Position numbers and translations under genes: made by a program. This document shows, in pieces, positions 1 through 35,031 of a stretch of 35,031 nt of DNA. The first letter of the stretch is position 1. Each line of letters starts with the position of its first letter. The stretch is from Nitrospirota bacterium (lineage in GTDB: Bacteria; Nitrospirota; Nitrospiria; SBBL01; JAADHI01): the NCBI GenBank assembly GCA_029261165.1, contig JAJDBV010000036.1:1-35031 (forward strand), read 5' to 3'. Below the pieces are notes generated by a model. That model saw only the letters and a list, made by a program, of their open reading frames with translations, ran no database searches and was not told the DNA's origin.

Positions 1-1620
1 CGTGCTGACAAAGGGATAGTCGCCTGATTGGATTGTGTTATACACACGCCAGTAGCCCCACATGCCGGCCACATAGTGATGCGCGACGTGACAATGAAAA
101 AGAAAGTCACCCGCCAACTGCTGGCAGAGTCCCGATCCGCACTCGGTCTGCAGATCCACGGCTTCTGTGGGTCCGATCACGTCCACATCAACCCGATCGG
201 AGATCGTCCGGATCACCGGAAACTTCACCGGGTTATCCCAGGACGTCGTAAGGAGGGCTTCACCTTTCCCGTCCGCCTTCGGCTGACGCAGCCAACGGAT
301 CGATCCGCCATGCGGATGGTGGGAATGGAAAACCTCGCCGCCGCCATGGATCAGACGGAACTTGGCTGGATCCCCCATGTAGGAGCGCGGAATCGTGGTC
401 GGCACGTCTCCAAAGGTGTAGGAGCTGTAGGCCATGGATTCATCTTCAAAATGGAAATATTTTTCCTGGACCGCCAGGTTGTTGATTCCGAAAGGCTCGC
501 TGCGGAAGTTGATCGCGCGCGCCGAGGGACGGTAGGCATCGGTGTTCGGATCACGCTGTGGAATCATCTCCCCGTCACGGTTCAACGGACGGAACGATTC
601 GTCCCCGACCTCGTGATAGATCAAGGTAAATTCACGAAAATCCTTTGAAACCGGCTCAATCTCATCGTCATAGGCGATCATCATCTGCCAGCCGCTCTGG
701 GCTTCTTTCCCCGTGATCGGGTCCAGATAAATGGCCCCCATCGGCTCAACGATAAAGGCACCGATCAGGCCGAGGCTCCCAGGTTCACGACCCGCGTGGC
801 TGTGAAAAACGTGTCCGCCCTCCTGCTCATCCGGCTGAATGTACCATTCTAGGACAACACTTTCGCCCTGCACGACGTTCGAATCGGGATTGACCGAGGT
901 CGCCGGCTGGCCGGTCTTTTGGATGACCGTACTTGATCCGTGAATGTGAAGCCCCACATCTTCCTCATCAACCTCGTTCCGGAGAGTGATGATCATGCAG
1001 TCACCCTGATTCCCGCGAATCACCAGCGGTTGGATCAGGTCGGTCTGAAGTCCTAGAGAAATCGAACCCGGATCAAGATGCTTTGCTTCCCTCGCCTTGG
1101 TGTTCATTGCCTCTTCTTTACGAACGCCCTCTACATTCTTCGTCAGAACATACATGTAACCGGGATGAAAGTCCTGCCAGTGATTCAGGGTGATCTCGAC
1201 GTTGATCGCCGTAATGTCCAGCTCCTTTACCGGCGCATTGCTCGGACAACGCCCGCCGGGGCCAACTGACTCTGCGGCACCCGTTGGCCCAAGAAACCAG
1301 CTCCGGTCCATCTGCATCTGCGCAGTGACCTCGCCAAACGGTCCCTTCTGCCCTGTCTCCTTCTGATGGCCCATGATCTCGTTCATCAAGGATCCCATCG
1401 CCGCATCCACCTTCGCCTTGCGACCCTCTTGACCTTGCTCTTTCTCTTCCCTCAGTAGTTGCTGCTTTAGCTTGGCCTTCCAGTCTGCCGAGGCGACCAT
1501 TTGCGGCTCTGCATCCTCCGAATGATCATGATCGCTCCCGCCCAAGGCCCAGCCCTGCGTAGAGAAAACCAGCAAGAGCGCGAAGAGCACGCTTAGTGAA
1601 TTCTTTCTCATCATGTTCAT
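1..1620 (-). CDS. Multicopper oxidase, exported (3' end beyond window)
   Basis: The frame is open for 540 codons from ATG at 1620 to the left edge, so the C-terminus is missing. An AGGAGAGG ribosome site lies just upstream. Residues 1-23 form a signal peptide. A charged helical stretch (about 40-85) precedes the cupredoxin domains. All four copper motifs are visible: HIHG (H225, H227), HSH (H273, H275), HSHHPHG (H432, H435, H437) and HCHVAHHYVAGM (509-520). In the last motif C510, H515 and M520 would bind the type 1 copper and the other histidines the trinuclear site. The family couples one-electron substrate oxidation to reduction of O2 to water. The substrate (metal ion, nitrite-related or organic) cannot be read from this sequence. 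Because the fourth copper motif falls near residue 510, little may be missing unless extra domains follow. Identification as a multicopper oxidase is firm; the substrate is open. Confidence 0.92.
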   Translation of the reverse strand, partial: MNMMRKNSLSVLFALLLVFSTQGWALGGSDHDHSEDAEPQMVASADWKAKLKQQLLREEKEQGQEGRKAKVDAAMGSLMNEIMGHQKETGQKGPFGEVTAQMQMDRSWFLGPTGAAESVGPGGRCPSNAPVKELDITAINVEITLNHWQDFHPGYMYVLTKNVEGVRKEEAMNTKAREAKHLDPGSISLGLQTDLIQPLVIRGNQGDCMIITLRNEVDEEDVGLHIHGSSTVIQKTGQPATSVNPDSNVVQGESVVLEWYIQPDEQEGGHVFHSHAGREPGSLGLIGAFIVEPMGAIYLDPITGKEAQSGWQMMIAYDDEIEPVSKDFREFTLIYHEVGDESFRPLNRDGEMIPQRDPNTDAYRPSARAINFRSEPFGINNLAVQEKYFHFEDESMAYSSYTFGDVPTTIPRSYMGDPAKFRLIHGGGEVFHSHHPHGGSIRWLRQPKADGKGEALLTTSWDNPVKFPVIRTISDRVDVDVIGPTEAVDLQTECGSGLCQQLAGDFLFHCHVAHHYVAGMWGYWRVYNTIQSGDYPFVST

Positions 1621-1750
1621 ATTCCTCTCCTTCTCTTTTTTCATCGTTGAAATTGGATATTTTGGATGTTGTGTATTTTTTGAATTGGGTAATTTTGATT
1701 TGGCTGAAAAATAAAGAATGATGCCTGCCCTCGATACATGCGCAACAACC

Positions 1751-1808
1751 TGCTCTAACTAGAGCACTGAGCTACGGAAAATGTTAACAAATAACAATAA
1801 ATTAACAT
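1751..1808. promoter_or_regulatory. Two short perfect palindromes upstream of the multicopper oxidase
   Basis: The 406-bp gap at 1621-2026 has no convincing gene. Between the multicopper oxidase start and the WD40 gene it holds two inverted repeats: TGCTCTA-AC-TAGAGCA (1751-1766) and ATGTTAA-N14-TTAACAT (1781-1787 and 1802-1808). They lie 130-190 bp upstream of the oxidase start and could be operator sites, which is inference from symmetry only. No clear -35/-10 pair was found. The first palindrome sits in sequence that resembles a tRNA D-arm. Confidence 0.3.
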
Positions 1809-1855
1809 CGCAAACAGCACTAGGCGTAAATGATGATCGCTGAATCTAGCACGCG

Positions 1856-1880
1856 AAAAAAAAAGTGTCAAGCACTTTTT
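1856..1880 (-). terminator. Possible intrinsic terminator downstream of the WD40 gene
   Basis: A perfect 8-bp stem (AAAAAGTG / CACTTTTT at 1860-1867 and 1873-1880) with a 5-nt loop is followed on the minus strand by a run of nine T. The stem is A/T-rich and lies about 150 nt past the WD40 stop codon, so termination strength is doubtful. Confidence 0.35.
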
Positions 1881-2026
1881 ACATGTCCAGAAGCATCGAC
1901 ACTTTAATTCCCATTTTTGTTCAATTAATTAGACACTTAGACGCTTTCAAGGCAGGACTTTCTATAACGGGGATTGTGATCCGGGTGCGGGTTCATCTAT
2001 AGGAAAAAAGAGGTTTACAGGACAAA

Positions 2027-3016
2027 TCATTGTCGGGATAACAAGGTATACAGGCGAATCTTCTTGTCGCCCCCTCCGGATGCCAAAAGGTTCCCGTCAG
2101 GAGAAAAAGCGACCGAGGCAACATAGAGCGCATGCCCTTCATTTATGACGGCCTTCTCAATACCGCGTGCCATATCCCAGAGGCGAACCGTTCGGTCATC
2201 TCCTCCGGAAACAAGGGTGAGTCCGTCGGGTGAAAAAGAAACAGTGTTCACAGAGTCAGTATGCCCCGAAAACACGCCCTGCGCTTCAAAGCTTCTTACA
2301 TTCCAGAGACGAATGACCTCATCTCCCCCTCCCGATGCGAGAATCTTCCCGTCCGGAGAAAAAGCCAACGACAAGACCAGTTTTTCATGCCCGGTCAGGA
2401 CAGCCAGCTCTTTTCCTGAGGACACGTCCCATATGTGGATGGTTTGATCCGTACTCCCTGAGGCCAGGAGTGTGCCGTCCGGAGAAAAGGCAAGCGCATT
2501 TACCGCCCTGCGATGCCCAAGCAGGATCTTCTTTTCTCTTCCTGTTTTCACAGACCAAAGCCTTACTTTTCTGTCGGAACTCCCTGAAGCCAATATCTTG
2601 CTGTCCGGGGAAAAGACAACGGCCCGGACGCGCTTCGCGTGCCCCAGAATCGTCTTCCTCTTTCCTGTTTTAATATCCCAAAGATCAGCCGTCTTATTAT
2701 AATTTCCTGCTGCCACGATCTTTCCATCCGGAGAAATGGCCACCGTGCGGACCAGGTTCGGATGTGTCATCGAAAATTTTATCAACCCGGTCTCAAGATC
2801 CCAAATACGAACGGTTTTATCATAACTCCCCGAGGCCAGCATCTTCCCGTCCGGAGAAAAGGCAATGCCTCTGATGATATCCGCATGCCCTTCCAGAGAA
2901 GCTTTCTCTCGAAAAGAAGATTTCTCCTCCAATGGCGCATCGACCGCCCAGGAGGAGAAGTTCATTAGGACGACTGCTCCTGCAACCATCATCAAGACGG
3001 GTACTTTTTTCCCCAT
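2027..3016 (-). CDS. Exported seven-bladed WD40 beta-propeller protein
   Basis: Seven consecutive WD40 repeats of about 42 residues fill nearly the whole protein after a short leader. Each has the pattern GH...V..(A/V).SPDGK.LASG..D..(V/I)(R/H)(I/L)W, and the last blade ends LASGGGDKKIRLY. Seven blades is the number that closes one propeller. The N-terminus (MGKKVPVLMMVAGAVVLM) is a signal peptide, placing the protein in the periplasm or outside. I chose ATG at 3016 because AGGA lies 5-6 nt upstream; an upstream TTG at 3028 would place that AGGA inside the gene. WD40 propellers are protein-interaction platforms and no catalytic motif is seen. It follows two small exported proteins in the same direction and probably shares their transcript. 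Confidence 0.9.
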   Translation of the reverse strand: MGKKVPVLMMVAGAVVLMNFSSWAVDAPLEEKSSFREKASLEGHADIIRGIAFSPDGKMLASGSYDKTVRIWDLETGLIKFSMTHPNLVRTVAISPDGKIVAAGNYNKTADLWDIKTGKRKTILGHAKRVRAVVFSPDSKILASGSSDRKVRLWSVKTGREKKILLGHRRAVNALAFSPDGTLLASGSTDQTIHIWDVSSGKELAVLTGHEKLVLSLAFSPDGKILASGGGDEVIRLWNVRSFEAQGVFSGHTDSVNTVSFSPDGLTLVSGGDDRTVRLWDMARGIEKAVINEGHALYVASVAFSPDGNLLASGGGDKKIRLYTLLSRQ

Positions 3017-3081
3017 GACCGTCCTCAAAACAGAACCCCTCTCACTTCCGGAGACCCAACCCAGCCTCCATCCTTTTTGCC

Positions 3082-3501
3082 CTAGTTCAGGCCAACCTTC
3101 ACGGTGACACGGCTGTCTGTCACCTTCGGGAGATCAACCGTCATAATGTATGAATCTGCAATGATTTCGACGGTTTCGTGAGGACCGACATATTTATTCG
3201 AAACATTCCGAGCCAAAGGAAAACCATTCTCATCAAGGAGGTCATAATAGGCATAGACCCGCTTTCTCGTTTCCGAATTGTTCCGCACGGTTGTATCCCA
3301 GAAAAACTTTGTCCTCCCTATTTTGTCCCATACTTCGCCCGGACGCCATCCGTGCCTGAGGACTTCAATCTTGGAAGCATCCCGGTGGGACGCATTACTT
3401 GAGGTCACAAAGCCGATGCGCTCTCCTCCAATCCCGATCAAGAGCGCAAGGATAAGACCCCCGATAACACGGACCGATAGACTGTTCTGATGGAGCTTCA
3501 T
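3082..3501 (-). CDS. Small exported or membrane-anchored protein of unknown function
   Basis: I do not recognise a named family. The protein has 139 residues: a hydrophobic N-terminal segment (about 10-30, VIGGLILALLIGIGGERIGF) and a soluble beta-rich remainder. The section WDTTVRNNSETRKRVYAYYD followed by ARNVSNKYVGPHETVEI resembles FxLYD-type immunoglobulin-like domains, which describe interactions rather than catalysis. Its ATG overlaps the stop of the upstream gene by four bases (ATGA at 3498-3501), so the two are very likely translationally coupled. The WD40 gene follows 65 bp downstream. Confidence 0.75.
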   Translation of the reverse strand: MKLHQNSLSVRVIGGLILALLIGIGGERIGFVTSSNASHRDASKIEVLRHGWRPGEVWDKIGRTKFFWDTTVRNNSETRKRVYAYYDLLDENGFPLARNVSNKYVGPHETVEIIADSYIMTVDLPKVTDSRVTVKVGLN

Positions 3502-4100
3502 TTTCCCGGTTCTACCTCAATTTCCCGCGTTCCCATCCCAAAAGGCAGCTTTCTCGTTTTCAATGTTGCCAGTTTCCGATATAAATCCTGGAACTGTTCG
3601 GTGGAAAGCCCCGGGTCGCTCAAATTTTTAAGATCTTCCGGCGTGATGGCAATCCAGGTCAGTTCGGCTAAATTTGTAGAACCAATCGTTACCCAGTGAT
3701 GTGGCACAAACTCCTGCATGATCACAAAATCAACACCTCTGTTATATTTCAGCGCTTTCTCAATCGCCATCCGGCCATTTTCCGCTGAAATACACTTCCC
3801 GATGCCCAGGTTGGTCGGCGGATCCAGGAAAGGGAAAAACTTTAGGCGAACTTTCAAGTCACTCTTCCCTGCGATCACGGCCTTTTTGATCTCTTTCTTC
3901 TTTTTTCTCCATTTCTTCTTGGCCAGGACCAACTCAATCTTCGTCGTGATTATTTTACTTTCCGGTGCATCGCAATTGTAGGCCTCTTTCGCGACAAAAG
4001 CCCCGGCTTCACCGACAAATATGCTGACAAAAAAGACGGTAAGAGACGCCCCTAAAATTATATTCCTACAAGTGTTTCGCACTAAATATTCCATTTGCAC
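3498..4100 (-). CDS. Exported protein of unknown function
   Basis: No family recognised. A hydrophobic leader near residues 12-32 (ILGASLTVFFVSIFVGEAGA) ends in an AxA-like site. A lysine-rich helix (AKKKWRKKKKEIKKA) follows, then a mixed domain with IMQEFVPHHWVTIGSTNLAE. Two cysteines after the leader (YNCDAP and GKCISAENG) could form a disulfide. Start choice: AGGAG lies 7 nt before GTG at 4100 but 13 nt before the ATG at 4094, so GTG is more likely. It is the first gene of a probable three-gene unit with the FxLYD-like and WD40 proteins. Confidence 0.7.
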   Translation of the reverse strand: MQMEYLVRNTCRNIILGASLTVFFVSIFVGEAGAFVAKEAYNCDAPESKIITTKIELVLAKKKWRKKKKEIKKAVIAGKSDLKVRLKFFPFLDPPTNLGIGKCISAENGRMAIEKALKYNRGVDFVIMQEFVPHHWVTIGSTNLAELTWIAITPEDLKNLSDPGLSTEQFQDLYRKLATLKTRKLPFGMGTREIEVEPGK

Positions 4101-4180
4101 AAATATTCTCCTTAAGACAAAATTGGAAGAACCCCGCCGCAAAGCGTCAAGGATTCTCCGACCCGAGGGGGAAAACCACT

Positions 4181-5185
4181 TTATTTTTTCTTTGAAAGCA
4201 ACTTCTCTGACTCTAAAGTTTTCAACCGTTCTAAATACTGGATCGCCATTTCATTTTTCGGATCGATCTCCAGGGTTCGTTCAAAGCTTTCAATCGCCCT
4301 CAGCTTCAGCAGGTCGCGATCTTTTTCATCATTCAATTCCGACGCCAGCATAATCTGAGCTTCGCCAAGACCCAAGAAAATACGCGCGGTGTCTACTTTC
4401 ACCAGGGAGAGTGTTGAATATTCACGAAGCGCATCCAGATAGAACCCCCCCCGGTAGTAGAGTTGTGCAAGGTGCTCGCGTGCGGCTGAATTGTTCGGGT
4501 CCGCCTCTATCAGTAGTGACCATTGATCGTAAGCCTTGTCGTAATCCTTGCTTCGCTCATAGATGACTCCGAGATTATATTGCGCCTCGGTGAAGGAAGG
4601 ATCTTCTGCCACGGCCGCCTCATACTCCTTTCTCGCCTTGTCAAACGCCTTCAGGTTAAAGTAGGCATTTCCCAGACCCACCTTGATTACCGCGACCCCG
4701 GGAACCATCTTGTCTGCCTGGAGGAAGGCCTCCAGGGCTTCCTGATGTTGATCTAAACGGTTGTACACATGCCCCAGGGAAATAACGGGATGCTCATCTT
4801 TCGGGTCGAGACGCACCGATTCCTCAAAGGACTTTGCCGCATCTTCGAGGAGACGGCCTGAAAGGTAAAACCGCCCCAGCCAGTAGTGAACCACCGCATT
4901 TTCAGGGTGCTTCCGAACCAGGTTCTGGTAAAAGTTGGTCCCTTGACGAACACGGCGCATCGCCTGGTAAGTCATGTGGAGCCCCCGATGGTATTTGTGA
5001 TCACCCGGCACCAGCTTTACCGCCTGGACAAAGCTGATAACCGCATCCTGGAACTGCCTCTGTTTATTTAATGCGACCGCATCCTCAAAGAACGCGTCAG
5101 CCCTATCGCGGGAAGGGGACGCCAGGAGAATGCCGGGCAGGAGAACAAGGGATATAATGCTTAGAAAAAAAGAACGATGGGTCAT
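4181..5185 (-). CDS. Exported tetratricopeptide-repeat protein
   Basis: The protein has 334 residues with a signal peptide (MTHRSFFLSIISLVLLPGIL). About seven TPR units of 34 residues follow from near residue 28 to 320, for example VHYWLGRFYLSGRLLEDAAK and AQYNLGVIYERSKDYDKAYD, then a short lysine-rich tail. TPR solenoids bind partner proteins; no enzyme motif is present. The frame stays open upstream of 5185, but that stretch lacks a hydrophobic leader and reads as non-coding, so ATG at 5185 directly before the signal peptide is preferred even though its ribosome site is weak (GGAGG is about 15 nt away). The TerB-like gene lies upstream in the same direction with a 196-bp gap. Confidence 0.88.
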   Translation of the reverse strand: MTHRSFFLSIISLVLLPGILLASPSRDRADAFFEDAVALNKQRQFQDAVISFVQAVKLVPGDHKYHRGLHMTYQAMRRVRQGTNFYQNLVRKHPENAVVHYWLGRFYLSGRLLEDAAKSFEESVRLDPKDEHPVISLGHVYNRLDQHQEALEAFLQADKMVPGVAVIKVGLGNAYFNLKAFDKARKEYEAAVAEDPSFTEAQYNLGVIYERSKDYDKAYDQWSLLIEADPNNSAAREHLAQLYYRGGFYLDALREYSTLSLVKVDTARIFLGLGEAQIMLASELNDEKDRDLLKLRAIESFERTLEIDPKNEMAIQYLERLKTLESEKLLSKKK

Positions 5186-5381
5186 GATGCTTCTTTTGCA
5201 CCTCCAATTATGAAGAAGCCCGCCGCATAAGGGCGAAGACTGCGCTCGGCATGCGTGTTCTACTGAAACAACCGCAACACCTGCAAACAATGATATTTTA
5301 TCACCGCGGGGGTCAAGAAACAATAGCCCGGGTGAACACGCTGGATGCCGGGAACAGGCAGGAGGAAGGGATGAAAAAAGG

Positions 5382-6308
5382 CTATTTTTTTCTGGCGGCC
5401 TCGAGATGCCTGACTTTGGCGTCAATAAAGTCTTTATGAGAAAATTTCAGGCCGTAGGCAATCGCGCGAACCTCTTCCACTTCGGTATGGGCCAAGTCAT
5501 CGTCCGCACCGGCCATATCAAAAAGGCAGTCGAGGAGTTGTCGGCGTTGTTCGACATTGCTCTTTTCGTAAAACTCTCTTGTGAGGCGAAAGCGGTCCAG
5601 GCCTTTGGCAGCTGAATCCCTTACAACGGACAGGATCAATTCGACCCCTTCCTGATCGAAACCGGCAACCTCTTTTAGCTGCCGCTTCAGGACGGTGAGT
5701 TCCACTTCCGAGGTACCATCATCGATCGATGCAATGTGAGAAAGCAGTCCGGCGAAAAGGGAGGCATAGGCCAGCTTTCCCGGATCGCCTTCCAGACTCA
5801 ACTTTTCCCGCTCGAGTTTCCGGCGAACTTTGAAGAGAATCCGATTATTGAGAAAGTCGTGCAGTTCTTCCTTCCGTTGGGATGTCGCACCCGGCTTGAA
5901 AACCGTCTCCCGGAAAAGGCCGCCAATTCGGCCCATGAGGGCGGACGCCGGACCACTCTCTTTGAAGATGGCTGTGCAACGCTTAAGGAAGGCCTGCTCT
6001 TCCGGACGTGTCTCCCCGTCTGCGGACATGATCCCTTCAAGGGCAGAGATCACTTCTTTCCGCTCTTGCCCTCCCCCCAGGTGCAGGACAAAGTCCTTCA
6101 CCAGAGCCTCCGCTTCTTCAGGTGGAATCGGGTCTTCCATATACATCTCAATCTTGGCCCACTCTTCCCCCGTCAAATCAAATTTGAAGAGAAAATCCTT
6201 TAGAAAATTAAGTTCTTCATTGCTGATTTCTCCATCCGCCCAGGCCAAGGCAATGAGCACCCGAACCAGAGAAAATTGTTTCTCTTTTGAGACATCTCTA
6301 AATGACAC
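5382..6308 (-). CDS. TerB-like (tellurite-resistance-fold) protein
   Basis: The protein has 308 residues, is all-helical and cytosolic. Repeated acidic-helix signatures are typical of TerB domains: LIALAWADGEISNEELNFLK (about 18-37), IMSADGETRPEEQAFLKR (about 92-109), and a C-terminal copy with ASIDDGTSEVELTVLK and MAGADDDLAHTEVEEVRA. TerB domains bind metal ions through acidic residues and are linked to stress sensing at membranes; tellurite resistance itself cannot be inferred. The start is GTG at 6308, supported by AGAGGAGA 6-7 nt upstream. A near-consensus sigma-70 promoter (6346-6374) precedes it. Confidence 0.82.
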   Translation of the reverse strand: MSFRDVSKEKQFSLVRVLIALAWADGEISNEELNFLKDFLFKFDLTGEEWAKIEMYMEDPIPPEEAEALVKDFVLHLGGGQERKEVISALEGIMSADGETRPEEQAFLKRCTAIFKESGPASALMGRIGGLFRETVFKPGATSQRKEELHDFLNNRILFKVRRKLEREKLSLEGDPGKLAYASLFAGLLSHIASIDDGTSEVELTVLKRQLKEVAGFDQEGVELILSVVRDSAAKGLDRFRLTREFYEKSNVEQRRQLLDCLFDMAGADDDLAHTEVEEVRAIAYGLKFSHKDFIDAKVRHLEAARKK

Positions 6309-6345
6309 GGCTGCTCTCCTCTTAACTGTTTATTGCGATGGCCTG

Positions 6346-6374
6346 AGAATAGCCATATGGGGGTCCTCTGTCAA
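6346..6374 (-). promoter_or_regulatory. Sigma-70-type promoter for the TerB-like gene
   Basis: On the minus strand, TTGACA (6369-6374), a 17-bp spacer, and TATTCT (6346-6351). The predicted start point is near 6339, giving a leader of about 30 nt that contains the AGAGGAGA ribosome site. Confidence 0.7.
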
Positions 6375-6431
6375 TAACAAACCTGTCCAGGGGAGCCCAT
6401 CACAGACACACCTGGCGAGATAAAATAGCGT

Positions 6432-6461
6432 TTGACTTCAAATGTTCTTTTAAGGTGTAAT
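6432..6461 (+). promoter_or_regulatory. Possible promoter for rmuC
   Basis: TTGACT (6432-6437), an 18-bp spacer and TGTAAT (6456-6461), divergent from the TerB promoter. The spacing is slightly long and the -10 imperfect. Confidence 0.4.
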
Positions 6462-6486
6462 TGGGCCGACCGTGGGGGAGATGAAG

Positions 6487-7614
6487 ATGGAGATGGCGGT
6501 TTTCGCCTTATTGGGAGGGTTCACCCTCCTCTTGAGCGTCCTTTTGTTCAAGGCAATAAAAAAAGAGAGGCCGGAGAACAATGCGGCAATGCTCCTGATG
6601 CAACAGCAACTTGACCAGCTCCGCCGGCAGCTCTCTGCCTCCCTTTCTGAAAATACCCAATCAGTGCGTGAGCAGATCACTCAAATGACAACACAGGTCA
6701 ACAGCCAGCTTCACTCGGTCAACCAGCAGTTAACGAACGCAAGCGGTCAGATCGGAACCCGGCTCGATCATGCCGCCCGTGTCGTCGGAGAGGTCAAACA
6801 GAATCTTGGAGAAATGGCGAAGGCAACACAACAAGTCTACGATGTCGGGAAGGATATCGCCAGTCTTCAAGAGATCTTACGGGCACCGAAGCTGCGAGGG
6901 AACCTTGGCGAGCTCTTTCTGGGCGAGTTGCTCTCCCAGGTCCTCCCGCCGACACAATATACATTACAGCACCGGTTCAAGAGCAACGAAGTGGTCGATG
7001 CCGCAATCCGCCTGGGGCCGGGTCTGGTACCCGTAGACTCCAAGTTTCCGCTGGAAAACTTTAAAAAGCTGATTGAAGCGGCCACCGACGATGAAAAAAA
7101 GGCCCACCGCAGAAAATTTCGCTCCGACGTCAAAAAACATATCGACCAGATCGCCTTAAAGTACATCCTCCCCGATGAAGGGACCTATGACTTCGCGTTG
7201 ATGTACATCCCCGCAGAGAATGTCTATTACGAAACGATCATCAAAGATGAAACTTTCGTAGATGAAAACGCCCTCTGCAGTTATGCCCTTGCAAAACGGG
7301 TCGTCCCGGTCTCTCCGAACTCTTTCTACGCCTATCTCCAGGCAATCGTTCTTGGCTTTAAAGGACTTCGCATAGAAAAGTCGGCGCAGGAAATTCATCA
7401 GCGTCTTCAACACTTGGCCGGCGATTTTCATCGCTTTAAGGAAGACTTCGATGTCATCGGGAGGCACCTCTCCAATACAAAGGGAAAATATGATGAGGCC
7501 TCTAAGAAATTGGATCGTCTGGGAGATCGCCTTCTGAGCGTCGACGAAGAATGCGCCGAACCTGAAACAGTCCGCCCAGAAGAGAAAAAGACCAAGTCGG
7601 TCCTCATGGACTAA
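6487..7614 (+). CDS. rmuC: RmuC family DNA recombination protein
   Basis: The layout is typical of RmuC: an N-terminal membrane segment (FALLGGFTLLLSVLLFKAI), a long coiled coil (about 25-110, rich in Q, N and E: QITQMTTQVNSQLHSVNQQL), then the conserved RmuC domain. Signatures include LRAPKLRGNLGELFLGELL, VDAAIRLGPGLVPVDSKFPL, YDFALMYIPAENVYYE and VVPVSPNSFYAYLQAI. RmuC limits inversion-type rearrangements at short inverted repeats and carries a PD-(D/E)XK-like nuclease fold. That role is notable because this window is full of palindromic repeats, though a link is only a thought. Several in-frame starts cluster (GTG 6472, ATG 6481, 6487, 6493); 6487 has GGGGAG six bases upstream. The next gene follows after 33 bp. 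Confidence 0.93.
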   Translation: MEMAVFALLGGFTLLLSVLLFKAIKKERPENNAAMLLMQQQLDQLRRQLSASLSENTQSVREQITQMTTQVNSQLHSVNQQLTNASGQIGTRLDHAARVVGEVKQNLGEMAKATQQVYDVGKDIASLQEILRAPKLRGNLGELFLGELLSQVLPPTQYTLQHRFKSNEVVDAAIRLGPGLVPVDSKFPLENFKKLIEAATDDEKKAHRRKFRSDVKKHIDQIALKYILPDEGTYDFALMYIPAENVYYETIIKDETFVDENALCSYALAKRVVPVSPNSFYAYLQAIVLGFKGLRIEKSAQEIHQRLQHLAGDFHRFKEDFDVIGRHLSNTKGKYDEASKKLDRLGDRLLSVDEECAEPETVRPEEKKTKSVLMD

Positions 7615-7647
7615 TTCTAAATAACCGGATAAACAGTGAGGTATACA

Positions 7648-7956
7648 ATGCCAACACCAGAACAGCAGGCTCAAATCCAGATTGAGATTGATGACACTAC
7701 GTCTCAGGGGATCTATGCAAATATGGCCCTTCTCGCGCATACAGAAACGGAGTTTGTGATCGATTTTGTCTATATTCAACCCCAAACACCCAAGGCAAAG
7801 GTTCGGGCGCGGATCCTCTCCAGCCCGGCCCACACCAAGCGTCTGCTCATGGCCCTGCAGGACAATGTCCGGAGGTTCGAGGAAAAATTTGGTGAAATCA
7901 AAGCCCCTAAAGGGCCCGAAAAAGACAAATCGCAGTACCAGGGACATTACCTATGA
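7648..7956 (+). CDS. DUF3467 family protein
   Basis: A 102-residue cytosolic protein. The pattern YANMALLAHTETEFVIDFVY, then ARILSSPAHTKRLLMALQDN and a final amphipathic helix (VRRFEEKFGEI), matches DUF3467, a widespread small family of unknown function. ATG at 7648 is preferred because GTGAGG lies 6 nt upstream. It lies between rmuC (33-bp gap) and the pteridine-reductase-like SDR (24-bp gap), all plus strand, so the three are probably co-transcribed. Confidence 0.82.
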   Translation: MPTPEQQAQIQIEIDDTTSQGIYANMALLAHTETEFVIDFVYIQPQTPKAKVRARILSSPAHTKRLLMALQDNVRRFEEKFGEIKAPKGPEKDKSQYQGHYL

Positions 7957-7980
7957 ATGGTACCTAGGAGGGTTTTCTGA

Positions 7981-8712
7981 ATGAAGCTGGAAGGAAAGGT
8001 TGTTCTCATCACCGGGGCAGCGCGACGTATTGGAAAAGCGGTTGCCTTGTCCGTTGCCGGAAGAGGCGCCAAGGCCGTCATTCACTACAATCAGTCAAAA
8101 GATGAGGCGCTACAGCTTGTTGATGAAATCGGTACGGGTGGGGGAATGGCCTCCGCCGTTCAGGGGGACATTCGAAGGGTGGCGGATTGTGAGCGGATCG
8201 TCAGGGAATGCTGCGACAGGTTTGACGGAATAGACGTCCTGATTAACAATGCCTCGGTCTTTTTCAAAACCCCCTTTTTTCAAGTCACTGAACAAGAATG
8301 GGACACAACGCTTGACGCCAATTTAAAAGGCGGCTTCTTCTGTGCTCAGGCCGCCGCAAAAGAGATGCAGGAGCGGGGCGGGAAAATCATTAATATTGCC
8401 GATTGGTCAGGACTACGGCCCTATAAAAACTACGTCCCCTACTGCATATCAAAAGCCGGCGTGATCGCCATGACTAAGGGCTTGGCCCGTACCCTGGCCC
8501 CGAAGATCGAAGTCAACGCCGTTGCCCCCGGCCCCATACTTCCGGCGAAAGACTATGATGAGAACGACAAGGAAACAATCATCCGGCACACACCGCTTGG
8601 GAGATTCGGATCACCGGATGACATTGTCAATGCCGTCCTCTTCCTCCTGGAAGGGACAGATTTTATGACCGGATCGACGATCATCATCGACGGAGGCAGG
8701 CTCATTTCTTAA
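7981..8712 (+). CDS. Short-chain dehydrogenase of pteridine reductase (PTR1/FolM) type
   Basis: The protein has 243 residues and a full Rossmann SDR fold. The cofactor motif TGAARRIG (11-18) carries the double arginine seen in pteridine reductases rather than the usual TGxxxGIG. NNASVFFKTP (89-98) also matches that subgroup. The catalytic Tyr154 and Lys158 (YCISK) are present. The usual catalytic serine is replaced by Asp141, exactly 13 residues before the tyrosine, as in PTR1 (Asp181/Tyr194). Family members reduce dihydro- or oxidised pterins, or dihydrofolate, with NADPH. A pyruvoyl-tetrahydropterin-synthase-family gene is next, supporting a pterin substrate. GGAGG lies 9 nt before the start. 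It could instead be annotated generically as FabG-like, which would miss these features. Confidence 0.88.
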   Translation: MKLEGKVVLITGAARRIGKAVALSVAGRGAKAVIHYNQSKDEALQLVDEIGTGGGMASAVQGDIRRVADCERIVRECCDRFDGIDVLINNASVFFKTPFFQVTEQEWDTTLDANLKGGFFCAQAAAKEMQERGGKIINIADWSGLRPYKNYVPYCISKAGVIAMTKGLARTLAPKIEVNAVAPGPILPAKDYDENDKETIIRHTPLGRFGSPDDIVNAVLFLLEGTDFMTGSTIIIDGGRLIS

Positions 8713-8721
8713 AAAGAGTCC

Positions 8722-8866
8722 CTATTCAGCGTGCCACTATTTTTCTTCAGGGCAAGTGAGGAGCACAGAACCGCAGCGTCGTGTCACTACGTGAGGATTC
8801 GAGCACCACAACAACGCAGACATGGAGGGATGGGTCTCGCGAAGCCAAATAGGGGTGTGCCAGATC
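8722..8866 (+). repeat. Dispersed palindromic element, copy A
   Basis: Imperfect palindrome beginning 9 bp after the SDR stop codon. It shares the core GAGGAGCACAGAACCGCAGC and the sequence GTGAGGATTCGAGCACCACA with copies at 22645, 24217 and 29767, in the same orientation. Its right arm (8828-8848) is the exact 21-nt reverse complement of the left-arm segment 24240-24260 of copy D. Outer ends (ATTCAGCGTGCC and GTGTGCCAGATCG) pair only partly. Confidence 0.85.
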
Positions 8867-8887
8867 GTTAAAAAAGAAAGGGGTCGT

Positions 8888-9289
8888 ATGTACAAGGTCA
8901 CACGATATATCGAATTCTGTTATGGTCATCGTCTCTTAAACTACAGTGGCAAGTGCCGCCACCTCCACGGCCACAATGCAAAGGCCGAGATCGAACTCTA
9001 CGCCGAAGTGCTCGACGCACTCGGGATGGTCCGCGATTTTGAAGTGATCAAGAAGGTCGTTCAGGTGTGGATCGATGAAAATCTCGACCACAAGATGATC
9101 CTTTGCAAAGACGACCCACTGATCCCTTCCCTTAAGGACTTGAACGAGCGCCATTATATTATTGATCAAAATCCAACCGCAGAGGCGATCTCTAAGCTCA
9201 TCTATGACTATGCCGCCTCACAAGAACTTCCCATCTCAGAGGTCCGGCTGTGGGAAACGCCGAGGTCGTACGCAACCTACCGACGGTAG
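8888..9289 (+). CDS. 6-pyruvoyl-tetrahydropterin synthase / QueD family enzyme
   Basis: The protein has 133 residues, the usual length of this family. Zinc ligands His14 (YGHRL), His27 and His29 (HLHGHN) are visible. The motif is CxxxHGH with Cys23, as in QueD and classical PTPS rather than the Glu-type PTPS-III. Other conserved parts are VRDFEVIK, NLDHK (His68), NPTAEAI and LWETP (Glu123). The enzyme acts on 7,8-dihydroneopterin triphosphate, giving 6-carboxytetrahydropterin (queuosine route) or 6-pyruvoyl-tetrahydropterin. No queC or queE is in the window. The pteridine-reductase-like gene immediately upstream suggests a reduced-pterin route as an alternative. ATG at 8888 is chosen because the sequence upstream belongs to palindromic element A. 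Confidence 0.9.
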   Translation: MYKVTRYIEFCYGHRLLNYSGKCRHLHGHNAKAEIELYAEVLDALGMVRDFEVIKKVVQVWIDENLDHKMILCKDDPLIPSLKDLNERHYIIDQNPTAEAISKLIYDYAASQELPISEVRLWETPRSYATYRR

Positions 9290-9292
9290 AAT

Positions 9293-9432
9293 GGAAGGAC
9301 TCAGCACACCCGTCTAATCCTCCATGGCTGCGTTACTGTGGTGCTCGAATCCTCACGTAGTCACACTACGCTGCGGATCTGCGCTCCTCGTGCCTTGCCC
9401 TGAAGAATTATCCAGGCATGCTGAGCCCTTCC
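9293..9432 (-). repeat. Dispersed palindromic element, copy B
   Basis: A 140-bp copy in reverse orientation, starting 3 bp after the stop codon of the pterin enzyme. Ends GGAAGGACTCAGCACACC and (reverse complement of the other end) GGAAGGGCTCAGCATGCC match at 16 of 18 positions. The inner hairpin is CGTAGT-GTG-ACTACG. It lies between convergent genes, with accD downstream. Confidence 0.88.
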
Positions 9433-9474
9433 ACCTGAAATGGGCTATAACCAGGAAAGAAAATAATGTGGACT

Positions 9475-9584
9475 TATAAAAAAGCCGTCACTCCGGTTCA
9501 GGCTGGAGTCCAGAAGGAAGGAAAACCACGGAGAAAGACCGGATTCCGGCCTTCGTAGTAATGACGGGAATGGCCTTTTTTATA
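9475..9584. repeat. Second type of palindromic repeat (CGTCATTCC-like)
   Basis: A 110-bp unit flanked by TATAAAAAAGCC and GGCCTTTTTTATA, which are inverted copies. Inside, CCGTCACTCC...GCTGGAGTCCAG on the left and the reverse complement CCGTCATT...GCCGGAATCCGG on the right are related. With element B it fills the 316-bp gap between the pterin enzyme and accD. The T-run on either strand could let it terminate accD transcription. Confidence 0.55.
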
Positions 9585-9605
9585 CTTTTTACGCGTGCAG
9601 ATGAA

Positions 9606-10439
9606 TTAAAAATAGGAGAGGAGTTGGATGAGGGTTTGGCGGAGGTTTTTCCTTTCGACGACCATGTCGATCGTGCCGTGTTCGAGGAGGAACTCCGCTC
9701 GCTGAAATCCCTCCGGGAGCTGTTCTTTGATGGTCTGTTCAATAACACGCGGCCCGGCAAACCCGATGAGGGACTTCGGCTCTGCAATGATAATATCACC
9801 CAACATTGAGAAGCTTGCAGTCACCCCGCCGAAGGTCGGATCGGTCAATACAGAGATATAGGGCACTTTTTCCGCTTGAAGCCGGGCGATTGCCGCACTC
9901 GTTTTCGCCATCTGCATAAGGGAAAGAATGCCCTCCTGCATCCTCGCCCCCCCTGAGGCGGAAAAAAGGATTAAGGGGTGATGGGCCTCCGTTGCCCGTT
10001 CTATACCCCGAGCGAGCTTCTCTCCCACCACGGACCCCATACTGCCGGCCATAAAGCTGAAATTAAACACCCCCACGACGACGGGCCGCCGGTTCATTTT
10101 GGCCGCACCAATGACCAGGGCATCTGAATGTCCCGTCTTTTCCTGATTTTTTTTGATTCGGTCTTTGTATCGAACGGAATCTTTGAAGTCCAGCGGGTCA
10201 CATGCGGCCAGGGACCGATCCCATTCCGTCAGGAGGCCCTCGTCCACAATCATATCGATCCGCTCATGTACCGAAATGGGAAAGTGGTAATCGCACTTTG
10301 GGCAAACCTTCCCGTTGCGTACCAGCTCCTTTCGGTAGATCACCCCGCGGCAATTATTACACTTGACCCAGAGCCCTTCCGGGATCTTGATCTTCTTGGT
10401 CTCGGTATCGAGATGTTTTTCCTTCTTAAACCAAGGCAT
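9606..10439 (-). CDS. accD: Acetyl-CoA carboxylase carboxyltransferase subunit beta
   Basis: AccD and AccA form the carboxyltransferase that makes malonyl-CoA for fatty acid synthesis. The N-terminal zinc ribbon has all four cysteines (C27, C30, C46, C49; VKCNNC and VCPKC). The crotonase-like domain carries SASGGARMQEGILSLMQMAK, SVLTDPTFGGVTASFSMLGD and GFAGPRVIEQTI. Length (277) is normal. ATG at 10439 is chosen because GGAGG lies 6-7 nt upstream. It follows metK with a 69-bp gap in the same direction. accA is not in the window. Confidence 0.96.
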   Translation of the reverse strand: MPWFKKEKHLDTETKKIKIPEGLWVKCNNCRGVIYRKELVRNGKVCPKCDYHFPISVHERIDMIVDEGLLTEWDRSLAACDPLDFKDSVRYKDRIKKNQEKTGHSDALVIGAAKMNRRPVVVGVFNFSFMAGSMGSVVGEKLARGIERATEAHHPLILFSASGGARMQEGILSLMQMAKTSAAIARLQAEKVPYISVLTDPTFGGVTASFSMLGDIIIAEPKSLIGFAGPRVIEQTIKEQLPEGFQRAEFLLEHGTIDMVVERKNLRQTLIQLLSYF

Positions 10440-10508
10440 GTCCTGCCTCCGCCCAGAATTCAAGGAAGCTCTGAATCGCGTTGACTTAATCGATACACCG
10501 ACAATGGA

Positions 10509-11660
10509 TTACAGTCCTGCGGCCTGTTTCACTTTATCCACCATATCTGTCTTTTCCCAGGTAAACTCAGGGAGATTTCGGCCAAAATGACCATAGGCGG
10601 CCGTCTTCTTGTATATTGGCCTACGAAGGTCCAGATGTTCAATTATGCCCTTGGGTGTCATTGGGAAAAGGTCTCTGACAATCTTGGAGAGTTTTTCCTG
10701 GTCGACTTTCCCTGTGTCCTTGGTGTCAATCAAGATTGATACCGGGTCAACAACACCAATCGCGTATGCAAGCTGAACCTCACAACGTTCCGCGACGCCT
10801 GCAGCAACCAGGTTTTTGGCAATATATCTCGCCATATAAGAAGCAGATCGGTCAACCTTGCTTGGGTCCTTTCCGGAAAAAGCACCGCCGCCATGACTTC
10901 CAACCCCGCCATAAGTATCAACAATAATTTTCCGCCCCGTTAATCCGGCATCTCCTTGCGGTCCGCCGATAACAAAGCGTCCTGTGGGATTAATATGATA
11001 GATCATACTTTCATCATCGATGAGTTCTTCCGGAATCACCGGCCGAATCACATTTTCAATAATATCTTCCCTGAGATCCTTGAGTGAGATTTCAGGACTG
11101 TGCTGTGTTGAGACAACCACGGTTGAGACCCGCACCGGTTTTCCGTCTCGATAGACAACGGTCACCTGGGCTTTACCATCCGGACGAAGATAAGGAAGGA
11201 TGTTTGTCTTTCTCATTTCAGCCAACCGACGGGTCATCTTGTGTGCCAGCATGATCGGCATCGGCATCAACTCCGGCGTCTCGTTTGTCGCATAACCAAA
11301 CATCAAACCTTGATCTCCCGCGCCGCCGGTATCAACCCCCATCGCAATATCTGGACTCTGGCTATGAATTCCCGTAATTACACCACAGGTCTCATAATCA
11401 TAACCATATTTTGCCCGTGTATAACCGACCTCCTTAATTGTTTGACGAACGATGTCTGAGATTTCTACATAACATGTTGTCGAGATCTCACCCGCGACAA
11501 AGGCGAGACCGGTTGTCACCATTGCTTCGCAAGCAACCCGGCCCGTCGGGTCCTGAGACAATATCGCATCCAATACCGCATCCGAAATTTGATCCGCTAT
11601 CTTATCCGGATGCCCCTCTGTGACCGATTCAGAAGTAAATAAATAATTCAGTCGGCTCAT
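10509..11660 (-). CDS. metK: S-adenosylmethionine synthetase
   Basis: Makes S-adenosylmethionine from methionine and ATP. Signatures include [18 protein letters not shown] at the N-terminus, [20 protein letters not shown], and the P-loop-like [16 protein letters not shown]. Length (383) is typical. ATG at 11660 follows AGGAGGAG closely; an in-frame TTG lies three bases earlier. No clear SAM riboswitch fold was found in the 134-bp gap upstream, which is largely taken by the terminator of the cytochrome operon. Confidence 0.97.
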
Positions 11661-11730
11661 CAACTCCTCCTATTTTTGGGATATAAAACACTATGGTGAA
11701 CATGTAAGATCCCATTCTACAGATTAAATG

Positions 11731-11769
11731 AAAAAGGGCGGACGCAGTTTAATGCATCCACCCTTTCTC
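11731..11769 (-). terminator. Intrinsic terminator of the cytochrome operon
   Basis: On the minus strand a 13-bp stem (AAAGGGTGGATGC / GCGTCCGCCCTTT, two G-U pairs) with an 8-nt loop is followed by TTTTTC. Stem arms are at 11733-11745 and 11754-11766. It starts 26 bp past the last cytochrome gene and separates it from metK. Confidence 0.85.
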
Positions 11770-11794
11770 ATAAGCTTCATATTCCGATGATGAA

Positions 11795-13573
11795 CTATTT
11801 CAACGGTAAGTCCTCATCTTCTTTGTAATTCACGGCCGCCCTGCGTGCAATGACCAGGCAACCAAAAATTGCGCCGAACACGACGACTGGAACGACATAG
11901 ACTGAGCCTGGAATCGGCGGTTCCATCATCAGGTAGTAGAATGTCGAAAGGGCCATCCTTCCGCCAACTTCACCCGCATCCCCATCCCATGCGAAGAAGG
12001 TAATCGGTATATTCTTTCCGTTGACCAATTGGGCTGATTTTTCCTTGTCATCGGTCAGAAGCGAACGCTTCAGGATCACCTGCCATCGGCCATCGGTCCA
12101 CTTTGCATAGGCGACCTTGACGTTGTTGCTTCCTTCTCGAAGCACCACCTTGTCGATTCCATTCCCTTCATACTCCTTCACGGTACCATCTGACTCCCAT
12201 TTCCAGAGATCAACGCCTCGCTTTTCGTCACCATGCACAAAATACCATTTTGTCGGTGGCGGGATCTCTTCCCACTTCTGTCCGAACTGGATCGCAATCG
12301 CATCGTTATAGACGCCTTTTGGCAGCGGGTTGACGTTCTTTAGGGGGCCGCGCGCGCCATCTGTCTCGTGGGTAAATTGCGTAGTTGCGATTGCAGGGAA
12401 GGCCTCTGACTGCAAGCGATTCATATCATATCTCGCTTCTCCGTCCGGGTCGAGATGGCTTTCAGTGCGATCATCCCACTCAAAAAGGAGGGCAACTTCC
12501 TTCTCATCGTAGAGAGAACGCACGCGAATATCATCAACGGTCCGAATGAAATGCCGAGGCGGCTGAATAATCTGGCTCGCCAATCCGACATATTGGGGTT
12601 CCAAAATATTCCACTTCTCATCGTTCGGATCAGAGGGCGTTCCGCCTTCCTCCAAGAATTTGGATTTAATAACAAATCCGATTGAGGGTTTTCCTGAGTT
12701 CGGATCGAGCGGATATTTGACCTCGGTGAGCGAAATCACAAAGTTGGCCACATGCCACCGTTCTTCTTCCGTCAATTCATCTTTAAAAGAGGGCATCGGC
12801 GTACCGTTCAGGCCGGTTGAGACCTCACGAAAGATATTCCGAGGATTGTAGGGGTCTCTCCGGTTTCCACGAAGATTCCATGGCTTCTGGAGATTCGCCG
12901 GAAAGATCGGGAAACCCCAATCGCCCCGCTGTGACAAGTTGCCGTTCCCCCGTCCTTCAACACCGTGGCATTCAACACACTTTGCCTTGTTCATAAAGAT
13001 GTCACGTCCCAACTCTATACTTTCCGGTGAAGAAGGGATCTGATTTCCGTAACTGATCACGGTGATCTCTTCATCCGGATCGTCAAATTCACGATCCTTG
13101 ACCAGCTCCTTTTTAATGAATGCAATGGCCTGTTTCATCTCTTCGTCTGAAAGGATCCCCGCCCAAGGGGGCATCACAGATCCCTGAAGACCATGTCGAA
13201 CGGTATTGAGAAGATCTTCATCGGTCGGGAGCTCACCGCTTCCTGTGTGACGAATTTTAAAGGTCCCGGCATTAAAGTTTCTTGGCTTCGTTACGAGCCG
13301 AATCGCAGAAGGCCCATCCCCTGCTCCATCCGGACCATGGCACCAGACACACTTCTTGAAATAAACAGCCTTTCCCTTCTCGATGGTCCCGCCATCCTCT
13401 TTGGCCGGCTTGTAAGGGCCGGGAGCCGGTATAACCTCCGCCGCTCCGATCTTGAATGTCTGGGCCTCTGCTAACCCGCCAAAACCCATGATCAGGCTCA
13501 GGAGGGCAAACATGGAGACGCCGATAAGAGAGTACTTCTTTCTTGCCCTGCTCTCTTCGATCTTTCGTATCAT
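11795..13573 (-). CDS. Diheme cytochrome c with ethylbenzene-dehydrogenase-gamma-like heme domain
   Basis: The protein has 592 residues. A leader (about 15-37) is followed by two c-type heme domains: CVWCH (75-79) with likely axial Met in VMPPW, and CVECH (199-203) with GTPMPSF. The second half resembles the DMSO-reductase type II gamma-subunit / EB_dh heme-b domain, for example DDIRVRSLYDEKEVALLFEW and VAYAKWTDGRWQVILKRSL. A C-terminal helix (VYVVPVVVFGAIFGCLVIA) anchors it. Gamma-like proteins normally partner a molybdopterin enzyme (ethylbenzene dehydrogenase, nitrite oxidoreductase), but no alpha or beta subunit is in this window. Here it is the last gene of the CydA-like operon, so it more likely moves electrons to or from that complex. 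ATG at 13573 follows GAGGGGG. Confidence 0.88.
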   Translation of the reverse strand: MIRKIEESRARKKYSLIGVSMFALLSLIMGFGGLAEAQTFKIGAAEVIPAPGPYKPAKEDGGTIEKGKAVYFKKCVWCHGPDGAGDGPSAIRLVTKPRNFNAGTFKIRHTGSGELPTDEDLLNTVRHGLQGSVMPPWAGILSDEEMKQAIAFIKKELVKDREFDDPDEEITVISYGNQIPSSPESIELGRDIFMNKAKCVECHGVEGRGNGNLSQRGDWGFPIFPANLQKPWNLRGNRRDPYNPRNIFREVSTGLNGTPMPSFKDELTEEERWHVANFVISLTEVKYPLDPNSGKPSIGFVIKSKFLEEGGTPSDPNDEKWNILEPQYVGLASQIIQPPRHFIRTVDDIRVRSLYDEKEVALLFEWDDRTESHLDPDGEARYDMNRLQSEAFPAIATTQFTHETDGARGPLKNVNPLPKGVYNDAIAIQFGQKWEEIPPPTKWYFVHGDEKRGVDLWKWESDGTVKEYEGNGIDKVVLREGSNNVKVAYAKWTDGRWQVILKRSLLTDDKEKSAQLVNGKNIPITFFAWDGDAGEVGGRMALSTFYYLMMEPPIPGSVYVVPVVVFGAIFGCLVIARRAAVNYKEDEDLPLK

Positions 13574-13624
13574 TTTTATAAATCCCCCTCTTAAATTATC
13601 AATTTCAACCACCGGGACAGATTC

Positions 13625-14632
13625 TTAACCCCATGTTCTCGGGAAGAATCCAGTATGCCAGTACTCAAACACGATGACCTTCCAGATTTCGTTCGTGGTC
13701 AGATGCTTTTCCCAGGGCGGCATGGCCGATGCCCAGGGGAATGCCTCACGAGAAAGATCGGGTCCACCTTTAGCGACGCGCCAGAACACGAAGGTCTCCT
13801 GGAGCTGGGCGATCGTTCCCGGATCTGCAAAGTTTGCCGGAATCGGGTTGAAGGCAAATGAGAACGGCCCCCTGCCGTCGAGGTTATCTCCATGGCAGAA
13901 GAAGCAACCCGCCGTTCCAAAAAAGACGACGCCCCCTTCACGCACTTCCTGGAGAAACCTCGGGACATCCCCTGTCCAGGAATTTCCGCCGAAGTATTTA
14001 CTCTCATCCCCAACCTTCAAGTACTCCCCATCATCACCAACCCGAAAAGGATTTTCAGCCGTCTGAAGGGTGACCAGTTTCTTATGAACATTGATGCTCG
14101 CCGGAGGGGCGGGATGAACCGTCCGCAGTTCAATCGGCTCACCAAACTTCGGCAGCATTGTATTGTAGGTTTGGGCGGCAATCAATCCGGGCAAAATCAG
14201 AAATGTTGCATACCGACTCATTTTTGCCTTTGTGTGGTCATCCCGGAGCATCGATGCAATCGGTCCAGAGAAAGCCTCCCAGGATTCGGTCGTGATCGTG
14301 CAGTAACAGAGGATCACCAGCGTGCAGACCCCCATGTACATCGCGAGAAGCGAAAAAGGGATGGGGGGTTGGAGGATCACCCTAAAATTGATGTAAGCAA
14401 GGATATAGAGAATGGGGGCCTGCAGGAGCTTCGGAATCGTTATCCCCATCTTGTGCTTGACGATCCATCCTAAAAAGATTGCCCCAAGGACCAGCCCAAC
14501 CTCAATCACCAGGGCGAAGGTTCCCGCGTCGATGAATCCGGTCGCGCCCCCTCCCGCCCAAGAGACAACAGGCAAGGCCAGGAGAAGGAATAGAACCTGT
14601 GTTAGCATTGTCTTCTTTCTAATATTGAACAT
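13625..14632 (-). CDS. Membrane-anchored monoheme cytochrome c
   Basis: The protein has 335 residues. After a leader, about four hydrophobic spans lie between residues 35 and 155 (LVIEVGLVLGAIFLGWIV, LLAMYMGVCTLVILCYC, YATFLILPGLIAAQTY). The C-terminal periplasmic part has one c-type heme site, CFFCH (243-247), with the downstream ASAMPPWEKHLT giving the likely methionine ligand. It probably passes electrons between the diheme proteins and the CydA-like subunit. ATG at 14632 is preferred because GGGAGG lies about 10 nt upstream, while the earlier ATG at 14659 has no ribosome site. It precedes the EB_dh-like cytochrome by 51 bp. Confidence 0.85.
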   Translation of the reverse strand: MFNIRKKTMLTQVLFLLLALPVVSWAGGGATGFIDAGTFALVIEVGLVLGAIFLGWIVKHKMGITIPKLLQAPILYILAYINFRVILQPPIPFSLLAMYMGVCTLVILCYCTITTESWEAFSGPIASMLRDDHTKAKMSRYATFLILPGLIAAQTYNTMLPKFGEPIELRTVHPAPPASINVHKKLVTLQTAENPFRVGDDGEYLKVGDESKYFGGNSWTGDVPRFLQEVREGGVVFFGTAGCFFCHGDNLDGRGPFSFAFNPIPANFADPGTIAQLQETFVFWRVAKGGPDLSREAFPWASAMPPWEKHLTTNEIWKVIVFEYWHTGFFPRTWG

Positions 14633-14689
14633 AATTGTTCTGCCTCCCTTTTTCAACATTCAATTTGATTAAAACAGCGGTATTTATTT

Positions 14690-14717
14690 AACTAAAAAGT
14701 CTTCCCTTGAAGGAAGA
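14690..14717 (-). terminator. Weak terminator-like hairpin inside the cytochrome operon
   Basis: On the minus strand TCTTCC-TTCAAG-GGAAGA (14700-14717) is followed by CTTTTTAG. The stem is only 6 bp. It lies between the diheme and monoheme cytochrome genes and could lower expression of the last two genes or mark an RNA processing site. Confidence 0.4.
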
Positions 14718-14768
14718 GGAGCCATTATTTCCACCCCTCCTCCTTCACCCTTCTCCAGGGATTTTCTA

Positions 14769-15974
14769 CTAGGACAAGTCCCCACTTTTTACTTCGCCCA
14801 GTGAAGCTTCCGGAGGAGGCAGGATCGATCCCTCTTTTTCATTTGGCAGACGATCCATTCCTTCGGCAACGGCCGAAGCGACATCCTGGTTCAATAGATA
14901 ATCAACCATTACATCAAGTCCGGAGACAGTGAACTTATGCCTGAAGTCCTTGAGCATGTCATCCGCGAATCCCGGAACGATGAAGGCGCCCGGGTCCATG
15001 ATTGATTCAATCACATACTCCCTTGGCGTCGTCGCATGGGCTTTCCCCTCTTTCACCGCCTTCTTATACTCCGGTGACTTGATGCGATTCGGGGCATTGG
15101 TTTTCTCAATCAACAATGGCCCAATCATGCCGGTCTTCGCGATGGCCACCCCCGGAATCTTATGGCAGGCAAAACAGGTCATCTCCTTTACAATCTCATC
15201 AACCGTCATGCTACCGAGCGCAACCGGCGGGCCTTTCGGCTTCTCTTCTTCTTCCTCCCCTTCGCCTTCAGCCGGGGCCGCCAATTCTTTTCCGAAATAA
15301 GACTCCCAGGAGTCCTTGGCGGTCCACTTGCTTTCATCCCCGTCCCGCAACTGAAGGAAGGAAACCACTGCGACGATCTCGGTGTCGGCCAACTCGATCG
15401 GCGGCTTATTGATGATGGGCATCGGACTGACGGTATCGTTTGTCCCTTTCAGGCCAAAACCCACGACCACGAAGCAGTTGGGACAGTACTCCGACTCGAT
15501 CAGATACTCGCCGCCCGTTGTGGCATGAGGAACAATGCCGGAATTTTTCTCTCCATTGGCGTGAAGCTTCTTAAACTCTTCATAACGCCCCTTCACCCTC
15601 TCGTGTGAACGCGCCTCCTCAGAGATCTTCAGCAAGGGCGGCTCCATTTCAGGGAGGGCGAGGAGGTTCGGGCAACGGTCGGCCTTCTGCTCCAGGAAGA
15701 AACGGTGACAGAGTGGACACTGCCCTTTCCCGATCGGACCTTCCCCTTTTGCCAAGACACCCAGAGGGTCGTTCGACCCAAAGATGATCTTTTCACCCAT
15801 TGTCGACAACTGATCCGGCGTAACCTCATCAAGGTTGATCGCCTCCGCCGCCTCCGGTGCATCTCCCCGAATTTGCGGCAGCCAGTTCGTATATCCTGCA
15901 AAGGCCCCGAGAATAAACATGTACCAGAGCGCAACTTTTATTACGATTGTCCCTGCACCTTTTTTCTTAGCCAT
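14769..15974 (-). CDS. Membrane-anchored diheme cytochrome c
   Basis: The protein has 401 residues. An N-terminal span (about 10-30, VIKVALWYMFILGAFAGY) anchors two cytochrome c domains: CPLCH (86-90) and CFACH (267-271), separated by an acidic linker (EGEGEEEEEKPKG, about 236-248). Met185 in SPMP is the likely axial ligand of the first heme. A further CPNC pair (164-167) lacks the heme histidine and sits where the second domain reads MDPGAF, so it is not a heme site but could be a disulfide or metal site. The second domain lacks an obvious matching methionine. It lies between the CydA-like gene (67 bp) and the monoheme cytochrome. I know no firm family name for it. Confidence 0.86.
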   Translation of the reverse strand: MAKKKGAGTIVIKVALWYMFILGAFAGYTNWLPQIRGDAPEAAEAINLDEVTPDQLSTMGEKIIFGSNDPLGVLAKGEGPIGKGQCPLCHRFFLEQKADRCPNLLALPEMEPPLLKISEEARSHERVKGRYEEFKKLHANGEKNSGIVPHATTGGEYLIESEYCPNCFVVVGFGLKGTNDTVSPMPIINKPPIELADTEIVAVVSFLQLRDGDESKWTAKDSWESYFGKELAAPAEGEGEEEEEKPKGPPVALGSMTVDEIVKEMTCFACHKIPGVAIAKTGMIGPLLIEKTNAPNRIKSPEYKKAVKEGKAHATTPREYVIESIMDPGAFIVPGFADDMLKDFRHKFTVSGLDVMVDYLLNQDVASAVAEGMDRLPNEKEGSILPPPEASLGEVKSGDLS

Positions 15975-16041
15975 ACCCTTCTTTTACCCCCTCTTAAAGT
16001 TGGGGGCCGACTGAATCGGCCCCCGCAAACGTAAACCCAGC

Positions 16042-17976
16042 TTAATGACTTGCCGCCGGAACAGCTTCTCCAGCATCGGCGGTCACCTTCGACGGCGCTT
16101 TTTTCGCGGCGAGAGAGCTGAGCCAGAAGACGAAGAGCAACATTGTCCAGAAGAGCAGTACATTCATCGAATTAATATTCCCGGCATAGCCAAGCGGGTT
16201 CGTAAATGCCCAGGGCGAATTGTCCCGCATAATCTCGTTGACATGCCAATGGAGGCGAACAGAAGAACGAAGGTAGCCCATCACGGCCATCGTCCAGGTA
16301 AAGGCGACCGCCAACAGGAACAGCGCGTAGGCCCCACGGACCGACATCTGCCCCCAACGGATGGGTGCGACCTCTTTCGAACCCTTGAGCATCTTCGTAT
16401 TCACTGCGACCCCGACAAAGAGTGTGGTCAGCGTAGAAACGACCTGAGGCACAGAGAGCCCGATCCGGACATTCGCCGGGATGAAGTAACCGTAGATCCC
16501 TAGAAAGAGGATATTGACCCACGCCATGGCAAAGAGGAGGATCAAGAAACAATTCCCCTTCCAGGCCCAGGGTACCGTGATAATTCTGTTTGCACGCTGA
16601 TAAAGACAGAAGGTCAACACTGTCGTCGTAATCATTGTGTTGATCGCCGTATTTTTCGCTGACATCACCCCATAGTTTCCGACCACAGGATGCTGCTGAC
16701 CCCCCATTGCCTTTAACTCGGCCGGTGTCATCACCAGGGTATGCGGTGTCAACCAGGAGATGGTCGAAATCACAAGGATCGCAAGCAGAAACTTAAAGGC
16801 CGGATAGTAACGCTCCGCACCCGGCATCCGCCCCATTGCCTGAAAGAGATAGTAATTGACCGTGATAAAGAGTGTCGCGATCATGGTCGCCTGCATAATG
16901 AACACCCAGGCGAGCAGTCCGCCCATCAAGGTAATTCCCATCTGCTGGCGATAAGCGTAAATCTCTCTCATCAGCCAGTAGCCGGCAAAAGGAAGCGGGA
17001 TCAGATTGAGAATCCCCATGAACATTGCGATGTAGCTCATCCAGTCGTAGTGGGCCTTCTCCTCTAAGGTTTTGGATGACAGGAAGCGGAAGGCGGCATA
17101 GGCACCGACCACACCGCCCCCGAAAGCTGCATTTCCAAGAATCCTGTGAATGACGATGGGCACCATCAACGGTGTATGGATCACCTTCCAGATATCGCCC
17201 AGGAATCGTCCCGATTCGTCAACACCCGCAGGTGACATCATGAATCCGATCCAAGTATTCGCCATGACCATCAGAACAATGCCGATCGCATTGAGAATGC
17301 AACTGATGCCCAGATGGGTCCACTTCCAGTTGCCGTTCCCGTCGTTCATCGCATCCCAGCCATAGTAGTAGACATAAAGCACGCCGCTCTCCAATATGAA
17401 CAAGAGTGCATAGATATGCATGACCGGCTTAAAGATGCTGGCCAGATAACCGAAGAAGCCTGGATAGAGGGCCAGGAAGGTAAAGATGAGAATCCCCCCG
17501 AGGATGGCCGTCACCGAATAGGCGGTTAAACTGATCTTCATCATTTCGTGGGCCAGATCATCAAACTTCTTCCCTACCTTTCGATCTTTCTGCGTCGCCC
17601 CGATTAATTCCATCACGAAGACAAACATCGGAACGGCCAGAACAAAACTCCCGAAATAAAGATGCTGCTGATTGGAAACCCAGAGGAGCGTCCGGCTCTG
17701 GTAATCGCCGTAAGAACCATAGCTGTCCGGGTAGACCATCTCCGGGGCGGGAGGACCGGAAACGATTCCGAACTCGTTCACCCCGCCATATTGCTTGTCT
17801 TTTCCCTTTGATCCTATTTCTCCTTCTGCAGGCTCCGCTGATTCCTCAGCCGCCGCCTCTTCCTTACCCTGGGCGGATACATCCATCTGGGCAAATGGAA
17901 GAAGGAGAAGCATCCCGATCATACTGAGCAGGATCAAAGCCCCTATCTTTTTTTTCTTATTGTTAACACTAAACAT
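16042..17976 (-). CDS. CydA-like ('bd-like') polytopic membrane oxidoreductase subunit
   Basis: The protein has 644 residues: a leader, an acidic low-complexity stretch, then about 13 membrane spans. Landmarks of cytochrome bd subunit I are visible. SNQQHLYFGSF puts His105 where CydA has the heme b595 ligand. FILESGVLYVYYYGWD parallels the FFFES..FGWD segment with its proton-path glutamate (Glu196). MANTWIGFMMSPAG matches the ANxWMxxPVG region. IHRILGNAAFGGG supplies a histidine (His277) at the CydA His186 position. GRQPW and a Q-loop were not found, and it is longer than CydA, so it belongs to the divergent bd-like group reported in Nitrospira-type organisms. Whether it reduces O2 or acts as a quinone-linked electron-transfer unit is unknown. 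GGGAGG lies 7-8 nt before ATG 17976. Confidence 0.82.
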   Translation of the reverse strand: MFSVNNKKKKIGALILLSMIGMLLLLPFAQMDVSAQGKEEAAAEESAEPAEGEIGSKGKDKQYGGVNEFGIVSGPPAPEMVYPDSYGSYGDYQSRTLLWVSNQQHLYFGSFVLAVPMFVFVMELIGATQKDRKVGKKFDDLAHEMMKISLTAYSVTAILGGILIFTFLALYPGFFGYLASIFKPVMHIYALLFILESGVLYVYYYGWDAMNDGNGNWKWTHLGISCILNAIGIVLMVMANTWIGFMMSPAGVDESGRFLGDIWKVIHTPLMVPIVIHRILGNAAFGGGVVGAYAAFRFLSSKTLEEKAHYDWMSYIAMFMGILNLIPLPFAGYWLMREIYAYRQQMGITLMGGLLAWVFIMQATMIATLFITVNYYLFQAMGRMPGAERYYPAFKFLLAILVISTISWLTPHTLVMTPAELKAMGGQQHPVVGNYGVMSAKNTAINTMITTTVLTFCLYQRANRIITVPWAWKGNCFLILLFAMAWVNILFLGIYGYFIPANVRIGLSVPQVVSTLTTLFVGVAVNTKMLKGSKEVAPIRWGQMSVRGAYALFLLAVAFTWTMAVMGYLRSSVRLHWHVNEIMRDNSPWAFTNPLGYAGNINSMNVLLFWTMLLFVFWLSSLAAKKAPSKVTADAGEAVPAASH

Positions 17977-18109
17977 CTCTCTACCTCCCAAAAAGGGTTA
18001 TTTTAACTCTTGAAATTAAAATGCGGCATATCCCGGTACATTTAACTTTTCCACTTAATTCATACTCTAAACTTTATCGAGACCAAAAGTGATTCCAAAT
18101 CAAATATTT

Positions 18110-18262
18110 TTATTTATACGGATAGGGCAGATTCTGAATCGGCACCATCAAAACCCAGTTTAAGAAGATGAGATAGTAAAAGGCGCAGCCCACCGCAGCC
18201 ATGATAAAGAACCCTATTTTTGCTCCCATTCCGATTTGCTCATCTTGACCTTTTTCTGACAT
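18110..18262 (-). CDS. Tiny single-span membrane protein 2
   Basis: A 50-residue open frame: a charged N-terminus (MSEKGQDEQIGMGAK), one hydrophobic span (IGFFIMAAVGCAFYYLIFL), then NWVLMVPIQNLPYPYK. AAAGGG lies about 7 nt upstream. It is second in the operon, between a related 45-residue protein and the CydA-like gene. Small single-span subunits such as CydX stabilise cytochrome bd, so a similar role is plausible by position and size only. The spacing to the CydA-like gene is 133 bp with no other feature seen. Confidence 0.72.
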   Translation of the reverse strand: MSEKGQDEQIGMGAKIGFFIMAAVGCAFYYLIFLNWVLMVPIQNLPYPYK

Positions 18263-18339
18263 CTCGCATCCCTTTCACTTAGTGATAATTATGTTAGACC
18301 TTATCGCTTATGTTTCAATCCGCCACCCGTCGCAGCTTA

Positions 18340-18477
18340 TTACCCGTGAAGTCCAGGCGGAACACTCCCAATCATCAGAAAATAGTTTATCCAGATGAAG
18401 AAGGCCAGACAAACATAAAAGACTCTCTTCCCAATCTTATTGTCGACTTCTTCTCCCTCAACAGCCTCTTTCGCCAT
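18340..18477 (-). CDS. Tiny single-span membrane protein 1
   Basis: A 45-residue open frame with GAGGGGG upstream of ATG 18477. It has an acidic N-terminus (MAKEAVEGEEVDNK), then IGKRVFYVCLAFFIWINYFL and a short tail MIGSVPPGLHG. It shares with the next gene the pattern KIG - hydrophobic span - N..(F/V)LM.(G/V)..P, so the two look like diverged copies. It is the first gene after the strong promoter at 18531-18559, with about 47 nt of leader. Likely a small subunit or assembly factor of the respiratory complex. Confidence 0.72.
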   Translation of the reverse strand: MAKEAVEGEEVDNKIGKRVFYVCLAFFIWINYFLMIGSVPPGLHG

Positions 18478-18530
18478 TACCAAACCCCCTCTTCCGGTTT
18501 ACATTAATTTGACTGGTAGTAAATGTCGGG

Positions 18531-18559
18531 AATATATCTCAAAAAATAAAGCTTGTCAA
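18531..18559 (-). promoter_or_regulatory. Near-consensus promoter of the cytochrome operon
   Basis: On the minus strand TTGACA (18554-18559), 17-bp spacer, TATATT (18531-18536). Transcription would start near 18524. A TTTAC...GTAAA dyad lies in the leader just after the start point and could be an operator, which is a weak guess. Confidence 0.8.
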
Positions 18560-18621
18560 GAAAAAAGTACCAACAAAAATAGGCCAAAAACAGCCCCGTT
18601 CAGGTCTTGACTTTTTTTTTA

Positions 18622-18649
18622 TTGATGTGCTAGGATTTTGCGTTATAAT
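18622..18649 (+). promoter_or_regulatory. Promoter of the 47-residue membrane protein
   Basis: TTGATG (18622-18627), 16-bp spacer, TATAAT (18644-18649), divergent from the cytochrome operon promoter 63 bp away. The start point would be near 18656, with AGGAG in the leader. Confidence 0.65.
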
Positions 18650-18680
18650 GTGAATGTGAAGTTTTATAGGAGACCGTCGC

Positions 18681-18824
18681 ATGAAGCTCCCGAAACCCCA
18701 GAAAGATGCACCGTACTACTCTCATAAAACAGCACCGCTCTTCGATATGCTTGTCATCGTCGGAATGGTCTTTAACGCGCTCATGGCGGTCTTCGTCGTT
18801 CTCTATTGGCTGGATCTCGTCTAA
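18681..18824 (+). CDS. Tiny single-span membrane protein 3
   Basis: A 47-residue frame with its own promoter and AGGAG 8 nt before the ATG. The N-terminal third is polar (MKLPKPQKDAPYYSHKTAP). The rest is one hydrophobic span (MLVIVGMVFNALMAVFVVLY) ending WLDLV. It is transcribed away from the cytochrome operon and ends 15 bp before the convergent FGE-fold gene. I do not recognise a family. Its position suggests a link to the respiratory complex, but that is inference. Confidence 0.68.
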   Translation: MKLPKPQKDAPYYSHKTAPLFDMLVIVGMVFNALMAVFVVLYWLDLV

Positions 18825-18839
18825 AAAGGGTATACCTCT

Positions 18840-19688
18840 CTACCCTCCTGCTACCTGGCTGGTTGACCGCGCGCACCTGAATCCCATTGTTGTATCCCGA
18901 TAAAAAGGGAGCATCTTCATCCGCGCTGTCGTCCTTCCTGAAAGATGCGAATCGTTCCAGGACGCTCCTCTCATCACCTTCATCTTCATCTCATCACGCT
19001 TTGGCCCTTTCGGGTTCCGCGAGGGTGCGTGACGAAAATAGCCTTCCACATACCAATCCTGTACCCACTCCCGCGCGTTGCCCGCCATGTCGTAAAGACC
19101 GTAGGGGCTTTTGTCTTTCTCATAGGAACCGACAATCGCCGTCAGACTTCCCGCGTCTTCGTCACCGACAAAGTTTGCCGCCGCCGGTTGAAATTCTCCC
19201 GGCCAGGGCCAGACCGCCCCTTCGACGCCCCGCGCCGCTTTCTCCCACTCCGCCTCCGTCGGCAGACGCATTCCGACCCACTGGCAATAGTCATAGGCAT
19301 CTGACCAACCGATATAAACTGCAGGCTGGTTTGGGTGGTTCAGCAGTTCAATGTCTGTCACATAGCGCGAGAGGGGTGACCGGTGATTTGTCATTTTTAC
19401 AAACTTGGCATAATAGAATTGTGTGATCTCGTACTGGTTGATCTCAAACGCGTCCAGATAGACGGTCCGCTGCGGCTTTTCATCCCACGCCCCCTCATCA
19501 CTCCCCATAATAAAATCTCCTGCAGGGATTAAAATCATCGGGTTCTCCATCGGGGACTCCGAGCCGTCGATCCTCGCCAGAGGAACCGTGTCTTTGTCGC
19601 CTCTAAAACTCGACATCAGGCCGAAGAACCCGACAGCCGAAAGAACGAGTATGAACCAGAGCCACGCTTTTACAAATTGTTTAACCAT
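18840..19688 (-). CDS. FGE/SUMF1-fold protein, membrane-anchored, without FGE cysteines
   Basis: The protein has 282 residues. An N-terminal span (WLWFILVLSAVGFFGLM) is followed by a full SUMF1-type domain: MILIPAGDFIMGSDEGAWDE, YEITQFYYAKFV, MRLPTEAEWEKAARG, YGLYDMAGNAREWVQDWY and MRGASWNDSH...MGFRCAR. True formylglycine-generating enzymes bind copper through two cysteines in the GGSW.C....C segment. Here those positions read D and S/G, so sulfatase activation is unlikely, and no sulfatase gene is nearby. The domain is also used as a non-enzymatic or differently enzymatic scaffold. A second copy lies at 20816-21634. The ATG at 19688 follows AGGGATAG. Confidence 0.88.
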   Translation of the reverse strand: MVKQFVKAWLWFILVLSAVGFFGLMSSFRGDKDTVPLARIDGSESPMENPMILIPAGDFIMGSDEGAWDEKPQRTVYLDAFEINQYEITQFYYAKFVKMTNHRSPLSRYVTDIELLNHPNQPAVYIGWSDAYDYCQWVGMRLPTEAEWEKAARGVEGAVWPWPGEFQPAAANFVGDEDAGSLTAIVGSYEKDKSPYGLYDMAGNAREWVQDWYVEGYFRHAPSRNPKGPKRDEMKMKVMRGASWNDSHLSGRTTARMKMLPFYRDTTMGFRCARSTSQVAGG

Positions 19689-19741
19689 TATCTATCCCTA
19701 AATCAGCCTGATCTGAATTTAGCATAAAACGATTGTTTAAA

Positions 19742-19866
19742 TCAAAACCGCCGATTCGACTGAAATACTGCGTTATCGCCCAAAGGACTCCTCAACGTAC
19801 GAGTGAGTACGCCTCGGTCGCCCTTTAGCCTCTGGCCTTGTCTTTCAGACGACTTGACGGTTTTGA
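19742..19866 (-). repeat. Dispersed palindromic element, divergent copy H
   Basis: A 125-bp element whose ends TCAAAACCGCCGATTCGACT and (reverse complement) TCAAAACCGTCAAGTCGTCT are similar over 24 bp. The interior keeps the family order in reverse orientation (CTGCGTT, CTC-ACGTAC, GTACGCCTC, GGCCTTGTC) but little else. Copy H is about 54 bp from a gene on each side, unlike the others. Confidence 0.6.
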
Positions 19867-19919
19867 CGATGTCTAGGATCTTAGGGAAGACACTCACGAT
19901 ATACAACAATTATGTTTGA

Positions 19920-20615
19920 TTAGGGTTCGAAGGAATAACTTAATGTCGAAATGATATCGGCCTCTCCTTTTGAAAAGAGACTGAAATCTCCCTGAAAAAG
20001 AATCGTGACGATATCACCATGGTGAAGCGGTCGTGGGATGACTTTATCCGTTCCAATAATGAAGTCGGATGATTTTAGAATGGGTTTGTCATTCACCCAG
20101 ACCTGGACAACAATATTGGTCGGCGGTTTTTTCCCTGCCTTACCGATGAGATCGGGAGCACCTTTTCCGGAAAGGCGAAGCTTCCCGCTTAGGTTCTTTC
20201 TTTCTTCTGAGAGGACCACCATTAAGTCAAAAGTCACTCTCCCCTTCACGGTTGTGATCGGGGCGATGAAGTCATTTGGGTCTGAGTCTTTCGCCGACAT
20301 CCTACCGATAATACGCATCGTTCCATCGTTCATTTCCAGGACAACGATTCCGGAGGCCTCCCGCTCATTTCCGGCGCTGTCCTTCACACCTGTTTCAAGT
20401 TTTTCCGGAAACAGGGCCGGCACATCAAGAACCGCCTCCCTCACATTTCCAGGTCCTCCACCAAAGCTTTGATTTGCACTGGCAGAAATGGACGCAGATC
20501 GAATCTCTGGAGAGATCGACCAGTCGGCGGCCTCCACAGTCGGCAAGCCGACTGGATTCCAAAGAAAAGTGATAAAGACCATCAGAACAAATTTCATGTT
20601 ATACTGAAAAAACAT
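19920..20615 (-). CDS. Exported protein of unknown function
   Basis: The protein has 231 residues. A signal peptide (NMKFVLMVFITFLWNPVGL...VEAADW) precedes a beta-rich soluble part with no cysteine, heme or zinc motif. Segments such as TTVKGRVTFDLMVVLSEERK and PTNIVVQVWVNDKPILKSSD suggest an immunoglobulin-like or carbohydrate-binding-like sandwich. I do not recognise the family. ATG at 20615 has GGAGG with the best spacing. It is flanked by palindromic elements G and H and by the two FGE-fold genes, so the four form a small local group of exported proteins. Confidence 0.72.
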   Translation of the reverse strand: MFFQYNMKFVLMVFITFLWNPVGLPTVEAADWSISPEIRSASISASANQSFGGGPGNVREAVLDVPALFPEKLETGVKDSAGNEREASGIVVLEMNDGTMRIIGRMSAKDSDPNDFIAPITTVKGRVTFDLMVVLSEERKNLSGKLRLSGKGAPDLIGKAGKKPPTNIVVQVWVNDKPILKSSDFIIGTDKVIPRPLHHGDIVTILFQGDFSLFSKGEADIISTLSYSFEP

Positions 20616-20640
20616 ATCCCCCTCCAAAACCAATTTGACC

Positions 20641-20742
20641 ACTGTAACAATTCAGCATGCCCCTCTTTTCTTTATGACCACGTTGCTGCGGTACTCGCAC
20701 CTTTCCCTGAAGCTTAATACAGGCATGCTGAATCATCACAGT
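20641..20742 (-). repeat. Dispersed palindromic element, internally deleted copy G
   Basis: A 102-bp element. Ends ACTGTAACAATTCAGCATGC and (reverse complement) ACTGTGATGATTCAGCATGC pair well. The arms CACGTTGCTGCGGTACTCGC and CCCTGAAG are kept, but the central hairpin of about 50 bp found in full copies is missing. It lies between divergent genes. Confidence 0.75.
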
Positions 20743-20778
20743 TCTCTTCTATAACAGGAAGAAGTCCGTTCATGGGTC

Positions 20779-20807
20779 TTGACCCCCTATTGCGAACCAC
20801 TTATAAT
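20779..20807 (+). promoter_or_regulatory. Strong promoter giving a leaderless transcript
   Basis: TTGACC (20779-20784), 17-bp spacer, TATAAT (20802-20807). The predicted start point (about 20813-20815) is at or just before the ATG at 20816, and no ribosome binding site lies between. Confidence 0.75.
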
Positions 20808-20815
20808 GCCCAACC

Positions 20816-21634
20816 ATGAAGAGATTTATTTCCGACAGACGCGTTCCAACCTCCATAATCATAGCACTTTCCCTCTCAAGTTGCTTTCTGAAGATCCCCC
20901 CTCCCGTCCCCCCGCCCGACATGGTTGCGGTTCCAGGCGGAAAATTTGTCCAGGGAAGCGACAAAGTGGATACCGATCAGCAGTCCAACGAGTTGGGGAC
21001 TCGGAAACCCTGGTATCTCGATGAACACCCACAGAGAAAGGTGAAGCTCCCCCTCTTTTATATCGACCGCTACGAGGTCACCAATACGGACTACAAGGCC
21101 TTCATCGATTTCACCCGAGCCCGGCCTCCCGTTTATTTCCTCGGACGCAGTATTCCTCCCGGCCGGGAGCGCTATCCGGTCACCGACATCAACTGGCATG
21201 CGGCGGAACGGTTCTGCCGATGGAAGGGGAAGCGCCTGCCCACTGAGGCAGAGTGGGAAAAGGCCGCACGCGGGGCTGATGGCCTGGAGTTCCCTTGGGG
21301 AAACACCTATGACAAGCTTATGTTGAATGCCGGAGACTCCGGCATCGGAGATATCGCCCCGGTCGGCTCTTTCAAAGAAGGGGCAAGCCCATATGGTGCC
21401 CTGGATATGGCCGGGAATGTGTGGGAATGGACCGCCGACTGGTATCAAGCCTATCCAAAATCGACCTATGAAAGTGATCTCTTTGGTGAAAAACAGAAAG
21501 TCTTTCGTGGAGGCGGGTGGGGCGGCATCGGCCATTATGCCCTCCCCCTATTCTATCGTGGAGCCTACCGATCTTCCATCCCGCCTGAAGAAGCCTACGC
21601 GGATCTGGGCTTCCGCTGCGCAAAATCACCATAA
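20816..21634 (+). CDS. FGE/SUMF1-fold lipoprotein without FGE cysteines
   Basis: The protein has 272 residues. The N-terminus (IIIALSLSSC) is a lipoprotein signal with a lipobox at Cys24, so it is tethered to a membrane outside the cytoplasm. The SUMF1-type domain is complete: MVAVPGGKFVQGSDKVD, YEVTNTDYKAFIDF, LPTEAEWEKAARGADG, YGALDMAGNVWEWTADWY, RGGGWGGIG and DLGFRCAK. As in the other copy, both catalytic cysteine positions are replaced (G and A/L), arguing against sulfatase maturation. The gene is probably translated from a leaderless mRNA. Its stop codon is the first three bases of palindromic element F. Confidence 0.9.
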   Translation: MKRFISDRRVPTSIIIALSLSSCFLKIPPPVPPPDMVAVPGGKFVQGSDKVDTDQQSNELGTRKPWYLDEHPQRKVKLPLFYIDRYEVTNTDYKAFIDFTRARPPVYFLGRSIPPGRERYPVTDINWHAAERFCRWKGKRLPTEAEWEKAARGADGLEFPWGNTYDKLMLNAGDSGIGDIAPVGSFKEGASPYGALDMAGNVWEWTADWYQAYPKSTYESDLFGEKQKVFRGGGWGGIGHYALPLFYRGAYRSSIPPEEAYADLGFRCAKSP

Positions 21635-21769
21635 GGTTCCAGCTCACCCCTATTTTACCCCATGGCTGCGTTGCTGCGGTGCTCGAATCCTCACGTACAA
21701 CCATTACGCTCCGGTTCTACGCGCCTCGCGCCTTGCCCTGAAGCAAAATATGGGCAATCTGAAACCTTA
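21632..21769 (-). repeat. Dispersed palindromic element, copy F
   Basis: A 138-bp copy in reverse orientation. Ends TAAGGTTCCAGCTCACCC and (reverse complement) TAAGGTTTCAGATTGCCC pair. The left end includes the stop codon of the FGE-fold lipoprotein, and the right end is 5 bp from the argB stop codon, so it fills the whole convergent gap. Confidence 0.87.
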
Positions 21770-21774
21770 TGGAA

Positions 21775-22626
21775 TTAGGCCAGAATCTCTGTTCCGACAC
21801 CCTTATCTGTGAAAATTTCCAGCAAGAGGGCGTGGGGAACACGGCCATCTATGATGTGGGCCTTGTGTACGCCTTTTTCGATTGCGGTGAGCGCCGCTGC
21901 AACCTTGGGAAGCATCCCGCTACCGATCACGCCTTTTTTGATCAGGCGCTGCGCTTCTTTTCTCGAGAGCGTCGGGAAGAGCTTCTTTTTATCGTCGAGA
22001 ATCCCCGGCACATCGGTCAGGATCAAAAATTTCTCCGCAGAAAGGGCCGCCGCCAGGCTCCCGGCCACCAGGTCGGCATTGATATTATAACTCTTCCCCG
22101 TCTCATCGGCCCCCACGGGAGAGATCACCGGGATAAATCGGTCCCCTTCCAGTGCCTTCAGGATCTGCGCATCCACGGCTTTGACCTCTCCGACATGCCC
22201 CATCTTGTCCCGGCTGCCGCGTAACTTTTTTGCGAGAATCAGTCCGCCGTCCTTACCGGTCAGACCGACCCCCCTCCCGCCCTTCTGATTGATCAGGGTG
22301 ACAATCTCCTTATTCACGGCACCGGCCAACACCATCTCAACAATCTCCATGGTTTCCCGGTCAGTCACACGGACACCCCGGATGAACTTGGGTTCTTTCC
22401 CCATCTTCTTCATCATCTCGGAAATCTGAGGGCCGCCGCCATGGACAATAACCGGGTTCATCCCGACATATTTCATCAGGACCACATCCTCGGCAAACTG
22501 GCATTTTAATTTCTCCTCAAGCATCGCCGCCCCGCCGTACTTGACCACAATGGTCTTGCCAGAAAATGCACGAATGTAGGGAAGCGCTTCTACAAGGATG
22601 TTTGCTTTTTGATCCAGTTTAGTCAT
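21775..22626 (-). CDS. argB: Acetylglutamate kinase
   Basis: Phosphorylates N-acetyl-L-glutamate in arginine synthesis. The amino acid kinase fold shows [53 protein letters not shown] and LTDVPGIL. Length (283) is normal. ATG at 22626 ([19 protein letters not shown]) matches the usual N-terminus; ATG at 22635 is an alternative and both have weak ribosome sites. The frame runs on upstream through palindromic element C, but that is not protein-coding. No other arg genes are present. Confidence 0.95.
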
Positions 22627-22644
22627 AATCTTCATCTTTCTTTC

Positions 22645-22785
22645 GTAACTATTCAGCATGCCTCTATTTTTCTTCAGGGCAAGGCGTGAGGAGCACAGAA
22701 CCGCAGCGTATGTGTCTATACGCGAGGATTCGAGCACCACAACAACGCCGCCATGGAGGAAAAGAGGGGTGTGCTGAATAGTTAC
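22645..22785 (+). repeat. Dispersed palindromic element, copy C (best-preserved ends)
   Basis: A 141-bp copy with perfect 14-bp terminal inverted repeats (GTAACTATTCAGCA / TGCTGAATAGTTAC) and a perfect inner hairpin (GCGTAT-GTGTCT-ATACGC). Its right end touches the hslU stop codon. It separates hslU from argB. Confidence 0.9.
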
Positions 22786-24165
22786 TTATAATATGTACCT
22801 TGTCAGGTCCTCATCTTCGATAATGTCCTGCATCCGTTCCCGGACATATTCGGCATCAATCACCACCTTTTTTTTCTCTAACTCCGGCGCCGCAAACGAG
22901 ATCTTCTCCAGAAGACGTTCCATGATGGTAAAGAGACGTCTGGCACCGATATTCTCCGCGCGCCCGTTAACCGTCACCGCTGTTTCCGCGATCTCTTCGA
23001 TCCCGTCTTTTGTAAACTCAAGATCCACCCCTTCGGTCTCCAGAAGTCCGACATACTGTTTTTCGAGCGAATTCTGCGGCTCCGTCAGGATACGGACAAA
23101 GTCTTCTTTACCGAGGGAGGACAACTCCACCCGAATCGGAAAACGCCCCTGCAACTCCGGGATCAGGTCTGAGGGCTTGGCCATATGAAAGGCGCCCGCA
23201 GCGATAAAAAGAATATGGTCTGTTTTCACCATGCCATACTTTGTGTTGATCGTAGAACCCTCTACAATCGGGAGCAGGTCCCTCTGGACCCCTTCTCTGG
23301 AGACATCCGGCCCCTGGCCCCCGTTTCGGCTCGCAACCTTGTCGATCTCATCGAGAAAGACGATTCCCGCATTCTCAACCCGACTGACAGCGTCATGAAT
23401 GACTTCATCCATATCGATCAGTTTTTGTGCCTCTTCCTGGTTTAAGATTGAGAGGGCCTCTGCGACCTTGAGCCTCCGTTTCTTGCTCTTTCCGGGCATC
23501 ATATTCCCAAGCATCTCCCTCAGGTTCATCTCAAGATCTTCCATGCCGACATTCGAAATGACCCCGATTGGCGGCATCGACTTGTCTTTGACTTCGAGTT
23601 CAACCGAGCGTTCATCAAGTTTCCCTTCACGGAGTTGATCGCGGAGCTTCTCTCGGCTCTGTTCATAGGAGTCCGGTTTTTTCTCCGGCACCTCCCGGGG
23701 TCCGCTGTAAACACCGGATGGAGGACGCAGGGGCGGCGGCGGGAGCAGAAGATCAAGCAAACGGTCCTCCGCGAGTTTCGCCGCTTTTTCCCGGACGGTC
23801 TCACTGTGTTGTGCCTTGACCATGTTGACCGATAATTCCACGAGGTCACGGATGATCGATTCTACATCCCGGCCCACGTAGCCCACCTCGGTAAACTTTG
23901 AGGCCTCGACCTTCAGGAAAGGCGCGCCGGACAGCTTCGCCAGTCGGCGGGAGATCTCTGTTTTGCCAACCCCCGTCGGTCCAATCATGATGATGTTCTT
24001 CGGCAGGACTTCATCTATCAAATCAGGAGAAAGACGCTGCCGCCGCCATCGATTTCTCAGGGCAATGGCAACCATCCGTTTCGCCTCTTTTTGACCCACA
24101 ATATATTTATCAAGTTCTTCTACAATCTTCCGGGGGATTAAATCCCCATAATCAATTGATAACAT
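22786..24165 (-). CDS. hslU: ATP-dependent protease ATPase subunit HslU
   Basis: AAA+ unfoldase that feeds substrates to the HslV peptidase. Visible parts: [20 protein letters not shown], Walker [10 protein letters not shown], the variable I-domain (about 110-240), Walker [27 protein letters not shown], and a sensor-2-like [13 protein letters not shown]. The C-terminal tail [12 protein letters not shown] matches the segment that docks into HslV. Length (459) is standard. GGAG lies about 10 nt before the ATG. hslV is directly upstream, separated by palindromic element D. Confidence 0.97.
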
Positions 24166-24216
24166 CAGATTTTGACTCCATCAGGATAGCATAACACCTT
24201 TTTAATATACGGCTTT

Positions 24217-24376
24217 GTAACGATTCAGCGTGGCACTCATTGGCTTCGCGAGACCCATCCCTTCAGGGCACAAGGCGCGAGGAGCACAGAACCCGGAGCG
24301 TATGGTTTATACGTGAGGATTCGAGCACCACAGTAACGCGGCCATGGAGGGAATGCGGGGTGCGCTGAATTGTTAC
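24217..24376 (+). repeat. Dispersed palindromic element, copy D (longest)
   Basis: A 160-bp copy. Ends GTAACGATTCAGCG and (reverse complement) GTAACAATTCAGCG match at 13 of 14 positions. The left arm holds an extra 21-nt segment (24240-24260, TTGGCTTCGCGAGACCCATC plus one base) whose reverse complement is in the right arm of copy A. The right end is 2 bp from the hslV stop codon. Confidence 0.88.
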
Positions 24377-24378
24377 GC

Positions 24379-24909
24379 TCACTCTACTGCTTCCAGAACA
24401 ATCTCATGATTCGTGTAGATACAGATATCTGCGGCAATCTTCATCGATTCCTCCACGATACCACGGGCATCCAAAGAGGAGTGTGCGACCAGGGCCTGCG
24501 CGGCGGCCTGGGCATAGGGTCCACCCGATCCGATCGCCAGAATACCGCTTTCCGGCTCAATAACATCTCCGTTCCCCGTGATCAAGAGGGAGTGTTCCCG
24601 ATCCGCTACGGCCAAAAGCGCCTCCAGACGACGGAGGATGCGATCGGTCCGCCAGTCCTTCGCCAATTCAACCGCAGACCGGGTCAAATTCCCATTATAC
24701 TTTTCGAGCTTGGCCTCAAACTTCTCAAACAGCGTGAAGGCATCTGCGGTTGCCCCGGCGAAGCCGGTCAGGATAGAATCATTATAGACCTTTCGCACCT
24801 TTTTGGCATTGTGCTTCATCACGGTGTTCCCAATCGTAACCTGGCCGTCCCCGCCCATTGCGACAAGGCCCTTGTGACGTACAGAAATAATGGTTGTTGA
24901 TCTTATCAT
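24379..24909 (-). CDS. hslV: ATP-dependent protease peptidase subunit HslV
   Basis: Proteasome-like peptidase partner of HslU. The short propeptide MIRS precedes [10 protein letters not shown]; the first threonine becomes the N-terminal nucleophile. Further family marks are [52 protein letters not shown] and [16 protein letters not shown]. Length (176) is normal. ATG at 24909 has GGAG six bases upstream. The open frame continues 84 bp further but that would overlap xerC and bury the catalytic threonine. Confidence 0.97.
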
Positions 24910-24967
24910 CGTTGGCTCCGCATTTTTATTTACCCGTCGTTCGGACAACATTGATGCCCTCCAAAAA

Positions 24968-25882
24968 TTACCCTCTCGGATGGGTCTTATCATAGACGTG
25001 CATCAAGTGGTCCATCTGCAGGTGGGTATATCGCTGTGTCGTGGAAAGACTCGCGTGCCCCAACAACTCCTGAACCGAACGGAGGTCGGCACCTCCTTCA
25101 AGCAGATGCGTTGCAAAGCTATGCCGCAGGCTATGCGGACTCAAGGAGGGTTTATCAATCCGGAGCATATATTTCTTCACAATTCTACTGATGCTCCGTC
25201 CGGTGAGACCTCCACCTCGATGGTTCATAAACAGGATCTGACCCGGGTGGGGGCAGACATTTAAATAGCTCCGGATCGCATCGACCGCCTTTTGACCGAT
25301 TGGGACAAGGCGTTCTTTCCTTCCCTTCCCGAAGACCTTTGCCATCCCCGCCTCAAAATCAATATCTGCCTTTTGCAGGGAGACCAACTCCGCATTACGG
25401 ATACCACAGGAGTAAAATGTCTCCAGGATCGCCCGGTCTCGTTGAACAAGCCATCCTTCTCCCTCGGGAAGAAGAACCAGGCGCGTCGCCTGATCGGCCG
25501 TTAAAAAGTGGGGGAGTACTTTCTCCTGCCGCGGCGTTGCAAGCTGTTTCGCCGGATTGACCGCAATCTTCCCCTCTCGAAGAAGGTATTGAAAAAAGGA
25601 TCGGAGGACAGCCAACTTCCTTGCAACCGTCGCCTTTCCGACACCTTTTTTGTGCAGTGCAGCCAAATAGCCCCTGACCATCAACGCATTCACCTGGACG
25701 GGGTCCGGTGCAACCTGCTTTTTTGTAGAAGACTCAGACGCTTCCATCCCGCTCACTTTCCCGGCATTGACGAGGTAGTCACGGAACGCGGCAAGGTCCG
25801 AAAGATAATTCCGGGTCGTGTGGGGTGAGGCATTCCGCTCTATGCTGAGATATCGGCTAAAACGTTCGATTGCCCGATCCAT
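24968..25882 (-). CDS. xerC: Tyrosine recombinase XerC
   Basis: Resolves chromosome dimers at dif together with XerD. The SAM-like core-binding domain (about 5-105) is followed by the catalytic domain with Arg162 (SCGIRNAEL), Lys186 region (GKGRKER), His250 and Arg253 ([14 protein letters not shown]), His276 ([13 protein letters not shown]) and nucleophile Tyr285. All catalytic residues are present. Length (304) fits XerC/D. The position between trmFO and hslV is the same as codV in Bacillus, so a housekeeping recombinase is favoured over an integrase. The start overlaps the end of trmFO by 43 bp. No dif-like site was looked up. Confidence 0.94.
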
Positions 25883-27231
25883 TCTGAAAGATCTCCAAGT
25901 GCCCGATCAACCATCACCTGATGACGAAGGGCTTTATTTAATTTCCGACTCCGGCGTTTTCTGGGGACAGCGCCTTCGCCGGGTGCCTGAGAAGGGATAT
26001 CGCTCTTCTCAATCGGCGGGAACAAACCAAAGTTTGTATTCATCGGTTGGAAGAAGGTCGGGTGGCTCTGTGTAATATATCGAATCAGCGCACCATGGGC
26101 CGTTGTCTTTGGAGGGACCGCAACGCTTTCTCCCAAGAGCATCCGCGCCGCGTTCAAACCTGCCAGGCATCCCATTGCCGCCGATTCAACGTATCCCTCC
26201 ACCCCGACGATCTGTCCCGCCATAAAGAGACCCGGCTGAGTACGCAGTTGTAGGCTCTCTGATAAAAGGCGTGGTGTATTGATAAATGTATTCCGATGCA
26301 GGCTCCCAAGACGAAGGAACTCCGCATCCTCCAGGCCCGGAATCATACGAAAAATACGCCGCTGCTCAGGCCATTTCAAGCGGGTCTGGAAACCCACCAT
26401 GTTGTAGCAGGAGCCGTACTGGTTCTCCGCCCTTAGTTGAACCACGGCAAAGGGCTGTTTCCCGGTCTTCGGGTCGATGAGACCCACCGGTTTCATCGGA
26501 CCGAAAACGGGGGTCAGTCGGCCCCGCTCTGCCATGACCTCTATCGGGAGACAGCCTTCAAAATAAGGGGTCTTCTCAAATGATTTCTCCGGGACCCTTT
26601 CCGCGGCGAGCATGGCCTCGTAGAAGGCCTGGTATGTGGCTTCGTCCATCGGACAGTTCAGGTAATCCCCTTCGCCGGACTCGTAACGCGAGGCGCGAAA
26701 AACACGATCTGTCTGTATACTCTCCGCGTCAACAATCGGAGAAATGGCATCATAAAAAAAGAGCCGGTCCGTATCGGTTATTTTCTGGAGGGACTCGGCA
26801 AGGGGATCAGAGGTTAGAGGGCCGGTGGCAAGCACCGCGATGCCCTTTGACGGAATTTCTTTAACCTCCTCATGAAGTACCGTAATATTAGGATGGCTCT
26901 GGATGGCCCGGGTCACCTCTTCAGAAAAACGGTCCCGGTCCACCGCCAAGGCCATGCCTGCCGGCACACGTGCGCCTTCCGCCTTCTCGATCACCAGCGA
27001 CCCCAGTTTCCGCATCTCCTCTTTAAGCAGACCCGGCGCACTGACGTCTTTGAGAGAACCCAGGGAATTGCTGCACACCAACTCAGCCAGATTTCCGGTC
27101 TTGTGGGCAGGGGTCAATCGGACAGGACGCATTTCATAAAGGAGGACTGAAATCCCGCGCCGGGCCGCCTGCCATGCCGCCTCTGTGCCGGCAAGACCTC
27201 CGCCGATGACGATCAGCTTTTTTTCAGGCAT
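25840..27231 (-). CDS. trmFO: Methylenetetrahydrofolate-tRNA-(uracil-54-C5)-methyltransferase
   Basis: FAD- and folate-dependent enzyme that makes ribothymidine at position 54 of tRNA. The dinucleotide motif [19 protein letters not shown] opens the protein. Family marks include [18 protein letters not shown] (Cys53), [18 protein letters not shown] (second conserved Cys), [20 protein letters not shown] and [18 protein letters not shown]. Length (463) is somewhat longer than the Bacillus protein. ATG at 27231 is chosen because it starts directly before the FAD motif and has GGGGA upstream. Its 3' end overlaps xerC, so they are co-transcribed. Confidence 0.96.
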
Positions 27232-27264
27232 ACGATTCCCCAATACACACAAAAATATAATGAC

Positions 27265-27345
27265 TCAGGTGAATAGACGGAAGGCTGAAGGAATAATCAC
27301 GCATTATTTTTCCAATTGCCCTCAGCCTACAGTCTATCCACCTGA
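27265..27345. repeat. Long inverted repeat between topA and trmFO
   Basis: Arms 27265-27291 and 27319-27345 (starting TCAGGTGAATAGACGGAAGG) match as inverted copies at 22 of 27 positions around a 27-nt A/T-rich loop. It nearly fills the 124-bp gap. It is unrelated in sequence to the other palindromic families. Confidence 0.7.
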
Positions 27346-27355
27346 ACCGCTACAA

Positions 27356-29695
27356 TCAACCGGCTTCTTCAAAGCTACAGGCCTCATTCTGGCAGAGGAT
27401 CTTCACTCCGGTTTTCCGGTCCCGCTTCTCAACCAGGAAGGGGGCTTCACATTTTGGACAAGTACGTTTGACGGGACGATCCCAAAGGGCAAACTTGCAG
27501 TCGGGATAGCGTGTACAGGCATAAAAGGTTTTCCCACGCTTTGTCCGTTTTTCAGTGAGGTCTCCGCCGCAGTCCGGTTCAGGACAGGAGATACCAATGG
27601 GAATTGGCTTGGTATTCTTACATTCGGGGTAAGCAGAGCAGGCCAGGAAGCGGCCAAAACGGCCCGACTTAATGATCATGGGTTTACTGCATTTGTCGCA
27701 GATCTCGTCGGTCTCGACTTCCGTGTTGACCACCTCAATCCCATCTTTCGTCTCAACAAACTCTTTGGTGGTCTTGCATTCCGGATAGCCGGAGCATGCC
27801 AGAAAACGACCGAAACGTCCCCACTTTATGACCATCGGATTTCCACATTTTTCACATTGAATATCGGTCGGCGTTTCTTCCCGTTTCACATCACGCATCT
27901 CGACCCGGGCTTTCTCCAGCGTCTTACTGAAAGGCTCGTAGAAACCTCGAACCGATTCAACCCAGTCCTTTTCCCCTTCTTCCACCTCATCGAGTTCGTT
28001 TTCCATCCGGGCTGTAAATTCCACATTCACAATGTCTGGAAAGTGATCCACAAGGAGATCGTTGACAATATTTCCAAGCTCTGTCGGATAAAAGCGTCCT
28101 TCACGCTTCTCAACATACTTTCGATCCTGAACCGTTGAGATAATCGCCGCATAGGTACTCGGCCGGCCAATGCCTTTGTCCTCCAGGTCGTGGATCAGCA
28201 AGGCTTCATTATATCGCGGAGGCGGTTGGGTGAAGTGCTGTTTCAGGTCGAGTTCCTGAAAATTCAAAGTCTCCCCAACCGTCAACTCGGGCAAGATCCC
28301 CTCCACACCCGGAACATCGACACTCTCCTCTTCTCCCTTCGCGGACTTGGCCCCCTCGTCTTTTCCTTCGATATATACCGTCGTAAAACCAGGAAACTTC
28401 ACAACAGAACCGGTTACCCTGAAGAGAAACGGACCTGCGGAAATATCCACACGCGTATTGTCCAGAATGGCCGGCGTCATCTGGCTGGCAACATAACGAT
28501 TCCAGATGAGTTTATAAAGCACGTATTGGTCCCGCGACAGGTCGGCTTCAACTTGCTCCGGATCACGCTGAATCGCGGTGGGACGGATGGCCTCATGGCC
28601 CTCTTGTGCCCCCTTCTTGCTCTTGTATTGATTGGGTGACTGAGGCACATAATCGTCTCCGTACCGCGCCCTGATCCATGCGAGCGATTCTCCCTGGAAG
28701 TCCGGCGAGATACGGACGGAGTCGGTCCGCATATAGGTAATCAAGCCGACGGCCCCTTCCGAACTGGTTTCGATCCCTTCGTAGAGTTGCTGCGCCAGCA
28801 TCATCGTCTTCTTCGGCGTAAAACCCAGTTTCCGGGCGGCCTCCTGTTGCAGACGACTGGTGATAAAAGGCGGGGTCGGGTTGCGCTTCCGTTCCTTTTT
28901 CTCAACCTTGGAGACGATGTAGGGGTGGGCCTGTAATTCATTTTTTAAGGCCTGCGCCTCTGATTCATTATTGATGCGAACCGTCTCTCCCTCCCGCTGA
29001 ATCAACTTTGCTAAAAACGGGGGCGGGGCCTTTCCCTGAAGCTTTGCCGTCATACTCCAATACTCTACAGAAATAAAAGCCAGGACCTCCTTTTCGCGTT
29101 CACAGATAATCCGAACAGCGACAGACTGGACACGGCCCGCGGAAAGACCGCGACGGACCTTCTCCCAAAGAAGCGGACTGATTTGATAACCGACAATTCG
29201 GTCAAGAACGCGCCGCGCCTGCTGCGCGTTGACCTTCTTGATATCGATGCTTCCGGGAGTCGTCATGGCCTGCTGAACCGCTTTCTTGGTAATTTCATTA
29301 AAAAGAACCCGGTAGATCTCATCGTTCTGTGTTTTCAGCACTTCCCCGATATGCCAGGCAATCGCCTCTCCCTCTCGATCCGGATCAGGTGCCAGATAGA
29401 CCCGCTCGGCCGATTTGGCGGCTTTCTTGATTTCCGAAAGCACCTTGCTCTTGCCCTTGATCACAACATACTCCGGCTGAAAACCATGTTCGGTATCGAT
29501 TCCGAGTTTTGATTTAGGAAGATCCCTGACATGACCGACTGAGGCCATCACCTTGTATTGTCTCCCAAGGTACTTATTGATTGTCTTCGCTTTGGAAGGG
29601 GATTCGACAATCACCAGGCCCTTCTTCTTTGTCGCTGTTTTTTTACGACTCTTCTTTACGGCCTTGTTTGCAGCCTTCTTTACAGCCTTTGGCAA
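27356..29695 (-). CDS. topA: DNA topoisomerase I
   Basis: Relaxes negative supercoils. A lysine-rich N-terminal tail (1-25) precedes the Toprim domain (LVIVESPSKAKTI with Glu31; DPDREGE at 104-110). The active-site Tyr321 is in GLITYMRTDSVR. Four C-terminal zinc ribbons follow, starting CEKCGNP, CDKCSKP, CPEPDCGGD and CPKCEAP, the last ending at the C-terminus. Length 779. Translation probably starts at TTG 29695, because GGAGG lies 5 nt upstream and no ATG fits. dprA is upstream and trmFO downstream, the conserved arrangement. Confidence 0.97.
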   Translation of the reverse strand: MPKAVKKAANKAVKKSRKKTATKKKGLVIVESPSKAKTINKYLGRQYKVMASVGHVRDLPKSKLGIDTEHGFQPEYVVIKGKSKVLSEIKKAAKSAERVYLAPDPDREGEAIAWHIGEVLKTQNDEIYRVLFNEITKKAVQQAMTTPGSIDIKKVNAQQARRVLDRIVGYQISPLLWEKVRRGLSAGRVQSVAVRIICEREKEVLAFISVEYWSMTAKLQGKAPPPFLAKLIQREGETVRINNESEAQALKNELQAHPYIVSKVEKKERKRNPTPPFITSRLQQEAARKLGFTPKKTMMLAQQLYEGIETSSEGAVGLITYMRTDSVRISPDFQGESLAWIRARYGDDYVPQSPNQYKSKKGAQEGHEAIRPTAIQRDPEQVEADLSRDQYVLYKLIWNRYVASQMTPAILDNTRVDISAGPFLFRVTGSVVKFPGFTTVYIEGKDEGAKSAKGEEESVDVPGVEGILPELTVGETLNFQELDLKQHFTQPPPRYNEALLIHDLEDKGIGRPSTYAAIISTVQDRKYVEKREGRFYPTELGNIVNDLLVDHFPDIVNVEFTARMENELDEVEEGEKDWVESVRGFYEPFSKTLEKARVEMRDVKREETPTDIQCEKCGNPMVIKWGRFGRFLACSGYPECKTTKEFVETKDGIEVVNTEVETDEICDKCSKPMIIKSGRFGRFLACSAYPECKNTKPIPIGISCPEPDCGGDLTEKRTKRGKTFYACTRYPDCKFALWDRPVKRTCPKCEAPFLVEKRDRKTGVKILCQNEACSFEEAG

Positions 29696-29721
29696 ATCAA
29701 CCTCCAGATCATTAATAATCT

Positions 29722-29751
29722 ATTGTCGTAACCCCGATTGCCCGGAGTCAA
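29722..29751 (-). promoter_or_regulatory. Possible promoter for topA
   Basis: On the minus strand TTGACT (29746-29751), 18-bp spacer, GACAAT (29722-29727). It lies between palindromic element E and topA and would let topA be transcribed independently of dprA. Confidence 0.45.
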
Positions 29752-29766
29752 GCTATTTTCACCTTT

Positions 29767-29896
29767 GTAACCATTCAGCATGCCCCTATTTTTATTCAGG
29801 GCAAGGCGCGAGGAGCACAGAACCGCAACGTATGTGTCTATACGTGAAGATTCGCGCACCACAGCAACGCAGCCATGAAGAAAAAGAGGGGTGTGC
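29767..29896 (+). repeat. Dispersed palindromic element, copy E
   Basis: Close to copy C through most of its length, including the inner hairpin ACGTAT-GTGTCT-ATACGT, where the outer pair changed from G-C to A-T on both sides. The left end is GTAACCATTCAGCATGCC. The right outer arm is lost after GTGTGC, 4 bp from the dprA stop codon. Confidence 0.87.
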
Positions 29897-29900
29897 GTAC

Positions 29901-30986
29901 TCACATTTTAACATAGTACTGTCCCGCTAGCTGCTTCACCATCCCCTTTAATTCCAGGGTCAGCAGGAGGCCGGAGACAGAAGATGAGGTCCTGGCACTT
30001 TCCAGTATGACCTGATCCACATGCTTTGGCTCATCCGTTAGTATACCGTACAGGATTTCCTCATCTGATTCAAGCAGGGGCCTTTCCATTGGAGGCTCTG
30101 GCCCGCGTTTCTCCCATCTTGGCAGGAGTTCATCCAGGATGTCGTCGACCGCCTGTACCAACTTCGCTCCCGAAGCAATCAGTTGATTCGGTCCGGAACC
30201 GGTCTCAGAAAGAATCGGTCCCGGCACAGCAAAGACTTCACGCCCTTGTTCCAGGGCAAGCCGGGCCGTAATGAGAGAACCGCTCTTTATGGTCGCTTCG
30301 ACCACAAGACATCCCAGAGAAAGACCGCTGATCACCCGGTTGCGTTGTGGAAAATGATGCGGTTCGGGGGGTACACCCATCGGAAACTCGGAAAAAATCG
30401 TCCCCTCCTCAATCATTTTCTCAAATAACTTCTTGTGTTCTGTCGGGTAAACTTTGTCGATGCCGCAACCCAGGACTGCGATAGTGCTTCCCCCCTCTGC
30501 GAGAACCGTTCGGTGCGCCAAACCATCGATTCCCCGGGCGAACCCACTGACGACCGTGACCCCATGACGAACCAGGTCGCGACAGAGTTTTTCGGTCACC
30601 GTTCTTCCGTAATGGGTCGTCTTCCGGGCGCCGACGATGGCAAGGGCATGGGAGGTCTTCTCTTCCCATCTCCCCTTCATGTACAAGATCGGGGGAGGGT
30701 CATAAATCGACAGAAGCCGAGGCGGATAGGTAGAATCATTGAGACATAAAAGTGAAGCACCCGCTTTTTCTACTTTTTCCAATTCCCGGTCGACGCCGGA
30801 ATAATTCCGAAAGGAAGCGATCCCCGCCGCAGCCGCCCCGGTCATTCCTTCAACCTTTATGAGTGCTTCTTTTCCCGCCGCGAATACCGACTCAGGGTTT
30901 CCGAAGCACTCGATCAAGCGTCGATAAAGTACGTTCCCGACCCCAGGGACCTGCTTCAATGCCATCCAGGAGCGATAGCGTTCCAT
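29901..30986 (-). CDS. dprA: DNA processing protein DprA (Smf)
   Basis: Loads RecA on incoming single-stranded DNA during transformation. Residues 1-60 form a helix-hairpin-helix-like region (LKQVPGVGNVLYRRLIECFG). The Rossmann domain holds IVGARKTTHYGR (117-128), VSGFARGIDGLAHR (146-159), LGCGIDKVYP (172-181) and HHFPQRNRVISGLS (210-223). A winged-helix C-terminus (about 300-361) follows. Length (361) is normal. GGAGAG lies just before the ATG and a strong promoter is 27 bp upstream. It is the first gene of the topA-trmFO-xerC-hslVU cluster. Confidence 0.96.
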   Translation of the reverse strand: MERYRSWMALKQVPGVGNVLYRRLIECFGNPESVFAAGKEALIKVEGMTGAAAAGIASFRNYSGVDRELEKVEKAGASLLCLNDSTYPPRLLSIYDPPPILYMKGRWEEKTSHALAIVGARKTTHYGRTVTEKLCRDLVRHGVTVVSGFARGIDGLAHRTVLAEGGSTIAVLGCGIDKVYPTEHKKLFEKMIEEGTIFSEFPMGVPPEPHHFPQRNRVISGLSLGCLVVEATIKSGSLITARLALEQGREVFAVPGPILSETGSGPNQLIASGAKLVQAVDDILDELLPRWEKRGPEPPMERPLLESDEEILYGILTDEPKHVDQVILESARTSSSVSGLLLTLELKGMVKQLAGQYYVKM

Positions 30987-31012
30987 GATCTCTCCAAGTG
31001 TAAACGGGTGAC

Positions 31013-31040
31013 ATTATACAGAAGTGCATTATCCAGTCAA
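31013..31040 (-). promoter_or_regulatory. Sigma-70-type promoter for dprA
   Basis: On the minus strand TTGACT (31035-31040), 16-bp spacer, TATAAT (31013-31018). The start point would be near 31006, about 20 nt before the dprA ATG. Confidence 0.72.
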
Positions 31041-31138
31041 GTAAAAGGACACCTTCCAGCAACATCAACTCTGGAATTATTTTAAGGCAACTCAAAGGAA
31101 TGGGGTCTTAAATAAAAACGATACAACGGGGGAGGGTC

Positions 31139-32590
31139 TTACAGAAAAATCTTTACTGAAGAGATCGCACCCCGAATGATCGGTTCGGGATAAAGGCCGA
31201 GAAACAAGGTGACAAAGGCCATGATCGAAAGGGCCACTTTCAGGGCAGGTGAAAATGAAAGAGGCATGGCATCCAGGGGTTCATCCATATACATCACCTT
31301 GACGATGTTGAAATAGTAATAAAGGGAAATGGCGCTATTGAGAATGGCAATAATCGCCAACCAATAGAAACCGCCCTGTATTGCCGCATTGAACAAGTAG
31401 AGTTTTCCGACAAAACCTGCGGTCGGCGGAATTCCGATCAGGGAGAGGGCAAAGAGAATAAAGGTCGCCGCCACGAGCGGGTGGGTCCGGGCCAAGCCCC
31501 TAAGGTCGCTGATTTGATCCCCCCGCACACCCTTTCTGCAAATGAGAATCACCAGGGTAAAAGCACCCAGGGTCATGAAGACGTACCCGACGAGATAGAC
31601 CAGTATGGCAGTCAATCCGACGTTATTCCCCGCGATCAAACCGATCATAAGGTAACCTGCATGTGCGATCGAGGAATAGGCAAGGAGCCTTTTAATATTG
31701 GTCTGAACCATCGCGACCACATTTCCAAGGGTCATCGTGAGAACGGAAACCAACCAGAGAATCTGCCACCAGGTATCATGGCTTCCCTCCAGGCCCGTGA
31801 TAAAAACACGCAGCATCACAGAAAATGCGGCCGCCTTCGACCCTGCAGAAAGGAAGGCCGTGATCGGTGTCGGCGCACCTTCATAAACATCCGGTGCCCA
31901 CATATGAAAGGGAACTGCGGCAATCTTGAATCCAAAACCAGTGACCATCAGGATGACGGCGATAATTAAGGTCGGAGAGGAAGAGAGGTCCTGACCTGCA
32001 AGCTGTTCATGAATCCCCGTTAGATTTGTGGTCCCCGTTAAACCATATAAAAACGCGATTCCGTACAAAATAACTCCGGAGGCAAAGACTCCGGTCAAAA
32101 AATATTTAATTCCGGCCTCAATCGACCTCGGATCTTTTCTCATAAATGCCGTCAAGACATAGAGAGACATCGACATCAGTTCGAGTGAGAGGTAAAAAGA
32201 GAGGAGGTCTGTGGCCGAAGGGAGAAACATCATCCCAATCGTCGCAAAGAGGATCAGGCCGTAATACTCTCCCAAATTAATGTGCTGAATCTCTATATAC
32301 CGAAAGGACATCATGATGATCAGTATAGAAATCGAAAGAAATACCATCTTAAAAAAGATGGCATAAAAATCGATCGCGATCATCCCGTTGAAGGTTGAAA
32401 TTTCCTTTCCCCACAAGAAAACAAGTGAGAAGCCGGAAAGAAGCAATCCCCCAATCGAAAAATAGCCCAATGATTCTTTTTTCTCAAGAGGGACAAAGGG
32501 TTCTGCAACGAAAAGGGCACAGGCCACCAGGGCCAGGATCATTTCAGGGAGAATCGCAATCAGTTGAATGTTTGGAAGTGCCGTCTCCAT
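31139..32590 (-). CDS. nuoN: NADH-quinone oxidoreductase subunit N
   Basis: Antiporter-like proton-pumping subunit of complex I. The protein has 483 residues and about 14 spans. Conserved charges are visible: Glu in FYLSLELMSMSLYVLTAF, Lys in GFGFKIAAVPFHMWAPDVYE, and the discontinuous-helix segment RLLAYSSIAHAGYLMIGL. The ATG at 32590 directly follows the nuoM stop codon, so the genes are tightly coupled. It is the last nuo gene here. I saw no convincing terminator in the 150 bp before the dprA promoter region. Confidence 0.96.
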   Translation of the reverse strand: METALPNIQLIAILPEMILALVACALFVAEPFVPLEKKESLGYFSIGGLLLSGFSLVFLWGKEISTFNGMIAIDFYAIFFKMVFLSISILIIMMSFRYIEIQHINLGEYYGLILFATIGMMFLPSATDLLSFYLSLELMSMSLYVLTAFMRKDPRSIEAGIKYFLTGVFASGVILYGIAFLYGLTGTTNLTGIHEQLAGQDLSSSPTLIIAVILMVTGFGFKIAAVPFHMWAPDVYEGAPTPITAFLSAGSKAAAFSVMLRVFITGLEGSHDTWWQILWLVSVLTMTLGNVVAMVQTNIKRLLAYSSIAHAGYLMIGLIAGNNVGLTAILVYLVGYVFMTLGAFTLVILICRKGVRGDQISDLRGLARTHPLVAATFILFALSLIGIPPTAGFVGKLYLFNAAIQGGFYWLAIIAILNSAISLYYYFNIVKVMYMDEPLDAMPLSFSPALKVALSIMAFVTLFLGLYPEPIIRGAISSVKIFL

Positions 32591-34249
32591 CTATTCCTTT
32601 TCCCCACTGGAGGCACTCAATTCAAGATCCTCTATCCGCTCACCCGGATCACCGCGCAATGCAAGGTCTACAGGGCGTTCAGGGAGGAGGTTCTCCCGGC
32701 CCACCTTCTTCACATCTTGACCCGTCCCGGTTCTTTTCGCCGAAGCGGTGTTGAGCCTTTGGACGATCTTGTCCACAGCAGGTTCCATCATCTGGATAAA
32801 GGGCTTCGGATAAAGTCCAATCCAGAACATGAAGACGACCAAGGGGACCATGTAAGAGATCTCTCGGGTGTTCATATCAGATAGCTTTTGATTCTCCGGG
32901 TTATCCAGCGCCCCGAACATCATCCGCTGGAAGAGCCAGAGCATGTACGCGGCCCCCAGGATGATCCCGATCACGGCAATCCCCGCATAAATTTTGTTTG
33001 CTTCAAAGGCCCCGACCAGGATTAAAAATTCTCCCACGAATCCATTGAGACCGGGAAGTCCCATGGACGAAAACATCGTCACGGCAAAAAAGGCGGCAAA
33101 AATGGGCATCCGGTAAGACAAGCCTCCAAAATCCGCGATCAAACGCGTATGTCGGCGTTCGTAAATCATCCCGACAATCAAAAAGAGTGCTCCGGTGGAG
33201 ACGCCATGATTGATCATCTGGAGAATGCCTCCCGTAATCCCATGCCTGTTCAGGGCAAACAAGCCCAGCATGACAAAGCCAAGATGGCTGACGGAAGAAT
33301 AAGCCACCAGGCGCTTCACATCTTTTTGCGCCAATGCAACCAGGGCACCGTAAACGATCCCGACCAGCGCCAATCCGGAGATCATTGGAACAAAGTAGCG
33401 GCTGGCATCAGGGAAGATCGGGAGACAAAAACGGACAAAGCCATAGGTCCCCATTTTCAGCAAGACCCCCGCCAACAAGACGCTTCCGGCAGTCGGGGCA
33501 TCCGTATGCGCATCAGGGAGCCAGGTATGGAAAGGAAACATCGGAACCTTGATGGCAAAACCGAGAAAGAAGGCAAGGAAGAGCCAGTATTGAAAAGGAT
33601 GGAGCGGAAGGTTCAGCTTTTGGAGCTCTAGAATGCTAAAAGTGAGCTGTCCCGTCCCATATTCCGGGTTCCCATTGAGAAAATAGATGGCCAGAATCCC
33701 CAGGAGCATGAACAGACTGCCAAAGAGGGTATAAAGAAAAAACTTGATGCAGGAATAGAGACGCCGCCCCCCACCCCAGATTCCGATCATAAAGTACATC
33801 GGAACCAGCATGATTTCCCAGAAGATATAGAAGAGGAAAAAATCGAGGGACATGAAGACGCCGAGCATCCCGGTTTCCAGGAAGAGGATTGCGATATAAT
33901 ATTCCTTCACCCGCTCCGTAATCGCTGTAAAAGAGCTGACAATCGAGATGGCGGTGAGGATCGTTGTCATCACGATCAGTAAAAGGCTGATTCCGTCAAT
34001 TCCAAATACATACTCAACGCCCAGGCTTGGAATCCAGGAGGCTTGTTCCACAAATTGCATATCTGCTTTGGTATTGTCAAAACCCGGTATGAGAAGAAAT
34101 GAAACCACCATGGTGACAAGGGAAATCCCCAAGGCCGTTTGCATGATCGCCTTGTGGTCTTCCTTCTTCATGAACGCAAGAATAAAGCAGCCGATGAGGG
34201 GGATGTAGGCAATGAGGGAGAGTAGGGGAAAAGAATACGTACTTATCAT
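32591..34249 (-). CDS. nuoM: NADH-quinone oxidoreductase subunit M
   Basis: Antiporter-like complex I subunit of 552 residues. Marks: FYIFWEIMLVPMYFMIGIWG with the key Glu, GFAIKVPMFPFHTWLPDAHT with the key Lys, RLVAYSSVSHLGFVMLGLFA and GLPGLNGFVGEFLIL. After the last span the protein carries an unusual polar tail of about 55 residues (IVQRLNTASAKRTGTGQDVK onward) with many charges. AGGAGG lies 5 nt before ATG 34249. It is 31 bp downstream of nuoL. Confidence 0.96.
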   Translation of the reverse strand: MISTYSFPLLSLIAYIPLIGCFILAFMKKEDHKAIMQTALGISLVTMVVSFLLIPGFDNTKADMQFVEQASWIPSLGVEYVFGIDGISLLLIVMTTILTAISIVSSFTAITERVKEYYIAILFLETGMLGVFMSLDFFLFYIFWEIMLVPMYFMIGIWGGGRRLYSCIKFFLYTLFGSLFMLLGILAIYFLNGNPEYGTGQLTFSILELQKLNLPLHPFQYWLFLAFFLGFAIKVPMFPFHTWLPDAHTDAPTAGSVLLAGVLLKMGTYGFVRFCLPIFPDASRYFVPMISGLALVGIVYGALVALAQKDVKRLVAYSSVSHLGFVMLGLFALNRHGITGGILQMINHGVSTGALFLIVGMIYERRHTRLIADFGGLSYRMPIFAAFFAVTMFSSMGLPGLNGFVGEFLILVGAFEANKIYAGIAVIGIILGAAYMLWLFQRMMFGALDNPENQKLSDMNTREISYMVPLVVFMFWIGLYPKPFIQMMEPAVDKIVQRLNTASAKRTGTGQDVKKVGRENLLPERPVDLALRGDPGERIEDLELSASSGEKE

Positions 34250-34280
34250 GAAACCTCCTAAGGAACCGGTTACGCAGTCA

Positions 34281-35031
34281 CTACCATATCCAGATGAAAA
34301 CAATCGATAGAAAAACAATACCGACGATCATGGCCAGCATATAATTCTGGATGGCCCCCGTCTGCAATTTACGGAGTCGCCGGGCACTCCCACCCAAGAC
34401 GGTTGAGACACTGTTCACTGCTCCATCGACGACATGCATATCAAATATTTCTGAGACCTTGCTCTCCAGAAGTGTCGCCCATCCCGAGGCGTTCACCAGC
34501 CCGTCAAAAACCCAGGTGTCCACCTTCCAGGCAAATCTGGAGAGCTTCTTTACCGGTGCTATCAAGCCAAATTTATACACCTCTGTAATAAACTCCTCAT
34601 AGCGTGCGAGGGGTTTATGGGCCAGCCACATAAAGCCCGGGACGCCTTTCCGGTAGCCGACATCAACATCGATGGTGGTGCCGTCCTCCGGGTGCAGTTT
34701 CCAAAGGATAAGGATGAAGGCCAGGGCGGTAAAGAAGAGGCCCTGCAGGGATCCCGCAATATGCTCCAAGGTGTAAGGATGATAGTCCACGGGGTGCGGC
34801 AGGAGTCCGTAGAGTAAGCCCGGAAAACTCCCGGTGATAAAACAGAGTGCGGCGACCACGCCCATCGCCCAGAGCATGTGTCGGGGAGGATCCTGGGCCT
34901 TGAGTCCTTTGTCCGGCGCCAGGAAGCCAAAGTAGCAGGGCTTAAGGGTGGTCGAGAGAAAGGTGCCGGCGGCCACCATGGTCAGGAGCAGGGTGACGAT
35001 GGGCCGATGTTCTGCAATCGCGGCAGAGACG
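34281..35031 (-). CDS. nuoL: NADH-quinone oxidoreductase subunit L (C-terminal part)
   Basis: The frame is open from the right edge (first whole codon ends at 35030) to a stop at 34281, giving about 249 C-terminal residues. Hydrophobic spans MVAAGTFLSTTLKPCYFGFL, MLWAMGVVAALCFITGSFPG and LQGLFFTALAFILILWKL are followed by a long amphipathic region (ARYEEFITEVYKFGLIAPVK) and VVDGAVNSVSTVLGGSARRL-RKLQTGAIQNY, typical of the lateral helix and last span of NuoL. Gene order nuoL-nuoM-nuoN is standard. The conserved Glu/Lys region lies outside the window, so a duplicated M-type subunit cannot be fully excluded. Confidence 0.88.
   Translation of the reverse strand, partial: VSAAIAEHRPIVTLLLTMVAAGTFLSTTLKPCYFGFLAPDKGLKAQDPPRHMLWAMGVVAALCFITGSFPGLLYGLLPHPVDYHPYTLEHIAGSLQGLFFTALAFILILWKLHPEDGTTIDVDVGYRKGVPGFMWLAHKPLARYEEFITEVYKFGLIAPVKKLSRFAWKVDTWVFDGLVNASGWATLLESKVSEIFDMHVVDGAVNSVSTVLGGSARRLRKLQTGAIQNYMLAMIVGIVFLSIVFIWIW

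Follow-up and report, generated by a model that had tools for sequence, protein, structure and literature searches.

How a CydA-like protein that is encoded together with three c-type cytochromes, and with no CydB, obtains its electrons is the question raised by one operon of a Nitrospirota genome. The stretch of DNA analysed here (the window) has a length of 35,031 nt and corresponds to contig C30 of a 2.9-Mb genome that is 95% complete. From the gene order and the encoded sequences, we consider it probable, with appreciable room for doubt, that the operon encodes a bd-type O2 reductase of the OR-N type which would be fed by cytochrome c in place of quinol.

Operon layout, recurrence and the second CydA

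The unit runs on the minus strand from 18559 to 11728 and comprises a promoter-like site, two tiny ORFs, a cydA-like gene, the cytochrome genes B, C and D, and a hairpin. These features and the upstream neighbour are as follows:

18531-18559, minus strand: putative sigma-70-like promoter, TTGACA-17 nt-TATATT, predicted from a match to 11/12 consensus bases
18340-18477, minus strand: s47, a 45-aa single-TM protein and the first gene of the operon (the listed ORF starts at TTG 18483)
18110-18262, minus strand: s50, a 50-aa single-TM protein with the C-terminal motif [DN]xxLM..Q[GN]L
16042-17991, minus strand: CydA-like protein, 649-aa ORF, probable ATG 17976 (PF01654, E 7.5e-19)
14769-15974, minus strand: B, membrane-anchored diheme cytochrome c, 401 aa, two CxxCH
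13625-14659, minus strand: C, polytopic N-terminus and one C-terminal heme-c domain (Cytochrom_C), 344 aa, one CxxCH
11795-13612, minus strand: D, alt-NxrC-like, 605 aa, probable ATG 13573, two CxxCH (EB_dh, E 1.8e-14)
11728-11771, minus strand: terminator-like hairpin with 19-nt arms (11728-11746 and 11753-11771) and a 6-nt loop, followed by a U-rich tract
18840-19688, minus strand: FGE-sulfatase-domain protein, upstream neighbour outside the operon (PF03781, E 2.3e-52)

The sequence-only reading had described one unit composed of a promoter, two tiny proteins, a CydA-like protein, three cytochromes with five c-type heme sites and a terminator, and all of these elements were found. The hairpin folds at -31.5 kcal/mol (z = -5.39), and D is laid out as a signal/TM segment, two heme-c domains, an EB_dh (heme b) domain and a C-terminal TM segment. 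No CydB, COX1/heme-copper or molybdopterin subunit was found within the operon, in agreement with the bd-like core that had been described as lacking all three.

The same gene order, for which a search elsewhere had been suggested, recurs widely. Among 89 distinct loci with this cydA type, the cydA-B-C-D order is complete in 66 and a further 17 are cut by a contig end; the Nitrospirota relatives (L049-L054) keep it, and the carriers belong to at least four phyla (Nitrospirota, Nitrospinota, 'Deltaproteobacteria', Alpha-, Beta- and Gammaproteobacteria, and Gemmatimonadales of the Gemmatimonadota). CydB or heme-copper subunits in these homologous clusters had been named as evidence that would count against the initial description, and no homologue of E. 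coli CydB or of the COX1 core was found in any homologous locus; the full-length COX1 query matched D proteins through their fused c-type heme domains, and a trimmed core query was used instead. Plasmid records gave weak partial matches only.

The FGE-sulfatase-domain gene is the same neighbour in most Nitrospirota loci. In five close relatives from the same family, a second cydA gene (cydA') lies divergently upstream with the FGE-sulfatase-domain gene in between, and in the genome studied here the FGE gene still sits beside the operon, with the cydA' orthologue instead located on contig C10. The operon had been called self-contained; it stands as one unit, but the term is too strong because the likely partner CydA' is encoded elsewhere (on contig C10 here, adjacent in the sister genomes). 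Two genomes of another family (G021 and G026, 95-96% complete) carry the operon and lack cydA', CydB and a convincing COX1, so that a second CydA is not always needed; these genomes also speak against a CydAA' heterodimer as a universal arrangement.

The second gene bears on an explanation in which the operon supplies only half of the enzyme: its CydA would be the non-catalytic partner of the C10 protein in a CydAA' heterodimer that forms the functional oxidase. Heterodimers of OR-N1 with OR-N2, within a cytochrome c-oxidising CydAA' oxidase, have been proposed in the OR-N papers (PMC12342949, PMC10839748), and the divergent cydA' beside the operon in five family members fits such a pairing. 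However, cydA-B-C-D occurs with no second CydA in G021 and G026, and the operon CydA retains the conserved His and Glu ligands, which leaves a non-catalytic operon CydA improbable in our assessment.

The CydA-like protein and its cytochromes

The operon CydA was examined for its fold and its conserved residues. The PF01654 match is confined to the N-terminal half of the ORF. An AlphaFold2 model from a 50-sequence alignment (pLDDT 82.9, pTM 0.82) contains about 14 TM helices, and the ten best Foldseek matches of this model against the PDB are CydA subunits of solved bd oxidases. The protein is like canonical CydAB-X of E. coli (6rko/6rx4) in its CydA fold, in the equivalents of H19, H186 and E107 (kept in at least 107 of 108 homologues) and in its company of small single-TM peptides resembling CydX. 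It is unlike the canonical enzyme in the lack of CydB, in the loss of the quinol-loop residues K252 and E257 (E. coli numbering) from all CydA homologues compared, and in its c-type heme subunits and extra histidines. A canonical CydAB quinol oxidase was rejected on the absence of CydB and of K252/E257. The extra histidines, H417, H434 and H583, are invariant or nearly so, would lie on the periplasmic side as judged by helix counting, and could form a cofactor site or contact the c-hemes.

Around the canonical O2 site, the position of E. coli E99 is Tyr in these homologues. Conservation is lacking for the heme b595 ligand E445, and different residues occur at the position of M393; both assignments are tentative, given that alignment to canonical CydA is poor over the C-terminal half and uncertain around M393. 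Taken together, these three positions indicate that the O2 site may differ from the canonical one.

The five CxxCH motifs across B, C and D are each accompanied by a candidate distal Met conserved at 93% or more; these include Met185 and Met340 of B (each at least 93% conserved) and the conserved Met313 of C. The heme-c part of D resembles PDB 6h5l_B (E 1.8e-47), and its C-terminal part resembles EbdC (2ivf_C). The sequence of B matches the diheme protein of PDB 7zs0-7zs2, which we take to be Kuenenia Kustd1711. For Kustd1711, a B-like protein, a potential of about +350 mV has been reported (PMC11791136). This value and the retained distal Met residues suggest that all five c-hemes would have a high potential.

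Natural fusions provide a further view of how the subunits may be arranged. In seven TO_2-type proteins, CydA carries the first heme domain of B as a C-terminal fusion (E 1e-26 to 1e-32), an arrangement that is present in both TO_2-type CydA proteins of the genome studied here, and C and D form a single protein in at least 10 Gammaproteobacteria. Because such fusions exist, there is an indirect but strong indication that CydA and B, and likewise C and D, would sit together. The sequence-only reading had named a failure of the proteins to associate as its second ground for refutation, and on this point the fusions speak for association. The loss of the quinol residues, the five His/Met-type c-hemes and these two fusions favour feeding by cytochromes, and they lend support to the earlier proposal that electrons enter from periplasmic cytochromes.

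In the proposed mechanism, the donors are periplasmic and, in this non-nitrifying Nitrospirota lineage, would probably belong to a chain for electron uptake of the Fe/Mn type. Their high-potential electrons would be received by the periplasmic c/b hemes of D together with the anchored c-hemes of B and C. B would sit on CydA and pass electrons on to its b-type hemes, the predicted site of O2 reduction (the donor, O2 as the acceptor, the heme types and the direction of flow being inferred). The second CydA-like protein may complete a CydAA' heterodimer in the place of CydB, and s47 and s50 would serve as small structural subunits with a role comparable to that of CydX/CydH or CcoQ.

Two small membrane proteins upstream of cydA

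Both s47 and s50 contain one hydrophobic helix each. Their conservation was investigated by using HMMs built from 11 seeds each and searched at E < 1e-3 among 16,665 small ORFs; the seeds were drawn from the same loci, so their own location is no evidence. The search recovered 77 s50-like and 63 s47-like ORFs, with 73 and 61 of them, respectively, lying directly upstream of cydA on the same strand; in L123 and L130 the outlying matches are found within the same cluster, at its 3' end. Where 500 bp or more of upstream sequence is available (82 operons), s50 is present in 72 and s47 in 61. A locus outside the training set (L170) carries both. The median dN/dS within the order is 0.25 for s50 and 0.35 for s47, values that are rough with dS near saturation.

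Neither protein was seen beside the bd-like_1, bd-like_2 or TO_2 CydA clades, and no Pfam or NCBIfam model matches them. Chance small ORFs were rejected as an explanation, since nearly all HMM matches lie directly upstream of cydA and L170 carries the pair. The operon with its tiny ORFs is more than a chance arrangement, as the order is complete in most loci, with conservation of both the sequence and the location of the tiny ORFs. Overall, s47 and s50 look like overlooked subunits conserved across phyla.

Literature searches, which did not reach Murali et al. 2021, reportedly the source of the OR-N family within the cytochrome bd superfamily, returned no mention of s47 or s50. The tiny genes are likewise unmentioned in the accessible parts of the published descriptions of the Nitrospira moscoviensis and Nitrospina/anammox clusters (PMC6606698, PMC3578206), and the novelty of both proteins is likely. 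We give about even weight to the proposal that both are constitutive, hitherto unnamed single-TM components, conserved across Nitrospirota, Nitrospinota and Proteobacteria, of a bd-family oxidase with six proteins that is fed by cytochrome c and in which c-heme electrons would pass straight into CydA without CydB.

Known relatives, host oxidases and the direction of electron flow

The analysis of related systems places the operon in a family that has already been discussed. Its CydA is OR-N-like by homology and fold, by the absence of CydB from operon and genome, by the lost quinol residues and by the linked c-type cytochromes. The OR-N family (PMC12342949, PMC10839748) shares with it a CydA without CydB and without a quinol site, a range that includes Nitrospirota and Nitrospinota, and a proposed oxidation of cytochrome c; OR-N bd-like proteins have been proposed to serve Nitrospira, Nitrospina and manganese oxidisers as their principal terminal oxidases. 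The order of cydA, diheme c, monoheme c and alt-NxrC has been published for Nitrospira (bd-like_3/alt_NxrC_2) in the portions of PMC6606698 consulted, and for Nitrospina and anammox bacteria in those of PMC3578206. As far as these portions describe them, the N. moscoviensis cluster and its Nitrospina/anammox homologues share the CydA of about 14 TM helices without a quinol site, and the Nitrospira cluster further shares the two membrane c-type cytochromes and an alt_NxrC with a TM segment and two heme-c sites; unlike Nitrospira, the genome studied here lacks NXR and carries a duplicate CydA-like gene (compare bd-like_4) on another contig. In the CydA tree, the present protein is separate from the NIDE0901/bd-like_2-like clade.

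Another relative is TO_1 of Ca. Manganitrophaceae, which belongs to the same lineage (order Ca. Troglogloeales), combines a bd-like protein with a periplasmic cytochrome b and was proposed to reduce O2 in Mn(II) lithotrophy, according to the available sections of PMC9040806; judged by that description, the operon is probably TO_1. Among named organisms, the CydA is most similar (about 70-82% identity) to proteins from Nitrospirota MAGs, several of which are labelled Ca. Manganitrophaceae or Ca. Troglogloeales. Because these published clusters and the OR-N class already include the debate over cytochrome c-fed or reverse operation, the sequence-only reading overreached in calling this the best candidate in the window for an incompletely described system; the operon type is covered in the accessible parts of PMC6606698, PMC3578206, PMC9040806, PMC12342949 and PMC10839748. 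Literature reports of a purified OR-N member, or of biochemistry on any member, were not found. The conserved small-subunit pair, the wide occurrence of the operon and the evidence from fusions seem to be new.

The host genome was examined for other oxidases. COX1 and CydB are absent from it and from the whole family (8 genomes), all of which carry CydA-like proteins; with neither a heme-copper oxidase nor CydB, the bd-like proteins are the sole O2-reductase candidates found in the host family. A heme-copper oxidase was rejected, as COX1 is absent from both the genome and the homologous loci. Four CydA-like genes are present in the genome studied here: the operon copy, the C10 copy (642 aa, about 45% identical) and two longer ones on C62 and C31, which adjoin antiporter-like membrane genes and resemble TO_2 as described in the consulted parts of PMC9040806. 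These two TO_2-type clusters could be the real oxidases, an observation that speaks against assigning the oxidase role to the operon. Fe/Mn SOD, tried as an aerobic marker, is absent in most of the 7 genomes searched and was uninformative.

Published role proposals for the homologous cluster comprise an NXR anchor, reverse electron flow and an oxidase. If the operon served as both membrane anchor and electron acceptor of a type II DMSO-reductase enzyme such as NXR, D would act as an alternative gamma subunit, and D does have an EB_dh gamma-type heme-b domain that fits the alt_NxrC descriptions. However, no NXR-like alpha subunit was found in the host genome, where the best TIGR03479 match scores 55 bits and involves a frame of 756 aa; in Nitrospira-like relatives, frames of 1150 aa score about 190-215 bits. 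The role was rejected for this genome. Since the operon also occurs in many lineages not known as nitrite oxidisers, we regard a general anchoring role as very improbable.

Reverse flow, in which high-potential electrons from periplasmic cytochromes would be pushed uphill to quinone, is a more substantial rival. It was the role assigned to Nitrospira bd-like_3, with the oxidase role given to its paralogue bd-like_2, in the accessible parts of PMC6606698, and was likewise proposed for the anammox cluster. In the anaerobic anammox bacteria, homologues sit with NXR where O2 is not the acceptor, as far as the sections of PMC3578206 consulted describe them, and their occurrence there also runs counter to an oxidase. 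The non-conserved E99 and E445 of the canonical O2 site point the same way. Yet no homologue has retained the residues known to bind quinol, Proteobacteria and Gemmatimonadota carry the operon as well, and it is the only recognisable O2-reductase candidate in G021 and G026, whose aerobic lifestyle is an assumption. We therefore judge reverse flow to be unlikely, with a modest share of the probability left to it.

For the cytochrome-c-fed O2 reductase that we prefer, the operon provides a testable list of subunits (CydA, B, C, D and two small peptides) whose order is kept across phyla, and the natural fusions suggest which of them touch. The small peptides s47 and s50 are missing from family libraries and are easily overlooked in annotation, and their omission could make heterologous expression or structural work on the complex fail.

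Local organization and displaced small genes

Two features accompany the minus-strand operon encoding the CydA-like protein and the c-type cytochromes B (diheme) and C (monoheme):
14700-14717, minus strand, hairpin resembling a terminator, with a T-run, inside the operon in the gap that separates B from C
18840-19688, minus strand, FGE-sulfatase-domain protein, adjoining the operon

The hairpin scarcely exceeded the chance level in our scan and is perhaps an attenuator. The FGE-sulfatase-domain gene beside the operon is kept throughout Nitrospirota, with two copies in some loci. Placement of the genes for the tiny single-TM proteins s47 and s50 varies: in two gammaproteobacterial loci one or both lie at the cluster's 3' end (s47 and s50 at 13945-14289 in L123; s50 at 13819-13959 in L130), which indicates that linkage is kept without a fixed position.

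Related clusters and antiporter-like genes

The same genome holds two clusters resembling TO_2, the published CydA-type terminal oxidase cluster of Ca. Manganitrophaceae (L036 on contig C62 and L037 on C31), in both of which CydA bears, at its C-terminus, a heme-c domain homologous to B and is encoded beside antiporter-like subunits. Antiporter-like genes also occur in the window:
31139-34318, minus strand, at the edge of the window, two adjoining genes for Proton_antipo_M (NuoM/Mrp-type) proteins of 483 and 575 aa

This pair possibly belongs to a complex I of the kind reported in Nitrospira and Manganitrophaceae, which carries an extra pumping subunit.

Genomes without a second CydA-like gene, and superoxide dismutase

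A Fe/Mn superoxide dismutase C-terminal domain was not found in this genome (G000) or in genomes G001, G003, G021, G026 and G030; one is present in G002, of the same family. In G021 (locus L054) and G026 (L170), from another family and 95-96% complete, neither CydB nor a convincing COX1 was found, and the operon's CydA is the only CydA-like gene. These two genomes are well suited to ask the operon's function on its own.
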